Source of the DNA: Paraburkholderia ginsengisoli NBRC 100965
Lineage (GTDB): Bacteria > Pseudomonadota > Gammaproteobacteria > Burkholderiales > Burkholderiaceae
DNA: 64,000 nucleotides
Reading direction: 5' to 3'
Assembly (NCBI RefSeq): GCF_000739735.1
Contig: NZ_BBJF01000017.1
Coordinates: 1-64,000 of the forward strand
In this document: piece after piece, positions 1-64,000 of the stretch
Numbering within the stretch: the stretch's first letter is position 1
How the letters are laid out: each line of letters starts with the position of its first letter
Notes under the pieces: model-generated
Databases searched by the model: none
What the model was told of the DNA's origin: nothing
What the model saw: the letters and a program-made list of their open reading frames with translations, nothing else
Made by a program: the position numbers and the translations under genes

Positions 1-1902
1 ACTATTCTCACGGCTCACCGCCGTGCTGAGTCCGGTCGACGTCGAGGTCGACAGCGAGCTCAACCCGGTCGACAGGCTACCCACCGTGCTGTTGGTCGTG
101 CTCAGTCCCGTGGACAACGAGTTCACACCGCTCTGCGCAGTACTGATGCCCGTTGACGTGGACGACGACAGGCTGGTCAAGCTGCTGTTGGTCGTGCTCA
201 GGCCCGTCGACAACGAACTCAGGCCAGTCGACGTCGAGGTCGACAATGTGTTGATCGCCGTCGTAGCCGCATACAACTGACTGCCGTTGATAGCGTCCGT
301 GCTCGCGGCGCTGATGCGGCCGGCAGCGACGTTCGTGATCTGGCGTTCGGCGCCGGCAGCGCCAACGCTCACCACGCCGCCAGCAGCCGGAGCGCCTCCG
401 GCAAACGTGTACGACGTGCCGCCGATGGTCGCGCTCGGCGTCGGATTGGACGCTGCAACGGTGGAACTATTGCCGAGGACCACGGCGCCATCCAGCCCGG
501 TCGGCACCGTGATGTTGTTGCCCACCGCGAACGCGTTATTCGAGCTGATGCTGTTGTTGTTACCAAGCGAATACGAGCCGGCGCCCGTAATGGTGGTCGG
601 ATCGCCGATCGCGCCGGAGCTCGCCCCGCTGACCACGTTGCCCGTGCCAATGCTGATCGCCTGCGAGCCGGTGGCTTTCGCGCCGTTGCCGATAGCGATG
701 CTGTTGATGTTGGCCGCATTGCCGCTCACGCCGGCGGTCGCATTCAGACCCATCGCAACGGAATTGGCGCCATAGGCGTTCGATTGACCGCCAATCGCGA
801 CGGAATTCGCAGCCGCAGCGGAAGCGCCGGCCGTCGCGTTACCGCCGATGGCTACCGAGCCATCACCAGCCGCCCGAGCACCCGAAAAAGAGCCTGAAAC
901 GCCACCACCGCCCAGTGCCGTGGCATTAATTCCCGACGCGGTAGCAAAATTGCCGTAAGCAGACGCCCCTGTGTTGCTTGCAGTAGCCGAATTACCTGTG
1001 GCAACTGAATTCGCTCCGCTTGCCGATGCGTAATTGCCCACGGCGGTCGCGAAGTTGGCGGTCGCATTTGCAGTATTGCCGAAGGCCGACGCATCACTGC
1101 CAGCGGCGCGGGCAGAATATCCGATCGCGGTCGCAGACAATCCGGTGCCGCTGGCGCCATTGGCCGACGCATTTTGCCCAATAGCAACGTCGCCGCTCGT
1201 GACCGCCTTCGTGCCGCTCCCCAGAGCTATCGCGTTATCGCCGGCGGCGCTCGCTCCGACGGCGCCCTCGCCAATCGCAATCGAAGCGGTACCGATCGTG
1301 GCAGCCAGCGTGGCCGCGCTACCGATACGCATCGAGCCCGCGGCCGTTCCGCCACCCAACCCGAGAAGACCCGAGTTCACATAAAGCTCACCGCCCAGCG
1401 ACAGCGAATTGGAACCGGCGCCGCTCGACGGACCATAGAACAATGCGCGGTTGGTTTGCGTTCCCTTGTCGGTCGTCGTGCACGTTGAACTTGCCGCACC
1501 GAGGGCGGCGACCGACGGGACTGGCGTCGCCGCACCGAGCGACCCGAGAGCCATCGAGTTCGCTCCGGAAGGCGTGGGATTACCGCCACCGTAATTGCCC
1601 ATCACGGACACACCTGCGGTGTCGAAAGTCCAGAGACAGGCGGCGTCCGTACCGTCGTTGATGAAAATGCCGGGGCCGGCATGTGCCGATGTCGCGGCAA
1701 TACCGAGCACTGCCGCACTGACGGATCGCAACACCTGGACATTCACCCGCTTGCCGCCGACACCGTTCGCCGAGCCGCCATCGTTACCGCCCGCAGCGAC
1801 GGTCGCCGACCGGCTGCGCTTGCCTCTCGCCGCAACGATTTCCGAAGCCGCTACCCATGCCCCGAGGGCTTCATTCCAAATCGATCGATATGTCTTATTC
1901 AT
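1..1902 (-). CDS. YadA-like trimeric autotransporter adhesin, N-terminal part (runs off left edge)
   Basis: The frame is open from the ATG at 1902 to the window edge (634 codons, no stop), so the stalk end and membrane anchor lie outside. The N-terminus is an extended signal peptide region starting MNKTYRSIWNEALGAWVA, followed by a basic stretch, a hydrophobic core and an Ala-X-Ala-type cleavage site around residue 76. Next comes a long head of YadA-type repeats (NSVAIG, NAIALG, NSVAMG variants), then a neck containing STDAINGSQLYA near residue 540. Last is a Ser/Thr/Leu-rich stalk (LSTSTSTGLST repeats). Family knowledge: type Vc secretion, homotrimeric surface adhesin binding host or abiotic surfaces. 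Ligand unknown. The promoter should lie in the AT-rich stretch just above 1902. Confidence 0.93.
   Translation of the reverse strand, partial: MNKTYRSIWNEALGAWVAASEIVAARGKRSRSATVAAGGNDGGSANGVGGKRVNVQVLRSVSAAVLGIAATSAHAGPGIFINDGTDAACLWTFDTAGVSVMGNYGGGNPTPSGANSMALGSLGAATPVPSVAALGAASSTCTTTDKGTQTNRALFYGPSSGAGSNSLSLGGELYVNSGLLGLGGGTAAGSMRIGSAATLAATIGTASIAIGEGAVGASAAGDNAIALGSGTKAVTSGDVAIGQNASANGASGTGLSATAIGYSARAAGSDASAFGNTANATANFATAVGNYASASGANSVATGNSATASNTGASAYGNFATASGINATALGGGGVSGSFSGARAAGDGSVAIGGNATAGASAAAANSVAIGGQSNAYGANSVAMGLNATAGVSGNAANINSIAIGNGAKATGSQAISIGTGNVVSGASSGAIGDPTTITGAGSYSLGNNNSISSNNAFAVGNNITVPTGLDGAVVLGNSSTVAASNPTPSATIGGTSYTFAGGAPAAGGVVSVGAAGAERQITNVAAGRISAASTDAINGSQLYAATTAINTLSTSTSTGLSSLSTGLSTTNSSLTSLSSSTSTGISTAQSGVNSLSTGLSTTNSTVGSLSTGLSSLSTSTSTGLSTAVSRENS
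88..201. repeat. 96-base period direct repeat in adhesin stalk
   Basis: An 18-base word (GCTGTTGGTCGTGCTCAG) occurs at 88-105 and again at 184-201, 96 bases apart, which equals 32 residues of stalk. The flanking bases also match partly. It encodes the LSTxxSTGLS-type coiled-coil stalk and could allow length change by recombination. Confidence 0.7.
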
Positions 1903-2977
1903 CGTAAAGCCCTATCAGGGAGCGCACGCCATCAGGGCAGGGACCAGAGTCATTCTGGCTGCCCGAATAAGCGGAAATTCGGCGTGCTTATATTTCGGAT
2001 GGTGGATTCTAGGGCGCGCACAGTTCACAAACTGCTAAACAATGCAAATTTGAGATGAGTGGTTTGTTAATAATTGTTAATTCCTTCAATACTCTCAAGT
2101 CTTTGAAAAATAAGAACAATTTAAAGCACTCGACAGCGATTTAACAAAATGCATGGGTGATTGTCACTTTCCGGAAGAACGTGAAAAGTGGCAATTCGAG
2201 AATCGGCAGCCGATGCCAATCGTTTGCTTACGTTTACAAATAGCGAAATGGAATGTGACAAAACCGTCAATTCTGGCAGGCAGCCGAAATGGCCACGCGG
2301 GCCAATCGTCGCAATGAGATGGCTCGGTGACGATCTAGCGCAAAGAAGTCTCGAGAGAGCGCGGCGTACGGACGTTCCGGCCAGGCACACCAGGGCCTGT
2401 GGCCGCCGCCTCGCTTCACCAGAGTCGAGCGTCGGATGGCAGTTCAGTGTGTGCTTAACGCGCTTTAGCGCGCGTTGGGCGAGCGCGTGTGCACCGATTG
2501 AAACAGGAGGATTAGAAGTGCGGCGCTCCACGAGGAAATGTCAGATCAGGACCACCGATGTTTGTTAAGCGCTCCGAACAGATTCGCGACGGCCGCCCTC
2601 CCGAGTCCTGAGGCCGCGTTATCGAGCATCGAGTGAGTGTCAAAAAGATTGGGCAGAGGCGTTGACGCCCTAGGTGCCGCATTGCCCTGGTAAGAGCCCT
2701 GGAAACCGCGAACGTCAAGAAACGAAAAACTTTCCATCCACTCTTCATGAAAAAAGCGAGGAAGGCTTAAAGTAAGCGTTTGCGCCATCGTACGGAGAAC
2801 CGGTTGAAACCGCGTTGCTCGACCAGAGCAAGGAAATGGCACAACATTCAATCCCGGCCTGTCGAGTCCGCACCAAAGCGAAATCCCGCAGAATTCGAAC
2901 ACGAACACCAACACCCAAGCCGGCTTGCGAAGCAGCCGCACGCGCCCACAACCCGTGTCCCCCTTTTGAGGCAAGCG
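1903..2977. other. Gene-free interval between adhesin and icd
   Basis: About 1.07 kb. The part next to the adhesin start (roughly 2030-2150) is AT-rich, with TTAATAATTG-like stretches that suit a promoter reading leftwards. The remainder carries only short out-of-frame ORFs with no recognisable protein. I see no RNA gene or mobile element. Confidence 0.5.
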
Positions 2978-5215
2978 ATGAGTACCGAGCAACCCACGAT
3001 CATCTACACCCTGACCGATGAGGCCCCGCTGCTAGCGACGAGTGCCTTCCTACCCATCGTTCGCACGTTCACCGCGCCGGCCGGAATCCAGGTGACCACC
3101 AGCGACATCTCCGTGGCCGGCCGCATACTCGGCGAATTCCCCGAATTCCTGACCGACGCGCAGCAGGTGCCCGACAGCCTCGCCGAACTCGGCCGGCTGA
3201 CACTGCTGCCCGACACCAACATTATCAAGCTGCCCAACATCAGCGCTTCGGTCCATCAACTGGTTGCCGCGATCAAGGAACTGCAGGCGAAGGGTTACGC
3301 AGTACCGGACTTCCCGGAAGAACCGAAGACCGATGCCGAGAAAGCGATCCGCCAGCGCTACTCCAAATGTTTGGGCAGCGCTGTCAACCCGGTTCTACGC
3401 GAAGGTAATTCGGATCGCCGCGCACCTGCCGCCGTGAAGAACTACGCGCGTAAGAACCCGCACAGCATGGGCGAGTGGAGCATGGCCTCGCGCACTCACG
3501 TGGCCCACATGAAGCACGGCGACTTCTACCATGGCGAAAAGTCCATGACCGTGGACCATGCCCGCAACGTGAAAATGGAGTTGCTCACCGCCGACGGCAA
3601 GACCATTGTGCTTAAGCCCAAGGTGGCGCTGCTGGATGGCGAAATCATCGACAGCATGTTCATGAGCAAGAAGGCGCTTTGCGACTTCTATGAAGAGCAA
3701 ATGGAGGACGCCCGCAAAACCGGGGTGATGCTGTCGCTGCACGTCAAGGCCACGATGATGAAGGTCTCGCACCCCATCGTCTTCGGACACGCGGTGAAGA
3801 TCTTCTACAAGGATGCCTTCGAGAAGCACGGCGAGCTGTTCGAAGAACTTGGGGTGAACGTCAACAACGGTCTCGTCAATCTGTACGACAAGCTGGAAAG
3901 CCTGCCCACGTCAAAGCGTGAAGAGATTATCCGCGACCTGCATGCCTGCCACGAGCACCGCCCCGAACTGGCGATGGTGGATTCGGCCAAAGGCATCTCC
4001 AACCTGCACGCCCCTAACGACGTAATCGTGGACGCATCGATGCCGGCCATGATCCGCATCGGCGGCAAGATGTGGGGCGCCGACGGGCGTCCGAAGGACA
4101 CCAAGGCCGTGATTCCGGAGAGCACGTTTGCCCGCATCTATCAGGAGATCATCAACTTCTGTAAAACCAACGGCAACTTCGATCCGGTCACGATGGGCAC
4201 CGTGCCCAACGTTGGACTGATGGCGCAGCAGGCCGAAGAATACGGCTCGCACGACAAGACCTTCGAAGTGCCCGAAGCCGGCGAGGCGCGCATCGTCGAT
4301 CTGGATAGCGGCGAAGTGCTGCTCACCCAAAACGTTGAAGAAGGCGACATATGGCGCATGTGCCAGGTCAAGGACGCGCCGATCCGCGACTGGGTCAAGC
4401 TGGCCGTTACACGCGCGCGCAACTCCGGGATGCCGGCTATTTTCTGGCTGGACCCGTATCGCCCGCACGAAGCGGAAATGATCAGGAAGGTCGAGACCTA
4501 CCTGAAGGACCACGACACCACCGGCCTCGACATCCAGATCATGTCGCAAGTCCGCGCGATGCGTTACACGCTGGAGCGTGTCATCCGCGGTCTCGATACC
4601 ATTTCGGTCACGGGTAACATCCTGCGCGACTACCTCACGGACCTCTTCCCGATCATGGAATTGGGCACCAGTGCGAAGATGCTCTCCATCGTTCCGCTGA
4701 TGGCCGGCGGCGGTATGTACGAAACAGGCGCCGGCGGCTCCGCGCCGAAGCACGTCAAGCAACTCATCGAAGAAAATCACCTGCGCTGGGATTCTCTCGG
4801 CGAATTCCTCGCGTTGGCCGTGTCGCTCGAAGAGCTGGGAATCAAAACCGCCAATGACGAGGCGAGAATTCTGGCCAAAACCCTCGACGCAGCGACCGGC
4901 AAGCTGTTGGACAACAACAAGAATCCATCGCCGAAAACGGGTCAATTGGACAACCGCGGAAGCCAGTTCTATCTGGCCATGTACTGGGCTCAGGAGCTGG
5001 CAGCGCAGACCGAAAACGCCGCGCTCGCCGCACGGTTCGCCCCGCTGGCGAAGCAGTTGACCGACAACGAGCAGATCATTGTGGCCGAGTTATCGGAAGT
5101 ACAAGGCAAGCCGGTCGACATTGGCGGCTATTACAAGCCCGACGCCGAAAAGCTGGCGGACGTCATGCGCCCGAGCAAGACGTTGAACGCGGCGCTGGCA
5201 ACCTGCGTGGCTTAA
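2978..5215 (+). CDS. icd: NADP-dependent isocitrate dehydrogenase, monomeric type
   Basis: 745 residues, the usual length of the monomeric (IDH-II) family, which oxidatively decarboxylates isocitrate to 2-oxoglutarate with NADP+ in the TCA cycle. The protein starts [20 protein letters not shown] and carries family segments such as [39 protein letters not shown] and [17 protein letters not shown]. The frame is open further upstream to 2780, but the ATG at 2978 is preferred. It has a GAGG motif seven bases upstream and gives the family-standard N-terminus. Monocistronic, with a hairpin just after the stop. Confidence 0.97.
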
Positions 5216-5221
5216 CAGTCA

Positions 5222-5248
5222 GAGCCGCCTCGTCGACCGGGGCGGCTC
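5222..5248 (+). terminator. Possible terminator after icd
   Basis: GAGCCGCC (5222-5229) pairs perfectly with GGCGGCTC (5241-5248) across an 11-base loop, seven bases after the icd stop. The following bases are C-rich with only three T, so intrinsic termination may be weak. Confidence 0.45.
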
Positions 5249-5339
5249 CCCTTTGGTCGACACTCTCGCGTCGTGGCACAAGCGGCACAAGCGACGCACG
5301 CAGGCTCAGTGAAAACGCCACCGCCGTCGCATTCATTTG

Positions 5340-5384
5340 CTCGTGTTTCCTCGTATTGAGCAAACACGAGTCGTCACGTATAAA
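5340..5384 (+). promoter_or_regulatory. vapBC promoter and palindromic operator
   Basis: A perfect 9-base inverted repeat, CTCGTGTTT (5340-5348) and AAACACGAG (5362-5370), separated by 13 bases. It overlaps a promoter-like pair: -35 TTGAGC (5356-5361), a 17-base spacer, and -10 TATAAA (5379-5384). The vapB ATG follows at 5435. An operator over the -35 box fits the autorepression known for VapB-VapC complexes. The function is inferred; the repeat itself is seen directly. Confidence 0.65.
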
Positions 5385-5434
5385 ACAGAATACCACGGCG
5401 CATATAAACGTTAATCTGCTACAAGCACACTCGC

Positions 5435-5695
5435 ATGCGTACTGTTTCCATCTTCAAGAATAGCACCAGCCAGGCAGTTCGCATTCCGAAGGATATGCGG
5501 TTCGAAGGTGTGACCGAGCTCGAGATCCGGCGTGAAGGCGACACCATCCTGCTGCGGCCCGCACGTCCGAGCTGGATTTCTTTCGCCGATGAGCCCCGTG
5601 CCGATGCCGACTTCATGTCCGGGCGCGCCGCCGTCTTTCGGGCAGGCCGGTATGACCTGCCCGATGCAGTCGACGCTCAGGAGTCAGCATCGTGA
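5435..5695 (+). CDS. vapB: VapB-type antitoxin (AbrB/MazE-fold)
   Basis: 86 residues. The N-terminal half (VSIFKNSTSQAVRIPKDMRF, then ELEIRREGDTILLRPARPSW) is the swapped-hairpin DNA-binding fold of VapB antitoxins. The acidic C-terminal tail is the usual toxin-neutralising segment. The stop overlaps the toxin start (GTGA), so translation of the pair is coupled and antitoxin is made first. A palindrome-covered promoter lies 50-95 bases upstream. In this family the antitoxin binds VapC and the complex represses the operon. Confidence 0.9.
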   Translation: MRTVSIFKNSTSQAVRIPKDMRFEGVTELEIRREGDTILLRPARPSWISFADEPRADADFMSGRAAVFRAGRYDLPDAVDAQESAS

Positions 5696-6144
5696 CCCAG
5701 CTCTATATGCTGGACACCAGCATCTGCTCATTGGTCGTGCGCGAGCGGCCTCAGTGCATTCTGGCCAGGCTGCAGGCCTGCAACGCCCAGCAGCGCATTG
5801 TCATCTCCGCCATCACGTACGCGGAAATGCGCTTTGCCTCAGCGGGGAAAATAGACTCCCCCACGCACGCGCAACTGGTGTCGGCTTTCGTCGCGCGCCT
5901 CGACGGCGTTTTGCCGTGGGATGCGATGGCTGCGGACCGAACCATACGAGTGCGCGTCGAGCTCGCCCATCTGGGTGCCCCAATCAGTGAGAACGATGCG
6001 GCGATTGCAGGTCACGCGCTCGCGGTGGGCGCCATTCTCGTGACCAACAACGCGCGGGAATTCCGACACGTGCGGGGACTTCATATCGAAGACTGGGCAA
6101 AACCGGCAGTGAGCCAGCGCGCGACCGAGCCGGAGAAGCTATGA
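5692..6144 (+). CDS. vapC: VapC-type PIN-domain ribonuclease toxin
   Basis: 150 residues, starting with GTG at 5692 and overlapping vapB by four bases. PIN-domain acidic residues are visible: D8 (YMLDTS), E45 (ITYAEM) and D102 (SENDAAIAGHALA), followed by the common VTNNAREF motif. Family knowledge: Mg2+-dependent RNase, often cutting initiator tRNA or rRNA, inhibited by VapB. The residues past the PIN fold (after about 138) form a short charged tail. The active site appears intact. Confidence 0.92.
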   Translation: MTQLYMLDTSICSLVVRERPQCILARLQACNAQQRIVISAITYAEMRFASAGKIDSPTHAQLVSAFVARLDGVLPWDAMAADRTIRVRVELAHLGAPISENDAAIAGHALAVGAILVTNNAREFRHVRGLHIEDWAKPAVSQRATEPEKL

Positions 6145-6201
6145 GACGCCCGTGCGAAACGGCGTCTCCAGGGAAGTGGCCCGCAGGAAAGTGAGCAACC
6201 G

Positions 6202-6714
6202 TTATTGGTGGGACGCTGCCGACGGTAGCGTCGTACACGCGTGAAATTGTGTCGTTTCCCGTTCGGAGCGCTCCTCACCCGCGCCTAGCTGCAGGAACAG
6301 CAACGTCGCCTGGTCATCGAAGACGTACCATACACTTGTAGCAGTCAAATCCATCCCAGTCGACATTCTTAGCAAGCGCACCATCCTCACCTGACGAAGA
6401 AAGCATGTTGTCGCGAGATTGCGATCGTCGATAATCACCCCACGTGTTGCGAACACCATCCTCATCGCTTCGATGCTACTCTCGCGTCGCTGTGCGGTCC
6501 TGAACGCATTGTCTGCCCGGTCATAGATTTCGCCGAATCGCCCCTGCTTGAATAGCTCAATCATGCGCAACTCGGCCGCTTCGGATATCTGCTGGCTGGG
6601 AGGCGTCGATACGGATTCTGCTAACCATACGGCGCCAATAGCGACCGGGATCGATGCCCAGATCAAAGCCATCCATGCCCATTTCGAATGGCGCAGTGCC
6701 ACGCGTACCGCCAT
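6202..6714 (-). CDS. Hypothetical single-pass membrane-anchored protein
   Basis: 170 residues, not recognised. One hydrophobic segment near residues 13-32 (WMALIWASIPVAIGAVWLAE) suggests an N-terminal membrane anchor. The rest is soluble, with a helical ELFKQGRFGEIYDRADNAFR stretch and a VWYVFDDQATLLFLQL strand region. A GAGG motif seven bases before the ATG at 6714 supports this start. Its first 158 bases overlap ORF 6557-6853 in another frame. It could be an accessory or immunity-like protein, but nothing shows this. Confidence 0.55.
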   Translation of the reverse strand: MAVRVALRHSKWAWMALIWASIPVAIGAVWLAESVSTPPSQQISEAAELRMIELFKQGRFGEIYDRADNAFRTAQRRESSIEAMRMVFATRGVIIDDRNLATTCFLRQVRMVRLLRMSTGMDLTATSVWYVFDDQATLLFLQLGAGEERSERETTQFHACTTLPSAASHQ

Positions 6715-6853
6715 CCTTCGCCCTCTCTTCTAGCAATTGGATCGCAAGTTGTACTTCATTGATGGACCGGTCACCTCTGTCGCGCAGGCAAGCCCATAGC
6801 CCCTCTATATCCTCATCATCGAAATTCGGTTCATCGGTGTTTCCGCGTGGCAA
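6557..6853 (-). CDS. Small hypothetical ORF overlapping the next gene
   Basis: 98 codons from a TTG at 6853, directly after an in-frame stop. The first about 48 residues look protein-like and acidic (DDEDIEGLWACLRDRGDR, then INEVQLAIQLLEERAKDG). The remainder lies in a second frame over the start of ORF 6202-6714 and looks like shadow sequence. Either this is a short gene with an overlapping tail, or the two ORFs were one gene split by a frameshift near 6710. I do not recognise it. Confidence 0.35.
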   Translation of the reverse strand: MPRGNTDEPNFDDEDIEGLWACLRDRGDRSINEVQLAIQLLEERAKDGGTRGTAPFEMGMDGFDLGIDPGRYWRRMVSRIRIDASQPADIRSGRVAHD

Positions 6854-7005
6854 TTACACCATCAGAAAGAGATGGTGTTGGCTGCAGCGCGCTTGCACGC
6901 ATAGGCGTGCAGGCACTCGGTATAGCGACGCACACCCGGCCTTTACAATCCCCTCTTCCATCACTCCTGAAGCCAGCCAGCGCCTTCAAATTCGAAAGAA
7001 GTAGC

Positions 7006-7740
7006 CTAACAGCAGCAATCGAGACTGACCTTGAAGTACTCATAGCTATACGTGATGCTACGCTTGACGTCGCGCACATCCTGCGCTTGTGGTGCACGCC
7101 CGAGCAGCGTAGCGACGATATCCAGTGCTTCCCACGGATGCGCATCGTCGTAATGCGCGTGCATTTTCAGCCACCGCATCGCACGCTTACGGATTTCCTC
7201 CGGATAGCTACTCTCGAGTACGCCGCTACTGCAGACAAGCGTCGACCAGTCGCCGGTGACGCCTTCAATGGCGAAATTGGTCGCGGCGATTGCTGCCGGC
7301 AATGAATCGCTGCTGCTGCTTTTCCAGCACCAGTGGCTTAATGCATAAGCGAGCGAAGGCCCCGTCGCATTCTGCATTGCCTCACGCGACACGTCGTGCG
7401 CAGCGGCCCAATCAACCCAGTAGTCGGCGTGATTCTGCTCGATTCGAATATTGCGCGTGAGGTACCGGCGAGCCATTCTTGTCCCGGGTGTCTCATGCGG
7501 GCCAAGCTTCCGCAGATTCATACCCATATACTGCGGGAACTGATCGATAACGGGCCAACCGTTCACGAGAAATGCACGCATTTCCCGTTCATTGAGCCGG
7601 TTATCACGCATCGCTGCAAATAGCGGATGCCCGGTCACTTCCTGTCTTACCGCCAGCGTTTCACCCACCACATCCTGCACCCAGCGTGGATAGCTCGCGA
7701 TGTCCTTCAGATCCCCTTCCCTGCAGAACGACTCAACCAT
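7006..7740 (-). CDS. Heme-oxygenase-like diiron oxidase (TenA/PqqC-like fold, UndA-type motif)
   Basis: 244 residues. The candidate metal ligands E101 and H104 (RIEQNHADYW), E159 (NFAIEGVTGDW) and H194, D198, H201 (MHAHYDDAHPWEA) reproduce the E-x2-H / E / H-x3-D-x2-H pattern of heme-oxygenase-like diiron oxidases such as the fatty-acid decarboxylase UndA. Its ATG overlaps by one base the stop of the GGDEF-EAL gene (TAATG). A strong GGAGGT lies inside that gene's end, so the two are translationally coupled. The frame runs on upstream to 7926, but that part is shadow of the EAL gene. The protein ends oddly in Asp-Cys-Cys-Cys. Substrate unknown; annotation pipelines may call it TenA family. Confidence 0.82.
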   Translation of the reverse strand: MVESFCREGDLKDIASYPRWVQDVVGETLAVRQEVTGHPLFAAMRDNRLNEREMRAFLVNGWPVIDQFPQYMGMNLRKLGPHETPGTRMARRYLTRNIRIEQNHADYWVDWAAAHDVSREAMQNATGPSLAYALSHWCWKSSSSDSLPAAIAATNFAIEGVTGDWSTLVCSSGVLESSYPEEIRKRAMRWLKMHAHYDDAHPWEALDIVATLLGRAPQAQDVRDVKRSITYSYEYFKVSLDCCC

Positions 7741-10196
7741 TACACCTCCTGCGTACACACCTCGGCCTCGATCCAAGGGGCGGGCTGCCCCAAGTAGTAA
7801 CCCTGCGCGCAATCCACACCCAGTCGGCGCAGCGCCTCCAAAACTTCTGCGCTCCCCACGTACTCGGCAATCGTCTTGCACTTCATCGCGTGTCCCATAT
7901 CGTTGATTGCGGCAACGATGTCGCAACTGACAGCGTCATGACTGATGTCCCTGACGAAGCTCCCATCGATCTTCAGATATTCAACCGGCAATTGCTTCAG
8001 ATAGCCGAAAGAGGACATCCCGGCACCGAAGTCGTCCAGCGCGAAGCGGCAGCCCATTCTGGTTAGCTCACGCATGAAACGGACGGCGGGAGTGAGATTG
8101 GCAATCGCCGCTGTCTCCGTAATCTCAAAGCAGATGAGACTTGGCGCAACACCTGTACGGACGAACTGCTCACGGACGAAATCAAGGAAGCGTTCATCCC
8201 CGATCGACGAACCCGACAGATTGATGCCGTATTGAGCGAAGTACGGCGTCTCGATGCGAGACAACCGTTCCAGCGCCGTCCGAATCACCCAGCGGTCGAT
8301 CGCCGGCATGAGCCCGTACCGCTCCGCCGCGGGAATGAAGAGGCCCGGCGCCACCACGCCGCCTCCAGAGCTTCTCGCATTCATCCGTAACAGGAGTTCC
8401 GCGTGATATCCACGCGGGGCGCCGAGCGAACTCGCTTCGTTGATCTCCACAATCGGCTGGACGTAAAGGCAGAACTCATCGGCCTCCATCGCCTGTTTGA
8501 CTCGTCGACCCCACGAGGCTTCGTCCACGTAGTGCAGCAATTCGCTATCGCACAGGTCCGCCAGTTGCACCCGGTTGCGACCTCTCTCCTTCGCCATGTA
8601 GCAAGCGACGTCGGCTAGTCTGAGCGCCTGTTCCACGGTCATGCCGCCGTCAATATCCACAATCTTCAACACGCCGACACTGACACTGGTCGTGCACGGC
8701 TGAGCTTCCCACATAAATACGAATTCATTCAGGCAGGTCCGGAGTTCTTCTGTGACCCGCTCGATGTCCGACGAGCAATAGTTCTGCAACAACACGCCGA
8801 ATTCATCACCCCCAAATCGTGCGAGGGTGTCGTTGGCGCGCAGGCACTGCTGGAACCGTTTCGCCACTTCGCGGAGCATCGAATCTCCCGCCGCGTGCCC
8901 ACAGGTATCGTTGACAACCCTGAAGCGATCGAGATCAAGAAATAGCAGCGCCGACGTTTCCTTCGCCAGCGGATCTTCGCGGGGCGTCTGAAGCGCGACA
9001 CGCAGGCGGCGCTCGAACTCAGCGCGATTCACGAGCCCGGTCAATGCATCGTGCAACGCCTGCCACGCGACGTTCTCGCGGTATTCGCGCTCTCGTGTCA
9101 TGTTGCGAAGTATGAGGACGTAGCCATTCGTATCCGAGTCACTGGCATCGTCACTAATCGGCGACGTCACTGCCTGTACGAATATCTCCTTACCGTCACC
9201 ACGCAGAAGCAGCATGTCTGCGGCTAAGCCGGCCTCACCCGGCTCGGTCAATTTGTTCGATACAGGGTTGACCGGCTCCCGGCTCCCTTCGTGCACCAGC
9301 CGAAGTGTCTCGTGCAAGCGCTTGCCGACACAATCAGCCGCAGGACGGCCCGATATCCGTTCGGCCGCGGCATTGATGAATTCAACATAGCCCGACGATC
9401 CTGTGACGATCACCGCCTCGCCTATCGAGCCAAGCGTCGCCTTCGCTCGCGCCTCACTTTCACGAAGCGCAATCTCAATCTGCCTACGCTCCAATATCGA
9501 ACGTCTCACGTGTAACGTGGACAGAAGCATCAGCAGGATCGAAGCGTAAAGATCGGTGGCCAACAGGAGCGTGGCCGTTCTACGAAATGCCGCACTGATC
9601 ACATCCGAAAACTTGCTCGCGAGCGGTCGGATCTCGACGTTGATCTGCCAAATCCGTTGTTTCAGATAGTCCGTCACGCCGCCCACTTGCGTCCCGCTCT
9701 GCAACTTTTCGCGCAAAGTCCGCACTATCTGGTCAAGCTGCTCCAGTTCCAAATCGCCCCGCGACCAGTAGCTCATTGCTTCACTAAAGTAGCCGGTATG
9801 GCGAAAGATTCTCGAAACCCAGATTACGTCGCCGACATCCTCCGGCGCTATTCCACTGTCAATCAGTGCGGTACGCGCAAACGCCGGATCGGGCGCACCT
9901 CGCGCAAACTCCAGTCGGACGCTTCTTAGCTTGCGCAAATTGTCGGCGGTGGCGAGATACTGTTTGTATGCATCTTCGCTGCCGGTCTCCGCATAGACTT
10001 GCGCGTAAAAAATTGCGTCTTTCTGCTCCTTCGACCACAGACTCTCACCAACAATATAAGTACGAGCGGAAGACATGACCCGGATGCTGACCGTGGCAAG
10101 AATCAACACGGCAAGTACAGCGAGGAGGAATGGTCCTGTGATCCGCAACAGTTGCGCGTTCAGGTATTTCGACGGGTTTTTCAAGACACTATCCAT
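7740..10196 (-). CDS. Membrane PAS-GGDEF-EAL c-di-GMP turnover protein
   Basis: 818 residues from the ATG at 10196; a TTG two codons earlier is also open. TM helix about 21-41, periplasmic sensor region to about 205, second TM about 210-230. Then a PAS domain (about 255-370), GGDEF (motif RFGGDEFGVLL, with RAND as an RxxD inhibitory site five residues earlier) and EAL (about 560-815). In the EAL domain the signature reads AELLLRM, with EITETA, ALDDFGAGMSSF, YLKIDGSFVRD and QGYYLGQP intact, so phosphodiesterase activity is plausible. Both catalytic halves look usable; the net direction cannot be told. It heads a two-gene unit with the diiron protein. Confidence 0.92.
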   Translation of the reverse strand: MDSVLKNPSKYLNAQLLRITGPFLLAVLAVLILATVSIRVMSSARTYIVGESLWSKEQKDAIFYAQVYAETGSEDAYKQYLATADNLRKLRSVRLEFARGAPDPAFARTALIDSGIAPEDVGDVIWVSRIFRHTGYFSEAMSYWSRGDLELEQLDQIVRTLREKLQSGTQVGGVTDYLKQRIWQINVEIRPLASKFSDVISAAFRRTATLLLATDLYASILLMLLSTLHVRRSILERRQIEIALRESEARAKATLGSIGEAVIVTGSSGYVEFINAAAERISGRPAADCVGKRLHETLRLVHEGSREPVNPVSNKLTEPGEAGLAADMLLLRGDGKEIFVQAVTSPISDDASDSDTNGYVLILRNMTREREYRENVAWQALHDALTGLVNRAEFERRLRVALQTPREDPLAKETSALLFLDLDRFRVVNDTCGHAAGDSMLREVAKRFQQCLRANDTLARFGGDEFGVLLQNYCSSDIERVTEELRTCLNEFVFMWEAQPCTTSVSVGVLKIVDIDGGMTVEQALRLADVACYMAKERGRNRVQLADLCDSELLHYVDEASWGRRVKQAMEADEFCLYVQPIVEINEASSLGAPRGYHAELLLRMNARSSGGGVVAPGLFIPAAERYGLMPAIDRWVIRTALERLSRIETPYFAQYGINLSGSSIGDERFLDFVREQFVRTGVAPSLICFEITETAAIANLTPAVRFMRELTRMGCRFALDDFGAGMSSFGYLKQLPVEYLKIDGSFVRDISHDAVSCDIVAAINDMGHAMKCKTIAEYVGSAEVLEALRRLGVDCAQGYYLGQPAPWIEAEVCTQEV

Positions 10197-10580
10197 AGGC
10201 AATCATCGATGCGCGCAAAAAGTGTCAGCTAATTAGAATTATGATGAAAGGGCTAGTGCTTTTTGGATAGAAAAAAAGCAATGCAGCGATGAAGCATAGT
10301 CGACGGCATCGTTAGCAGTGAAATGTCACACGCCGGATATCATATCTACCGATCCCGATCCCGTTCGCGATCTCTACTCTTGCCGCTTTTCTCTACGTTA
10401 TCCGAACTATTCAGACTACATGGTCAGTCTATCCGGACGTATCTGAACAATACATTCAATTGACAATATTTTAATTTCTTCGCACTGTTTTCACATCACA
10501 ACGCACCGTTATTCCGGACTTCTCGAGCCCGCCGGTCGCGCTACTTTTCGGGCAGGCACTTCGCCGCCTCTCACCGATAA
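10197..10580. other. Intergenic region between yfiB and the GGDEF-EAL gene
   Basis: 384 bases, AT-richer than its surroundings. TGCTTTTT (10257-10264) and AAAAAGCA (10273-10280) form an inverted repeat about 60 bases upstream of the GGDEF-EAL start. It may be a regulator site or a terminator-like hairpin. Two imperfect copies of a TATCCG(A/G)AC-type word occur near 10400-10440. No gene seen. Confidence 0.4.
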
Positions 10581-11102
10581 CTATTCCGATGAAACGACCA
10601 CCGCGACCCGTCTGTTCTGGCTCCGACCGGACTTTGTGCCGTTATCCGCCACTGGACTCGACTCGCCATAACCACGCGTCCGAATGTTCTTGGCGGGGAT
10701 GCCAATGTCCACCAATAGATGCGCGACGGTCTTTGCGCGACGCACTGACAATTGCTGGTTATAGTTCGCGCCGCCGTCTGCATCGGTGTAACCATTCACG
10801 CAGATATGCTCGACGTTCATCGCGATCAGCACGTAACCAACGCGTTCGAGCGCGTGCCGGGCTTCCGGTCCTAAAGTCGCCTCGCCGCTGGCAAAGAGCA
10901 ATCGGTCTGCCCCGTCGAACTCCATCGCGTTACCGTCGGCCATCCGGCTGAATCCCGTGCGCTCGAGTGCAGCCACTTGGGTGTCGGTAAAATGGTGCGC
11001 GGGGTGCCACGACTGACAACCTGTCAGCAAAGCCAGCATCGGCGTGAGACTGAAAAAGCCATGCACGGCTCTTTCCGTGATCTTCCTTATAAATTCGCTC
11101 AA
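10581..11102 (-). CDS. yfiB: YfiB-like OmpA-family outer-membrane lipoprotein
   Basis: 173 residues starting with TTG at 11102. This start overlaps the yfiN stop by four bases (TTGA) and has GGAG six bases upstream, so it is preferred over the longer open frame to 11156. Signal peptide with lipobox LLTGC, Cys29 the lipidated residue. The C-terminal OmpA-like peptidoglycan-binding domain holds NGYTDADGGANYNQQLSVRR, with the Asp and Arg that bind diaminopimelate in this family. In the YfiBNR system YfiB sequesters YfiR at the outer membrane and so releases YfiN. Third gene of yfiR-yfiN-yfiB. Confidence 0.9.
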   Translation of the reverse strand: MSEFIRKITERAVHGFFSLTPMLALLTGCQSWHPAHHFTDTQVAALERTGFSRMADGNAMEFDGADRLLFASGEATLGPEARHALERVGYVLIAMNVEHICVNGYTDADGGANYNQQLSVRRAKTVAHLLVDIGIPAKNIRTRGYGESSPVADNGTKSGRSQNRRVAVVVSSE

Positions 11103-12382
11103 GGGCTTCTCCAACCATTTCTGACTTGCACATCCCGGCCGCCGCCAGCGACGCAATAGGTGCCACGCTCGTGCCGCTTGGCTTTATACATCGCAGCGTC
11201 CGCACTACGTAAAAGCGATGCGGCGTCGATTGCATGATCCGGAAAGATCGCAATACCGATACTCAAGGACGCGGTCAGATGTTCTTCTGACGGCAGCGAA
11301 ATCGGCTCCGCAATTCTGAGCCGGATGTTCTCGGCAAGGGCGACCGCGTGCTTTGCTTCCCCCAAGGGTTTCATGACAATCGCGAATTCGTCTCCGCCAA
11401 GCCTAGCGACCAGGTCGCTCTCGCGGACACTCGACTTGAGCCGGGCCGCAATGCCACATAGCACCGCGTCGCCCGCTTCGTGCCCGAGTTCGTCGTTAAC
11501 CGCTTTGAAACGGTCGACGTCGATAAAGAGCACCGCCACCCGCTCGCCGGATTCGAGCCCGCTTCTCAGGCATCGCTGAAGTTGTGCTTCAAAGAAAGCG
11601 CGATTTCTAACGCCGGTCAGAGGATCGTGGCTAGCCTGATGCGCGAGAGAAGCGTTTTCGAGTTCCACCTGCTTCTGCCACGATTCCATTTCGTCGAGCA
11701 GCGCATTGAAGTCGTCTCCCAACCGGTTCAGTTCAAGGATCGCGGTCGGCGCGACACGTTTGTCAAACATGCGCTCGCGTCTCACGGTGTACGCCGTTTG
11801 CGCCAGCTGTTGCAGGGGCAACACGATCTCCGAGCGGGTTCGATGTGAAAGGTAAAGCGCGCCCGCACCGCTTAGCGCGAGACACAGGGCAGCACCGGCA
11901 ATACTCAAGCTCAAAAACTTCAGCAGGTCCTCGCCTGATCCGTACAGCCTGATTTCGCCGACGGGTATGCCATCGTGCACGATGGACCTGATCACAGGCG
12001 CCGGCAGGATAAGCTTCGCAAGCTGCTGTTCGGCCAGAAACCTCGGGCCAGGTTCGCTACGCATCCATCCGGCGAACAGTTGACCATCGGCTGTCAATAC
12101 CTCCGCCTTCTCGACGCGTTCACGCGATACCACCAGCGTCAGCGAATCGACTGCCGCGCCCTGGTCGTCGAAGACCAATGCGGCTTCCACGGTATAGCTC
12201 GCGGCACGGGCCACAAGTTCGAGGTTGTAGTTGATATACATGCGCAGCATGACCAGGCCCGCGATGATAAACGACACCCCAACGAGCAGAACGGTAATCA
12301 ACGCTACGCTCAGGTGCGCGCGCCTCAGCACAGCGTTGAGCGTCAGTGGCGAGCGCCGGTCGATGGCATCGGGCTTGCTCAT
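11099..12382 (-). CDS. yfiN: YfiN-like membrane diguanylate cyclase
   Basis: 427 residues. N-terminal TM about 27-50, a periplasmic CHASE8-type domain to about 150 (SYTVEAALVFDDQGAA), a second TM (SLSIAGAALCLALSGAGALY), HAMP, then GGDEF with RLGGDEFAIVM and an RESD I-site five residues before. It makes c-di-GMP when not held off by periplasmic YfiR. It overlaps yfiR by four bases (ATGA) and yfiB by four (TTGA), so the operon is tightly coupled. Single GGDEF, no EAL. All catalytic signature residues are present, so activity is expected. Confidence 0.92.
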   Translation of the reverse strand: MSKPDAIDRRSPLTLNAVLRRAHLSVALITVLLVGVSFIIAGLVMLRMYINYNLELVARAASYTVEAALVFDDQGAAVDSLTLVVSRERVEKAEVLTADGQLFAGWMRSEPGPRFLAEQQLAKLILPAPVIRSIVHDGIPVGEIRLYGSGEDLLKFLSLSIAGAALCLALSGAGALYLSHRTRSEIVLPLQQLAQTAYTVRRERMFDKRVAPTAILELNRLGDDFNALLDEMESWQKQVELENASLAHQASHDPLTGVRNRAFFEAQLQRCLRSGLESGERVAVLFIDVDRFKAVNDELGHEAGDAVLCGIAARLKSSVRESDLVARLGGDEFAIVMKPLGEAKHAVALAENIRLRIAEPISLPSEEHLTASLSIGIAIFPDHAIDAASLLRSADAAMYKAKRHERGTYCVAGGGRDVQVRNGWRSP

Positions 12383-12999
12383 GGTTGAACAGGCTTACGA
12401 CGCCCGAGCAACAATACGTTCGGGCTGATTCTTATCCCGCTACGGGAAATCGCATCGAGATTCACTTTCAGCGAAAAGCGATTGCCGAGTGCGCGCAGAG
12501 AGAACATCGCACCGTCGGTACAATCTTCGCCCTGCTCTTCAATGGTCAGAATCTGCAACCGCTGTGAACCGGTCAACAGGTTCTTACGCGCCTCGCCCGG
12601 AAGCGCGCCGATATAGACCACATCACAGCTCGACAACGACGGCTCGCCACGCATCTCGAGATCCCGCATTTGCACGGGCCGACCGGCGACGACATTCGCC
12701 TGGACAGACATATCACGCAGATACGCCGTACCTCCCGCTACGCACAGTCGATACACCTCGGGCTGAACTGGCCAATGAGCGTAGCTGATAATGTCCAGCA
12801 CCGCGCGCGCAATGTTCGCGGGCGCGTCGATATCGCCGGGACTCAGGCGCTCCGCGAAGGCGGATTCCACCGGCATTAGCACGCATAAAACCGCGCCACA
12901 TATACCGATGAAGGTCAGGAAATTTTCACAAAACCTCTGTCCCGACTTTAACTGATGTACGACGGTGTTCAGTGCTCTCTCTGTCACGATATGAGGCAT
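12379..12999 (-). CDS. yfiR: YfiR family periplasmic repressor of YfiN
   Basis: 206 residues with a signal segment about 25-49 (FLTFIGICGAVLCVLMPVES, cleavage near AFA). The mature part has family features: YAHWPVQPEVYRLCVAGG, SSCDVVYIG, ILTIEEQGEDC and ISPNVLLLGRR. Cysteines C86, C125 and C160 keep the spacing of Pseudomonas YfiR C71, C110 and C145 as I recall it, but the partner of the second disulfide (C152) is Ser167 here. First gene of the operon. Role by family: binds the YfiN periplasmic domain and inhibits it; redox or envelope stress lifts this through YfiB. The start could be later than 12999. Confidence 0.88.
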   Translation of the reverse strand: MPHIVTERALNTVVHQLKSGQRFCENFLTFIGICGAVLCVLMPVESAFAERLSPGDIDAPANIARAVLDIISYAHWPVQPEVYRLCVAGGTAYLRDMSVQANVVAGRPVQMRDLEMRGEPSLSSCDVVYIGALPGEARKNLLTGSQRLQILTIEEQGEDCTDGAMFSLRALGNRFSLKVNLDAISRSGIRISPNVLLLGRRKPVQP

Positions 13000-13357
13000 C
13001 CGCGCCTATTTCTTCTGTACCTGATTCTCTGCGCGGCCACGAGTCATTGCTGCACTCATCCCATGGCCAAGCCCATCACATTCGACTTCAAGACTAACGG
13101 CTTTCTCGCCGTACAAAGTCATACATTGTCAAACCGAACCTGTCGCTACGTGATGTCTGTCGGAAAGTACTCTTGACCAATTGTTGGCACTCCGACTTTT
13201 AACCGGATGCGACGCTACGGTAAGGTCTCGTACATAGCAACAGGACCTATGCACGGATAATCTGGCGACAGAAGCGTGGTCCCCTCTCGCGGGCTCACTG
13301 CGCAATCTCTGCCAGGTGAAAGTTTGGCTGGCGATCAAACTCGAAAGGAATCACGTT
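13000..13357. other. Divergent promoter region, yfiR / glycosyltransferase
   Basis: 358 bases between divergent genes. A TTGACC word with a T/A-rich box 17-18 bases on (about 13175-13205) could be a rightward promoter for the glycosyltransferase. No gene and no clear palindrome seen. Confidence 0.35.
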
Positions 13358-14665
13358 TTGAAAGTAGCGATCGTTCACGACTGGCTGGTTGTCAACGGAG
13401 GGGCGGAGCGCGTGCTCGCGCAGATGATCGACTGCTTTCCGCAGGCCGACGTCTTCAGCCTCGTCGATTTTCTCGAGGACCGCTCCTGCTTGCGCGGACG
13501 CCCGGTTAAAACGTCCTTCATCCAGAAGTTGCCGCGTGCGAAAACAAAATATCGCGCGTATCTGCCGCTATTTCCGCTCGCCATCGAGCAATTCGATCTG
13601 TCGGATTACGACGTCATCCTTTCGAGCTCGTACGCTGTCGCGAAGGGCGTACTCAACGGACCGGACCAACTGCATGTGAGCTACGTGCACTCACCGGTGC
13701 GTTACGCGTGGGACTTGCAGCATCAGTATCTGAACGAGGCGGGGTTGGCGCGTGGCTTCAAATCGCTGCTCGCGCGCACGCTGCTGCACTACATCCGCAA
13801 CTGGGACGCGCGCTCCGCGAACGGTGTGGATTTGATCGCGGCGAATTCGCGCTTCATCGCCCGGCGCATCCGGAAGGTGTACCGACGCGAATCGACGGTG
13901 ATCTATCCGCCCGTCGACGTCGATCACCTGAACCTGTGCACAGTGAAGGACGACTTCTATCTGACCGCTTCGCGCATGGTGCCGTACAAGCGTATCGACA
14001 TGATCGTCGAAGCGTTCTCCCGCACACCGGAACGCAAGCTCGTGGTGATCGGAGACGGCCCGGACATGGCGAAGATCCGTGCACTGGCCGGGCCCAATGT
14101 CACGCTGCTCGGATATCAGCCATTCGATGTGCTGCACGATCATCTGCAGCGAGCCAAAGGATTCGTCTTTGCCGCAGAGGAAGACTTTGGCATCTCGCCC
14201 GTCGAGGCTCAGGCGTGCGGAACGCCGGTGATCGCGTATGGCAAGGGCGGCGTGTGCGAATCGGTCAGGGTCGCGCCCCATCCGCGTCCGACGGGGATGT
14301 TCTTCGACACACAAACGCCCGAGGCGCTGCTCGCGACGTTGGCGCTCTTCGAAACGATGCCGTCAGGTACATTCGATGCCAATGCCTGTCGCACGAACGC
14401 GGAACGCTTCGGCGCCGAGCGGTTTCGCAGCGCGCTTTTGCAATTAGTTGAAGACGGCCATCGCGAACTGCACGCGCAATTGACCATGCCTGTGGATGAA
14501 GACGGCTCGCTATCGGTGCCGGAACACGAAAGCGTCTCGTCGACACCGTCACTTACCGAGACTGCCGGCGTGACCAACTTCCTGCTCGGCAACGATGAAA
14601 ACGCAGAGGCAGAAGACCATAGCCGTGGCCTGCGCAGCGAAGCTGAACTGGTACGGGCGCTTTGA
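13358..14665 (+). CDS. GT4-family glycosyltransferase (exopolysaccharide)
   Basis: 435 residues starting with TTG at 13358. AAGGA lies eight bases upstream and the product begins with the conserved LKVAIVHDWLVVNGGAERVL. The ORF is open to 13316, but that lead has no homology features. GT-B fold. The C-terminal EX7E-type donor site reads EEDFGISPVEAQACGTPVIA, with VVIGDGPDM before it. Members of this subgroup transfer mannose or related sugars from nucleotide sugars onto lipid-linked repeat units. The manC gene downstream fits a GDP-mannose donor. The about 60-residue Ser/Glu-rich C-terminal tail is unconserved-looking. Confidence 0.88.
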   Translation: MKVAIVHDWLVVNGGAERVLAQMIDCFPQADVFSLVDFLEDRSCLRGRPVKTSFIQKLPRAKTKYRAYLPLFPLAIEQFDLSDYDVILSSSYAVAKGVLNGPDQLHVSYVHSPVRYAWDLQHQYLNEAGLARGFKSLLARTLLHYIRNWDARSANGVDLIAANSRFIARRIRKVYRRESTVIYPPVDVDHLNLCTVKDDFYLTASRMVPYKRIDMIVEAFSRTPERKLVVIGDGPDMAKIRALAGPNVTLLGYQPFDVLHDHLQRAKGFVFAAEEDFGISPVEAQACGTPVIAYGKGGVCESVRVAPHPRPTGMFFDTQTPEALLATLALFETMPSGTFDANACRTNAERFGAERFRSALLQLVEDGHRELHAQLTMPVDEDGSLSVPEHESVSSTPSLTETAGVTNFLLGNDENAEAEDHSRGLRSEAELVRAL

Positions 14666-15217
14666 TTGCGCACGCTCCAGCTAGCCGGCCATGCAGTTTC
14701 TTTCTCTCCTCTGCGACTTTGGCAGTTGCACAGCGCCAGCGCCTGGACCATCCGTTGGTACGCCACACGGCACCGTGATAATTTTATCGCGCTTATCGTC
14801 ATCCCCCTGTCGTGTCATGGCCCCGTCGCGCAGCTTGGTGCGTGGACCTTCGACATCGCACAGAAAGTGGCCGAATTGGCCGCCACGTAAGGCAACGAGC
14901 CGCGTTGACCCACATCCTCTTTAGCCCGATTTCAGACGTCATCGACGCAACGATAACGGCGCGATTCCACTGCCGCTTTTTTCGTCCGCTTCGCATAAGT
15001 CATGCTGCTGACAGCAAGCATCCCCGATAGCACGACACTTTGGACAACGATCCAATTCGAACGAATCGCCGATCGGTATTCTGTCGAACAGAGACCCAAA
15101 GTCGTGCTCGTTAATATCATCTCCCTATGAAGAGGCTGTGCTTCGCATCGCGACCTCGCAAGGGATTGCGAATTGCGGACCGGCTTATTCGACCGGCAAT
15201 CGAACGAGGTACACATC
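14666..15217. other. Gene-free interval between glycosyltransferase and GNAT genes
   Basis: 552 bases. A minus-strand ORF of about 62 codons ending at 14932 contains a hydrophobic stretch, but it lacks a well-placed ribosome binding site and is not called. CACGG/CCGTG around 14768-14779 is a short inverted repeat followed by ATTTTA, a weak terminator candidate. Confidence 0.35.
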
Positions 15218-15841
15218 ATGGACTGGAAATGCTGCGAATTCGGTCAATTGAGTTCAGCGGAGATCTATCAGATTCTGCGCGCGCGCAACGCTATCCTGGT
15301 CGTCGAGGATGCTCACATGCATCAGGACATCGACGGCAAGGACGCTAGCGCCGTGCACGTCTTCGCTGTCGACACGGTCGGCGGCGAATCACTGGTCGTG
15401 GCCTATGCGCGTCTGCGTCCCGGCGACGAAGTCGACCCGGAAGCGATGATCGACAAGTCGCTAACGCACACCACGCGCCGTGACGACGACACCGCCGACC
15501 GGTTGATCGAGCGCACGCTGGCAGCCGCTCATGAGCGCTGGCCACAAGCGCCGGTGAGAACCCACTCGCCCGTTCATCGCGAGACGTTCTATAAGCGCTT
15601 CGGCTTTCGCAAGGCCGACGGACCATTCCTGCAACACGGCATGCCCTTTATCGGCATGATCCGCCCTGCCACCGACACACAGAAGTCGTTCAACAACCCG
15701 TCGGGTAAGAACCGCGCTTCGCCAGAACGCAGCGCAGAAGCGGCCGCACAGACAGCCGAATCCGAACACGCGGCGCGGCGCGCAGAAGGCAAGCCCAGCC
15801 TGTCGTCCCGCTTCAACACCATCCCCGGAGTTAGTCAATGA
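15218..15841 (+). CDS. GNAT-family acetyltransferase, ElaA-like
   Basis: 207 residues from the ATG at 15218, with GAGG eight bases upstream. The GNAT fold includes EIYQILRARNAILVVED at the start and ETFYKRFGFRKADGPFLQHG near the end, typical of ElaA-type proteins. After about residue 155 there is a polar Ala/Glu/Arg-rich tail not usual for ElaA. The stop overlaps the manC start by four bases (ATGA), so the two are coupled. The substrate is unknown. Acetylation of a sugar precursor or of a protein linked to exopolysaccharide synthesis is possible but not shown. Confidence 0.82.
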   Translation: MDWKCCEFGQLSSAEIYQILRARNAILVVEDAHMHQDIDGKDASAVHVFAVDTVGGESLVVAYARLRPGDEVDPEAMIDKSLTHTTRRDDDTADRLIERTLAAAHERWPQAPVRTHSPVHRETFYKRFGFRKADGPFLQHGMPFIGMIRPATDTQKSFNNPSGKNRASPERSAEAAAQTAESEHAARRAEGKPSLSSRFNTIPGVSQ

Positions 15842-17406
15842 AACAGGTCACGTCCGGCGAACCGAATCGCCATCCCACTGAAGCGGCTCCCCTCATCCTG
15901 CCCGTGATCCTCGCCGGCGGATCAGGCACCCGCTTGTGGCCACTGTCGCGCGAACACCATCCGAAGCAGTTGATCGGGCTGATCGCCGACGAATCGCTGC
16001 TGAGTTCGACCGCCGGACGACTGGACGGCCTGAATGAAGTTGAACTCGCCAACGAGTTGCTGGTGGTCTGCGGCGAGCATCACAAATTCATGAGCGCTAC
16101 GCAGGTTCGCGTGAGTGGCAAGCCTGCCCGTATTCTGCTCGAACCCGCTGCGCGAAACACCGCACCCGCCCTCACGCTCGCGGCACTCGATGCTCGCGCC
16201 CGCCATGGCGACCCGGTGCTAGTCGTGATGCCTGCCGACCACGCGGTATCGGACAACCGGGCCTTCCAACTCGCGGTTGCGCAAGCGGCCACCTACGCGC
16301 AGGAAAACGCGATCGTCGCGCTCGGTGTATTGCCGCGTCACGCCGAAACCGGCTATGGGTATATCAAACTCGGCGCGCCGCTGGCCGGCGTGCGCGGTAC
16401 GTCGGGCGCTCACCTGATTGAACGCTTCGTGGAGAAGCCCCATCAGGAACTGGCGCAGCGATACCTTGAATCCGGCGAGTACTGGTGGAACAGCGGCATC
16501 TTCGTCGTGCGGGCGTCGACGTGGCTTCGCGCTATCGAAGCACTCCAGCCCGAAATGTTCGCCGCCTGCGATGCAGCATGGAGCAACGGCACGACCGAGG
16601 GCGGCTTCTTCAAGGCAGACGCGGCAAAGTTCGCGGCGTGTCCGTCAGATTCGATCGACTATGCCGTGATGGAGCATCTCACCTCGACCTCGCAAGACAA
16701 CACGCCGCGAGGTATCGTGATGCCGCTCGCCGCCGGCTGGTCCGACGTGGGATCGTGGGACGCGGTGTGGGAAATCATGCCGAAGAGTCCGGAAGGCAAC
16801 GTCGCGCGCGGCCGTGTGATGTTCGAGGGAACGGAAGACAGCTTCGTGCATTCGGAAGGACGCCTCGTTGCCTGCGTCGGCCTGAAGGATGTCGTGGTGA
16901 TCGAAACCGCCGACGCGGTGCTTGTCGCCAACAAGAACGACGTGCAGCAGGTCAAGGCGATCGTTGGGCGGCTCAAGTCCGAACACCATGCCGAAGCGCA
17001 GGACCATCGCAAGGTTCACCGGCCATGGGGACACTATGATTCGATCGATCGCGGCGAGCGCTTTCAGGTCAAGCGCATCGTCGTCGATCCGGGCAAACAG
17101 TTGTCGTTGCAGATGCATTACCATCGCGCCGAACACTGGATCGTCGTGCGTGGCACTGCACGGGTGACCTGCGGTGAGCGGACCTTCCTGCTCAGCGAGA
17201 ACGAGTCGACATACATTGCCGTTGGCATGGTGCATCGTCTGGAGAACCCAGGCAAGACGCCGCTGGAAATGATCGAAGTACAGTCCGGGCACTATCTCGG
17301 CGAAGACGACATCGTGCGCTTCGACGATCAATATGGACGCGCAGGTACGCCCGCGGTGGATAGTACCGCGGCACCGGCACCGGTTGTACCTTCGGTGACG
17401 GGATAA
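15838..17406 (+). CDS. manC: Mannose-1-phosphate guanylyltransferase / mannose-6-phosphate isomerase
   Basis: 522 residues, the two-domain type II enzyme. The N-terminal nucleotidyltransferase has the signature LAGGSGTRLWPLSREHHPKQ (about residues 25-44) and FVEKP. The C-terminal cupin isomerase (about 395-500) has MHYHRAEHWIVVRGTARVT and EVQSGHYLGEDDIVR. It converts fructose-6-P to mannose-6-P and mannose-1-P plus GTP to GDP-mannose. It is coupled to the GNAT gene by a 4-base overlap. GDP-mannose would feed the glycosyltransferases of this locus. An Ala/Pro-rich tail follows the cupin. Confidence 0.95.
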   Translation: MKQVTSGEPNRHPTEAAPLILPVILAGGSGTRLWPLSREHHPKQLIGLIADESLLSSTAGRLDGLNEVELANELLVVCGEHHKFMSATQVRVSGKPARILLEPAARNTAPALTLAALDARARHGDPVLVVMPADHAVSDNRAFQLAVAQAATYAQENAIVALGVLPRHAETGYGYIKLGAPLAGVRGTSGAHLIERFVEKPHQELAQRYLESGEYWWNSGIFVVRASTWLRAIEALQPEMFAACDAAWSNGTTEGGFFKADAAKFAACPSDSIDYAVMEHLTSTSQDNTPRGIVMPLAAGWSDVGSWDAVWEIMPKSPEGNVARGRVMFEGTEDSFVHSEGRLVACVGLKDVVVIETADAVLVANKNDVQQVKAIVGRLKSEHHAEAQDHRKVHRPWGHYDSIDRGERFQVKRIVVDPGKQLSLQMHYHRAEHWIVVRGTARVTCGERTFLLSENESTYIAVGMVHRLENPGKTPLEMIEVQSGHYLGEDDIVRFDDQYGRAGTPAVDSTAAPAPVVPSVTG

Positions 17407-17963
17407 AGCGGCGTATTGCAGGTGGCGGGAGAGCGCGGGCGCTAGCTTCCAGGTCGGACGACGGATGCTAGCGTCGGCGCCCCATCAAGGCTCTCTGTCG
17501 CCGCCGATACGCCTGATATCGGCTCAGGCCTGTCTGCATCGCACACGGTGTGACACGAAAGCCCTGCACTAGAGCGCGGGTGACGCATGCTGAAAACTAC
17601 CGAGCTGCGTGCGCGCATCTGCGAAGCGCAATTCTCGACCTCTCTTCTCGCGATCGCGGCTGGAGCGCCTGCCCCGCCACTCACGCTGCAATTCCGCCCC
17701 TCTCTCTCCGCCTGACAAGACCTCTGTCGACGATCGACCGCAGGATCGCTGTCACCGCCGCATACTCATCGATCCAGAATGCGCGCTGAAATCCATCTAC
17801 TCGATCTGCGAACTTCGATCATTCGGCAGGTAACAAGCCTGCTCACCTTCAGGCCGAATCCCGTCGCACAGTCGCAATGGCTTGCGACGCACGAGGGCGA
17901 ATAAGAATCCACACGAGAGAGTAACTGCGGAACGCGATTCAGTCTTCCTGCAACCCTCTCCGA
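17407..17963. other. Gene-free interval between convergent manC and flippase
   Basis: 557 bases between convergent genes. I found no strong hairpin with a T-run and no credible ORF. The composition resembles degraded coding or spacer sequence. Confidence 0.4.
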
Positions 17964-19262
17964 TCACTCGTCCGATACCGCCCCAAGGCGGGCCTTGACG
18001 AGCATCTTCCGCACGGCCCGCGGCACGCTATCGTCCAGCAAGCCCGCGCGCACGGTAAAACACAGCAGGATAAACGAAAGCGTCGTTTCACCGACCACTC
18101 GCGCAAGGGCCATGCCCATCGCACCGTGTCGAGGTGCAAGAATAAGTGCGGCCGCCAGATTGGCGAGCCCCGACATCACCCCGGCGACAGCAAGCACGCG
18201 GTCCTTTTTGCGCGGAACGAGAATATAAAAGCCGACGAACTGATTGAACGCCGCGAACGGAAACATCCACGCGAGACATTGCAGGACCGCAGCACTCGGC
18301 GTAAATGCCTTACCGAGTATCAGCGGCAACAGCAACGGCGAAAGGACGAGCGCGCCGCCAAGCGCGAGCAGTCCGTAGCCGATCAGTAAGGCAGCGCCCC
18401 GGCGAGTCGTTGCGCGCGCGCCGGCGTGATCGCCTTGCGACAGTTGCCGCGAGATGGTCGGGATGAAGACCTGCCCCGCCGGCCCCATGAGACTCAGTCC
18501 GATCGTCGCGAAGCGCTCCGCCGCGCCGAAGTATCCGACTTGGGAGGACGTCGACAGCAGCGTAAGAAGGTATGTCGACGAAGCCGTGAGAACCGCCGAT
18601 CCGGTCGAGTAGCAAAACAGCATCGTCGAGCTGCGGAACAATTGAGGTACGCCGCGCCAGCGAATCACCGGCAATCCGATCTCGAAGATCGTCAGGCCAT
18701 AGGCGATCACGGACGAAATCATGCCGGCAATCAACAGGCTGCCCAACACCCATGACGAATCCGCCGGGCCGCTAACCAGCGAGAGTATCAACACCAGGCT
18801 CACGGCGAAGCCGAGCACCTCGAGCATGATCGGAGTGCGGAACCGTTGACGCCCCTGAAAAAGCCAGCCGAGGTTCCAACCCGATACGATGCCCAGCGCC
18901 GTCGCGAGAATGCCGATGGCCGGGCGTTCCGCAAGAGCCGGCGAGCAGAACGTGGCGATCACGCCGACCGCGCCACCGAGCAATCCCATCAACAAGCGTG
19001 CGCTCAGGTGCAATGAGAAGATCGCATGGTGTTCACCGGGCGTCTGCGTATTCGAAATTTCTCGCATGCCGACATAGGTGAAGCCGTAACTCACGAGCAT
19101 CCAGATGACGTTCATCAGCGACATGGCCGCGAGTACGCGGCCATATTCCGCTACACCGAGCACGCGTCCATAGAAAGGAATCACGACGATGAGGTACAGA
19201 TACCTCATGATGTAACCGCCGTAGACGAATGCGAGTACCCGGATGTTCTCCTGCCTGTTCAT
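17964..19262 (-). CDS. Wzx-like polysaccharide flippase (MOP/MATE superfamily)
   Basis: 432 residues from the ATG at 19262 (MNRQENIRVLAFVYGGYIMR); the open frame to 19406 adds an Arg/Cys-rich lead that looks non-coding. About 12 hydrophobic segments are spread evenly. The N-terminal pattern RVLGVAEYGRVLAAMSLMN is typical of PST/Wzx flippases that move undecaprenyl-linked repeat units across the inner membrane. It lies 40 bases after the GT2 gene on the same strand, probably in one transcript. Polymerase (Wzy) is not identified in this window. Confidence 0.87.
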   Translation of the reverse strand: MNRQENIRVLAFVYGGYIMRYLYLIVVIPFYGRVLGVAEYGRVLAAMSLMNVIWMLVSYGFTYVGMREISNTQTPGEHHAIFSLHLSARLLMGLLGGAVGVIATFCSPALAERPAIGILATALGIVSGWNLGWLFQGRQRFRTPIMLEVLGFAVSLVLILSLVSGPADSSWVLGSLLIAGMISSVIAYGLTIFEIGLPVIRWRGVPQLFRSSTMLFCYSTGSAVLTASSTYLLTLLSTSSQVGYFGAAERFATIGLSLMGPAGQVFIPTISRQLSQGDHAGARATTRRGAALLIGYGLLALGGALVLSPLLLPLILGKAFTPSAAVLQCLAWMFPFAAFNQFVGFYILVPRKKDRVLAVAGVMSGLANLAAALILAPRHGAMGMALARVVGETTLSFILLCFTVRAGLLDDSVPRAVRKMLVKARLGAVSDE

Positions 19263-19302
19263 AACGATTTCTCTAGAGCCTGCCCCGAATGCGGAAGCGG
19301 CG

Positions 19303-20313
19303 TCAGCGTGCCGCGCGGCTGCGGCGCGACAGCGGGTTGGCGATATATCGAACCGCGTAGTCCGATACGGGCGAGTACGGGAACAGGCACAGACTCGACA
19401 ATGCAAGCACGCCGATCTTCTTCTTCATCCCCCAGAAAGGATTGGCGACGATCGAGTGCAAATAGTTGCGGGACTTCAGCGCAAACCATCGATAGCGCTT
19501 GACGAGCGACGCACCGTGGAGCTGGGTGCAGAAAATTGCCTTCTCGTAGGAGAAGTCGTGAAACTTGGCCGGCAATTCGACGCCGAGCCGGTCGTGCGCT
19601 ATCTGACGCAGGATGTTCCATCGCGCGAAGAGTGCCTTTGGCACCTTCTCGGTGTCCTCGGAGTTCGCAAACGAAACAGTCGAGGTTGCCGATTGATGCA
19701 CCCGATAACCGCCCAACGAGCAGGCAATCGAAGCAACCGGTCCGAGCAATGCGGCACCGTAGATGGCGAAGAAATCCGCTCCGTAGCGCGTTTCGGCCGT
19801 TTCGGGAATCGGAAAAAGACTGCGCAGCGCTTTCGTGCTATATGCGTTGCCGGACGCGGGCGGCGACGGATAAAGCCAGCCGTCGCGCAGCAACGAACCG
19901 CTGTCGACGGGAGCATCCGAATGCGGGACGTGCGTGCCCGTGAATTCACCATCGCCCGTCATGACGTCGAGGCGGAACTGCACCTTTTCATATCCGCCCG
20001 GCCCGAACTTCTGCATGACGGCCGACACCGCGTCCGGATAGAGAATGTCGTCCGCGTCCAGCAGGATGACGACATCGCTGTCGATCTCTTCAATCGCCCG
20101 GTTGTAGGCCGACACCTGTCCGCCATTTTCCTTGAACGCGGTCGAAATACGTGAGCCGTATCGCTCGATCAGTGCCCGCGAACCATCGGTCGAGCCGTCG
20201 TCCACGACCAGCACTTTCGTCGCGGGATAGTTCTGAGCCAGCGCCGAATCGATAGCATCGGCAAGGAAGCGCTCATAGTTGTAGTTGCAGATGGCGATGG
20301 TGACAGACTTCAT
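19303..20313 (-). CDS. GT2-family glycosyltransferase
   Basis: 336 residues. The GT-A fold motifs are at the N-terminus: TIAICNYNYERFLADAIDSA, VVDDGSTDGS (UDP/GDP-sugar binding) and ILLDADDILYPDAV (DxD-type metal site). A C-terminal hydrophobic stretch (KKIGVLALSSLCLFPYSP) may tether it to the membrane. It transfers a sugar to the lipid-linked repeat unit; donor and acceptor are unknown. Directly upstream of the flippase gene on the same strand. Confidence 0.9.
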   Translation of the reverse strand: MKSVTIAICNYNYERFLADAIDSALAQNYPATKVLVVDDGSTDGSRALIERYGSRISTAFKENGGQVSAYNRAIEEIDSDVVILLDADDILYPDAVSAVMQKFGPGGYEKVQFRLDVMTGDGEFTGTHVPHSDAPVDSGSLLRDGWLYPSPPASGNAYSTKALRSLFPIPETAETRYGADFFAIYGAALLGPVASIACSLGGYRVHQSATSTVSFANSEDTEKVPKALFARWNILRQIAHDRLGVELPAKFHDFSYEKAIFCTQLHGASLVKRYRWFALKSRNYLHSIVANPFWGMKKKIGVLALSSLCLFPYSPVSDYAVRYIANPLSRRSRAAR

Positions 20314-20620
20314 GTCTCTGTTGCAATGGAGAAGGCATCGATCACAGGAGCAATATCATCGCATCTTGCGATATTGCCGGGAGGGGGCAGGACGGATGAG
20401 CGCGTACGCGATCATCTGTCTCTGGGAGTATGGCGGTTATCCGCGGAGCCAGCGGATTCGGTCGCCCGCGCGGCGTCGTTCCGGTTGCGCAGCGTGCCCG
20501 CTTCGGGTACGGCTGCGGAACCGCAACCAGCACGCGCAAGCTTAACCGTGCGCCTCTCGGGTCTCTGTTCGCGAGATTACCGCAACCGCCTCGCGTCCTG
20601 GCGATCATACGCCGTTCCGC
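20314..20620. other. Spacer between autotransporter stop and GT2 start
   Basis: 307 bases. GGTTGCG (near 20483) and CGCAACC (near 20520) are inverted around a smaller GTGCCCGC/GGGTAC stem. This could form a hairpin that ends the autotransporter transcript, but no T-run follows. No gene seen. Confidence 0.3.
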
Positions 20621-23600
20621 TTACCAGCTATAACGATAGCCCGCCTTGCCGATCACCCCTTGACGGTACTGCCCTCCCAGATTGCGTGCGTATTTCACGT
20701 TGGCGTAGAACTCGCCCGACTTTCCGAAGCTCGTGGTCACGCCCACGCCCAGCTCGTACCAGCTTCGACCGAGGCCCGAATCAAACGACGTTCCGCCGAC
20801 CGTTGTCTGACCGGGTGAGAAAAAGTCGTGCAGCACGTCGGCGGTGAAATAGGGCGTCGCGGCGCTCGTGCGAGTGTCGTTCTCCATGTTGGCCCGGAAC
20901 ACGCGCACGCCGAGGCGGCCGCGCAGCGCGTTGGTGGTCGTGCCGGAAATTGCCGAGATGTTGTCGTCGAACCCATTGAGCTTCAGGTACTGATACATCA
21001 GCTGTGCCTGCGGTTCGATCGCGACCGCACTGCCGCCCACACTGAACGGCTTGCCGACCTCCTGAGACAACGCCACGCCGAAGCCGTTCTGCGAGCCGCT
21101 GCTGCCATACGCGTCGCTATAGCGGTTGTTGTAGTGGGTCAGTTGTCCGACGCTGTCGAAGTAGGTGCCATCCGCCAGGTAACGGGTCCAGTAGCCGCCC
21201 ACGCTTTGCGCATGCATCTCCATCGAGCCGGTCGACGTCGACAGAGCCGGATTGATGCTGCGCGCCATGTCGCTGAAGCTGGCGTCCGCCGTTCCGAAGG
21301 TCACCATCGCGCCCGCATGCGTGCTGCCACCGCTTGCTGCCTGGTCGAGCGTCCAGTCCTTGCCGAACTGCGCGAAGAACGTTTTCTCGTCGGCGGCGAA
21401 ACGGCTGCTGGCGTCCGCGTCGAGCGTTTGGCCGCCGATGCGTCCCCACACTCCGTCATGATTGCCAGGCTGCTTCTTCTCGACGTTCGCGATATCGCCG
21501 ACCCGCTCATGCAGCCTGTCCAGCGTGGCGAAGCCGTAGTCGACATTCAGCGACGGCGTCATCGTGTAGCCCACCACGCCCGGCCGGTACGCGGCAGGTG
21601 CCGCAGCCGGAGCCTGGGTCGCGTCGGCCGACGGGCCAGGCGGTGTAGTCGCCGAAGTCGGAAGCAGGTCGGAGCGCAAGTACCAGCTATTCGCGTTGCT
21701 TTGGCCGCCGCGATACAACAGGTATTCGTACGCGCCGGCCTGCACGGGCCCTGCGAGATGGAACGCGGAAGTGGCAGTCGACGCGCCATTCGTCGCGACG
21801 ACCACGCCAATCCCATCGGTGGTGGTTTGCGCCCCGGAGCCGGTCGTGTTGGTGATCTTCAGTGCGCTCGTGCCGCTGGTGTTGCCACCGTTCAGAATCA
21901 GTCGATCCGTTGGCGATGCGTCCGCGCCGAGGTACGTGTTCAACGCGATCGTGCCGCCGTTGCCGACATAGCTGCCCGTGGTCACGGTTTTGTAGCTGGC
22001 CGCCGCCGTCGGGTCCCCGGTCGGCGCGACGAAGGCCACGTTGCCCGCATTGTTCAGGCTGCTCAGCGTGGAACTGCCGGTGACATTCCACGCACTCGTG
22101 TCGTCGATCGTCACGCCGACCGGATCGATCTGGCCGGTGAGCGTCGTATGGTTCGTCAGGAACACATTGCCGATGCTGGCCGCGTCCGAAAAAATATTGC
22201 CGGTGAGGTTCTCGTTCGACGCGGTGAACGTAACGTTGCTGCCGTTGGTCAGGTTCAGCAGCGTGCCGTTGCCCGCAGTGACCGTTGCTCCGTTTTGCAC
22301 GGTGATGTCAGCGATGCCACCGTTCGCGAGGAAAGCCGGTCCGGTCGTCGATGTCACACTGCCGCCGGTCACGGCCACGCTGCTGGTCGCGCCGCCGGCG
22401 AGCGAATCCGACGTGACGATGCCGGATGCGGCACCCTTCAGCGTCGAGGCATTCAACGTCAGCACGCCGCCGCTATCCGCCGTCGCGCCATTCGCTGCGG
22501 CGCTGGTGATCGACGATCCTGAATCGGTCACCGTGCCGCCGTTCTGCGCAACCACGCCGTCCGCCAGCGTGCCCGTCGTTTTGACGGCGGTCGATGCGAG
22601 GTTGGCCACGCCGCCAGCGGAAGCCACGACGCCGTGCGCAGAGGCGCCTGCGGTCGAGATCTGCGCAGCGGTGAGCGTCAGCGATCCCCCATTGGTCGCG
22701 TCGGCGCCGATCGCGCCGGCGCCCGTGGTACGGATGATCGTTTCGTTGTTCGACACGATGGACGATCCGGCGCCCAATGCTTCGACACCATGCGCGGCCT
22801 GCCCCGCAGTGGACACGACGCCCGCTGCGAGCGCCGCGCTGGCGCCGTTGCTCATCTCGATCCCGACGGCGTTCTGACCAGTGGTGGTGACCGCGGCGCT
22901 CGAATTCGTCAACGTCGAACCGGCCCCGGAAACAAACAGACCGATCGCGTTGTCGCCCGCGGTCTTGATGGTCGTTGCCGCGTCAGCGGAAATCATTGCG
23001 CTGGCGCCGGTCGACGATACGCCATCGCCCCCGGCACCGATCGTGTCGATTCGGGTGCCGGTCAACGCGATGGTCGAATTCGCGCCGAGGTTATCGACAC
23101 CCTTTCCTGAGCCGCTCGCCGTAATCGACGCCGCACCCGCCGTGACGCCGCCGCCCGAATCGGTCGAGTCGATCTGGATACCATCCGCCGTTCCGCCAGC
23201 GATGACAGTTCCGCTGCTGGGCAGTGCAACGGACGCGCCCGCGCCGGCTAAGCGGATGGCCGCGATGCCGTCATCCGCTTCGATGGTGCCGGTGTTGATC
23301 AAGGTGGCCGTCGCGCCCTGAACCAAAGCGCCCGTACCGTTAGACACCCGGATCGTCGACGCATTGTTGACCGTTCCTTGCGGACCGACGACGACACCGG
23401 TCGAACCGGCGCCCGTCAACATGACGGAGTTGTTGTTCGCGAGCGTGCCGAGGTTCTGTGCGACAAAGCCGGTCACGCCGGCGGTGTTCGAACGCACGGC
23501 CGCATTGTTGGTCAGCATGGTCGCCGTCGGCACGCCGCTCGTCGCGTTGGACAGGTCATACGCCTGTCCATCCACGACGCCCGCGATCGCTCCGGCCGCG

Positions 23601-26098
23601 TTCAGATGGATGACGGTCGCCGCATCGATGGTGCCGGTCGCGCCGCCCTGATCGGTGATGGCGACGCCGCTCGGTCCATTGACGTTGTAGACCGAATTGC
23701 CGGTCGAAAGCGTGGAGCCGGAATCCGTTGCCACGACCCCGCGCGCATTCTGACCATTGATATTCATCGTCAACGTGCCTGCCGTCGAAGACCCCGTGAA
23801 CGCCGCGCCACCGGCGACGCGGAACAGCGTCGAGTCAGCGGTGCCGACGGCAAGTTGCTGCGCGGCTACGTTGATCTTCGAGTTGGCGCCATAGGCAAAG
23901 AAGCCGATCTGGCTGCTGCCGGAGATGAAGTTGGGGACCGCGTTGGCGTCGACCTTGATCGTCGCGCCCGAACGCGCATGCACGCCGATCGCGCCGGTGC
24001 CGGTGAGGTTGACGGCGCCGTCGACCGTTGCGGTGGCATTCGAGCCTTGTGCCCACACGCCATAATTGCGTGTGCCCGAGGCCGGATCGGCACCGCCGGC
24101 GACGGTGATCGTACCGGTCGACGTTGCGGCCGTCGGCGTCGAGCCGGTCCCGATGACTTCGATGCCGACACCGTTCACGCCGTTCAAAGCAATCGTGCCA
24201 GTATTGCTGACGGTTGCGGCCGTGTTGTCGGCGAGCATCCCGACATTTGCAAGCGGCAGTCCCGACGCCGCGCCGTTCACGATGATGCTCCCACCATTAT
24301 TCAGGATGCCTGACGTTGACTGGATGCTAGCCATTGCGGCGGCATTTTGCGTCTGGCTGCCGATAACGATATCGCCGAAATTCTTCGCGCTCCCCGAACT
24401 GCCGAGCAGCACGCCGTACGATCGCGTGGACAGCGCCACGTCTGCCGTGGCTTCTGGGGCAGCAGCGTCATACTGCGCCGCGCGCCCAACGTAGATCGTG
24501 CCGCCCGCCAGATTGGTGAAACTACCGTCGGACACGAGCCCGCCGATCACCTGGCTATTCAGGTTCGTCGCGTTGATGCCCACGTTGATGACACCGGCAT
24601 TCGACGCCACCGCGCCACCCGATACGGCAACGGCATAATTTTGCAGGGAGCGGTTGTTACTCCCGTTGTAGTTCCACGCAGCGACATTCATGATGCCGTT
24701 GTTGACGAAGCTGGTGCCCGGTCCATTGGCCGATACACCGAAGCCTTCGGTATAGGCGTTAAAGCCGAAATTGTCGGGCTGAGCCGCCGTGCCGGTGTTG
24801 AAGTTGTTGCCCGAGGCGTAGCCGGATGAGATCACGCCATTGTTGACACCTTGTGCGCCACTTCGCAGGCCGACCAGCGTGAAGCCGCCGGAGATCTGTC
24901 CATCGTTGACGACGTGCGCGCCGTTTTCCGCGAGGACGGCGAAACTCTGGCCGCTGTCGCTACGAACGTCGATCTGCCCACCGGCAGCGATATGGAGCAT
25001 GGCGTTGGCGCCCGTGCCATGAATGACCGACAGGTTCGCGGTCGCGAGGGAGACTTCGTCGGCTGCGGAAACGTTGTTGGTGTATTGAACGGTTTGCTGC
25101 GTGAAGCTGACGGCCTGATTGAACGCGGAGTCGTAGGCCGACTGCGAACTCAATGCGCCGCTCTGAAGCGACTGCACCAGGAAATCGTTGTAGGCGGCCA
25201 GAGAGGTTGCGTCGGTGACGCTCCACGTGCTGCCATTGAAAGCCTGAAAAGTGCCGGCGTACGATGGCACGCGAATGGTATAGCTGCTGGCGCTTCCGCC
25301 TGGGGCGAGCGCCGCGAAATCAACCTGATTGCGCGAGTTCCAATTGACCGCGCTCGGCGCAGCGCCGGTGCCATCGGCGTAGACCAGGTCGGTCTCCTTG
25401 GCTGCCATTGCGATGCTATTGCCGGCCGACGCCGGAGCGTTGGCCGGAACTCCAATGGCGACGTCAAGGGTGCCCCCTGTGTTGGAAATCGTCCCGATCC
25501 GCGTATCGACATACTGACTCCCATCGACGTTATGGAAAACCGGCACGTTTGCCGTGTCCCAACTCGACGCGACGAAGTTGCCCGAGTTATAGGTGGCAAC
25601 GGTAATGTTGCCGCCGGTGATCGGATCAGGCGTACTGACGCTCTGCGCCTCGGCACCAAGAGCAAGGCGCGGCTGGTTGGCAGTGCCTGAGACGATCGTC
25701 GTGCTGCCCAGCGGCATGATGGTGTAGCCCGCATCGCTTTGGGCGCCAGTCCACGCGCCAGACAGATGGACCACATCGGCGCCAGAAACGGTCACGGACC
25801 CGGCGAGGTTGTCATTCGCCGTGGGACTGAAAGCCCCCAGCGCACACGTGCCGCCGGTCGAGACCGTGGAGCCGTCGCCGCAAGTGGACGCATAGGCGGT
25901 GCCCATCGTCGACACGGCTGCAACGGAGAAACCCAGCGCGGTAATCAGGCGACGCTGGCGCCGTACCGGTGGCCGGGCGTCATTCCCGCTTTCCACGACA
26001 GTTCCGCCGGAACGCTTGCCGCGCGCCATGGTGGTTTCCGAAACGGCGACCCAACTGCCAAGAGCTTCATTCCATATTGAGCGAAAAGACTTATTCAC
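20621..26098 (-). CDS. Classical (type Va) autotransporter with ESPR and pertactin-like passenger
   Basis: 1825 residues. It begins with an extended signal peptide region (MNKSFRSIWNEALGSWVA) nearly the same as that of the trimeric adhesin at 1902, then a signal core ending near AYA (about residue 70). The passenger (about 70-1500) is Gly/Ala/Thr/Ser-rich with repeating beta-helix units such as STAGQAAHGVEALGAGSSIV. A pertactin-like junction (AFHLAGPVQAGAYEYLLYRG) precedes a C-terminal beta-barrel (about 1545-1825) that ends GKAGYRYSW. Family knowledge: the barrel inserts in the outer membrane and the passenger is exposed, serving in adhesion or aggregation. It lies between exopolysaccharide genes on the same strand. 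Confidence 0.94.
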   Translation of the reverse strand: MNKSFRSIWNEALGSWVAVSETTMARGKRSGGTVVESGNDARPPVRRQRRLITALGFSVAAVSTMGTAYASTCGDGSTVSTGGTCALGAFSPTANDNLAGSVTVSGADVVHLSGAWTGAQSDAGYTIMPLGSTTIVSGTANQPRLALGAEAQSVSTPDPITGGNITVATYNSGNFVASSWDTANVPVFHNVDGSQYVDTRIGTISNTGGTLDVAIGVPANAPASAGNSIAMAAKETDLVYADGTGAAPSAVNWNSRNQVDFAALAPGGSASSYTIRVPSYAGTFQAFNGSTWSVTDATSLAAYNDFLVQSLQSGALSSQSAYDSAFNQAVSFTQQTVQYTNNVSAADEVSLATANLSVIHGTGANAMLHIAAGGQIDVRSDSGQSFAVLAENGAHVVNDGQISGGFTLVGLRSGAQGVNNGVISSGYASGNNFNTGTAAQPDNFGFNAYTEGFGVSANGPGTSFVNNGIMNVAAWNYNGSNNRSLQNYAVAVSGGAVASNAGVINVGINATNLNSQVIGGLVSDGSFTNLAGGTIYVGRAAQYDAAAPEATADVALSTRSYGVLLGSSGSAKNFGDIVIGSQTQNAAAMASIQSTSGILNNGGSIIVNGAASGLPLANVGMLADNTAATVSNTGTIALNGVNGVGIEVIGTGSTPTAATSTGTITVAGGADPASGTRNYGVWAQGSNATATVDGAVNLTGTGAIGVHARSGATIKVDANAVPNFISGSSQIGFFAYGANSKINVAAQQLAVGTADSTLFRVAGGAAFTGSSTAGTLTMNINGQNARGVVATDSGSTLSTGNSVYNVNGPSGVAITDQGGATGTIDAATVIHLNAAGAIAGVVDGQAYDLSNATSGVPTATMLTNNAAVRSNTAGVTGFVAQNLGTLANNNSVMLTGAGSTGVVVGPQGTVNNASTIRVSNGTGALVQGATATLINTGTIEADDGIAAIRLAGAGASVALPSSGTVIAGGTADGIQIDSTDSGGGVTAGAASITASGSGKGVDNLGANSTIALTGTRIDTIGAGGDGVSSTGASAMISADAATTIKTAGDNAIGLFVSGAGSTLTNSSAAVTTTGQNAVGIEMSNGASAALAAGVVSTAGQAAHGVEALGAGSSIVSNNETIIRTTGAGAIGADATNGGSLTLTAAQISTAGASAHGVVASAGGVANLASTAVKTTGTLADGVVAQNGGTVTDSGSSITSAAANGATADSGGVLTLNASTLKGAASGIVTSDSLAGGATSSVAVTGGSVTSTTGPAFLANGGIADITVQNGATVTAGNGTLLNLTNGSNVTFTASNENLTGNIFSDAASIGNVFLTNHTTLTGQIDPVGVTIDDTSAWNVTGSSTLSSLNNAGNVAFVAPTGDPTAAASYKTVTTGSYVGNGGTIALNTYLGADASPTDRLILNGGNTSGTSALKITNTTGSGAQTTTDGIGVVVATNGASTATSAFHLAGPVQAGAYEYLLYRGGQSNANSWYLRSDLLPTSATTPPGPSADATQAPAAAPAAYRPGVVGYTMTPSLNVDYGFATLDRLHERVGDIANVEKKQPGNHDGVWGRIGGQTLDADASSRFAADEKTFFAQFGKDWTLDQAASGGSTHAGAMVTFGTADASFSDMARSINPALSTSTGSMEMHAQSVGGYWTRYLADGTYFDSVGQLTHYNNRYSDAYGSSGSQNGFGVALSQEVGKPFSVGGSAVAIEPQAQLMYQYLKLNGFDDNISAISGTTTNALRGRLGVRVFRANMENDTRTSAATPYFTADVLHDFFSPGQTTVGGTSFDSGLGRSWYELGVGVTTSFGKSGEFYANVKYARNLGGQYRQGVIGKAGYRYSW

Positions 26099-26706
26099 GG
26101 CCCGTCCTATTTTGAATAATCAATTGTCCGACCTGCCAATACCGCAGGCTGCGTCTATACGACAAACAATGGCTCTCAATGGCGTGCTGTGACTTCTTCC
26201 ACGCCTCGCATCAGCACCTGATGCATCCAATTGAAATTAAAATGAAATTTAGCTGACACGTCGCGATACGATCATCAACTATTGAAAAATGGCGCCGCGA
26301 TTTTGTTAAAATAAAATAGTGATCGGCAATGTAATCACACGAACAGACGCGACTCGAATAGCTCGCCGTTTAATAGAAAGCCAATTTCGAATCTTGATGT
26401 GCCGCGACTTCAATTTTTTAAACCTGAATAGCGATCAGCGGTCGCTGTCGTGCGCGTATTCAAATGACGGAGCTAAGAGCTGTCGGCGTCGTCGTCAGCT
26501 TGCGTGGGTCATCGTGCGGAACATTTTGGCCGGCCGGGCCACCGTTTGCGCCGCAAGGCGATCATGTCCGTTGGAGCAGTTCGCCGCGACTTACCGTCGA
26601 CGTGGCCATTCATGTCAAAAGGCCGCCGTCCGCGACGGCCCCTGTCATGCATCGAATGCGAATGCAACAGCTATTGTCAGCAGCAGTTGGCCTCGGTAAG
26701 CGTCGC
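26099..26706. other. Intergenic region upstream of autotransporter
   Basis: 608 bases. The 26180-26460 part is AT-rich and suits the leftward promoter of the autotransporter. The part near 26620 holds the wzc terminator. The only long ORF (26319-26699, plus) is Arg/Ser-rich and looks non-coding. Confidence 0.45.
26617..26642 (-). terminator. Intrinsic terminator after wzc
   Basis: Read on the minus strand, GGCCGTC-GCG-GACGGCGGCC is followed directly by TTTT (plus-strand stem 26621-26640, A-run 26617-26620). It lies 65-90 bases past the wzc stop and would end the leftward exopolysaccharide transcript. Confidence 0.75.
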
Positions 26707-28998
26707 TCAGATCACCGACGCTTTCGTTTCATTCGCATAGGCGTGAATGTACTCATAGCTGCGCCGGTCGCTCCGACGCGGCGACATGCCATTGAATACC
26801 GCGCCCGCGATCAATGCGCCTGCGCTATCCAGATGCTTCAGCGTTTCCTCGACTTCCTGTTCAGTCTGCGCGTTCTCCCGCAACACGAGCACAGTCGCGC
26901 CGGCGTGACGGGTAACAATCAGCGCGTCCGTTACTGCGAGTACTGGCGGCGTGTCGAATAGCACCAGGTCGTAGTGCTCGTTAAAGTGATCGAGCAGTTT
27001 TCGCATCTGCTCCATTGCAAGCAGTTCGGAGGGGTTATCCGGATGCATGCCCGCGGGCAACAACGACAGATGCGGGACACTGGTTCGATAGACGGTGTTT
27101 TCCAGCGACGCATCGCCCGTCAGCAACTCGGCCAGCCCTGTCGCGTGCGGCAACCCGAAAAGAGCGCCGAGCCGCCCGCGCCTCAGATCGCTATCGATCA
27201 GCAACACGCGCTTGCCCGCTTGCGCGCACAACACGGCGAGATTGGCGGCAACGAACGTCTTGCCCGTGGACGGCGTTGCGCCGGTGACCATCACCACGCG
27301 GTCCTGCGTCGTAACGAGCGTCGAGTCGAGCATCGTTCGGATACGACGCAAGCCCTCGATCGCCGGATCGTTTGGACACTTCACCGCCAGCAGTGCGTCG
27401 GCGTTCGGGCGGTACGGAGGCGCAAGCGCGCGCCTGCCGCCTGCCCGTTGAGCAAGCGCCGCCGGCGCGCCAAGCAATGCCGGCGTGAGTTCCAGATTCG
27501 CCTGTTCGCTGCTGAACGGCACCGCGCCCAACATCTTCAACCGCAGACGTGTCTCGATCTGCTCGGGCTCGCTCACGGATTGCGACAGATATCGACGCGC
27601 GATCACGAATAGCACCCCGAGGAAAAATCCGGGCACAGGCGCCACCGCGATTGCCATGCCGCGCTGCGGCTTCACCGGTGTCGAGGGCTCCACCGCCGTA
27701 TCGATCACGTTCACGTTGCCCACCGTGCCCGCGCGTGACACGGAGAGTTCGTGCGCCTTGTTGAGCATCGCGACGTAAATATCCTCGGCCACTTTTGCGT
27801 CGCGTGTCAGATCGGCCGACTCCCGGTCGGCCTCAGGCATTGCATTGAAACGCCCTTCGAATTTGTCTTGTGCGGCATGCAATTCGGCGAGTTGCGCATC
27901 CACTGTCTTCACTTCGGGGCTGTGAGCGGTGAAGCGATCGAGCAACTCCGTGCGTTGCAGGTTCAGTGCCGCAATCTGTTTTGAAAACTCGATGCTGCCT
28001 TGCAGGTAGCTCTGACTTTCTGTGCTCGCCTGCATCGAGCTGGAGGTAATTCGATGCTTCTGAAGCTCGCCTTCGGCACGCTTCAGATTGTCTCGCAAGC
28101 TCGGCAGTTCTCCGTTAATGAACGCGAGCATCTTGCTCGCTTCCTGCTGATCCCGCGTGAGATGTGCCGCAACGTAGTTCCTGGCAATCGAATTCGTCAC
28201 TGCGGTTGCAACCGCAGAATCGCGATCCTCAAAGCTGATCTGCACGATGCCGGTTTCCTTGCCGATTTCGGCGATTTTCAGATGCGGCGCAAATAGATCG
28301 ACCGCAGTCACCTCGTTCAGACGCTCAACCGTAAAACGCACTCCCGCAGGCGCAACCAGCCTGTTCACCAGAATGGACACGTCGCCTGCCTGCGCCAGTT
28401 GTCCTTCCTCCCCTTCGGCCAACAGCTTGCCATCAGGGTCGAATAGCTGGAAGTGCCGGTTGTCGAGTACCTTCAGTTCCAGTTTCTTGTCCTGCAACGC
28501 AATCGGCACATTCAACTGCGCGATGCCGAGTTCTTCCCCGCCCCACGCAAACGAGGACAGTCCGAGCCAGGCCCGCGACGGCGTCCCCGGCGTGGCGAAA
28601 CTCGCAGCGAGCTTGCCGAGCACGGGGAATCTGCGTGGCGTCACCACGATATCCAGACCGTTCTGCGAGATGACCGGAGCGAGCACCGCCCGACTTCTGA
28701 TGATCGCCATTTCGGTGTTGGTGGGTGGTGCGTTCGGCGACGGACTACTCTGCATCTGCTTGCTCACCAACTGGGCCAGCTCATTCTGCTTTGGTACTTC
28801 GACCTGAACCAATGCGTCGGCCGAGTACAGCGGTGCTGCAAAAATGGCATACGCCCCAGCAAGCACGACGGTCGCCACGGTGATGCCGATCACAACCCAC
28901 AGGTTATCGATGATCAGGCGAACCAGATCCCGCAGCACGAAACCATCGCTGACGCGCGGCGAATTCACGTAGCCGGTGTGGACTTGTCGCGTTTTCAT
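26707..28998 (-). CDS. wzc: Wzc-like polysaccharide co-polymerase / BY-kinase
   Basis: 763 residues from the ATG at 28998, with GGA eight bases upstream; a TTG four codons earlier is open. N-terminal Wzz domain with TM1 (VVIGITVATVVLAGAYAIFA), a long periplasmic coiled-coil region, TM2 (AVAPVPGFFLGVLFVIAR), then a cytoplasmic BY-kinase. The kinase has Walker A VTGATPSTGKTFVAANLA, Walker A' LLIDSDLRRGR and Walker B VLFDTPPVLAVTD. The C-terminal tail has tyrosines (SYEYIHAYANE) but fewer than E. coli Wzc. It works with Wza to control chain length and export, cycling through tyrosine phosphorylation. Last gene before the terminator. Confidence 0.94.
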   Translation of the reverse strand: MKTRQVHTGYVNSPRVSDGFVLRDLVRLIIDNLWVVIGITVATVVLAGAYAIFAAPLYSADALVQVEVPKQNELAQLVSKQMQSSPSPNAPPTNTEMAIIRSRAVLAPVISQNGLDIVVTPRRFPVLGKLAASFATPGTPSRAWLGLSSFAWGGEELGIAQLNVPIALQDKKLELKVLDNRHFQLFDPDGKLLAEGEEGQLAQAGDVSILVNRLVAPAGVRFTVERLNEVTAVDLFAPHLKIAEIGKETGIVQISFEDRDSAVATAVTNSIARNYVAAHLTRDQQEASKMLAFINGELPSLRDNLKRAEGELQKHRITSSSMQASTESQSYLQGSIEFSKQIAALNLQRTELLDRFTAHSPEVKTVDAQLAELHAAQDKFEGRFNAMPEADRESADLTRDAKVAEDIYVAMLNKAHELSVSRAGTVGNVNVIDTAVEPSTPVKPQRGMAIAVAPVPGFFLGVLFVIARRYLSQSVSEPEQIETRLRLKMLGAVPFSSEQANLELTPALLGAPAALAQRAGGRRALAPPYRPNADALLAVKCPNDPAIEGLRRIRTMLDSTLVTTQDRVVMVTGATPSTGKTFVAANLAVLCAQAGKRVLLIDSDLRRGRLGALFGLPHATGLAELLTGDASLENTVYRTSVPHLSLLPAGMHPDNPSELLAMEQMRKLLDHFNEHYDLVLFDTPPVLAVTDALIVTRHAGATVLVLRENAQTEQEVEETLKHLDSAGALIAGAVFNGMSPRRSDRRSYEYIHAYANETKASVI

Positions 28999-29200
28999 GT
29001 GAAATTCCAATTTAACATTAGGTGTATCTGCTCTTCATTCACGAGCATGTTTCCCCGGTGATTGGTGGCGGCTTCCGTCGGAGACTGCGGCTAGATCACA
29101 CCATCGTCCACTAGTGGATTAGAAAATAAACACGACCGTGTCACGCGTATCAAACTGCCTCAACCGCGGATCAATCGTTCCTTCGCCGCGCTGAAGCTTC

Positions 29201-30406
29201 CTATTCGAGCCCTCGAAGCACACGTAGCAAATCGGTAGCTGCCTCTTTCCAGCGAAACTTCTGCGCGTGCTCGCGGCCTCTCACGCGCATGGTCTGGCGA
29301 GCGTCCGCATCGCCCATCAAATGCGCAATCTTCGCTGCGATATCTTCGGCCGAGCGTGCATCGCAATACAGCGCGAAATCGCCACACACTTCCGGTAACG
29401 CGCCTTCCCGCGAAGCAATCACCGGACACCCGCAATACATGGCCTCAAGGGGAGGCAAGCCGAAGCCCTCATACAGCGAGGGGAAGACAAAACACGCAGC
29501 ACGCTCGTAGAGCGCCTTCAACTCGCCATCGGTAACGTAGCCAGCCCAAACGATGTTCTCCGGAGCGGCTCCGTCATCTCGTGCCTCCGTGCCGAATATC
29601 TTGACGTTCTTGCCGCCCGCAATCACGAACTTCGGGCCACTTCGATCACGCGCGAGCAGCGCAATTGCGTCCAGGACGCGCGCAAGGTTCTTGCCCGGCG
29701 CAAGCGACCCCACGATCAATACGAAACCGTCCGGCTCCACATTTAGCCGGTTCAATATCGAATAATCGCTGACGACTCGATCAAGATGATCCACTCCGTT
29801 TCTGATCACCGAGATGTTGTCCGGGGACACACCCAGTTGCGCGGCAATACGAGCCTTTGAAAATGCAGATACGGTCAGGATGTGCCGAACATTGCGCTTG
29901 AGCAACGCAAACGAAAAGCGGTACCAGAGCCGGAATTTCGCCGAGTATCCCTCCGGTAAGTCGAAGATCGCGGCATCATGAATCATCAGCACCTGTCGAC
30001 GCATGAGCATCGGACCAACATTGCACAAGCTCAACAGCGTTCGTCCGTTTGCCGCGAACGGGAGGGCAAGCTGCTCCCACAGCACGCCACGAAAGCGCGG
30101 CACCACACGACGGGAGACCCACGGCGATACCTGATCGTCGAGATAGTCGCGAGGCACGAGTAACATCGGGCTTTCGTGAGTAGGCAGCAGGCGGCACAAT
30201 GCATAGGTAAGCTCATGCGCGACACGCTGCACGCCGGTCAGACGCTGCGAAGTAAACTTTCCGTTGATGGCGATCATCATCGGCAATTCGCCTACGGCGC
30301 TTCTGTTGTCGACAATGGCCGCTACGGAAGCCGCACCGCCTGATTCGGCGGCCGACGCCATCGCGGCTACGTCTGCCGCCTCATCCCCCTTCAGATTCTC
30401 ACGCAT
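29201..30406 (-). CDS. GT4-family glycosyltransferase
   Basis: 401 residues if started at the ATG at 30406; the frame is open to 30505 (GTG), and another start nearer MMIAINGKFTSQRLTGVQRV is possible. GT-B fold. Donor-site region FVFPSLYEGFGLPPLEAMYC with EX7E glutamates, preceded by VLIVGSLAPGKNLARVLDAI. The GVQRVAHEL N-terminus is typical of mannosyl- or rhamnosyl-transferase-like GT4 proteins. It sits between wza and wzc on the same strand with 175-200-base gaps. The roughly 60 residues before MMIAI look unconserved, so the start is uncertain. Confidence 0.85.
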   Translation of the reverse strand: MRENLKGDEAADVAAMASAAESGGAASVAAIVDNRSAVGELPMMIAINGKFTSQRLTGVQRVAHELTYALCRLLPTHESPMLLVPRDYLDDQVSPWVSRRVVPRFRGVLWEQLALPFAANGRTLLSLCNVGPMLMRRQVLMIHDAAIFDLPEGYSAKFRLWYRFSFALLKRNVRHILTVSAFSKARIAAQLGVSPDNISVIRNGVDHLDRVVSDYSILNRLNVEPDGFVLIVGSLAPGKNLARVLDAIALLARDRSGPKFVIAGGKNVKIFGTEARDDGAAPENIVWAGYVTDGELKALYERAACFVFPSLYEGFGLPPLEAMYCGCPVIASREGALPEVCGDFALYCDARSAEDIAAKIAHLMGDADARQTMRVRGREHAQKFRWKEAATDLLRVLRGLE

Positions 30407-30582
30407 ACGACCTCGCCAACTGGATGGGCGACCCTTGCTTATAACGCCCTCCGCTACAGGTTTCGCTGCCGTGACCGCGCCCGCCCACACACCCGCACCG
30501 GTCACCGAAAAATCCGCAATGGTTCATTACTTTGCGATCCTAAATTTAAAGTTGTTTGTCATTCTCCTGGCGCATGCGGCCT

Positions 30583-31854
30583 TCAGTTACGCGCCACCGA
30601 CCACAGCAGGTAGAAAGACTCAGCAGAGGGCAAGATCTGCGCAAGAAGACGATTGAAGCGCGCGGCGGGTGCCGTTCCGACATACACGACGTCGAGCGGC
30701 TTCATGTCGAACTCCGTCGCGAGCATGATTGCGTCCACCTGAGTCATGTCGAGGCGGAAGATTTCCGGCTTGTTCATTGACGGCTTATAGCTCGCCTTCT
30801 TGAATCCTTCTTCGAGCGCACCCTGCGCATTGGCTGCCTGTGTGAGCGGCGGATCGGGGTGACGGATGACGATGATCTGACGCGGGTTGGCGCCGTTCAC
30901 GTCGATACTGCCGGCCGTCGTGAGCGCGTCGGCCAACGACATTTGCCCCTGATTCATATACAGGGTCTGCGGCTTGGAGACCTCCCCCATCACGAACACA
31001 CGGTTCTGCGTGTGATCCGGCACGTTCACGATGTCGCCCGCCTGTAAAACGATGTTCTGGCGCATGTCGCCCCGATTCAATATCCGGGTGACGTCGATCG
31101 TCGTGACCCGGCCACCGCGCGACACCAGCACGCGCTGCAAATCCGCATCCGGATTCGCACCGCCCGCACGGCTGATCGCATCGACCACACGCGTCGGTGT
31201 GCCAATCAGCGGCAGTTGTCCCGGGCTCTTGATGTCGCCGGTCACCTGCACGTGCTGACTGCGATACTGAATCACGCGCACGTCTATCTGCGGGTCCTTG
31301 AGTCGATCTTTCAGCTTGTTGTAGAGCGACTTCGAAATCTCTACAGTGCTCATCCCCTCGACGCGCACACGTCCAAGCGACGGAAAGAAAATCGTGCCGT
31401 CGGCCGCCACACGTTGCCCCTGAGCGTCGAGATCCCCGGCGCCGTTAGTGGCAAACGCACTTTGCGATGTCTGGGCGCTTCCGAGCACGCCCATGCCCTG
31501 CAGAGCGCTCGAATCCGTCGTGGTCGACTGACCGCCACCGCCTAACGTCAACTCCGGATGCCGCCAAACCGTAATGCCGAGTACGTCGTTGAATCCGACG
31601 TGGTAGTCGGTTTGCTTCTCCGGCACACCGGGTTGAATGCCGTTCTCCCGAGCATGCGCATCGGCTTCATCCGATTCCTTGAGCTGATAAACGAGTTGCG
31701 GCGTGATCAGCTTGACGTCGTACACGGCCGTATCCGTCGGCCGGCTTAGATCGTCGTTCATCCGGCTCGCGTCGAGTGCCGGCCCCGGCGCTAGCGAGCA
31801 ACCCGACAATGCGACCGCCATTGCGATGGTCACGCCGATGGGGGACTTCAACAT
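30583..31854 (-). CDS. wza: Wza-like outer-membrane polysaccharide export lipoprotein
   Basis: 423 residues from the ATG at 31854, which has GGAG eight bases upstream; the open frame to 31965 is not needed. Signal peptide MLKSPIGVTIAMAVALSGCS with lipobox LSGC, Cys19 lipidated. Poly_export domain (DYHVGFNDVLGITVWRHPEL), then SLBB domains (VQVTGDIKSPGQLPLIG; VFVMGEVSKPQTLYMNQGQ). A Gly/Ser/Thr-rich insert around 120-160 is unusual. It forms the octameric export channel that docks on Wzc. Follows the glycosyl-1-phosphate transferase gene by 107 bases. Confidence 0.94.
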   Translation of the reverse strand: MLKSPIGVTIAMAVALSGCSLAPGPALDASRMNDDLSRPTDTAVYDVKLITPQLVYQLKESDEADAHARENGIQPGVPEKQTDYHVGFNDVLGITVWRHPELTLGGGGQSTTTDSSALQGMGVLGSAQTSQSAFATNGAGDLDAQGQRVAADGTIFFPSLGRVRVEGMSTVEISKSLYNKLKDRLKDPQIDVRVIQYRSQHVQVTGDIKSPGQLPLIGTPTRVVDAISRAGGANPDADLQRVLVSRGGRVTTIDVTRILNRGDMRQNIVLQAGDIVNVPDHTQNRVFVMGEVSKPQTLYMNQGQMSLADALTTAGSIDVNGANPRQIIVIRHPDPPLTQAANAQGALEEGFKKASYKPSMNKPEIFRLDMTQVDAIMLATEFDMKPLDVVYVGTAPAARFNRLLAQILPSAESFYLLWSVARN

Positions 31855-31961
31855 CTTTGTTTCTCCAGGTTTCATGGTCCTGAACTCAGGAATGTATGGC
31901 GCCGCGCCGTCCCGACGCGAGCAAACGGAATCTGTATCGTGGTAATGACTCGCACCGTCCC

Positions 31962-33344
31962 TCAAAACGCGTTGCGCCCCACGAACCCCTTCACCAGGGT
32001 GATCAGGATGATCTTGATGTCGAACCAGAAGGTCCAGTTCTGGATGTAGAACAGATCGAACTTCACGCGTGCTTCCATCTTCTCGACTTTGAGCGTTTCA
32101 CCCCGGTAGCCGTTCACCTGAGCCCAGCCGGTTATTCCTGGACGAATCCGGTAGCGGTACATGTAGCCGTCCACCACATCCTTATACAAATCGTCATGCT
32201 CGATGGCATGCGGGCGCGGGCCGACAACCGACATCTGTCCGAACAGAACATTCAGGAATTGCGGTAGTTCGTCGAGTGAAGTTCGGCGCAGAAACGCCCC
32301 CACTTTCGTGATCCGTGGATCGTTTCGAGAAGCCTGGCGTACAGTCCCGGCGCCGTTGCTATGCACCTTCATCGTCCGGAATTTGAAAATATTGAATTCG
32401 CGCCCATCGATTCCCTTGCGCTTCTGACGGAACAATATCGGCCCCGGAGAAGACAGCTTCACCGCAATGCCCAGAAAAATAAAAAGCGGTAAAAGCGGAA
32501 TCAGAACGGCGAGCGCGAAGACGCGATCGAACAGAAATTTTGGCCAGAGCTGCGGATCCGGCTCCGGACTGGTGGCGAGATTGATTGCGGGCATGTTCAG
32601 TACTTCGGTGACCGAGCGGTTCAGCAACGTCATGCTGCGAACATCCGGCAAGAAGCGCAGGTTCACGAAATCGTTGCGGAAATCCCGGACGATGCGCTGA
32701 ATCGTGCGTTCGTGCGATAACGGCAAAGCCAGCCACATTTCATCAACCTCGCGCGCACGCACTCGCCGCTTCAACTCGCGAAAGTCGGTCATGACCGGTA
32801 CGCCGCTCACACTGCGGCGAAAACCTGTGGCCTCGGCGGCATCATCGAATACGTAGATCGGCGTGAAACCGGCGGGCGCGGCGGCCTGCAACTGAGCGAG
32901 GACCGCGCGACCATAACTGCCGGCGCCCACGATCACCACATTGCGCTGGTCCTTTCCGCTCTTTCGCCAATGGCGTTGGAAGGCGCGCACGATCACCCTT
33001 TCGACCAGCAATAGTGCACCCGAGGTCAGTACCGCTTGTCCGAACCAGAGTCGCGATATGTCATTGGTCAGATGCAGCGAAAAGACCACGCACAGCCCCA
33101 GCACGACGACGGCCAACCAGGCTAGCGTCACGCGTGACAGCAGGCGGTATAGCGTCTGGCCTCGCCACGAGCGGTAAACGCCTAGGGGCGGAAACACGAG
33201 CAGCGCGAACACACACGACTGCACGACCAGAAAACGCTCTGCGTTAGTCAGGACGAACGAGCCGTCATAACGCATTCCATGCGCAAGCCAGGCTCCCGCC
33301 GCAATCAACAGGACATCGCAAAGCCTGGAAACAATTCCGAACAT
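31962..33344 (-). CDS. Undecaprenyl-phosphate glycosyl-1-phosphate transferase (WcaJ/GumD-like)
   Basis: 460 residues. Four N-terminal TM helices and a CoA-binding-like Rossmann region (VVIVGAGSYGRAVLAQLQAA). Then a fifth membrane segment and the C-terminal bacterial sugar transferase domain with FNIFKFRTMKVHS, RRTSLDELPQFLNVLFGQMS, VVGPRP and RPGITGWAQVNGYRGET. It starts repeat-unit assembly by moving glucose-1-P (in known relatives) to undecaprenyl phosphate. GGAG eight bases before the ATG. It lies 18 bases after the CRP/FNR-like gene, so they are very likely cotranscribed. Confidence 0.94.
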   Translation of the reverse strand: MFGIVSRLCDVLLIAAGAWLAHGMRYDGSFVLTNAERFLVVQSCVFALLVFPPLGVYRSWRGQTLYRLLSRVTLAWLAVVVLGLCVVFSLHLTNDISRLWFGQAVLTSGALLLVERVIVRAFQRHWRKSGKDQRNVVIVGAGSYGRAVLAQLQAAAPAGFTPIYVFDDAAEATGFRRSVSGVPVMTDFRELKRRVRAREVDEMWLALPLSHERTIQRIVRDFRNDFVNLRFLPDVRSMTLLNRSVTEVLNMPAINLATSPEPDPQLWPKFLFDRVFALAVLIPLLPLFIFLGIAVKLSSPGPILFRQKRKGIDGREFNIFKFRTMKVHSNGAGTVRQASRNDPRITKVGAFLRRTSLDELPQFLNVLFGQMSVVGPRPHAIEHDDLYKDVVDGYMYRYRIRPGITGWAQVNGYRGETLKVEKMEARVKFDLFYIQNWTFWFDIKIILITLVKGFVGRNAF

Positions 33345-33362
33345 GATCGACTCTCCAGGATG

Positions 33363-34172
33363 TCAGGCCGAGCGCAACACAGCTGCGCGACGGTCGATAC
33401 GCAACGGCCTTCCACCCGAAGGAGAAACTTGCAGTACTTCGTCGGTGGAAACCGCATCGTCCATTTGCGGCAGCAGTCTGTCGAATTCGCGGCGGATCAT
33501 GCTGTAGCATTCACACGCGCGCTCCTCCAAACCCTCTCTGTCGAGCACATTGATCCGGCCACGGCGCTGCCGGATCAATCCCGCTTCCTGAAGCTGTCCC
33601 GCAGCGTCGGTCACACCTTCGCGGCGCACGCCAAGCAGGTTCGCGATCATCTGTTGCGTGATGGTGAGCTCATCGCTCTCGAGCTGATCGTGGGCGACCA
33701 GCAACCATCGGCAGAGCTGCTGACGTATTGAATGATGGCGTGTGCAAAGTGCGCTCTGGGCAATTTGTGTCATCAGCGCCTGCATGTACAACACCATCAC
33801 CTGGTAGATTCCAAAAGACTTCTCCGACTCTTTCCTGATCGCGTTCACGGGGATGCGATACGCCAGCCCGCCGCTACGTACTTCAACCCGGCTAGGTGTA
33901 GTACCGCCCCCTGTCAACGTTTCGACACCAACCAGTCCCTCCTTGCCGATAGCGGCAACTTCGACGATGGCCCCGTCCTCCATCAGATAGAGCAATGACA
34001 TCACCGCCGTGGTCGGAAAGTACATATACGTCGCGGGCGCATCCGCGTCGCAGAGTAGTTGCAAGCTTTTGACACGTACGAGTTCGAGGTGCGGTTCGAG
34101 GGCCCGCAGATCTTCTTCGGCGAGAGCACCAAGGAGATGATTCGAGCAAAGGTCACGATCGAGACAAGACAT
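33363..34172 (-). CDS. CRP/FNR-family transcriptional regulator in the EPS operon
   Basis: 269 residues. Cyclic-nucleotide-binding beta-roll (LLCDADAPATYMYFPTTAVM, then VEVAAIGKEGLVG) and a C-terminal winged helix (QQMIANLLGVRREGVTDAAG). The canonical cAMP-binding Arg-x-Ser of CRP is not evident, and there is no N-terminal FNR cysteine cluster. It belongs to the subgroup that includes Burkholderia Bcam1349/BerA, a c-di-GMP-responsive biofilm regulator; that ligand here is inference. First gene of the leftward wcaJ-like, wza, GT4, wzc cluster, probably its local regulator. Confidence 0.88.
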   Translation of the reverse strand: MSCLDRDLCSNHLLGALAEEDLRALEPHLELVRVKSLQLLCDADAPATYMYFPTTAVMSLLYLMEDGAIVEVAAIGKEGLVGVETLTGGGTTPSRVEVRSGGLAYRIPVNAIRKESEKSFGIYQVMVLYMQALMTQIAQSALCTRHHSIRQQLCRWLLVAHDQLESDELTITQQMIANLLGVRREGVTDAAGQLQEAGLIRQRRGRINVLDREGLEERACECYSMIRREFDRLLPQMDDAVSTDEVLQVSPSGGRPLRIDRRAAVLRSA

Positions 34173-35142
34173 GTTCGTATCCAGATTTGGCGTTAGCGCG
34201 ATTGTTCGCGCGGGAGCTGATCCGCCAGAGCCGATACCCCGAGACGGGAGTCGCCATTCTCTACGTCATGATCGCGTCGGCGGCTTTATGCACGTCTTCA
34301 CGCGTCCTTTCGCAGCTTTAAGTCTGAAGCCCGGACCAGCGAGGCCTCTAAAAGCGAATTGCGTGCCACCATCCGTAAAGAGCCTGCTGGATAACCCGAT
34401 AGGATTCGACCCAGACGAAACGGCCCATTTACCGCCTCAAAACCGTCTCATCTTCGAACATTGCATCTGGAATAAGCTGCGCAATGCGCAGGCACGCGTT
34501 AATGAATTCTGCGCGCGCGCCGGAGATTATCGCTCGCAGCGCCATCTCATTAGCGGACCCGCTATTTGCCGAACGTATTTTCAGTCCCGCCATAGCGCAC
34601 ACCACGCAGGCTATAAAACGGATTCAGCAGATAGAAAATGTCTCAGGGGCGAACTCTCACTGCGCCATCCATTATGTAATCTACCCAACAGATAGAGCAC
34701 AACAGTCTGATTTATAACAATTTAATGTTTCTTGAACAATTCATTCGAGCCCCCTATGCGACCATTCAAATTCACGAGAGCAAGTTTTACTGGATCGAAA
34801 AGTTGCCCTGACACAATTACCGCAGCGCGAATTATTTGCCGGTTTTTGACATTTCAATATATAAATCGTTAAATTTCAAACCGGTCTGTCGTCGAGACCC
34901 CGACTTACGGACCAAATCCAATGTGCCGCCCAACTGTCAACCTTTGTCAGATTTGGAAAGGCTCGAATGCAAGCCGGACAATCCATGCTATCTTATTAAG
35001 ATGGTTATATTGGCGACTATTAAAAACAATAGAATATTTCGAACCCCATAAATCGCCTCACCCCTTAACAGACAATCCTCATTTATCGTGAGTGGTTGCC
35101 TAAATCCGCAGGCTTTCTCCTACACCTCATTCGAGAATTACC
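34173..35142. other. Long divergent regulatory region between two CRP/FNR genes
   Basis: 970 bases between divergent paralogous regulators. The right half (about 34680-35070) is clearly AT-rich against the GC-rich background. I see no perfect TGTGA-N6-TCACA site, no believable ORF and no RNA gene. Promoters for both regulators are expected here. Confidence 0.5.
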
Positions 35143-35952
35143 GTGATCAATCGCGAGTACGATTGCATGCCGAAGCAGTCCGGCAAGATCATCGAACTGC
35201 CCCATCGATACGACGCGAACCGCCTGCTCGGCAAGCTCGATGCACTTGACTCACTTCAGCGCAACGCGCTGTTAAGTCAGCTGCAACTGGTTCATCTGCA
35301 ATCAGGACAGGTGCTCTGCGAACCGGGAGATAACTTCGAGCACATCTATCTGCCGACCACGACGGTCCTCTCGCTCCAATACGTCCTCTCCAACGGGATG
35401 ATGCTCGAGGTGGCCGAGATCGGCAGTGAAGGTCTTTTCGGCCAGCACCTGGTGGGTACGAACAGCGTCACGCCCTATCGGCTTGTGACTTGCCGCGACG
35501 GGTTTGCATATCGAGTGAGCACAGACGCGCTATTCAAAGTACTGAGTGGTTCGGCAGAGCTTCGTAGCCTGGTCCTGGGCTGCATTCAGTTTCTGATGGC
35601 GCAGATCGCGCAAATCTCTTTTTGCAGTCGACATCACCTGCTAAAGAAACAGTTGTGCCGCTGGCTCATCCTTGCCTATGACCGATCCCGCAGCGTAGAG
35701 ATCAAGGTGACTCACAGCATGCTCGCGCAAATGTTGGGGGTCTGGCGCGAGAGCATCTCCGATGCAGCGGGTGACTTACAGAAGATGGGGCTGATACATC
35801 AACATCGCAGATCGATCATCCTCGCCGATTTGCAGGGACTCGATATGCAGGCCTGCGATTGCCACAGAGCAATCCGCAAGGAAATGAACCGAATCTTTCC
35901 AGACAGCGTGCGAATTCCGGCGGGACGTCTTGCCGGCGAAACCCCCGCATAG
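35143..35952 (+). CDS. CRP/FNR-family transcriptional regulator, paralogue of the EPS regulator
   Basis: 269 residues from the GTG at 35143; an ATG at 35167 is an alternative. It has the same architecture and signatures as the product of 33363-34172: YLPTTTVLSLQYVLSNGMML, EVAEIGSEGLFG, and the helix-turn-helix LAQMLGVWRESISDAAGDLQ. The two are divergent across a 970-base region and look like an old duplication. It lies upstream of, and in the same direction as, the aminoacyl-carrier-protein operon, with a 354-base gap. It may act on that operon, on the exopolysaccharide genes, or on both. Ligand unknown. Confidence 0.87.
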   Translation: MINREYDCMPKQSGKIIELPHRYDANRLLGKLDALDSLQRNALLSQLQLVHLQSGQVLCEPGDNFEHIYLPTTTVLSLQYVLSNGMMLEVAEIGSEGLFGQHLVGTNSVTPYRLVTCRDGFAYRVSTDALFKVLSGSAELRSLVLGCIQFLMAQIAQISFCSRHHLLKKQLCRWLILAYDRSRSVEIKVTHSMLAQMLGVWRESISDAAGDLQKMGLIHQHRRSIILADLQGLDMQACDCHRAIRKEMNRIFPDSVRIPAGRLAGETPA

Positions 35953-36306
35953 TTCGGTTAGAAATGCGTTGTTAGGCAACAGGCCCGCGCTGCCGTCAAC
36001 GCCGGCACGAACGTCGATTTTTACATCTTGAACAGCGCTGGCCAGTGCTGATCACGGCCTCACGAAAGTGGCGGCATCCGAGTTGCAGACAGAAAAGTAC
36101 TCGACCGATACATCATGTGAGAAGTGTTGTATTTCCACTCGTCCTTTGATCTGAACTCGTTCCGCCCCCTACCACTGTAACTACTTGTAACCTCGCGCAC
36201 AGAGCTAGCCTGCACTGAGTGGTTTACTAACATACATACGCCGCGTGGGCTTTATGTCCATTTTTCCCCGCCGACGTCTGAACCACTATTTATCGCGGAG
36301 CATCAG
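35953..36306. other. Upstream region of the carrier-protein operon
   Basis: 354 bases with no gene. TGTAAC occurs twice with a 10-base period near 36176-36191, a possible one-helical-turn regulator site. No -24/-12 (sigma-54) element was recognised here. Confidence 0.35.
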
Positions 36307-36558
36307 GTGAAGAACGAACTCAGGCAAATCATCAAAGACACTGCGCATTTCGAAGTGTCGATGGACAGCATCTCGGACGATGACGATCTCTACGAAGCCG
36401 GACTTTCTTCGTTGAACACGATCCAGTTGATGCTGGCGATCGAACGGCACTTCAACATCGAAATCCCGGACCAGATGCTCAACCGTCACCTGTTCCAGAG
36501 CCTGAATTCGCTCGCCGATGCCGTCACCACGCTGCAGTGCGGTGTGTCTTCAGTATGA
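36307..36558 (+). CDS. Acyl/aminoacyl carrier protein
   Basis: 83 residues, GTG start at 36307 with GGAG six bases upstream. Acidic four-helix carrier-protein profile. The phosphopantetheine serine is Ser35 in DDDLYEAGLSSLNTIQLMLA, matching the G-x-[DNEKHS]-S-L pattern with Ser in place of the usual Asp. Stop and next start overlap (ATGA). In the amino acid:carrier protein ligase systems known from Bradyrhizobium and Agrobacterium, a small stand-alone carrier protein like this is charged with glycine or alanine. First gene of a five-gene operon. Confidence 0.9.
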   Translation: MKNELRQIIKDTAHFEVSMDSISDDDDLYEAGLSSLNTIQLMLAIERHFNIEIPDQMLNRHLFQSLNSLADAVTTLQCGVSSV

Positions 36559-37787
36559 ACGCACCTAAAATCAATCACGACACCCCGCGTGCCGTCGGCG
36601 TGCCGCCCTCGATATCGCCTCGACACCCTGCCGAGCACGACGGCAACGCAGTAGACAAGGCCGCTCATAGCGTCGCCCAAATCGCGGCGCACTTTGCCGA
36701 CGCGGTGGATCGCGATGCGCGGTTTCCCACTGAAGCGATCGACGCCATGCGCGAGCAACGTCTGCTCGGTGCGATGATTCCCCGCGAATTCGGCGGACTC
36801 GGTGCAACGCTTGCGGATATCGCATCGGCTTGCCGGATTATTGGCCAGTCCTGCTCATCTGCAGGAATGGTGTTCGCCATGCATCAGATTCAGGTCGCGT
36901 GCATCGTCGCACATGCGCAAGGAGGTACGTGGCACAACGTCTTCATCGAACAGCTGGTCGAGCGTCAATGGCTGCTCGCCTCGGCAACGTCCGAAGACGA
37001 AGTGGGTGGCAACCTGCGCCGCAGCAAATGCGCAATCGACGCTCAAGGCGGCGCGTTCACGCTTCACAAGCTCACGCCGACGATTTCATATGGCGCCCAC
37101 GCCGATGCCATTCTTGCCACGGCGCGACGCGATTCGGCGGCGGCGCCCGCGGAGCAGGTTCTCGTCACGCTGCTGAAATCAGACGCGACGCTGACCCGGC
37201 GTAGCGACTGGGACACCTTCGGAATGCGTGGTACGTGCAGCGAGGGCTTCGTTCTCGATGCGCAAGGTCAACTGGAGCAGATTTTCCCGATGCCCTTCGC
37301 GCAGATCGCCGAACAGACCATGGTGCCTGTCTCTCACATTCTCTGGGCCGCGCTGTGGGCGGGTATCGCAAACGATGCGTTTCAGCGCGCCAACCGCTAT
37401 TTCCGTAGCCAGGCGCAAAGCAATGCCAACGGCAACACGCCGGCCGGTCGACGCATTGCCGAAGCACTGGGCCTGATGCAGGCGATCGACGGACGGATTG
37501 CGTGCGCGTTACGCCTTCAGGCGAGACCGCGTGGTGAGCGCACATGGTCGGAGTCGATGGCCGACGCCGCCGAGATCAATACGTTGAAAACGTTTGTCTC
37601 CACGACCGGCCTACAGATCGTCCACCACGCAATGATGATCTGTGGCATGGCGGCCTACAAAAACGGCACGCCATTCACCCTCAGCCGACATCTCCGCGAC
37701 CTCTACTCCGCGCCGCTGATGATCAACAACGACCGCATCGACGCCAATACCGCGAACCTGATGCTTGCCCAGCGTCCCGCCTCCTAG
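36555..37787 (+). CDS. Acyl-CoA dehydrogenase-like flavoprotein acting probably on a carrier-protein thioester
   Basis: 410 residues from the ATG at 36555 (4-base overlap with the carrier protein gene). The fold signatures are REQRLLGAMIPREFGGLGAT near the N-terminus, the middle beta domain (DWDTFGMRGTCSEGFVLD), and a helical C-terminus ending RHLRDLYSAPLMINNDRIDA. Homologues beside carrier proteins (for example prolyl-S-PCP oxidases) oxidise thioester-bound amino acids with FAD. An about 45-residue N-terminal extension precedes the domain. The context favours an aminoacyl-S-carrier substrate over CoA, but this is inference. Eleven bases separate it from the ligase gene. Confidence 0.85.
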   Translation: MNAPKINHDTPRAVGVPPSISPRHPAEHDGNAVDKAAHSVAQIAAHFADAVDRDARFPTEAIDAMREQRLLGAMIPREFGGLGATLADIASACRIIGQSCSSAGMVFAMHQIQVACIVAHAQGGTWHNVFIEQLVERQWLLASATSEDEVGGNLRRSKCAIDAQGGAFTLHKLTPTISYGAHADAILATARRDSAAAPAEQVLVTLLKSDATLTRRSDWDTFGMRGTCSEGFVLDAQGQLEQIFPMPFAQIAEQTMVPVSHILWAALWAGIANDAFQRANRYFRSQAQSNANGNTPAGRRIAEALGLMQAIDGRIACALRLQARPRGERTWSESMADAAEINTLKTFVSTTGLQIVHHAMMICGMAAYKNGTPFTLSRHLRDLYSAPLMINNDRIDANTANLMLAQRPAS

Positions 37788-37798
37788 GAAGAAGAGTG

Positions 37799-38773
37799 AT
37801 GAGCGATTCAGCTACGATCCAGAAGCAATCCATTGAAACCTCCAACGCCATCGTCGACCGCGCGGGTGTCAATCCGTTCCGCGACGCGCTCGTCGATGCG
37901 GGTCTGTTGATACCGACGGGCGTGCAAGGCCTATTCGGTCGAAGCGGACAATTCGAGCGTGTAGTCGATGGGCTCGATGCACTGATCACACGTCTGGGCG
38001 CCGACCAGAACGCTGAAGTTCTGCGCTTCCCGCCAGCCATGAGCCGCACCGAATTCGAGCGTAGCGAATACCTCAAAGGCTTTCCCCAACTCGCCGGCAC
38101 GGTACACAGCTTTTGCGGCGGTGAACACGAGCAGCAACGCGTACTGCAATGTCTGGAGCGCGGCGAAGACTGGACCGAGCACCAGAAGCCCACCTATGTG
38201 GTTTTGACACCCGCTGCGTGCTATCCGGTCTACCCGGTCATTGCACAACGAGGACATTTGCCGGAGGAAGGCCGCATCGTCGATGCCTTTTCGTATTGCT
38301 TCCGGCACGAGCCCTCGCTCGACCCGACGCGGATGCAACTGTTCCGCATGCGCGAGTACATCAGGCTTGGCACTGCGGAGCAGATTCAGGCGTTCCGCAG
38401 CGAATGGATCGAACGCGGTACGCGGATGATCGACATGCTCGAGTTGCCGAACAGCATCGATCTCGCCAATGATCCGTTCTTTGGCCGAGGCGGCAAAATC
38501 GTTGCGCGCAGCCAGCGTGAACAGAACCTCAAGTTCGAGTTGCTGATTCCGATCGAGAGTGAAGACAGGCTGACCGCTTGCCTGAGCTTCAACTATCACA
38601 TGGACCATTTCGGTTTGTTGTGGGGAATCAAGACGCAGGACGGCGGCGTTGCCCACACAGGCTGCGTCGGCTTCGGACTGGAGCGACTCACACTCGGTCT
38701 TTTCAGGCACCACGGATTTGACATCGAGAAGTGGCCGCAGAAAGTCCGGGATGCGCTGTGGGGCAATGCATGA
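37799..38773 (+). CDS. Amino acid:[carrier protein] ligase (seryl-tRNA synthetase-like)
   Basis: 324 residues from the ATG at 37799. It is a class II synthetase catalytic core without the tRNA-binding coiled-coil arm of SerRS. Motif 2 lies at FRHEPSLDPTRMQLFRMREY and motif 3 at GCVGFGLERLTLGLF. The three zinc ligands of atypical SerRS and of the Bradyrhizobium enzyme (C131, E176, C279 as I recall) appear as C141, E186 and C289, with exactly the same 45- and 103-residue spacing. Known homologues activate glycine or alanine and load it on a carrier protein, not on tRNA. Both neighbours overlap or nearly touch it. Confidence 0.93.
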   Translation: MSDSATIQKQSIETSNAIVDRAGVNPFRDALVDAGLLIPTGVQGLFGRSGQFERVVDGLDALITRLGADQNAEVLRFPPAMSRTEFERSEYLKGFPQLAGTVHSFCGGEHEQQRVLQCLERGEDWTEHQKPTYVVLTPAACYPVYPVIAQRGHLPEEGRIVDAFSYCFRHEPSLDPTRMQLFRMREYIRLGTAEQIQAFRSEWIERGTRMIDMLELPNSIDLANDPFFGRGGKIVARSQREQNLKFELLIPIESEDRLTACLSFNYHMDHFGLLWGIKTQDGGVAHTGCVGFGLERLTLGLFRHHGFDIEKWPQKVRDALWGNA

Positions 38774-39825
38774 CCACTGAAGCCGCATTTGTCACCCGCG
38801 CGTCGAGAGATCTGCTGCGCGAGGCGCAAGATCGCATGAAGACCTGGCGTGCCCATCCGTTGCATGGTCCGACCATGGTCCGCAAGCAAACCAATTGCTA
38901 TGTCGACCTCTGGATCGAACTGCTGGCGTGGTGGGGGTTGGACCCGCATGCGGCGTTGCCCTTCACTGTCGCGCTGGATTTCGAAGGGGATGAGTTCACG
39001 TTCTTCAAGTTCCCTCCGGAAGACATCGAGCGGCTCTATGGTGTGCTGATCCAGGAACACGCGATTTTCGAACCGCTTGAAGTCCACGTCGCCAATCAGC
39101 TGCGACGTGGCGGTGTCATGCTGGTCGAAGTCGACGCGTGGCACTTGCCGGACACGCGCGGCGTTGCGTATCAGCAGCAACACACAAAGACCACCATCGG
39201 CATTCACGCGATAGACAGCAGTAGCCGTCAACTCGGTTACTTCCACAATTCGGGCTACTACTTCGCCGAAGGTGCTGACTACGACGGCTTGCTGGACACA
39301 TCCTGCTCCGCCGTGTTGCCCCCCTATGTGGAATGCGCGCGGCGTCGTTTTGCGCCTTTAGCGGCAGAGCAACTGCGGGAGACTTCGCTGTCACTGCTGC
39401 GGCGACATCTTCTACGACGGCCGGCCGGGAACCCGATCACAGCGTTTGGAGAAGCCCTCGCCCGTGACGCGAGCGAACTCGCTTGCCGTCCCATGGCGCA
39501 TTTTCACGCTTACTCGTTCAATACGCTCCGACAGCTCGGGGCAAACTTCGAATTGCTGGGTCAGTACTTTCGCTGGCTGAATGCGACCGGTGCGGACTAC
39601 GCGGACTCGCTCGATACCTTGATTGCGGCGTGCGACACGATCGCGTCGGAGTCGATGGTGCTGGAGTTTCGCCTCGCACGCGCGTGTTCAAAGGGCAAGG
39701 CGGATCATGGCGAAGGCAGCATCGAGATACTGGAGCGCGCCTACGCGTCGCTGATGAGTGGCATTGATCGCGTGTTCTCCCGAACCCAACCGGCCAGCCA
39801 GCCGGATGAAGTTCTCATGAATTAA
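38770..39825 (+). CDS. DUF1839 family protein, candidate acyltransferase
   Basis: 351 residues from the ATG at 38770, overlapping the ligase gene by four bases. Conserved-looking blocks are RKQTNCYVDLWIELLAWWGL, DFEGDEFTFFKFPPEDIE, LVEVDAWHLPDT and QQQHTKTTIGIHAID with GYFHNSGYY. An early Cys (C43), a His (H138) and an Asp (D149) lie in an order like papain-fold C39/BtrH-type proteins, some of which move acyl groups off carrier proteins. That reading is inference; the family has no assigned function that I know. DUF1839 genes are known neighbours of amino acid:carrier protein ligase genes. Confidence 0.85.
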   Translation: MTTEAAFVTRASRDLLREAQDRMKTWRAHPLHGPTMVRKQTNCYVDLWIELLAWWGLDPHAALPFTVALDFEGDEFTFFKFPPEDIERLYGVLIQEHAIFEPLEVHVANQLRRGGVMLVEVDAWHLPDTRGVAYQQQHTKTTIGIHAIDSSSRQLGYFHNSGYYFAEGADYDGLLDTSCSAVLPPYVECARRRFAPLAAEQLRETSLSLLRRHLLRRPAGNPITAFGEALARDASELACRPMAHFHAYSFNTLRQLGANFELLGQYFRWLNATGADYADSLDTLIAACDTIASESMVLEFRLARACSKGKADHGEGSIEILERAYASLMSGIDRVFSRTQPASQPDEVLMN

Positions 39826-39848
39826 CCGCCCAGCTCTACGACTGTTCG

Positions 39849-42458
39849 ATGATGAAACCTCCGGCCGTGGCGCAAGCGGACAACGGCACCGCAGTCGAAA
39901 CACCGCCCTCGCCGCAATCCGACGGTTGGAAGATGTGTAGCACGCCTGCTGGCGCGGCCACTCGACCGGAAGCATTGGCAACAATCAATTCCGCGGCATG
40001 GTTCGAAGCACTGGTGCCCGGTACGGTAGCGCAAGCTCTTGCTGTCCATGGCGTGTTCGATCCGCTCACCCCCACGCCTCTGGGTCGGCAAGACTACTGG
40101 TACCGGTTGCGGCTGTCCGGCACAGGCCGACGATTGATCCGGCTTCACGGTCTCGCAACCATCGCTGAGGTCTGGTTGGACGAGACGCTTCTGCTTCGAT
40201 CGGACAGCATGTTCGTCTCTCATGAGACTGCTGTCGACATCGGCCCCGACGCGAGCACGCTCTATGTATGCTTTCGCTCGCTCGAACATCATCTGAGTAC
40301 TTGCCCGCCGTCCAAACGGGCACGCTGGCGTACACGTCTGGTCGATACACCGTCGTTGCGTGAAGTTCGCACTACACTGCTCGGACACATGCCCGGCTGG
40401 TTCCCTTCGATCGAACCGATTGGCCCGTGGCGTGCTATCGAAATCGTCGATCCGCACGGCCCCCCTCGCCTCTGGCAACATTCTCTGCGCTCATCGGTGC
40501 GTGGCCATGATGGCCTGCTCGAAGTCGAAATCAAACTGGCCGCGCCTGTCGAGGAAGGACGCAACGCATGGCTGCGATGCGGCGAGCACGAAGCACCGCT
40601 CACGCAACTCGCGCCGTCCTCGTTCAGCGCGCGTCTCACTTTGCCCGAGGTCGAGCTATGGTGGCCGCACACCCACGGCGAGCCGTCCCTGTACGAAGTC
40701 ACGGCCGATATCGACGGAGTCACGCTGTCACTAGGGCGGACCGGCTTTCGGACGATAACTCTCGAACGCGGTCCTGAAGGGCGCGACTTCGGGCTATCGG
40801 TTAACGGCACGCCGGTCTTCGCACGCGGTGCCTGCTGGAGTAGCGCGGCTCCGTTGAGCCTGCACGCTGACACGTCCATTTACGAGCACTATCTGCATCT
40901 GGCAAAGACCGCCGGTCTCAACATGATTCGGCTCGGCGGCACGATGACCTATGAAGCGGATGCGTTCTACGCGCTCTGCGATGAGTTGGGACTGTTGGTA
41001 TGGCAGGACTTCATGTTTGCCAACTTCGACTATCCGTCGCTTGACGCGGGCTTTGTCGAACGGGTCGAGCGCGAAGCGATTCAGTTCATGACGCGTACCG
41101 CTGGCAACCCATCGCTCGTGGTTTTCTGCGGCGGTAGCGAGATCGCGCAGCAAGCCGCGATGGTCGGACTGTCGCCACCGCAGCGCGGCGTCGAACTCAC
41201 CGAAAGTACGCTCGCCGATATCGCTGCAACCTACCGCCCGGACGCTATCTATATCAGCGATTCGCCGCATGGTGGCGTCCTGCCTTTCTACCCGAATGAA
41301 GGCGCGTCGCACTACTACGGCGTGGGAGCCTATCGTCGGCCGCTCGACGATGCCCGTCGCGCGGGTGTGCGATTTGCGAGCGAATGTCTGGCCTTTGCCA
41401 ACGTGCCATGCGATGCGACACTCGAGGCAATCGGCTCACCCGCACCGCAAGAGCCGCGCTGGAAGCGCGCGGTGCCGCGTGACCCCGGAGCATCGTGGGA
41501 CTTTGACGATGTTCGCGATCACTATCTGCATGAACTTTATGGTGTCGATGCGGCCCGCCTGCGTAATGAGGACCCGGCACGTTACCTGGAGCTCTCACGT
41601 GCCGTGGTCGCCGAAGTTGTCGGCGAGACATTCGCGGAGTGGCGGCGCATCGGCTCCGTTTGCTCGGGCGCGCTCGTCTGGCAATTGCAGGACGTCTTGC
41701 CAGGCGCGGGCTGGGGCATAGTTGATGCGTACCGCCGCCCGAAGTCCTTCTGGTATGCGATGAAACAGTCGCTGCAGCCGCGACAGATTCTGCTCACGGA
41801 TGAAGGCCTCAACGGTCTCGATATCCATGTATTCAATGACAGCCAGCAGAGGCTCGACGCACACGTTGAAATCGTGGCGATGCGCGACGGCAGTATCCCG
41901 CTCGCCCGCGCTCGCCACGAAGTGCGGATCGCCGCACATGGCGCAGCCGTATTCAACGCAGCCGAATTGTTGGGGCGATTTTTTGACTTCACCTACGCAT
42001 ACCGGTTTGGCCCGCGAGAGCACGATACGGTGATTGCCTCGATGTACTCCACTAACGGTGTCCTCCTGTCTCAGGCATTCTATTTCCCCGAACGCACTCA
42101 GGCTGGCATATTCGAGCGTGGAGATATCGGCCTCGAAGCACACGCGGAGCCGAGCGATGGGCGATGGTGGGTCACTCTCCAGACCAGCAGACTTGCGCGT
42201 CACGTGCAGATTTCAGCGCCGGGCTTCGTGCCATCCGACAACTGGTTTCATCTCGCGCCTGGGGCTACTGTCCGGGTAGAACTTGTAAGCGACAGCGCTC
42301 CACGCTCACATCCTTTCGCTCAGTCCACCGCGCAAGCGCCTGACGCCGATACAAAGCCTTCCGTGATTGAGGTCCGGGCGGTCAACTCAAGCAAAACCCT
42401 TCGCGTAAGAAGTAAGCAGCCTGACCAAAGCTTCGTCGATGCGAAAGGCTTGAGCTAA
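39849..42458 (+). CDS. Glycoside hydrolase family 2 (beta-mannosidase-like) protein
   Basis: 869 residues; ATG at 39849, with another ATG one codon later. Jelly-roll sugar-binding domain (about 80-200), Ig-like domain, then a TIM barrel from about 300. Candidate acid/base E431 in NPSLVVFCGGSEIAQQ and nucleophile E512 in RFASECLAFANVP match GH2 positions. The usual Asn before the acid/base is Ser, and the usual His-Pro is Asn-Pro. No signal peptide, so it should act in the cytoplasm. It lies 23 bases after the DUF1839 gene and ends overlapping the convergent regulator gene. It may trim or transglycosylate a mannosyl conjugate, or be a non-catalytic sugar binder. Confidence 0.85.
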   Translation: MMKPPAVAQADNGTAVETPPSPQSDGWKMCSTPAGAATRPEALATINSAAWFEALVPGTVAQALAVHGVFDPLTPTPLGRQDYWYRLRLSGTGRRLIRLHGLATIAEVWLDETLLLRSDSMFVSHETAVDIGPDASTLYVCFRSLEHHLSTCPPSKRARWRTRLVDTPSLREVRTTLLGHMPGWFPSIEPIGPWRAIEIVDPHGPPRLWQHSLRSSVRGHDGLLEVEIKLAAPVEEGRNAWLRCGEHEAPLTQLAPSSFSARLTLPEVELWWPHTHGEPSLYEVTADIDGVTLSLGRTGFRTITLERGPEGRDFGLSVNGTPVFARGACWSSAAPLSLHADTSIYEHYLHLAKTAGLNMIRLGGTMTYEADAFYALCDELGLLVWQDFMFANFDYPSLDAGFVERVEREAIQFMTRTAGNPSLVVFCGGSEIAQQAAMVGLSPPQRGVELTESTLADIAATYRPDAIYISDSPHGGVLPFYPNEGASHYYGVGAYRRPLDDARRAGVRFASECLAFANVPCDATLEAIGSPAPQEPRWKRAVPRDPGASWDFDDVRDHYLHELYGVDAARLRNEDPARYLELSRAVVAEVVGETFAEWRRIGSVCSGALVWQLQDVLPGAGWGIVDAYRRPKSFWYAMKQSLQPRQILLTDEGLNGLDIHVFNDSQQRLDAHVEIVAMRDGSIPLARARHEVRIAAHGAAVFNAAELLGRFFDFTYAYRFGPREHDTVIASMYSTNGVLLSQAFYFPERTQAGIFERGDIGLEAHAEPSDGRWWVTLQTSRLARHVQISAPGFVPSDNWFHLAPGATVRVELVSDSAPRSHPFAQSTAQAPDADTKPSVIEVRAVNSSKTLRVRSKQPDQSFVDAKGLS

Positions 42459-43822
42459 CCGGCGTCCGGTGATTGGGAAGCCGCATTTCGTGGCCGCGGA
42501 ATCCCATACGCGTCCATCCACCGATAGACCGTCGCGCGAGATACGCCCAATTCGCGCGCAACCCCCGCGAGGCGTCCGCGATTGCGGGCCAGTGCCAACT
42601 CGATCGTCTCCCGCTCGATCGCTTGCCTCGCAGCCGCAATCGACAATGGCGCAGCCTCCGAGCTACGTTGCAACTCCAGATCTTCAGCGGTCACGAGTCG
42701 CCCTTTCGCCATTACCAGCGCGCGCCGCACTCGATTGATCAGTTCTCGAACATTGCCCGGCCAGTCATGCTTGTACATGGCGTCAATCGCGTCCGCCGCA
42801 AATCCGCGGACACGATGTGGCGCATCCGACCTGAAGCGCTCGAACATGTGCAAGGCAAGCAGTTCGATATCCTTGCCGCGCGATCTTAATGGCGGCTGGT
42901 CGACGCGCAATACGCAGAGGCGGTGAAACAGGTCCGCGCGAAAGCGCCCTTCGGGTATTGCGCCAAGTAGATCGACGTGAGTAGCGGATACGATGCGGCA
43001 ATCGACGGCCACCGGTTCATTGCCGCCGAGCCGACGAATCGTGCGTTCCTGCAAAAACCGCAACAGGCTCGCCTGGCTATCCATCGGGAGATCGCCTATC
43101 TCGTCAAGAAACAGCGTGCCGCCGTCGGCCGCTTCAATGTGCCCGATCTTCCGTGTGTTGGCGCCGGTAAACGCGCCGCGTTCATAACCGAACAATTCTG
43201 ACTGCAACAGGTTATGAGGAATTGCGGCGCAATTGATCGCAACGAAAGCGCCGGCCCGTCGCGGCGAGCTCTCGTGAATTGCGACTGCCGTCAGTTCCTT
43301 GCCTGTGCCCGTTTCTCCCGAGACCAGAACCGGTGCGTCTGTACGCGCGACCCGGCGTATTGCCTCAAACAGTTCCAACATCGCGTCGCAGGTGCCAATC
43401 ATGCTTTTCTCGACAGCAGGAACCTTTTCCAACGGCTGACCTGACAGGCTTGCCATTCCGTACGCGTGTCCTACCGCATCCGCAATCCGTTCTTCCGCCG
43501 AGGGCAATGTGATGTAATCGAAGCAGTAGTCCCTGAGTAACGATCGCACTGCCGGCATCTGAGCCTGGTTAGCATCGACGAGCGCGACCCATGCCACGTC
43601 ACGCAATCTTGCGCACGCCGCGGATATCTCATGCAGGGCTTCTGTCCGGACGGTGCTCAGATCGAGCACTCCTCCCCTTATTTCGCCACTAGCGGTGTAG
43701 ATCCTGCCCACATCCGCAACGACCTGCACATTCCAGTCGCGGCGTTTCAACTGTTCGCACAGACCGCGCAGCGGCGTTTGCGTCAGGTAGATCAGCGGGC
43801 GCTGTTGAGGGGTTCTCAACAC
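42455..43822 (-). CDS. Sigma-54-dependent regulator, VpsR/BerB-like
   Basis: 455 residues. Receiver-like N-terminal domain with Asp54 (GGVLDLS). Central AAA+ domain with Walker A SGETGTGKEL, the sigma-54 contact loop GAFTGA, Walker B GGTLFLDEIGDL, and R-finger region. C-terminal Fis-type helix-turn-helix (LAGVARELGVSRATVYRWMD). The domain plan resembles VpsR of Vibrio and BerB of Burkholderia, which bind c-di-GMP and switch on exopolysaccharide genes. Its stop overlaps the convergent GH2 stop by four bases. No downstream target promoter was recognised in the window. Confidence 0.9.
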   Translation of the reverse strand: MLRTPQQRPLIYLTQTPLRGLCEQLKRRDWNVQVVADVGRIYTASGEIRGGVLDLSTVRTEALHEISAACARLRDVAWVALVDANQAQMPAVRSLLRDYCFDYITLPSAEERIADAVGHAYGMASLSGQPLEKVPAVEKSMIGTCDAMLELFEAIRRVARTDAPVLVSGETGTGKELTAVAIHESSPRRAGAFVAINCAAIPHNLLQSELFGYERGAFTGANTRKIGHIEAADGGTLFLDEIGDLPMDSQASLLRFLQERTIRRLGGNEPVAVDCRIVSATHVDLLGAIPEGRFRADLFHRLCVLRVDQPPLRSRGKDIELLALHMFERFRSDAPHRVRGFAADAIDAMYKHDWPGNVRELINRVRRALVMAKGRLVTAEDLELQRSSEAAPLSIAAARQAIERETIELALARNRGRLAGVARELGVSRATVYRWMDAYGIPRPRNAASQSPDAG

Positions 43823-45248
43823 AGGCTCCCCATAGTCCAGCTCATCATCAGTTTCGTCATCATTGACTCCCTATTCCACCTTCCGGTTATCTCAAAAACA
43901 GGTTTCAAGTCTCCCAGAGAGATCTTTAACCTGCAGCGGGTGTTAAGGAATGTCTACACACCTCGGTTGGTACTGTGGCCAGCAATGAGCGCACAGTGTC
44001 TGGGATGTCCAGATGTCTCGATCGTGAGTCGGGGCGACTACGACGTCCTTACGTAGACTGTAGCCTCGTAGTACCAGTTCAAAAAACATGGTTCCATCTT
44101 CGACCAAACCATGAGCAACATTCGCGGGTCGTGCCGCGTGCAGGGTGTAACCATCTGTCTTCTTTTTTGGGCAACTCTGGGCAACGCGTCTTCTGCGGAT
44201 CGCCACGTTGTCAGGTAGGCAACATGGGCATCCTATTCAGCACGTACAACAACGTACGCTGCCTCGATAATGCGGATTTCCACTGCCGAGTCGACCACGA
44301 TACGCTTTGGGACTCTATATCCATTCCATACTGTCAAAGTACGCAATTCCGCTTCTCGAGTCGAACGCATTTCCGTGTTCTGCTTGCTGAAAACATTCTT
44401 TGTGGGGAGTGGCAGCAGAATCAGCGTAGGGTCAACTACCCAGACTTGAACATTGAATTTCTTTGGCAACTTGTCTCGACTATCGGCGCGAACACATGGA
44501 CCACAAGTCCGCGGCGCTCCAACAGAAGCCGAAAGCGTTCTATCGCCCTTCGGTTCCGCAAGCTGCCGGTATGGAGGCAAAGCCGCATCGCTGCGGCCGT
44601 CCCAAGTTGCGAGAGACTCCTGCATTGTTGCAATCCCGAGAATGTGACCATTCAGTTCCAAACCTTGCGATCGTACGAATCGATCGACCTGCAAACGGGC
44701 GCAAGCTATTTCGCAGTCTCAATCAGGATCGTGTTGGCCGTTGCTGACACATGTACTCGGAAAAAAACCGGGAGAAATAGCGCTCCGATACAACGAACGC
44801 CGTACGTCGACCGAACAATGGTAGCCGTTTGTCTCCGCTTGGAACGTTAAATATTGCAAGCTAGCGCCTGTCAAATGTTAAACATTCCTCTGACTACCGC
44901 GGGCAGTTGGGAAAGAAGTACAAATTGCGTACTGCAACGAGATCCTGCTCTCGTCGCCTCAATCAATTCAGATCCGACAGTGCTTTCTCTGGTCAACTGT
45001 ATGTCTGCGGCCACGAAATGTATTCTTCAGCATCGGCGACGTTCAGATGAAGCCTGTCTTGAGTAGTGGAATCACCCAAGTTGACTTTCTTCGCGCGAGA
45101 TTGGCCGAAACGCGACGCTCAGTCAACATAGCGGCCCCTTCTGCAGAGCCAAGCGATCTGAGCAGATGGGCGCCGCTATCAAGCTTATTCATCGTGTTGC
45201 GCTGTGAGTCCGTGACAGCGCAATACACAACGCAGGTTGGAAACAGCC
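43823..45248. other. 1.4-kb gene-poor region, lower GC
   Basis: No credible gene. A plus-strand ORF at 43975-44850 is Cys/Arg-rich and unlike a protein. A minus ORF at 44233-44694 has a partly protein-like C-terminal half (a VWVVDPTLILLPLP stretch) but no recognisable family and no clear start. The lower GC and mixed reading suggest a decayed gene or old insertion, including the promoter of the sigma-54 regulator at its left end. Confidence 0.45.
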
Positions 45249-46631
45249 TCAGTCCGACGTCTGCCTCAGGTAATCCCGGATCTGCGGCAGAAGGGTCGCA
45301 TTCGCGCCCGTGATCTTAAGCGCGCCTGCTGCCGAACTTCCGACCGGGTTGAACAGCGCGCTGCCGTCCAGCATGTTCGAATTGATGACGCTCTGGCTCG
45401 CCGAGCAACCGGTCGATAGCAGAGAGGTGACCGTGCCTGCTATCGACGCGAATACGTTACCGGTGACGAGAAACTGACACACATTGCCTAACGCGCGGAA
45501 ACCGGCGTAGGCCGAGCGGGAGACCTGGTTGTTCGTGACGGACACGAGTGTCACCGTGCCTGATCCCGTGTCGAGCTCGATGGCGGCTTGCTGACTTGGA
45601 AGGCGACTGTTATTCGCGCTCGTCGAGTTCTGTATGTCCGAGATCTGGTTGTTCGTGACGAGGACGTTCGTCGCATTGTAGGTGTGCCAACTGTCTTCCT
45701 GGGATATCAGCACGCCGGCGGCCTTCTGCACGCCTTGCACGGTATTGCCGGTGATCGTCACGTCCGAGCCGCCGACCACCGAGATGCCTCGTCCCCAGTA
45801 GTTACTCGACAAGGCGTTACCCGTAATCAGGATGTTGCTGCTCAACGCGCCGTCGCCCTGATAGCTCACCACGGCGATCATGTCGTCGCCCGTTCCCGTG
45901 ACGGTGTTGCCCTGCACGAGCACGTTCCGCGAACCATAGGTCGTGTGGATACCGTCGGCGAGCGTGTCCTGCACCCGGTTCCCCACGATCGCGATATCCT
46001 TTCCGCCGAACACGAAGATGCCCGCACTGGCCCCGCCTCGGATTGTGATATCGAGCACCTGAACACCCGTGCCGGTTACTTCGATTTTTGTCGAGCCAGG
46101 CGTGCTGAGTCGAGTTGATCCGATCCCGATCAGAGTAAGACCCACAAGCGTCGAGTTACTACCGCTCATCACAATTGTCTGATCGCTCACGTTGGTTGCG
46201 AGCAGCGTTGCGCCATAGCCCGAGATCACCACTTGCGGGTTCTTCACTGCAAGCGAATGAGTGACGACATATTGCCCTGGCGCAAACACCAGACGCTGCC
46301 CCGCTTGCAATCCGTCGAGTGCCCGTTGAAGCGAGTCGGCCTGATCGCTGCCGTCGGCGGCGGGGAGCACGGTAGCGTCGGAGATCGTGGGCCCGCCTGC
46401 GGAGGACGGCGCGCTCGTCGGAACTGACGTACCCGTCGAGAGTGACGTGCTTGTCGGAGCGTTGGTCGACGCGCTGCCTGGATTGTCCTCCGGCGTTAGG
46501 CCGACGGGATTGCCAGTGGCCGATGGGTGGGACGGAATATTGCCGCCACTGCTGCTACTGCCGCCACCGCCTCCACATGCAGCGACGCTGATCCCAAAAG
46601 TCACCAATGCAGTCCAGAATAATTTTTTCAT
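45249..46631 (-). CDS. Parallel beta-helix lipoprotein
   Basis: 460 residues. Signal peptide MKKLFWTALVTFGISVAACG with lipobox VAAC, then a Gly/Ser/Thr/Pro-rich low-complexity linker to about residue 85. A right-handed beta-helix follows (LVFAPGQYVVTHSL, then repeats such as NVLVQGNTVTGTGDDMIAVV and VTITGNTVQGVQKAAG). The Asn-ladder repeats are like those of PbH1 and NosD-type proteins and of polysaccharide lyases or epimerases. Lipidated, so probably on the outer membrane facing the periplasm or surface. A role in processing the nearby exopolysaccharide is possible. Monocistronic. Confidence 0.88.
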   Translation of the reverse strand: MKKLFWTALVTFGISVAACGGGGGSSSSGGNIPSHPSATGNPVGLTPEDNPGSASTNAPTSTSLSTGTSVPTSAPSSAGGPTISDATVLPAADGSDQADSLQRALDGLQAGQRLVFAPGQYVVTHSLAVKNPQVVISGYGATLLATNVSDQTIVMSGSNSTLVGLTLIGIGSTRLSTPGSTKIEVTGTGVQVLDITIRGGASAGIFVFGGKDIAIVGNRVQDTLADGIHTTYGSRNVLVQGNTVTGTGDDMIAVVSYQGDGALSSNILITGNALSSNYWGRGISVVGGSDVTITGNTVQGVQKAAGVLISQEDSWHTYNATNVLVTNNQISDIQNSTSANNSRLPSQQAAIELDTGSGTVTLVSVTNNQVSRSAYAGFRALGNVCQFLVTGNVFASIAGTVTSLLSTGCSASQSVINSNMLDGSALFNPVGSSAAGALKITGANATLLPQIRDYLRQTSD

Positions 46632-47793
46632 AGTGTTCGCGTGGGCTATTGCAATTCGCCGGCCCTTATCTTGCGCGTCGTCGATTAAAGAAATTTGTAT
46701 AGCAACGACATTAGCCGCCGTCGAATTTCACCGGTAAGCCGGAGAACAAGTGCCACGCCGAAAGTAGAGATTCGCCGTCCAAAGCGCCATGCCGCACCAC
46801 CCTCTCTCGCCATATCGCTGCATATGGAAAACGTCCAATGTGACCGGAGCCTAGATTGGGGGTGCCACTTTACCCGTTCCGAGAACGCGATGAAACCCAT
46901 ACGGACATTCTTGCGAAGGCGCCCTTATCGGGGAACCGTATGCGCTCACCTCTTGAAATCAGTAGGCGTGAAACTCGATCTGCTCCTAATAGAACCCATC
47001 GGCGTCACGCCATAAAATGGGCGGGTAGTGGCGAGGGCCGTACGTAACAGCAGCAATCGAAGCGCTGGAATTCGATATCAGGAATCCTCGCAAAGCCAAT
47101 GCAATTCCACAGACCATGGCCGGCTTAGCGCACGGAATGAGTTCGATGCGCACCAAAGAGAAACGCCCTAAAGCTCGCGCCTGTCCCCTCCAAAAGAGAG
47201 CTCGTGACGCGCCGGATAGCTGACACGTTTCGCCAACGATAACTGAGTCGTTTGTCAATTCAGTCGGTGCAGCGTGCCATCCTGCGTTCGATCTGCATGG
47301 CAAGGCGTCTGGAGCACGCCGAACGAAACGCGGAAGGCTTTATACAAACCATGCACGCCAAGATCCTTCTGATCGACCCTCGGCCCTCCTGCCTTCTCGT
47401 CGGCTTCCATGGGCGCGGGAGACCCTGGCAGCCTTACTCTCGCCCTTTGCCTTTTTAGGCTTCCTGAATCTGGCCCGTCGTAAGTGTCGTGTCTAACGCG
47501 TAAAAGGAAGCTCGAGGTGCAGATGGACCACTCAAACCCAGGACAACTACCGAGGCCGAGATGACTCCGTCCTTGATCGCGCGGGAACTGACCGTCCAGT
47601 TCGTGAACGTGCCGATCGCGTAGCCACCGGGCGCCGCACCGTCCGCCGTCCGGGACCCGCCGGAGAGTTGTAACAAGCGATTGGAGTTCGAAAAATTGCC
47701 TACAATCACTATAAAAATCCGCGTGTCCTCCAGCGCCGACAATAAAAAAACATCTGATGTGAGTCGCTGTGTCCAGCGAATTGGGGAGAAATG
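46632..47793. other. Gene-free interval before the response regulator
   Basis: 1.16 kb. A minus-strand ORF at 47455-47742 (95 codons) has a few protein-like stretches (GGYAIGTFTNWTVSSRAI) but no family match that I recognise. It may be a gene remnant. Nothing else is supported. Confidence 0.4.
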
Positions 47794-48498
47794 ATGAGAA
47801 TTGCGGTACTTGAGGACGATCCGGCTCAGGCTGCGTTCGCGATTGAAGCGCTCTCAGTCGCAGGGCACAGTTGTCATGAATTCGCGCGAGGGCAGGCGCT
47901 GGTTCGCACCCTCCGGCGGGAAACCTTCGATCTCCTGGTCCTCGACTGGGAGATTCCCGACATGACGGGAAAGGCGGTACTGGAATGGGTCAAGCAGAAC
48001 GGACCGCAACGCCTGCCGATCATCTTCATCACCTCATACGGCCGTGAAAACGACATCATGTCCATGCTGAACGCCGGGGCCGATGACTATCTCATCAAAC
48101 CTGTCAGTTCCGGCGTGCTCCTCGCGCGAGTTTCGGCATTACTGCGTCGTGTCTATGGAATCAATTCCACGGCAACGCGGGAGGTCTTCGGCGATTTCGA
48201 GTTCGATCTGCCTTCCGAGCAGGTTTTGAAAAAGGGGATGCCGACGACACTCACGCAACGCGAATTCGCGCTGGCCTTGCTGCTGTTCCAGAATCTTGGA
48301 CGTCCGCTGTCACGCGCACACATCGCCGAGCGGGTGTGGAAGCAGGCGCCCGACGTTTCCTCCCGCACAATGGACACTCATGTTTCGTTGTTGCGAACGA
48401 AACTCGGCCTGCGCCCGGAAAGCGGCTACCGGCTGGCACCCGTCTACGGCTACGGGTATCGGCTTGAAAAGCTTGCTCCCGATGGGGCTGCCGCCTGA
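47794..48498 (+). CDS. OmpR-family response regulator, orphan
   Basis: 234 residues. The receiver domain has the acidic pocket E7-D8-D9 and phosphorylation site Asp51 (DLLVLDWEIPDMTGK), followed by ITSYG and YLIKPVSSGVLLA. The C-terminal winged helix (about 130-230) has LTQREFALALLLFQNLGRPL and VYGYGYRLEK. GGAG sits five bases before the ATG at 47794, so this is preferred to the ATG one codon upstream. No sensor kinase gene is adjacent. The target is unknown. Confidence 0.92.
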   Translation: MRIAVLEDDPAQAAFAIEALSVAGHSCHEFARGQALVRTLRRETFDLLVLDWEIPDMTGKAVLEWVKQNGPQRLPIIFITSYGRENDIMSMLNAGADDYLIKPVSSGVLLARVSALLRRVYGINSTATREVFGDFEFDLPSEQVLKKGMPTTLTQREFALALLLFQNLGRPLSRAHIAERVWKQAPDVSSRTMDTHVSLLRTKLGLRPESGYRLAPVYGYGYRLEKLAPDGAAA

Positions 48499-48827
48499 AG
48501 CGGGGTGGCGGATTCCGAAACTAAATTGATGGCATTTTCACGGTGCCGAATCACTCAAAGCAAATACGCCCCTCCGTTAGTTTTCCGAACAATATATTCC
48601 GGGGCGATGCCTCATCGCGCATTCGAAAAATCTGGATTAATAAATCCCTTACTTAGAACGACCTTTCATAAAGCGCGGGCCGAAGTGCGAAACGATCGCC
48701 CCACACGCAGTAGTGCTTCCCCATATATCGTCAATTTCCGATATATGATTCGTCATGTAGCGATGCAGATGCGTGGGCGCCCCCGGCGTCCCGGCTGCCC
48801 GTTGTCGAATACCTTGAACGAACCCAG
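48499..48827. other. Promoter region of the ArsR/OYE genes
   Basis: 329 bases without a gene. The left part, after the response regulator stop, is AT-rich. The right part holds the perfect palindrome listed separately. No strong terminator was found after the response regulator. Confidence 0.45.
48722..48747. promoter_or_regulatory. Palindromic operator upstream of arsR-like gene
   Basis: CATATATCG (48722-48730) and CGATATATG (48739-48747) form a perfect 9-base inverted repeat with an 8-base spacer, 81 bases before the regulator ATG. The size and position suit a dimeric ArsR-family repressor controlling its own gene and the reductase that follows. Confidence 0.7.
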
Positions 48828-49130
48828 ATGAAGCCCGATATCGACGCGATTCACAAAGCCCTTGCCAACCCGGTCCGCCGGGAGATTCTTGGCTGGCTGC
48901 GGGAACCGCACGCGCATTTCGCCGATCAGGATTTGCCGCTCGATCACGGCGTGTGCGCGGGCAAGATCGACGCGCGCTGCGGCCTCTCGCAGTCCACCGT
49001 GTCGGCGCACCTCGCGGCCTTGCAGCGCGCGGGGCTCGTCACGTCGAAGCGGGTCGGTCAATGGGTCTTTTTCAAGCGCAACGAGCCCGTCATCCAGGCG
49101 TTCCTCGAACATATGAACTCCCGGCTCTGA
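48828..49130 (+). CDS. ArsR-family transcriptional regulator
   Basis: 100 residues with the winged helix from HKALANPVRREILGWLREPH to CGLSQSTVSAHLAALQRAGL and RVGQWVFFKRNE. Metal-binding cysteine pairs of classic ArsR (CxC in the recognition helix) are absent, so it may sense electrophiles or redox state instead. The palindrome at 48722-48747 is the likely operator. The reductase gene begins 85 bases downstream on the same strand, making it the probable target. Confidence 0.9.
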   Translation: MKPDIDAIHKALANPVRREILGWLREPHAHFADQDLPLDHGVCAGKIDARCGLSQSTVSAHLAALQRAGLVTSKRVGQWVFFKRNEPVIQAFLEHMNSRL

Positions 49131-49215
49131 ACGCTTCGTTCGCGTCGCCGCGCTACTTTCATCACGCAGTTTTTTTCAGGCTCGGGCTCGCACCCGCCGC
49201 CAAAGGTGAACTCTT

Positions 49216-50277
49216 ATGCCGACTCTTTTCGATCCGCTGCAAATTGGCGATATCACGTTGTCGAACCGCATCATCATGGCGCCGCTCACGCGTCAACGCG
49301 CTGAAGAAATCCGCGTGCCGAACGCGCTGATGGCGCGCTATTACGCCGAGCGCGCAACGGCCGGTCTGATCATCAGCGAAGCCACCTCGGTCACGCCGCA
49401 AGGCGTCGGCTATGCCGACACGCCGGGCATCTGGTCGCAGGAGCAAGTCGAAGGCTGGAAGCTCGTCACCCACGCCGTGCACGCGGCTGGCGGCAAGATC
49501 TTCCTGCAGTTGTGGCACGTCGGCCGCATTTCGGACCCGCTGTTCCTGAACGGCGAATTGCCGGTCGCGCCGAGCGCGATCCCGGCACAAGGCCATGTGA
49601 GCCTCGTGCGTCCGGAGCGTCCGTACGTGACGCCGCGCGCGCTGGAACTCGATGAAATCGCCGGCGTGGTCGAAGCGTTCCGCAAGGGCGCGGAAAACGC
49701 GAAGGCGGCAGGTTTCGACGGCGTCGAAGTGCATGGCGCGAATGGCTATCTGCTCGACCAGTTCCTGCAGGACAGCACCAACAAGCGTACCGACACCTAC
49801 GGCGGCCCGATCGAAAACCGCGCGCGTCTGCTGCTCGAAGTCACTGACGCGTGTATCGACGTGTGGGGTGCGAACCGCGTCGGCGTGCATCTCGCACCGC
49901 GCCGCGACTCGCACACGATGGGCGATTCCGATCCGATCGGCACGTTCGGTTACGTGGCCCGCGAACTCGGCAAGCGCAAGATCGCGTTCATCGCCGCACG
50001 CGAATCGCTCGGCGAAGACCGCCTCGGCCCGCAACTGAAGAAGGCATTCGGCGGCCCCTACATCGCGAATGAGAAGTTCACCAAAGAGACCGCGCAGCAG
50101 GTGCTCGACGCGGGCGAAGCGGACGCGGTGGCATGGGGTCAACTGTTCATCGCCAATCCGGATCTGGTGCGCCGCTTCGAGACGAATGCGCCGTTGAACA
50201 AGCCGAATCCGTCGACCTATTATGCTCGCGGCGAAACCGGCTACGTCGATTATCCGGCGCTGGAAGCGGTGGAATAA
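49216..50277 (+). CDS. Old Yellow Enzyme family alkene reductase (NemA-like)
   Basis: 353 residues, an FMN-dependent TIM barrel. Signatures: FDPLQIGDITLSNRIIMAPL, GLIISEATSVTPQGVGY, GKIFLQLWHVGR and GFDGVEVHGANGYLLDQFLQ, with the substrate-binding His and Asn in the VHGANGYL motif. Members reduce activated C=C bonds or nitro-esters using NAD(P)H. It follows the ArsR-type gene and is probably induced by electrophiles through it. A strong hairpin terminator lies about 110 bases after the stop. Confidence 0.95.
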   Translation: MPTLFDPLQIGDITLSNRIIMAPLTRQRAEEIRVPNALMARYYAERATAGLIISEATSVTPQGVGYADTPGIWSQEQVEGWKLVTHAVHAAGGKIFLQLWHVGRISDPLFLNGELPVAPSAIPAQGHVSLVRPERPYVTPRALELDEIAGVVEAFRKGAENAKAAGFDGVEVHGANGYLLDQFLQDSTNKRTDTYGGPIENRARLLLEVTDACIDVWGANRVGVHLAPRRDSHTMGDSDPIGTFGYVARELGKRKIAFIAARESLGEDRLGPQLKKAFGGPYIANEKFTKETAQQVLDAGEADAVAWGQLFIANPDLVRRFETNAPLNKPNPSTYYARGETGYVDYPALEAVE

Positions 50278-50386
50278 ACGGCCGTGTGTGCTGAGCGACG
50301 CGTTGCGATGCACCGCGTGGTCGGCTGACGCAGAGCCGCTCCGCTCCGGTGAAGCGGCGCGTGAATCGCAGAGCGTTGTAAAACCG

Positions 50387-50437
50387 CGCGGCGGGTATGA
50401 GCGAACAATGTTCAGCTCATACCCGCCGCGTTTTTTT
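50387..50437. terminator. Strong bidirectional terminator
   Basis: A perfect 16-base stem: 50387-50402 pairs with 50415-50430 across a 12-base loop, followed by seven T at 50431-50437. On the other strand the stem is followed by a GGTTTT stretch. It serves the reductase gene (plus) and the convergent GNAT gene (minus). Confidence 0.92.
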
Positions 50438-50521
50438 GCGCCGCGCGTTCAACCGTGTTTGCTTGGTTCAACGCGCTCGTCACGTTCGTTACGATCCGCG
50501 CCCACCCGCAAACCGCACCCG

Positions 50522-51049
50522 TCACACAAGATCGCGCTGCATGAACACACGCTTCGATTCGTCGAGTCCTCGCGCGATATGCGCGTTGCGCCGCTCGATC
50601 AGCGCCGCGTCGAGTTCGGCGAATTCGATCTCCCGAAACCCCAGCCGCCGATAGTACGGTGCATTCCACGGCACCTCGCGATACGTCGACAGAACGAGTT
50701 GCGCCAAGCCGCGCGTCTGCGCGAGTTGCGCGACCTGCTCGATCAAGGCCGCGCCGATGCGCCGCCCGGCGTGCGAGGTGAGCACGTCCAGTTCCTGCAC
50801 ATAGATGCGCGTGGGTTGCGGCTCGAACATCACGAAACCCGCGCAGATCGCATCGGCGTCCACCGCGACGATGATCTCGCCCGCCGCAATCTTGCGTTCG
50901 GCGAGTTCCGGCGCCATGGGCGGCGCATCGGCAATGCCGGTCATGCCGACGCTGACGAAGCGCTGGCCGGCTTCGAATTCGATCGCGCGAATCGCATTCG
51001 CCTCGCGCGGCGCGGCAAAACGGAACGTGATATCGGGTAAGGGCTGCAT
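50522..51049 (-). CDS. GNAT-family N-acetyltransferase
   Basis: 175 residues from the ATG at 51049 (MQPLPDITFRFAAPREANAI); the frame stays open to 51100. The acetyl-CoA pyrophosphate loop region reads VLTSHAGRRIGAALIEQVAQ, and the C-terminal NAPYYRRLGFREIEFAEL is standard for GNAT. The acceptor is unknown. Convergent to the reductase gene and sharing its terminator; divergent from the DedA gene. Confidence 0.9.
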   Translation of the reverse strand: MQPLPDITFRFAAPREANAIRAIEFEAGQRFVSVGMTGIADAPPMAPELAERKIAAGEIIVAVDADAICAGFVMFEPQPTRIYVQELDVLTSHAGRRIGAALIEQVAQLAQTRGLAQLVLSTYREVPWNAPYYRRLGFREIEFAELDAALIERRNAHIARGLDESKRVFMQRDLV

Positions 51050-51213
51050 GGCGTGTCGAAGGGAGTCGTTGTAGGCGGCGGCCGCGTGAGCACTGCGCAC
51101 GGGCCGCGATTGCCGAAGATATCGCGGGATATTGACATCCCACGCGACAAATACACAAGTGCACGCGCCGCCACGGGACTAAACTCGTGACATCTACTCT
51201 CCCCCGGCCCACG

Positions 51214-51861
51214 ATGGATCTCCTGAATGTGTTGCAGGTCGCCCTGCATCTCGACCAGCACCTGAGCGCTCTGATCACGCAATTCGGCGACAGAGTGTAC
51301 GTGCTGCTGTTTGTCGTCGTGTTCGTCGAGTACGGCTTCCTGCCGCTGTTCTTCCTGCCCGGCGATCCGCTGATTTTCATTTGCGGCGCGCTCGCGGCCA
51401 CGGGCGCGCTGAATCCGTGGATCGTCGCGCCTGTGCTGTTCGTCGCGACGGTGGGGGGCAGCATCGTCGGTTATGGAATCGGCCATGCGGTCGGTGACAA
51501 GGTCTATACCGCCAACTATCGATGGCTGAACAAGCGCGCGCTGCGTAAAGCGCACGATTTCAGCGAGGCGCGCGGCGGCCTGACCTTCCTGCTGTCGCCG
51601 TTCATCGCCGTCGTGCGCACGTTCGCGCCGTTCGTCGCCGGCGTCTCGCGCATGACGCTCTCGCGTTTCGTGTGGCTGGTAACCGCCGGCGCGGCGCTGT
51701 GGGTCGTGTCGCTGATGGCCGCCGGCGCGCTGTTCGGCAACATGCCGATGGTGCGCGAGCATATGAGCTCGCTGGTGCTGCTGGGCATCGCGCTCGGCGG
51801 CGTGATGCTGCTCGGCGGGACGGTGTGGCGTGTGGTCCATCGTCGCTTGCGCGCTCCGTGA
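51214..51861 (+). CDS. DedA family membrane protein
   Basis: 215 residues from the ATG at 51214; a GTG at 51187 with weak GGGA is an alternative. Several TM segments and the DedA/VTT motifs: VVFVEYGFLPLFFLPGDPLI and LTFLLSPFIAVVRTFAPFVA. The second covers the conserved re-entrant R and G residues (RTFAPFVAG). Relatives (YqjA, UptA) move undecaprenyl phosphate or other lipids or support membrane homeostasis. A role in recycling carrier lipid used by the exopolysaccharide machinery is possible but unproved. Confidence 0.9.
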   Translation: MDLLNVLQVALHLDQHLSALITQFGDRVYVLLFVVVFVEYGFLPLFFLPGDPLIFICGALAATGALNPWIVAPVLFVATVGGSIVGYGIGHAVGDKVYTANYRWLNKRALRKAHDFSEARGGLTFLLSPFIAVVRTFAPFVAGVSRMTLSRFVWLVTAGAALWVVSLMAAGALFGNMPMVREHMSSLVLLGIALGGVMLLGGTVWRVVHRRLRAP

Positions 51862-51948
51862 GCGTTCCGGCAGCAGCCTGCCGACACGGCGCGGCCCCGT
51901 TGCCGGAATGCGCGCCCACATCCCAACTTGACTCGAACGAGATACGAA

Positions 51949-51971
51949 GGTAACCTTCGCAGGTAACCTTC
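51949..51971. promoter_or_regulatory. Tandem operator-like repeat upstream of marR gene
   Basis: GGTAACCTTC occurs at 51949-51958 and again at 51962-51971, a 13-base period, 19 bases before the MarR ATG. The first copy sits in GAAGGTAACCTTC, itself a near-palindrome. It is well placed for autorepression by the MarR protein. Confidence 0.6.
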
Positions 51972-51989
51972 ACATCCGGTTGTCATCGC

Positions 51990-52442
51990 ATGAGCAAGAA
52001 CGCCCCTCCGCTTGCGCCCGAGGCGCTGCACGCACTGGCTGAAAACCTGCGCGTAGTGGGCGTGAAGCTGCGCCGCCGTCTGCGCGAAGAGTCGAACGTG
52101 GGCGACTTCACGCCTTCGCAAGCACAGGTTCTCACTCTGCTCGAACGCGACGGTCCGGCCACGGTCACCGCGCTGGCTCGTGCTCAGGGCATGCGCCCGC
52201 AATCGATGGGCGAAATGCTTGCAGCGCTGAAAGCCGCGGGGTTCGTCAACGGCGCGCCCGATCCGAATGACGGCCGGCAGACGGTTCTCTCGCTGACACC
52301 GGCCTTTCGCAAGAAAATCAAGGCCAGCCGGGCCGCCCGCGAAGACTGGCTGTTTCGCACCATCCAGAGCCAGTTCTCGGCGACCGAACAGCAACAACTC
52401 GCAATCGGCGTCGACTTGCTCAAACGACTCATCGACTCGTAA
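51990..52442 (+). CDS. MarR-family transcriptional regulator
   Basis: 150 residues. Winged helix with TPSQAQVLTLLERDGPATVT, then LARAQGMRPQSMGEMLAALK and the wing DPNDGRQTVLSLTPAF. The tandem repeat just upstream is its likely operator. It is followed within 26 bases by a cysteine-hydrolase-fold gene and then an MFS exporter gene. This is the usual layout of a drug- or aromatic-responsive repressor with its efflux and detoxification genes. Confidence 0.93.
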   Translation: MSKNAPPLAPEALHALAENLRVVGVKLRRRLREESNVGDFTPSQAQVLTLLERDGPATVTALARAQGMRPQSMGEMLAALKAAGFVNGAPDPNDGRQTVLSLTPAFRKKIKASRAAREDWLFRTIQSQFSATEQQQLAIGVDLLKRLIDS

Positions 52443-52468
52443 CGACTCGTACCACCCAGGAGCACAGC

Positions 52469-53032
52469 ATGGCACTCACCACTCTCGACGCAAAAACCGC
52501 ACTGATCGTCATCGATTTGCAGCGCGGCATCGTCGCACTGCCCACCGTTCAGCCGTCGAGCGAAATCGTTCAACGCTCGGTCACCGTGCTCGACGCGTTT
52601 CGTCGCCACGGCCTGCCCGTGGTGCTCGTGAACGTCGCGGCCGGCGCGCCGGGCCGCACCGACCAGGGCACACACGTCGGCGACTTCCCCGCCGGTTTCG
52701 CCGACCTGCTGCCCGAACTGAAGCAGCAGCCGTCGGATCATGTGGTCACCAAGCGCACCTGGGGCGCGTTCACGAACACGGACCTCGAAGCGTATCTGCG
52801 CAAGGAAGGCGTCACGCAAGTCGTGCTGGTGGGTATCGCGACCAGCATCGGCGTCGAATCCACCGCGCGCTACGCGAGCGAACTCGGCCTGAACGTCACG
52901 CTCGTCGTCGACGCCATGACCGATCTGAATGCGGACGCGCACACCAACAGCGTCACGCGCATCTTCCCGCGTCTCGGCGAAACCGGCACGACGCAGGAAC
53001 TCCTGGCGCTGCTCGACAGCACGCGCGCATGA
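52469..53032 (+). CDS. Isochorismatase-fold hydrolase lacking the catalytic cysteine
   Basis: 187 residues. D16 (ALIVIDLQRG) and K95 (HVVTKRTWGAF) of the family triad are present. The position of the nucleophilic cysteine in the GxxTDxCV motif is Gly128 (GIATSIGVESTAR). True isochorismatases such as PhzD also lack this cysteine and hydrolyse without a covalent intermediate. So an isochorismatase-like or other non-thiol reaction is more likely than amidase activity. A good SD (AGGAG) precedes the ATG. Middle gene of the marR-hydrolase-MFS operon. Confidence 0.9.
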   Translation: MALTTLDAKTALIVIDLQRGIVALPTVQPSSEIVQRSVTVLDAFRRHGLPVVLVNVAAGAPGRTDQGTHVGDFPAGFADLLPELKQQPSDHVVTKRTWGAFTNTDLEAYLRKEGVTQVVLVGIATSIGVESTARYASELGLNVTLVVDAMTDLNADAHTNSVTRIFPRLGETGTTQELLALLDSTRA

Positions 53033-53099
53033 CTATGCGCCTGAGCGCAAGCTCGCGCGTGCTCGCCACCTGGTTCGTCGTTCAGACAGGAACCGTGCT

Positions 53100-54452
53100 G
53101 TGACAGGCACATTCCGTTCGCTGCGAAATTTCAATTACCGGGTCTGGGCGAGTGGCGCGATCGTCTCGAATGTCGGTACGTGGATGCAGCGCACGGCGCA
53201 AGACTGGCTCGTACTCACGGAACTCACGCATCACAATGCGACTTCCGTGGGTATCGTCATGTCATTGCAGTTCGGGCCGCAGATGCTACTGCTGCCGCTC
53301 ACCGGCTACGCGGCCGATCACTTTGACCGCCGCAAGCTGCTGTTCGCCACGCAGGCGGCGATGGGCTCGCTGGCATTGGCCCTTGGCATTCTCACCGTCA
53401 CCGGGCTCGTGCAGCTCTGGCAGGTCTATGTTTTCGCGGGGCTGCTCGGCTGCGTCACCGCCTTCGATTCGCCGGCGCGTCAGACCTTCGTGTCCGATCT
53501 GGTCGGCGAAAGCGATCTGGCGAACGCGGTCGGACTCAACTCCACGTCGTTCAACGCGGCACGAATGATCGGGCCCGCGGTGGCGGGCCTGCTGATCGCG
53601 TCGGTGGGCACCGGCTGGGTGTTCCTGATCAACGCGCTGTCGTTCGTCGCGGTACTCGGCTCGCTGCGCCTGCTGCGGCTGCACGAACTGCATCTGAAGC
53701 CGCGCGCGGTGCGCTCGCGCGGCAGCTTCGTCGAAGGCTTCAAGTATGTGTGGACGCGGCCCGATCTGAAAGCCGCGTTGCTGATGCTGTTCCTGATCGG
53801 CACGTTCGGGCTGAACTTCCCGATCTTCATCTCGACGATGTCGGTCACCGCCTTTCATGCGGGCGCCGGGCAATACGGCGTGCTGAGTTCGACGATGGCG
53901 ATCGGCTCGGTTACCGGTGCATTGCTCACGGCGCGCCGCGCGCGCCCCCGGATGGCGCTGCTGCTCGGCGCGGCGGCCGTATTCGGCGTGGGCTGCACGG
54001 TCGCGTCGCTGATGCCGAATTACGTGCTGTTCGGCATGGCGCTCGTCGTGATCGGCGTATCGACTCAAACCTTCACCACGTCCACCAACAGCCTCGTGCA
54101 ACTCACCACCGAACCGGCGATGCGTGGCCGCGTGATCGCGATCCTGCTGGCGATCGCGCTGGGCGGCACGCCGCTCGGCGCGCCGGTCGTGGGTTGGGTC
54201 GCGGACCGCTTCGGCCCGCGCTGGGCGCTCGGCGTGGGCGCCGCGTCGGGCTTCGCGGCGGCGCTCGTCGGGCTGCTTTATCTGGTGAAGTACCGCCAGT
54301 TGCGCGTCTATGTAGAAGGCCGGCGGCTGCGCTACAGCATCGACGATCCACGTCCGGCCGCCAGCGCGGCAACCTCTTATGTCGGTCCCGTCACGGCCGT
54401 GCAAAATGCCGCCGTGAATGAAGCGGAAGAAGACGCGTCGTCAAGCGTCTAG
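53100..54452 (+). CDS. MFS transporter (EntS/MFS_3-type efflux)
   Basis: 450 residues from the GTG at 53100, with AGGA eight bases before; the open frame to 52929 overlaps the hydrolase and is shadow. It begins TFRSLRNFNYRVWASGAIVS, typical of the MFS_3/transmembrane secretion effector group, with about 12 hydrophobic helices and the loop motif GYAADHFDRRKLL. A Pro/Ala-rich C-terminal tail is cytoplasmic. Likely exports a siderophore-like or aromatic compound handled by the operon. A hairpin terminator follows 20 bases after the stop. Confidence 0.92.
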   Translation: MTGTFRSLRNFNYRVWASGAIVSNVGTWMQRTAQDWLVLTELTHHNATSVGIVMSLQFGPQMLLLPLTGYAADHFDRRKLLFATQAAMGSLALALGILTVTGLVQLWQVYVFAGLLGCVTAFDSPARQTFVSDLVGESDLANAVGLNSTSFNAARMIGPAVAGLLIASVGTGWVFLINALSFVAVLGSLRLLRLHELHLKPRAVRSRGSFVEGFKYVWTRPDLKAALLMLFLIGTFGLNFPIFISTMSVTAFHAGAGQYGVLSSTMAIGSVTGALLTARRARPRMALLLGAAAVFGVGCTVASLMPNYVLFGMALVVIGVSTQTFTTSTNSLVQLTTEPAMRGRVIAILLAIALGGTPLGAPVVGWVADRFGPRWALGVGAASGFAAALVGLLYLVKYRQLRVYVEGRRLRYSIDDPRPAASAATSYVGPVTAVQNAAVNEAEEDASSSV

Positions 54453-54472
54453 CACCACGGCCCACTCGATGC

Positions 54473-54514
54473 AAAAAAGCCGCGCCTGAATCGATCAGAC
54501 GCGGCTTTGTTTTT
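54473..54514. terminator. Bidirectional intrinsic terminator
   Basis: AAAAAGCCGCG on the left pairs with CGCGGCTTT on the right, with an inner CTGA/TCAG stem. T-runs are on both strands (TTTGTTTTT rightwards, TTTTTTG leftwards). It lies between the convergent MFS and mmsA genes. Confidence 0.9.
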
Positions 54515-54559
54515 ACCGCAGTGCTCGTGCTACTTGTGCCACCTGCGGTTCATTACGGC

Positions 54560-56083
54560 TTACTTCGCGACCGGCATCGTAAACTCGGCACCCTTCGCGA
54601 TGCTGTCCGGCCAGCGCTGCATGATGCTCTTGTAGCGTGTATAGAAGCGCACGCCCTCTTCGCCGTACGCATGGTGATCGCCGAACAGCGAACGCTTCCA
54701 GCCGCCGAACGAGTGCCATGCCATCGGCACCGGAATCGGCACGTTGATGCCGACCATGCCCACCTGAATCTGCCGGCCAAACGCACGCGCGACGCCGCCA
54801 TCGGACGTGAATAGCGACACGCCGTTGCCGAACTCGTGCGCGTTGATCAGTTCGACGGCGCTCGCGAAATCGGGCACACGCACGACCGCGAGCACCGGGC
54901 CGAAGATCTCTTCCTTATAGATCTTCATCTGCGTGCCGACGTTGTCGAACAACGTGCCGCCGATGAAAAAGCCCTCTTCCGCCGCCACCGGATGCGCGCG
55001 GCCGTCGACGATCAGCTTCGCGCCTTCCGCTTCGCCCGATGCGATATAGCCGGTCACCTTGGCCTTATGTTCCGCTGTAACCAACGGTCCCATCTCGGCG
55101 TCCAGGTGTTCGCCATTCTTGATGACAAGCGATTTGACGCGCGGCACCAGCTTCTCGATCAGCCGATCGGCAACGTCGCCCACCGCGACCGCGACCGAGA
55201 TCGCCATGCAACGCTCGCCCGCCGAGCCGTACGCGGCGCCGATCAACGCATCGACGGCCTGGTCGAGATCGGCGTCCGGCATCACCACCAGATGGTTCTT
55301 CGCGCCGCCCAACGCCTGCACGCGCTTGCCATGCTTCGACGCTTCGGTGTGAATGTATTCGGCAATCGGCGTGGAGCCCACGAACGACAGCGCCGCGACG
55401 TCCGGATGCTCGATCAACGCATCGACGGCCACCTTGTCGCCGTTCACGACGTTGAACACGCCGTCCGGCAATCCCGCTTCCTTCAGCAATTCGGCGATCC
55501 GCAGCGACGCCGAAGGATCACGTTCCGACGGCTTCAGCACGAACGTGTTGCCGCACGCGAGGGCGACCGGGAACATCCACATCGGCACCATCACCGGGAA
55601 ATTGAACGGCGTGATTCCCGCGACCACGCCGAGCGGCTGGCGCAGATTCCAGTTGTCGATGCCGCCGCCGATCTGATCGGTGAAGTCGGTCTTCAACAGG
55701 TTCGGAATACCGCACGCGAACTCGACCACTTCGATGCCGCGCACCACTTCGCCTTGCGCGTCCGTGAACACCTTGCCGTGCTCGCGAGTGATCAGCATCG
55801 CGAGTTCGTCGTGATGCTGGTTCAGCAGCTCCTTGAATTTGAACAGGATGCGCGCCCGTTTGATCGGCGCGGTTTCGCTCCACGCGGCAAACGCGGCCTT
55901 CGCCGCCCGGACTGCCGCATCGACTTCCTCAACCGAGGCTAGCGCGACCGAACCGGTCACCTTGCCGGTCGCCGGATTGAACACGTCCTTGAAGCGGCCG
56001 CTCGCCGGCGCAACCGACGCACCGCCGATGTAATGGCCCAACTGCCGCACCGACAGCTTCGCTTGTTCGTTCGCTACATTCAT
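54560..56083 (-). CDS. mmsA: CoA-acylating methylmalonate-semialdehyde dehydrogenase
   Basis: 507 residues from the ATG at 56083 ([20 protein letters not shown]); the open frame to 56230 is not needed. ALDH fold with [20 protein letters not shown], the family-specific [16 protein letters not shown], and catalytic Cys in [17 protein letters not shown]. It oxidises methylmalonate semialdehyde to propionyl-CoA (or malonate semialdehyde to acetyl-CoA) with NAD+ and CoA, in valine and inositol breakdown. The usual mmsB partner is not adjacent here. A LysR gene lies upstream on the same strand. Confidence 0.95.
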
Positions 56084-56330
56084 GTCCTGACCTCGTGTTC
56101 GGGATAGGCCGCGGTGCATCGCCACCGGGCCGTGAGCAAAAATATCGGCTACGTCATGCAGCGCGCGCAGCGGTCCGCTTGCGGGCTGGCTACTTCGAGA
56201 CCCGCCAACTGTATCGACGGCGCCGGTCATATTCCCGATACAGCGCGATAGAACCGCGCCTCACTGTGTTGTTTTTTGCGTCGCAACTGTATTGGCGATG
56301 TCGTGCGCGCGGCTCGGGGTTTCGTTTCGG

Positions 56331-57287
56331 TCAAAACCCGCCGACGCCTCGCGTCACGAGCGCATACGGCCCGCATGTCAACTGCTCGCGCAAGAACTCG
56401 ATGCACACCTGGATCTTCGCCGACGACGACAACCGCTCCGCCGTCACCGCCCACACATCGGCGGACTGCTGATAGTCCGGCAGCACGCGCACCAGTTCAC
56501 CGGCGCGCAAACTCTCGGCGACATCCCAGATCGACACCATCACCACGCCGTAGCCGTCCTTCGCCCACTGCACGACGATGTCGCTGAGATTCGACGCGAC
56601 CGTACCCGTCACCTTCACGCTCTTTTCGCCATTCGGCCCGCTCAAGCGCCAGACGCCGAAGCGATCGTCGCGGCCGCGAAACAGCAGGCAGTCGTGCTGC
56701 GTCAGTTCGCCCAGATCGGCCGGCATGCCGCGCCGTTCGAGATAGGCCGGCGACGCGCAGAGAATCCGCGTGCTCTCCACCATCTTGTGCGCGATCAGAT
56801 GCGGCTCGTTCACTTCGCCCACGCGCACGTCGATGTCGAAGTTCTCGCCGACCAGATCCGCACGCCGGTCAAGCAACTCCAGCCAGATCTCAAGATTCGG
56901 ATGACGCTCGCGCAGCATCGCGAGAATCGGCGACACGTGTTTGCGGCCGAGCCGCAGACTCGTGCTGATTCGCAGCAGCCCGCGCAACTCCGTGCGCCGG
57001 TCCGCGAATGCGTCGGCCATGCCCTGCACGTCGTCGAGTATTTTCTGCGCCCACTGCAAAGCGGCTTCGCCATCGCTCGTCACGCTGACCCGGCGTGTGG
57101 TGCGTTGAAACAGCTTGACGCCGAGACTGGCTTCCAGCATCGCGATCCGCTTGCTCACATGCGACGGCGACAAACCCATCTCGGTCGATGCGGCAACGAA
57201 GCTGCCCCGACGCGCGATATTGCAGAACAGTTGCAGATCGCGCAGGAAAGACTCATTGCTGGCTGTGAGCGCATTCTGATTTTCCAT
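56331..57287 (-). CDS. LysR-family transcriptional regulator
   Basis: 318 residues. N-terminal helix-turn-helix (FCNIARRGSFVAASTEMGLS, then PSHVSKRIAMLEASLGVKLF) and a substrate-binding domain typical of the CrgA/PA-type group (LRISTSLRLGRKHVSPILAM; DGYGVVMVSIWDVAESLRAG). It is divergent from the MHS transporter operon at 57577 (289-base gap) and 247 bases upstream of mmsA on the same strand. The transporter operon is the more usual target for a divergent LysR; mmsA is possible. Inducer unknown. Confidence 0.92.
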   Translation of the reverse strand: MENQNALTASNESFLRDLQLFCNIARRGSFVAASTEMGLSPSHVSKRIAMLEASLGVKLFQRTTRRVSVTSDGEAALQWAQKILDDVQGMADAFADRRTELRGLLRISTSLRLGRKHVSPILAMLRERHPNLEIWLELLDRRADLVGENFDIDVRVGEVNEPHLIAHKMVESTRILCASPAYLERRGMPADLGELTQHDCLLFRGRDDRFGVWRLSGPNGEKSVKVTGTVASNLSDIVVQWAKDGYGVVMVSIWDVAESLRAGELVRVLPDYQQSADVWAVTAERLSSSAKIQVCIEFLREQLTCGPYALVTRGVGGF

Positions 57288-57576
57288 CTGGTCGCATTGT
57301 GTCGGTGCAGAAGCACATTACCCTAGCCGTAACGGATTGATCGGGCAAGCGCGGGCGGACCGGACTCAATGCTCGGGACACCCAGGCACTGGTTAACCCT
57401 GTGTCGTGGCCAACCCGCCAACCCGTTCGATGCCGCAGCGCGGCAAGCGCTAATGGCAAGCGGCAATGGATGCAGGCAGCGTGCCCAGGAAAGTCCTGGC
57501 TTGCAATGTTTTGCTTTCAGCGCGCCAATAAGTCAGCCATAGAAGCTGACAAAAACATTTCTGTTCAGGAGACGAT

Positions 57577-58983
57577 ATGGAAACGAATGCATCGGCGAGC
57601 GCCCAGGAGCATCAATCGCAGGCTCGCAAAGCAACCGCCAGCGGCTGGATCGGCTCGGCGCTCGAGTACTACGATTTCTTCATCTACGCTCAGGCGGCTG
57701 CGCTCATCTTCCCTCAGTTGTTCTTTCCATCGGGCAATCCCAAGATCGCGATCGTCGCGTCGCTCGCAACCTATGGTGTCGGTTACGTCGCGCGGCCGAT
57801 CGGCGCGGTCGTGCTCGGGCACTGGGGCGACACCCACGGCCGCAAAAACGTGTTGCTCGTCTGCATGTTTCTGATGGGCTTTTCCACGATGGCCGTCGGC
57901 TTTCTGCCCACCTACCATTCCGTCGGCATGCTCGCTCCGACATTGCTGGTGATCCTGCGTCTGATTCAAGGCTTCGCCGTCGCCGGTGAAATCTCGGGCG
58001 CGAGTTCGATGATTCTCGAACACGCGCCATTCGGACGACGCGGCTATTACGCGAGCTTCACGCTGCAAGGCGTGCAGGCCGGCCAGATTCTCGCCGCGGC
58101 CGTGTTCCTGCCGCTCGCCTACTTCATGGACGAAGGCTCGTTCAATTCGTGGGGTTGGCGGATTCCGTTCCTGCTCAGCGCGGTCGTGCTGATCGCCGGC
58201 TACATCATTCGCCGCGAAGTGCACGAAACGCCCGCGTTCGAGAAGGAAGACGCGACCGGCGGCGTGCCGAAGTCGCCGATCGTCGAGGCCTTCCGCTACA
58301 ACTGGGGGGATATGCTGCGCGTGATCGGCTGCTCGCTGATGAACGTGATTCCCGTGGTCGCGACGATCTTCGGCGCGGCGTATGCGGTGCAGCAATCCTA
58401 CGGGATCGGTTTTTCGAAGAGCGTCTATCTGTGGATCCCGGTGGTGGGCAACATCGTCGCCGTGCTCGTGATTCCGTTCGTGGGCAATCTGTCGGACCGC
58501 ATCGGCCGGCGTCTGCCGATCATCGTCGGCGCACTCGGCGCGGGGCTGCTGTCGTTCGGGTACCTCTACGCGATCAGCATCCGGAACGTGCCGCTCGCGA
58601 TGGTCATGTCGATCCTCATGTGGGGCATCGTGTATCAGGGCTATAACGCGATCTTCCCAAGCTTCTATCCGGAACTGTTCCCGACCCGCTCGCGCGTCTC
58701 GGCGATGGCGATCGGCCAGAACATCGGCACGACGATCACCGCGCTCCTGCCGGCCCTGTTCGCCTACGTCGCGCCGCCGGGATCGAACAACATCCCGATG
58801 ACCATCGGCGCGATCACGTTCGGCATCACCGTGATCGCGGCGGTGACGGCATGGAGCGCGCGCGAAAACTTCCGCGTCAAGCTGAGCGATCTCGGCCAGC
58901 CGAACGCGGTCCCGATCGACAAGACCAGCTACGAGGCACTGCGCGCGCAGACGATGGCCGACGCAAAAAAAGCCGTCGCGTAA
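57577..58983 (+). CDS. MFS transporter, metabolite:H+ symporter (MHS) family
   Basis: 468 residues, about 12 TM helices. MHS features: ASGWIGSALEYYDFFIYAQA at the first helix, YVARPIGAVVLGHWGDTHGR with the loop motif, and RLIQGFAVAGEISGASSMIL. SD AGGAG is eight bases before the ATG. The family takes up carboxylates such as shikimate (ShiA), citrate, ketoglutarate and proline-betaine. The downstream dehydratase of the dehydroquinate type favours a shikimate- or quinate-like substrate, by inference. First gene of a three-gene operon. Confidence 0.93.
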   Translation: METNASASAQEHQSQARKATASGWIGSALEYYDFFIYAQAAALIFPQLFFPSGNPKIAIVASLATYGVGYVARPIGAVVLGHWGDTHGRKNVLLVCMFLMGFSTMAVGFLPTYHSVGMLAPTLLVILRLIQGFAVAGEISGASSMILEHAPFGRRGYYASFTLQGVQAGQILAAAVFLPLAYFMDEGSFNSWGWRIPFLLSAVVLIAGYIIRREVHETPAFEKEDATGGVPKSPIVEAFRYNWGDMLRVIGCSLMNVIPVVATIFGAAYAVQQSYGIGFSKSVYLWIPVVGNIVAVLVIPFVGNLSDRIGRRLPIIVGALGAGLLSFGYLYAISIRNVPLAMVMSILMWGIVYQGYNAIFPSFYPELFPTRSRVSAMAIGQNIGTTITALLPALFAYVAPPGSNNIPMTIGAITFGITVIAAVTAWSARENFRVKLSDLGQPNAVPIDKTSYEALRAQTMADAKKAVA

Positions 58984-59029
58984 GCGCCGACGCTTACGCA
59001 TCCGATCGCAACCGCAAAGGACCCGATTC

Positions 59030-60097
59030 ATGAACAGGACCCGGATCGCCGTGGCCGGTGCAGGCTACATCGGCCGCGCTCACATGGCCGTCGCGCAACA
59101 GAGCGGCACGTGCACGCTGTCGGCGATCGTCGATCCGTCGCCGGCGGCCGGGGCGATCGCCGCCGAGGCCGGCGTGCCGCTTTACCGCACGCTCGACGAG
59201 CTACTCGAACGGGACCGTCCGGACGGCGTGATTCTCGCGACGCCGAACCAGTTGCATGTGGAGCACGCGCTGACCTGCCTCGCGGCCGGCGTGCCGACGC
59301 TGCTCGAAAAGCCGATCGCGCCGAGCGTCGCCGAAGCCGAGACGCTGGTCGGCGAAGTCGAACGCAGCGGCGTGCCGTTGCTGATCGGCCATCACCGCGC
59401 GCACAGCCCGATCATGGCGCGGGCGCGGCAACTGATCGACGAAGGCCGGCTCGGCAAACTGGTCGCGGTGATGGGCAGTGCGGTGTTTTTCAAGCCGGAC
59501 CAGTACTTCTCGGACGCCGAATGGCGCAGGAAGCCAGGCGGCGGCCCGATTCTGCTGAACATGATTCACGAGGTGCACAACCTGCGCATGCTGTGCGGCG
59601 ACATCGTCGCCGTGCAGGCTTTCTCATCGCATGCGACGCGCGGCTTTCCGGTCGAAGACACGGTGGCGATCAATCTGCGTTTCGCGAGCGGCGCGCTCGG
59701 CAGCTTCATGCTCTCGGACACCGCCGCAAGTGCGCGCAGTTGGGAACAGACCTCGCAGGAAAACAAGGCGTATCCATCGTACCCGGACGAAGATTGCTAC
59801 GTGATCGCGGGCACCTTCGGCTCGCTGTCGGTGCCGACGATGCGTCTGAAAACGTACGGCAAAGCCGAAGACCGTTCGTGGTGGAAGCCGTTCGAGGTGA
59901 GCGTCGCCGCAATGACGCGAGACGACCCGCTCAAGCTGCAGCTCGCCCATTTCGAACGCGTGATTCGCCGTGAAGTGGCGCCGCTCGTCAGCGCGCGCGA
60001 CGGTTTGCAGAACTTGCGCATTACCGAGGCCATCGCCGAAGCCGCGAACGCGGGCTCGGTTGTCGATACCATGCCGGCCGTCGCGTCGGCTCACTAG
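59030..60097 (+). CDS. Gfo/Idh/MocA-family NAD(P)-dependent oxidoreductase
   Basis: 355 residues. N-terminal Rossmann fold with IAVAGAGYIGRAHMAVAQQS, and the motif LLEKPIAPSVAEAETLV, whose EKP Lys is the usual catalytic lysine. A C-terminal beta-sheet domain follows (ILLNMIHEVHNLRMLCGDIV with the His in place). Members oxidise or reduce polyols, sugars or cyclitols. AAGGA eight bases before the ATG. In this operon it probably acts on the transported cyclitol or carboxylate, just before or after the dehydratase step. Exact substrate unknown. Confidence 0.92.
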   Translation: MNRTRIAVAGAGYIGRAHMAVAQQSGTCTLSAIVDPSPAAGAIAAEAGVPLYRTLDELLERDRPDGVILATPNQLHVEHALTCLAAGVPTLLEKPIAPSVAEAETLVGEVERSGVPLLIGHHRAHSPIMARARQLIDEGRLGKLVAVMGSAVFFKPDQYFSDAEWRRKPGGGPILLNMIHEVHNLRMLCGDIVAVQAFSSHATRGFPVEDTVAINLRFASGALGSFMLSDTAASARSWEQTSQENKAYPSYPDEDCYVIAGTFGSLSVPTMRLKTYGKAEDRSWWKPFEVSVAAMTRDDPLKLQLAHFERVIRREVAPLVSARDGLQNLRITEAIAEAANAGSVVDTMPAVASAH

Positions 60098-60148
60098 GTC
60101 CGCGCGGCGCTCGCCGCGCCGGCCCGTTTCATTTTCCAGGGAAGCCCG

Positions 60149-60586
60149 ATGAAAACCTTCGTGATGCTGCACGGCATCAACCACAATATGTTCGGCAAGC
60201 GCGACCCGGCGCAATACGGCACCATCACGCTCGCCGAAATCGACGGCAAGTTGCAGGCGTTGGGCAAGGAGCTCGGCGTTCAGGTGGAGAGCTTTCAGAC
60301 CAACAGCGAAGCCGAGATGTGCGAACGCATTCACCAGGCGTTCACGGACGACGTCGACGGCGTGCTCATCAACGCGGGCGCGTGGACTCATTACAGCTAC
60401 GGGATTCGCGATGCGCTCGCGATTCTCACTGTGCCCGTGGTCGAACTGCACATGTCGAACATCCACGCGCGGGAAGCGTTCCGGCATCAGTCGGTATTCG
60501 CGGAGATCGTCAAAGGGCAGATTTGCGGCTTTGGCGTCGACAGTTATCTGCTCGCGCTGCGGGCGGCGGTGTCGGCGGCAGGCTAA
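60149..60586 (+). CDS. Type II 3-dehydroquinate dehydratase-like protein
   Basis: 145 residues, the length of AroQ/QutE enzymes. Active-site elements are kept: N in MLHGINHNMFGKRDP, the Arg after GK, Tyr in AQYGTITL, Asn in INAGAWTHYSYGIRD and His in VELHMSNIHARE. The first motif diverges from the usual NGPNLNLLG. Together with a transporter and an oxidoreductase this suggests catabolic (quinate/shikimate-like) dehydration and not the biosynthetic step. A substrate related to dehydroquinate is also possible. AGGGA precedes the ATG. Confidence 0.88.
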   Translation: MKTFVMLHGINHNMFGKRDPAQYGTITLAEIDGKLQALGKELGVQVESFQTNSEAEMCERIHQAFTDDVDGVLINAGAWTHYSYGIRDALAILTVPVVELHMSNIHAREAFRHQSVFAEIVKGQICGFGVDSYLLALRAAVSAAG

Positions 60587-60605
60587 ACAGCGGCTCGCGG
60601 TGCCG

Positions 60606-60635
60606 GCAGCGTGACGATTATTTCACGCACGCTGC
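60606..60635. terminator. Possible terminator between convergent genes
   Basis: GCAGCGTG (60606-60613) and CACGCTGC (60628-60635) form a perfect 8-base stem with a 14-base loop between the convergent dehydratase and sulfotransferase-like genes. TTTT comes only at 60651, so its strength is doubtful. Confidence 0.4.
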
Positions 60636-60658
60636 GTGGCCGGGCCCGCGTTTTACGC

Positions 60659-61756
60659 TTAACGCCACGGCTCGGTCAGTTCGTTGGCCAGCACCATCTT
60701 CTCGCGCACCACGTCGACCAACGCGGCGTCGATGCCGACTTGCGCTTTGAGGAACTTCAGCGCCGCGGAGTGCACTGTGCGCATGGCCCGGCCGTCGATC
60801 CCCGCCATGCGCGCCGCGCTGCGCCGCGTCTCTTCGACCAGATCGCGCGCGCTGCCGAAGTCCGGCGACAGTCCGCATTGCGCGTCGAACGCGGCGCGCA
60901 ATGCGGCTGCGTAATCGCGCGACTGCCCTAGCCGGTCGATGTCCACCAGCAAATCGACGCCCTGCGCGATTCGCAACGCGCAGAGAATCCACAATGCAAT
61001 GAACGCGCGATAAGCATTGTTGCCCTCAGCCGTGCGCGCGTATTGCTCGCACGTCATCGCATAGGCGTCTTCCGTCATCGACCCGACGGGTGGCAAGCTC
61101 ACGCCGCAGACCTCGACGGCTTGCCTGACCAGCGGGTCCGATTGATTCAGGCCGAGCACACGAAACGGCGCGGCGACAAAAAACGGATTGCTCCATTGCT
61201 GACTGAGCAGCCATCCCGACGCGAATTGCGACGCCGGATTGCGCAGCACGCCCACGTGCATCGCCTGCGCAAATGCCTGCTTCAGCCAGGGCAGCCGCCC
61301 CGACGAGCGGCAAAATTTGAACACTGGCACGCGGCCCTGTTCGACGGTGCGATCGCACAGATTGCGCAAATAGGCCTGCAAAGCGGGAAACTCCGCATCC
61401 GGCGCGCTCGCGAACCGGTCGATGCTAAAGCGCTTGCGATAGCCGGCGACACCGCGCGCGCTGTCCTGAAGAAACGGCCGGTACTCGTCGAAGTACGGCG
61501 CGGCGAGTGGCGGGTGGCCCGAGGTCAGCGTCGGACGGGAGGCGGCCACGTCGGCGAGGCTCAGTTCGGCCAGCACGTTGCTGAGCGGTTCATAAAAACC
61601 CGTTGCCGAGTCGAGTTCACGCAGACGCGACCAGACCCACGTCCCCGCGCTGCGCCAGCCGGTGTGCAGAAATACCGCCTGTTTCAAGGCGTTTTTTGGC
61701 CCTGCATGGTCAGCGGCGCTTGACGGACCGCTCGATGGCTCTTTTGACGACGGCAT
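60659..61756 (-). CDS. Sulfotransferase-like P-loop protein
   Basis: 365 residues. The N-terminal AVFLHTGWRSAGTWVWSRLR resembles the 5'-phosphosulfate loop of PAPS-dependent sulfotransferases. HVGVLRNPASQFASGWLLSQ resembles the 3'-phosphate-binding Arg/Ser motif. VFKFCRSSGRLPWLKQAFAQ lies between. The rest is alpha-helical and not recognised. If active it would move sulfate from PAPS to a small molecule or polysaccharide. Monocistronic, convergent with the dehydratase operon. Similarity is at motif level only. Confidence 0.7.
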   Translation of the reverse strand: MPSSKEPSSGPSSAADHAGPKNALKQAVFLHTGWRSAGTWVWSRLRELDSATGFYEPLSNVLAELSLADVAASRPTLTSGHPPLAAPYFDEYRPFLQDSARGVAGYRKRFSIDRFASAPDAEFPALQAYLRNLCDRTVEQGRVPVFKFCRSSGRLPWLKQAFAQAMHVGVLRNPASQFASGWLLSQQWSNPFFVAAPFRVLGLNQSDPLVRQAVEVCGVSLPPVGSMTEDAYAMTCEQYARTAEGNNAYRAFIALWILCALRIAQGVDLLVDIDRLGQSRDYAAALRAAFDAQCGLSPDFGSARDLVEETRRSAARMAGIDGRAMRTVHSAALKFLKAQVGIDAALVDVVREKMVLANELTEPWR

Positions 61757-61978
61757 AACACATCTCTTGTGAAAACTTGGGAAAGCGCGCGGCCCGCGCC
61801 ACCTGCGCCACCTTATGGAGGCCGCTACTTCAGCGGGTCGATCCGTCGGCTTCGTTAAGGAAATGCCACTTTACCTTGCGACGCAGCGCCGCGTTCGTCC
61901 GCCTCCTGCGCGAGCCGCGATGGAACCGCGCGGCCAAACGCATTATGCTGCCAGATCCCGCCCTCACCGCTTGCTCAC

Positions 61979-62887
61979 ATGAACGATTCGGCCGATATCC
62001 GCCTCCTGCTGACTCTGCGCGAAAGCGGCAGTCTGATCGCCGCGGCGCGCAAACTGGGGCTGTCGCCGTCGGCCATCACGCAGCGCCTCCAGCAACTCGA
62101 AAAGAAGCTCGGCGCGCAACTGGTGAACCGCACCGCGCGCCGCCTGCACTTCACCGACGAAGGCATGCTGCTGTGCGAACGCGGCGCCGAGCTCGTCGAG
62201 CAGTTCGACGCGCTGTTTGAAGACTTGCAGATGCGCCGCGGCGGTCTGGTCGGCACGCTGAAAATCAATGCGCCGCTGGGATTCGGACGACGCCACCTCG
62301 CGCCCGCGATCGGCGACTTCCAGCAGCAGAACCCGGATATCGACGTCGCGCTCACGCTCTCCGACCGGCCGTTGACCGAGACGTTGGATCGATTCGACAT
62401 CGTCGTGCATATCGGCGACTTGCCGCTATCGAATCTGGTCGGCTATACGATCGCGCCGAATGCGCGCTTCGTCTGCGCGGCGCCCGCGCTGGTCAAGCGG
62501 CTGGGCGGCGCGCCGGAGTCGCCGGACGAATTGAATCGGCTCCCCTGCATCCTGCTGCGAGAGAACAACGAAGACGTGTCGTTGTGGCAGTTCAGCAAGG
62601 GCCGCGCGCGCCGTAGCGTGCGCGTCTCCGCCCACCTCAGTTGCAACGATGGCGATGTGATCCGCCAGTGGGCCTGCGAAGGCCGCGGCGTGATCCTGCG
62701 TTCCGAATGGGACGTCGCCGACGACATCGCGAAAGGAAAGCTCGTGCGTTTGCTGCCCGGATGGAAAGCGCCCGATGCCAACGTGATCGCGCTGACGCAT
62801 CAACGCACGGGTCTGCCGGCGCGCACGCGTCATTTCATGCAGTATTTGCAGAGTCGATTCAGGCCGTTGCCACCATGGCGGCGCTAG
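61979..62887 (+). CDS. LysR-family transcriptional regulator
   Basis: 302 residues. Helix-turn-helix LRESGSLIAAARKLGLSPSA and ITQRLQQLEKKLGAQLVNRT, then a CrgA-type effector domain (LKINAPLGFGRRHLAPAIGD; DVIRQWACEGRGVILRSEWD). It reads in the same direction as the HAD and DSD1-type genes that follow after a 106-base gap. These may be its targets, though LysR targets are more often divergent. Inducer unknown. Confidence 0.92.
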   Translation: MNDSADIRLLLTLRESGSLIAAARKLGLSPSAITQRLQQLEKKLGAQLVNRTARRLHFTDEGMLLCERGAELVEQFDALFEDLQMRRGGLVGTLKINAPLGFGRRHLAPAIGDFQQQNPDIDVALTLSDRPLTETLDRFDIVVHIGDLPLSNLVGYTIAPNARFVCAAPALVKRLGGAPESPDELNRLPCILLRENNEDVSLWQFSKGRARRSVRVSAHLSCNDGDVIRQWACEGRGVILRSEWDVADDIAKGKLVRLLPGWKAPDANVIALTHQRTGLPARTRHFMQYLQSRFRPLPPWRR

Positions 62888-62993
62888 GCGCCACGCGGCC
62901 ATTCAGTTTCCCTGAATCTATGAGTTGCTTCGTCTAAACGCCTGGCCGCGGACCAGACTCTATAATCGACTCACCGCCACAGCCGGTTACATC

Positions 62994-63647
62994 ATGACTT
63001 CCGCATCCGTCTCCGCCGCCTACCCGCATGCCGTTCTGTTCGACCTGCTGACCGCGCTGCTCGATTCGTGGACCTCATGGAACCGCGCGGCAGGCTCCGA
63101 AGCAGCGGGCCGGGCATGGCGCGCCGCCTATTTGCGTCTGACGTATGGCTGCGGCCGCTACATTGCGTATGAACAGCTCGTGCGCGAGGCCGCTGCGCAA
63201 GTCGGCCTGCCCGAATCCGCCGCGCTCGCACTTGAGGCGGACTGGCTGAATCTGACGCCGTGGCGCGGCGCACTCGACGCGTTGCGCGCACTCGAACCGC
63301 ACTGCAAGCTCGCGGTCGTCACCAATTGCTCGACCCGCCTCGGCACCCAGGCCGCCGAACTGTTGCCGGTCCGCTGGGACGCGATCGTGACCGCCGAAGA
63401 AGCCGGCGTCTACAAACCGGACCCTCGACCGTACCGGCTCGCGCTCGCGAAACTCGGCATAGAAGCCGATCAGGCCGCGTTCGTCGCCGGCTCCAGCTAC
63501 GACATGTTCGGCACCGCCGCCGTCGGCTTGCGTACATACTGGCACAACCACGTGGGCCTGCCGCTTGTCGCGGGGGCGCAGCCGCCCGAGTTCGAAGCGC
63601 CGACGCTCGATGCGCTCATTCCGTGGCTCGCCCGCTTCCGCCTGTGA
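62994..63647 (+). CDS. HAD-superfamily hydrolase, haloacid dehalogenase type II-like
   Basis: 217 residues from the ATG at 62994; the open frame to 62925 is extra. The nucleophile Asp lies in HAVLFDLLTALLDSW. Motif 2 is VVTNCSTR, motif 3 Lys EAGVYKPDPRPY, and motif 4 AGSSYDMFGTAAVGLRTYWH. The second Asp of the phosphatase DxD is absent, as in haloacid dehalogenases, but the first motif lacks the common GT. So phosphatase or dehalogenase activity cannot be told. A TATAAT word at 62961-62966 may be its -10 box. It lies 29 bases before the DSD1-type gene. Confidence 0.85.
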   Translation: MTSASVSAAYPHAVLFDLLTALLDSWTSWNRAAGSEAAGRAWRAAYLRLTYGCGRYIAYEQLVREAAAQVGLPESAALALEADWLNLTPWRGALDALRALEPHCKLAVVTNCSTRLGTQAAELLPVRWDAIVTAEEAGVYKPDPRPYRLALAKLGIEADQAAFVAGSSYDMFGTAAVGLRTYWHNHVGLPLVAGAQPPEFEAPTLDALIPWLARFRL

Positions 63648-63676
63648 GCCACACCACTTCAATTCCCGGTGACAGC

Positions 63677-64000
63677 ATGAAACTCGAACAGATCGAAACC
63701 CCGGCCGCGTTGATCGACATCGCGCGGATGCAGAAGAACATCGCGCGCATGCAGGCGCACATGAACACGCTGGGCGTCGCGTTCCGCCCGCACGTAAAGA
63801 CCACCAAATGTATCGACGTGGTGCGCGCGCAGATCGCCGCCGGCGCGCGCGGCATCACCGTGTCGACGTTGAAGGAAGCGGAAGCGTTCTTTGCCGCCGG
63901 CGTCGATGACATTCTCTACGCGGTCAGCATCGCACCGTCGAAGTTGCCGCGAGCGTTGGCGCTGCGCCGCCAGGGCTGCGATCTGAAGCTGGTGGTGGAC
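63677..64000 (+). CDS. DSD1-family PLP enzyme (D-threonine aldolase / D-serine dehydratase-like), N-terminal part
   Basis: 108 codons to the window edge. It begins MKLEQIETPAALIDIARMQK and has FRPHVKTTKCIDVVRAQIAA, where the Lys after PHV is the expected PLP Schiff-base residue of the fold III alanine racemase-like barrel. ITVSTLKEAEAFFAAGVDDI follows. Family members cleave D-threonine-type beta-hydroxy amino acids or dehydrate D-serine. It lies 29 bases after the HAD gene, same strand, probably the same transcript. The C-terminus, with the metal site, is outside. Confidence 0.9.
   Translation, partial: MKLEQIETPAALIDIARMQKNIARMQAHMNTLGVAFRPHVKTTKCIDVVRAQIAAGARGITVSTLKEAEAFFAAGVDDILYAVSIAPSKLPRALALRRQGCDLKLVVD

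Follow-up and report, generated by a model that had tools for sequence, protein, structure and literature searches.

In Pseudomonas genomes, undA has been reported to be always associated with rbdA (Rui et al. 2014, as cited in PMC10614000). The undA mutant of MFE01 forms a flat biofilm, and airborne 1-undecene restores its maturation; 1-undecene has been discussed as a proposed airborne bacterial signal with an unknown detector, and work on RbdA was announced as planned (PMC10614000). A functional parallel is the RpfF-RpfR system, in which a fatty-acid signal synthase operates with a PAS-GGDEF-EAL receptor (PMC6361424).

Here, we analysed a stretch of 64,000 nucleotides from Paraburkholderia ginsengisoli NBRC 100965 (positions 1 to 64,000 of contig NZ_BBJF01000017.1, hereafter the window). 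An initial annotation made from the sequence alone had noted in it a diiron-oxidase-like gene coupled to a gene for c-di-GMP turnover and considered the pairing unusual. The association itself is not new: since undA-rbdA was already reported for Pseudomonas in 2014, according to the citation in PMC10614000, the pair in the window is of a known kind. As in Pseudomonas, the same orthologues lie on the same strand at short spacing with rbdA upstream, whereas the genes in the window overlap by 1 nt and adjoin yfiRNB, and those of Pseudomonas are separated by gaps of tens of bases. The window thus places a pair known from Pseudomonas in a new family. What is new here is its recurrence across three families, with the order reversed in one, as comparative evidence for functional pairing.

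Organization of the undA-rbdA locus

The two genes are joined at their stop and start codons (Table 1). The last A of the rbdA TAA (7740) is the first base of the undA ATG, giving a 1-nt overlap (...CAGGAGGTGTAATGG...), and GGAGGT lies within the end of rbdA, 3 nt ahead of the undA ATG, a slightly short spacing. Both the TAATG overlap and the GGAGGT inside the end of the GGDEF-EAL gene had been pointed out in the initial annotation and are borne out by the sequence. The closest relatives (L002-L007 and L024) likewise have the 1-nt overlap, together with AGGAGG. We propose, as the best explanation, that undA-rbdA is an operon in which RbdA and UndA are co-translated. The GC content of the pair is 57.5%, compared with 60.4% for the window, a difference that does not strongly indicate recent transfer. 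undA was absent among the approximately 20 sampled congeners listed.

Directly upstream of rbdA, on the same strand, lies a second and complete c-di-GMP module, yfiR-yfiN-yfiB, beyond which a glycosyltransferase gene is located on the opposite strand. A conserved yfi neighbourhood of undA-rbdA was rejected, as, of the loci retrieved, L002, the nearest relative, was the only one with the adjacency. The yfiRNB module is probably a unit separate from undA-rbdA.

Table 1 Features of the undA-rbdA locus and its surroundings. Positions refer to the window unless residues are stated.
Feature	Position	Strand	Basis or remark
PIN-domain, VapC-like protein	5692-6144	plus	between isocitrate dehydrogenase-like gene and undA
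undA, predicted heme-oxygenase-like diiron fatty-acid decarboxylase, 244 aa	7006..7740	minus	ATG at 7740; PDB UndA match, PF14518
Coupling junction	7738..7749	minus	GGAGGT (7749-7744), then TAATG; sequence reading
rbdA orthologue (PAS-GGDEF-EAL, 818 aa)	7740..10196	minus	ATG at 10196, TAA stop
rbdA segment encoding the N-terminal membrane/periplasmic sensor	9471..10169	minus	alignment; common to UndA partners in three families
RbdA, TM1	residues ~14-44		hydropathy
RbdA, periplasmic all-helical sensor			hydropathy; between TM1 and TM2
RbdA, TM2	residues ~207-228		hydropathy
RbdA, PAS	residues ~257-370		Pfam
RbdA, GGDEF	residues 380-542		Pfam
RbdA, EAL	residues 565-805		Pfam
yfiB	11156-10581	minus	Pfam OmpA; module 10581..12999
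yfiN	12382-11099	minus	Pfam CHASE8+GGDEF
yfiR	12999-12379	minus	Pfam YfiR/HmsC DUF4154

The encoded proteins

Residues 2-244 of the 244-aa protein match UndA in the PDB (4wwj, E = 1.2e-84; 6p5q, E = 2.3e-84; 3oql, E ~1e-84), and the PDB search returned no close structure besides these three UndA-type entries. Pfam assigns PF14518 alone, a general family of iron-containing redox enzymes. Compared with UndA (4wwj, 4wwz, and 6p5q), the match is full-length and includes W190, a residue near the diiron cluster whose role has been described (PMC13108848), and all of the 3H/3C diiron ligands, E101, H104, E159, H194, D198, and H201. All 78 homologues aligned share the six ligands and W190, and the overall identity to the linked Pseudomonas homologues is 46-48%. 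The initial annotation had named the same six ligands, had proposed an UndA-type heme-oxygenase-like oxidase, and had staked this reading on ligand conservation among homologues; it proved right on all three. These matches place the protein within UndA itself, the family of the decarboxylase that produces 1-undecene from lauric acid.

The 818-aa protein contains PAS, GGDEF, and EAL domains by Pfam, and its best PDB relative is RbdA (PA0861; 5xgb, E = 1.5e-158). Chance is excluded by E-values of 1.2e-84 for the UndA match and of this size for the RbdA match. The protein has the RbdA-type architecture TM-periplasmic-TM-PAS-GGDEF-EAL, with the GGDEF motif at 462, the inhibitory RxxD I-site at 453, and an ELL variant at 600. 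The EAL catalytic residues (E600, N659, E691, D721, D722, K742, E778, and Q798) are intact. The comparison with RbdA/PA0861 (5xgb and 8pps) shows the same architecture, with the EAL and GGDEF motifs and the ELL variant kept, and in the alignment the sensor domain is ~30-35% identical to the Pseudomonas sensors. We therefore assign it, by homology, as the orthologue of RbdA, the biofilm-dispersal phosphodiesterase of Pseudomonas, and the suspected coupling to a c-di-GMP turnover protein holds.

Linkage of undA to the sensor gene in three families

UndA and the RbdA N-terminal sensor were searched separately in the same 436 genomes of three families. A gene with the same N-terminal sensor and GGDEF-EAL adjoins 118 of 119 UndA copies, counts that are phylogenetically dependent and not independent trials. 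In Burkholderiaceae (200 genomes), the sensor gene lies directly upstream in 21 of 22 cases, and the single exception is a broken undA (G458, L075). It is likewise upstream in all 17 cases in Pseudomonadaceae (119 genomes), while in Rhodanobacteraceae (117 genomes) it lies directly downstream of all 80 UndA copies. Both gene orders share the same strand and tight spacing. GGDEF was matched 25 times in the 6.5-Mb host genome; as a rough estimate assuming ~6000 genes, a GGDEF neighbour is expected by chance for ~1% of genes. Chance adjacency of undA and rbdA was rejected on the 118/119 linkage, and the conservation of the pair beyond close relatives, which the initial annotation had suggested looking for, extends across three families.

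When the class was sampled evenly, UndA proved rare (3/274). undA was found in Caballeronia, Paraburkholderia, Janthinobacterium, Vogesella, and most sampled Rhodanobacteraceae, and its presence in these further genera corrects the view of 1-undecene as Pseudomonas-specific (PMC8246062).

Some loci depart from the pattern. Janthinobacterium (L025/L026) has UndA with no RbdA-type sensor anywhere in the genome. In G210 (L069, 4890-8202), a GAF-GGDEF-EAL gene whose product has no RbdA sensor is closely followed by the gene for a distant UndA-like protein that has the same ligands. This pairing, found in a single genome, is possibly a third, independent association; an association of this type in the G210 order gave one match among 4 genomes.

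The N-terminal sensor domain

The N-terminal sensor matched none of the curated Pfam models (Cache, CHASE, and 4HB_MCP included). When a profile was built from one linked group alone and run on the other, the sensors were recovered with median E-values of 1e-32 to 1e-35, and the hhalign probability was 100. AlphaFold models show the sensor as entirely helical, its two long ends spanning the membrane (mean pLDDT 85 and 88), and Foldseek found no significant match to these models in the PDB. The best likeness of the Rhodanobacteraceae model, at a non-significant E-value, was to the histidine-kinase sensor 4k0d, which is also the entry given for RbdA in PMC11372557. Since the helical bundle has no significant fold match in the PDB, no ligand class follows from it. 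In a model of the periplasmic domain of RbdA, small aliphatic residues line a closed cavity, from which hydrophobic ligands were suggested; acyl-homoserine lactone was docked in the cavity, and 1-undecene is not mentioned there (PMC11372557).

The conserved residues of the sensor are E51, W54, K56, Y68, R94, W144, D148, and F196. No residue signature was found that tells linked from unlinked sensors; since these residues are equally conserved without UndA, nothing in the sequence marks a UndA-specific ligand. Sensor genes also occur without any UndA in 22 Burkholderiaceae, 13 Pseudomonadaceae, and 10 Rhodanobacteraceae genomes, and the ligand therefore need not be UndA-specific. In L058-L060, the same sensor domain is fused to PAS-PAS-GGDEF (Pfam on L058), with neither EAL nor a nearby UndA.

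Two arrangements of the pair

The partner in Rhodanobacteraceae carries this sensor domain as well, but it contains PAS-PAS and its GGDEF-EAL part is only ~30% identical. In an unrooted tree of the sensor, unlinked proteins separate the upstream-linked from the downstream-linked ones, and forcing all linked sensors into one clade was rejected (delta lnL 425, AU p 1e-9). The GGDEF-EAL tree likewise holds the two linked groups apart. Because unlinked sensors part the two linked clades, the link between undA and the sensor was probably gained at least twice independently, although, as the trees are unrooted, a single gain combined with several losses and a swap of gene order could give the same picture. 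A single ancestral pairing followed by loss only is disfavoured, as the linked sensors do not form one clade. That the link recurs with a single sensor domain, and in both gene orders, speaks against an accident and in favour of a tie to the input of the sensor.

Models for the undA-rbdA linkage

Judging from the comparative sequence data, the undA-rbdA linkage is very probably functional, and the chance that it runs through a ligand seems about even. Our preferred model, held at slightly below even, makes UndA the synthase and RbdA the receptor of a pair resembling RpfF-RpfR. UndA would use its diiron centre and O2 to convert lauric acid (C12) to 1-undecene and CO2. RbdA would be an inner-membrane c-di-GMP phosphodiesterase, with a GGDEF domain that may be regulatory or active, and its output would set biofilm maturation and dispersal. 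The helical sensor at the N terminus of RbdA, or else the PAS domain, would respond either to the C11 alkene from UndA or to the medium-chain fatty acid that UndA consumes. c-di-GMP turnover would thereby track the flux through UndA and, with it, O2, the supply of fatty acids, and confinement. The element common to both linked groups is the sensor domain, which suggests support for the synthase-receptor model. The idea of the initial annotation that UndA makes or destroys a ligand of the sensor is, as we infer, the one to favour here too.

The parallel with RpfF-RpfR is one of how the systems may work, an enzyme on C12 fatty acyl chains being paired with a c-di-GMP enzyme. RpfR senses with its PAS domain and has an FI domain, whereas RbdA sits in the membrane and has a periplasmic domain. 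RpfF, the BDSF synthase, is of the crotonase type and unrelated to UndA. Membership of the pair in RpfF-RpfR was rejected, as the partner is a heme-oxygenase-like diiron protein and not of the crotonase fold.

Several observations count against the synthase-receptor model. The reported cues of RbdA (Mn2+, NO, glutamate, and the cis-2-decenoic acid pathway) differ from the proposed ligand. Loss of undA reduces biofilm, yet RbdA as a phosphodiesterase also reduces biofilm. The sensor residues are the same where UndA is missing, G210 has a GAF partner, and the Janthinobacterium UndA lacks the sensor. The most specific form of the synthase-receptor model, a volatile-alkene autoinducer system assembled at least twice independently, in opposite gene orders and with the same sensor domain, in which the helical periplasmic domain of RbdA would be the 1-undecene receptor, is rather unlikely. 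If this holds, a gas-phase hydrocarbon signal would drive a c-di-GMP system. If the partner gene encodes the 1-undecene detector, the repeated pairing names the domain to test and hosts outside Pseudomonas.

A serious rival, though somewhat unlikely, is a shared output with no ligand link, in which undA and rbdA would share a transcript for a dense or ageing biofilm stage and the RbdA cue would be unrelated to UndA. The tight same-strand spacing in both arrangements is consistent with it, as is the higher undA expression in older P. aeruginosa lawns (PMC8246062), and the sensorless GAF-GGDEF-EAL protein of G210 points to c-di-GMP output as the common factor. However, the two associations took the same sensor domain despite the many GGDEF genes available (25 here).

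UndA might instead destroy a DSF-like C10-C14 acid cue sensed by RbdA and thus act as an off switch, a reading we regard as improbable. UndA takes free C10-C14 acids (PMC10614000), dispersion by cis-2-decenoic acid needs RbdA (PMC10746223), and the conserved K56 and R94 of the sensor could, in our inference, bind a carboxylate. On the other hand, the identified sensor of cis-2-decenoic acid is DspS, downstream of which RbdA acts (PMC10746223), and pure 1-undecene on its own is enough to restore the biofilm of the undA mutant (PMC10614000), an effect that removing a cue would leave unexplained.

Direct contact, in which UndA would bind RbdA and RbdA would control UndA activity as the RpfR FI domain controls RpfF, is very unlikely. 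The translational coupling of rbdA and undA and the precedent of RpfR-RpfF contact (PMC6361424) would fit, but no FI-like cytoplasmic interaction domain was found in RbdA, whose extra N-terminal region is membrane or periplasmic while UndA is cytoplasmic. The gene order is also reversed in Rhodanobacteraceae, and the overlap in cis is therefore not essential. The least supported idea, raised in the initial annotation, is that the diiron protein itself senses iron or oxygen for RbdA: UndA requires Fe2+ and O2 (PMC13108848) and its cluster is labile, but the protein groups within a family whose characterised member is a metabolic enzyme, keeps the ligands and W190 of that enzyme, and has catalytic decarboxylases as homologues with no indication of a non-catalytic role, making this extremely unlikely.

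Broken undA loci and a histidine-kinase neighbour

Stops or frameshifts interrupt undA in the symbiont Burkholderia/Caballeronia loci L020, L054, and L055 and in G458 (L075), and rbdA is also broken in L054 and L055. In two gammaproteobacterial MAGs (L027, 1612-5924; L030, 541-4477), UndA is convergent with a hybrid histidine kinase, which takes the place of the GGDEF-EAL neighbour.

Follow-up and report, generated by a model that had tools for sequence, protein, structure and literature searches.

CcbD takes proline from a carrier protein and passes it via a Cys residue onto an amino sugar (PMC12945683), and BtrH is described as a carrier:aminoglycoside acyltransferase (PMC10318531). For DUF1839 proteins, PMC10318531 (2023) reports a papain-like fold whose triad is C-(T/S)-H, His and Thr/Ser having traded positions, and proposes acyl-CoA-dependent glycan processing. 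An older prediction is found in a note in proofs to PMC2922099 (2010), according to which a protein linked to a seryl-tRNA-synthetase-like ligase joins an amino acid to the amine of a cell-surface sugar through an amide bond, and a redox enzyme oxygenates the aminoacyl group. We infer that the predicted amide ligase of that note, Atu2574, is a DUF1839 protein, because Atu2571 is the carrier and the genes run in the order carrier, flavoenzyme, ligase, DUF1839. If so, the proposed acyltransferase activity of DUF1839 was anticipated in print in 2010. Loading of amino acids onto the carrier by homologues of the ligase has been shown by others, as reported in citing papers. Furthermore, a table in PMC10888616 gives a fold change of 3.0 each for Bll0957 (the ligase) and Bll0958 (the flavoenzyme next to it) in a Bradyrhizobium phaR mutant at low oxygen.

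The window, i.e. the whole stretch of 64,000 nucleotides of Paraburkholderia ginsengisoli DNA analysed here, carries a block of this kind (Table 1). The DUF1839 protein matches PF08893 over residues 23-333 with 421.4 bits, far above the curated cut-off of 22.5, and the family assignment made in the original prediction from the DNA letters is hence secure. That prediction also had the gene overlapping with the ligase gene, and the DUF1839 ATG at 38770 indeed shares four bases with the ligase stop (ATGA, 38770-38773). The residues it named are found where it placed them: C43 in QTNCYVD, H138 in QQQHTKTTIGI, and an Asp at position 149.

Table 1. Coordinates of the DUF1839 block, of codons discussed in the text and of neighbouring exopolysaccharide genes in the window.
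Feature	Position	Strand	Size, match or remark
ManC-type GDP-mannose enzyme, neighbouring exopolysaccharide region	15838..17406	+	TIGR01479 2e-189
Wzc	26707-29010	-	exopolysaccharide gene in 26707..33344
GT4	29201-30505	-	exopolysaccharide gene in 26707..33344
Wza	30583-31965	-	exopolysaccharide gene in 26707..33344
WcaJ	31962-33344	-	exopolysaccharide gene in 26707..33344
Carrier protein (CP), phosphopantetheine Ser S35	36307..36558	+	NF005480 1.2e-38; PDB 4h2w_C, 2jq4 Atu2571
Acyl-CoA-dehydrogenase-fold flavoenzyme (ACAD)	36555..37787	+	family profiles; nearest solved chains DnmZ and other flavin monooxygenases
Amino acid:[carrier protein] ligase, class II seryl-tRNA synthetase paralogue	37799..38773	+	NF005479 1.3e-164; PDB 4h2w, 3mey Bll0957
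DUF1839 protein, putative aminoacyl (acyl) transferase with papain fold, dependent on the carrier	38770..39825	+	351 aa; PF08893 E 3e-126
C43 codon, candidate nucleophile	38896..38898	+	Cys in 88/108 aligned members
H138 codon, His retained also in Cys-less members	39181..39183	+	107/108; 20/20 Cys-less
T141 codon, candidate for the published Thr/Ser in the canonical His place	39190..39192	+	conservation; PMC10318531
D149 codon, third residue of the original prediction; probably a turn residue	39214..39216	+	82/88 Cys-bearing; misfit spacing
H159 codon, candidate for a catalytic His at the position usual for Asp/Asn	39244..39246	+	88/88 Cys-bearing, 18/20 Cys-less; end of modelled strand 153-160
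Beta-mannosidase-like glycosidase (GH2), conserved at the end of the block	39849..42458	+	Pfam GH2 domains
VpsR/sigma-54 activator facing the block	42455..43822	-	PF20161, PF00158

The ligase and a carrier with a phosphopantetheine Ser share an operon with DUF1839, and both match chains of 4h2w; the Ser is kept in 64 of the 65 aligned carrier proteins. The flavoenzyme encoded between them resembles the nitrososynthase DnmZ and seems to be devoid of the usual catalytic Glu. The position nine residues after the RD motif, which we take to be that of the canonical catalytic Glu, is Ile or Val in all 64 aligned sequences. Since the nearest solved chains are DnmZ and other flavin monooxygenases and the presumed Glu position is occupied by Ile or Val, oxygenation is more likely than dehydrogenation as the reaction of this enzyme. 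In the glycosidase at the end of the block, E431 and E512, presumably the catalytic-type glutamates of GH2, are present in 60 of 60 aligned sequences.

The same order of carrier, flavoenzyme, ligase and DUF1839 was found at 61 of 73 DUF1839 loci, with GH2 next in 59; of the remaining loci, ten show no ligase within the sequence fetched around them, one (L051) is truncated and one (L089) is rearranged. Among 150 genomes of the family, DUF1839 and a ligase over the cut-off occur together in 56, DUF1839 alone in 3, the ligase alone in 5 and neither in 86, while the corresponding numbers for 398 genomes of the phylum are 16, 0, 12 and 370; as the sampled genomes are related, neither these counts nor those of the loci are independent, although the P values that go with the locus counts take the genomes to be so. 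The carrier-related role that had been expected of the gene is supported by the gene order together with this co-occurrence. An ordinary papain-like peptidase or amidase that does not act on a carrier would fit the published fold class (PMC10318531), but its gene would hardly be coupled so tightly to those of the ligase and the carrier as it is at the 61 loci, and we consider such an enzyme highly improbable.

Several individual loci deserve a mention. The genome that contains the window has the complete block twice, the other copy being L084 (G000:C47:894119-895057). In Rhizobium leguminosarum (L051:8447-10447) the block has decayed to a DUF1839 frame and truncated matches to the ligase and GH2, with a transposase gene nearby. 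In Rhizobium gallicum (L054) the block is preceded by nif genes and followed by a gene for ACC deaminase.

In the phylum sample, 12 of the 28 ligases over the cut-off occur without DUF1839, and thus outlets other than a DUF1839 transferase exist. No BtrH-like replacement was found near the ligases of 11 loci without a DUF1839 neighbour, and a Pfam scan of ten neighbour proteins from six of these loci showed no obvious replacement. A double hydrolase that resembles exosortase-associated hydrolases 1 and 2 lies near 36 of 63 ligase-bearing loci. Two clusters (L187 and L191) combine carrier, flavoenzyme, ligase and double hydrolase and have neither DUF1839 nor GH2; the double hydrolase may serve there as an alternative unloading enzyme.

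Relatives for the residue analysis came from searches of 150 genomes of the family, 249 of an order, 240 of a class and 398 of the phylum, and additionally from named plasmids. One copy (L123) is broken, and its two pieces were tallied separately in the count of 137. A scan of genome contigs yielded two relatives only, and the viral contigs contained no relative, none of 93 pattern matches there being confirmed. In the alignment of 108 members, which leaves out six matching places of the order sample and most of the 59 plasmid records, position 43 is Cys in 88, position 138 is His in 107, position 159 is His in 106 and position 149 is Asp in 90. The three residues singled out originally are hence conserved beyond chance, H138 being nearly invariant and D149 variable. 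Within the 88 Cys-bearing members, H159 is present in every one and H138 in 87, position 141 is Thr in 87 and Ser in one, and D149 is found in 82; Thr at position 141 occurs in 8 of the 20 Cys-less members.

The original prediction had combined C43, H138 and D149 into a triad with the local pattern of BtrH-type proteins. This conservation supports C43 as the likely nucleophile. The BtrH pattern, however, was not confirmed, as H138 and D149 are 11 residues apart, whereas His and Asp are separated by 16 residues in five and by 18 in four of nine BtrH_N proteins. Because of this spacing and of its variability among the Cys-bearing members, D149 was rejected as the third catalytic residue. On the same two grounds, spacing and conservation, H159, which had been overlooked, appears to be a better candidate: it lies 18 residues after T141 and 21 after H138. 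The place of the canonical His could be taken by T141 or H138, the published choice being Thr/Ser. H138 lies 12 residues from the LP motif, a distance also seen for the His of three of the nine BtrH_N proteins (T141 lies 15 away), and hhalign places H138 opposite the BtrH His. T141, in turn, fits a strand start in our low-confidence model and the 18-residue spacing. D149 fits neither of these, nor the distance from the LP motif. We take T141 to be the published Thr/Ser, and T141 and H159 are then better triad candidates, in line with the Thr/Ser and His given for DUF1839 in PMC10318531.

Membership in the BtrH family by sequence was tried with Pfam and with hhalign, the latter also against controls that were reversed, column-shuffled or unrelated, and was rejected as not significant. 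BtrH_N (PF14399) gave no match for the window protein and reached E ≤ 1 for only 2 of 46 members (best 0.044), and the score of 21.0 for the comparison of the DUF1839 and BtrH_N profiles was within the range of the shuffled columns (up to 26.8 in 40 shuffles). A direct place in BtrH_N, below the Pfam cut-off and with a profile score of this size, is therefore not upheld. A search of PDB sequences with the DUF1839 profile gave nothing significant and no CcbD chain.

The structure prediction made use of the window protein and two relatives only. The full-length model has a pLDDT of 53 and a pTM of 0.58, its C-terminal helical part being fair and its N-terminal part poor. It shows a helix at 41-54 with C43 at its start and strands at 117-122, 143-148 and 153-160, at mostly less than 50 in pLDDT; this order of elements agrees with a papain-like core, in which the Cys opens a helix and two strands come after it. 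A Foldseek search with this model returned no match below E 0.001; CcbD ranked 1, 3 and 4 and CtaG 6 and 16, with E values of 0.08 to 1.2 (the best CcbD at 0.08). In VIA-align, the same low-confidence model matched AziU3 with Z 12.0 and CtaG and CcbD with Z of about 8.6 to 9.4. These three proteins make up 14 of the best 21 rows and are the only ones there that reach the N-terminal domain, and the other seven cover the helical bundle only, from about residue 197. A trimmed model was poorer (pLDDT 48.9), and among the 50 matches listed for it AziU3 had Z 9.6 and CcbD and CtaG were absent.

The papain-like fold of the original prediction has been published for DUF1839 (PMC10318531), and our own low-confidence model lends it weak support. 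The full-length matches, mainly the carrier-dependent AziU3, CcbD and CtaG, speak for the prediction, and the pLDDT of 53 limits what can be drawn from them. Taken with this reservation, the model gives moderate support to a carrier-dependent two-domain papain-like enzyme.

The AziU3/U2 pair is involved in ring formation. By analogy, DUF1839 might catalyse an intramolecular step of an intermediate bound to the carrier instead of a transfer, and the highest Z of AziU3 (12.0, and 9.6 with the trimmed model), as well as the oxidising flavoenzyme that precedes DUF1839, would agree with this. However, the model is too weak to put AziU3 above CcbD or CtaG, and the conservation of the Cys suggests covalent acyl chemistry, which makes an intramolecular reaction improbable in our estimate.

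A more careful look at the 20 Cys-less members shows that they form four groups in a FastTree tree (sizes 11, 6, 2 and 1). Eleven members lie within complete or nearly complete blocks of one genome group and of Cupriavidus metallidurans. They retain H138 and H159, whereas position 43 is R or Q, position 141 is A or S and position 149 is V; each genome or record with one of them has a Cys-bearing DUF1839 too, usually just past GH2 on the opposite strand. Such pairs of a Cys-less gene in the operon and a Cys-bearing gene elsewhere were seen at L050, L085-L088, L090-L092, L118/L119, L124 and L125. Six further members stand alone as additional copies, and their genomes have a Cys-bearing copy as well. 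The other three (L093, L094 and L095) belong to clusters of carrier, flavoenzyme and DUF1839 that contain no ligase and lie close to the double hydrolase; H159, too, is lost in two of the three.

In the family sample, all 84 copies of DUF1839, which are spread over 59 genomes, were examined. A Cys-bearing copy occurs in 56 of the 59 genomes, and these are all 56 that have a ligase over the cut-off. The three exceptions (G006, G036 and G098) contain Cys-less copies only and no ligase over the cut-off, G036 having a partial ligase match of 114 bits elsewhere in the genome. In every case in this sample in which a ligase-bearing block contains a Cys-less copy, a Cys-bearing copy is also present in the genome. 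As the Cys-bearing copy tracks the presence of the ligase, the Cys appears to be tied to the ligase, i.e. to the aminoacyl-loaded carrier. The proteins of G006 and G036 are sisters in the tree, and hence the independent events of Cys loss are few.

These members bear on whether the main task of DUF1839 is to bind carrier and acceptor or to serve them as a scaffold, with the Cys as one function among several. H138, D122, Y134, D170 and R304 are each retained in 20 of the 20 Cys-less members and H159 in 18, some of these members being part of complete operons, as would be expected of a scaffold. Nevertheless, K80, Y186, H246 and F250 mostly accompany the Cys and are mostly lost together with it, and a Cys-less copy in a ligase-bearing block is always backed by a Cys-bearing one in the family sample. 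A role mainly in binding or as a scaffold is, in our judgement, quite unlikely.

The surroundings of the block point to exopolysaccharide. The ManC, Wzx, Wzc, Wza, WcaJ and GT4 genes of the window all lie within about 26 kb. With the window genes as queries, exopolysaccharide markers were detected in 40 of 60 DUF1839 contexts, the other 20 being markerless, versus none of 20 control stretches, taken from 20 of these genomes at offsets that we set arbitrarily. When only these 20 genomes are considered, 13 DUF1839 contexts (counted by eye) and no controls have a marker.

The block, the conservation of Cys and His and the coupling to the ligase would fit a hydrolase equally well, namely a thioesterase with an editing or releasing function, in which C43 would take the aminoacyl group from the carrier as a thioester and water would remove it. 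Such an enzyme would leave both the GH2 glycosidase and the exopolysaccharide linkage unexplained. Furthermore, DUF1839 has a conserved C-terminal helical domain, and its best structural matches, obtained with a weak model, are transferases or carrier-bound modifying enzymes. We therefore regard a thioesterase as rather unlikely.

We consider it moderately probable, judging from gene context and conservation, that DUF1839 is a papain-fold cysteine acyltransferase that acts from carrier to acceptor. The ligase charges the carrier with an amino acid as a thioester, as is known for homologues, and the flavoenzyme would oxidise the carrier-bound aminoacyl group. C43, activated by H159 held by T141 (or by H138), would accept the aminoacyl group from the carrier to form an enzyme thioester, from which an amine or hydroxyl of the acceptor would take the acyl group off. 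The likeliest acceptor would be a sugar of the exopolysaccharide or a lipid-linked precursor, and the GH2 glycosidase might act before or after the transfer. A broader proposal, which we put forward tentatively and as a possibility only, is a tRNA-free decoration of exopolysaccharide with an oxidised aminoacyl group: a synthetase paralogue would load the carrier, an N-oxygenase-like flavoenzyme would alter the amino group, and a papain-fold transferase with a swapped C-T-H triad would pass the product to a sugar, with some lineages splitting the job between Cys-bearing and Cys-less partners.

If DUF1839 is the unloading transferase, the missing step is supplied and the residues to change are named (C43, H159 and T141). 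The natural Cys-less versions would then serve as controls, and the exopolysaccharide would be the place to seek the product. The loss of the Cys wherever the carrier-loading ligase is missing makes the transferase idea directly testable.

Among known systems, CcbD/LmbD of lincosamide synthesis, as proposed for DUF1839, form a carrier-dependent amide on an amino sugar via a Cys, and CcbD is a full-length match, with Z 9.3-9.4, for the weak DUF1839 model. Unlike DUF1839, they have a C-H-Glu triad and belong to an antibiotic pathway with an adenylation domain instead of a synthetase paralogue. BtrH (PF14399) shares with DUF1839 the early Cys and the LP motif ahead of the His region, but differs in the spacing of the triad, and DUF1839 stays under its Pfam cut-off with no significant profile similarity. 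CtaG and AziU3 match both domains of the weak DUF1839 model structurally, at 10-14% identity in the alignments, and act in other pathways. The fold and role of DUF1839 have largely been predicted in print rather than demonstrated. The DUF1839 described in PMC10318531 has the same conserved Cys, Thr and His, to which the carrier, the ligase and the pattern of Cys loss are added here. The prediction for Atu2574 concerns the same block and the same proposed job, and its note in PMC2922099 is given without fold, residues or counts. To these, the present comparison of sequences adds new evidence: the block recurs at most of the loci, the Cys is lost where the ligase is missing, Cys-bearing and Cys-less genes occur in pairs, and exopolysaccharide genes are linked to the block.
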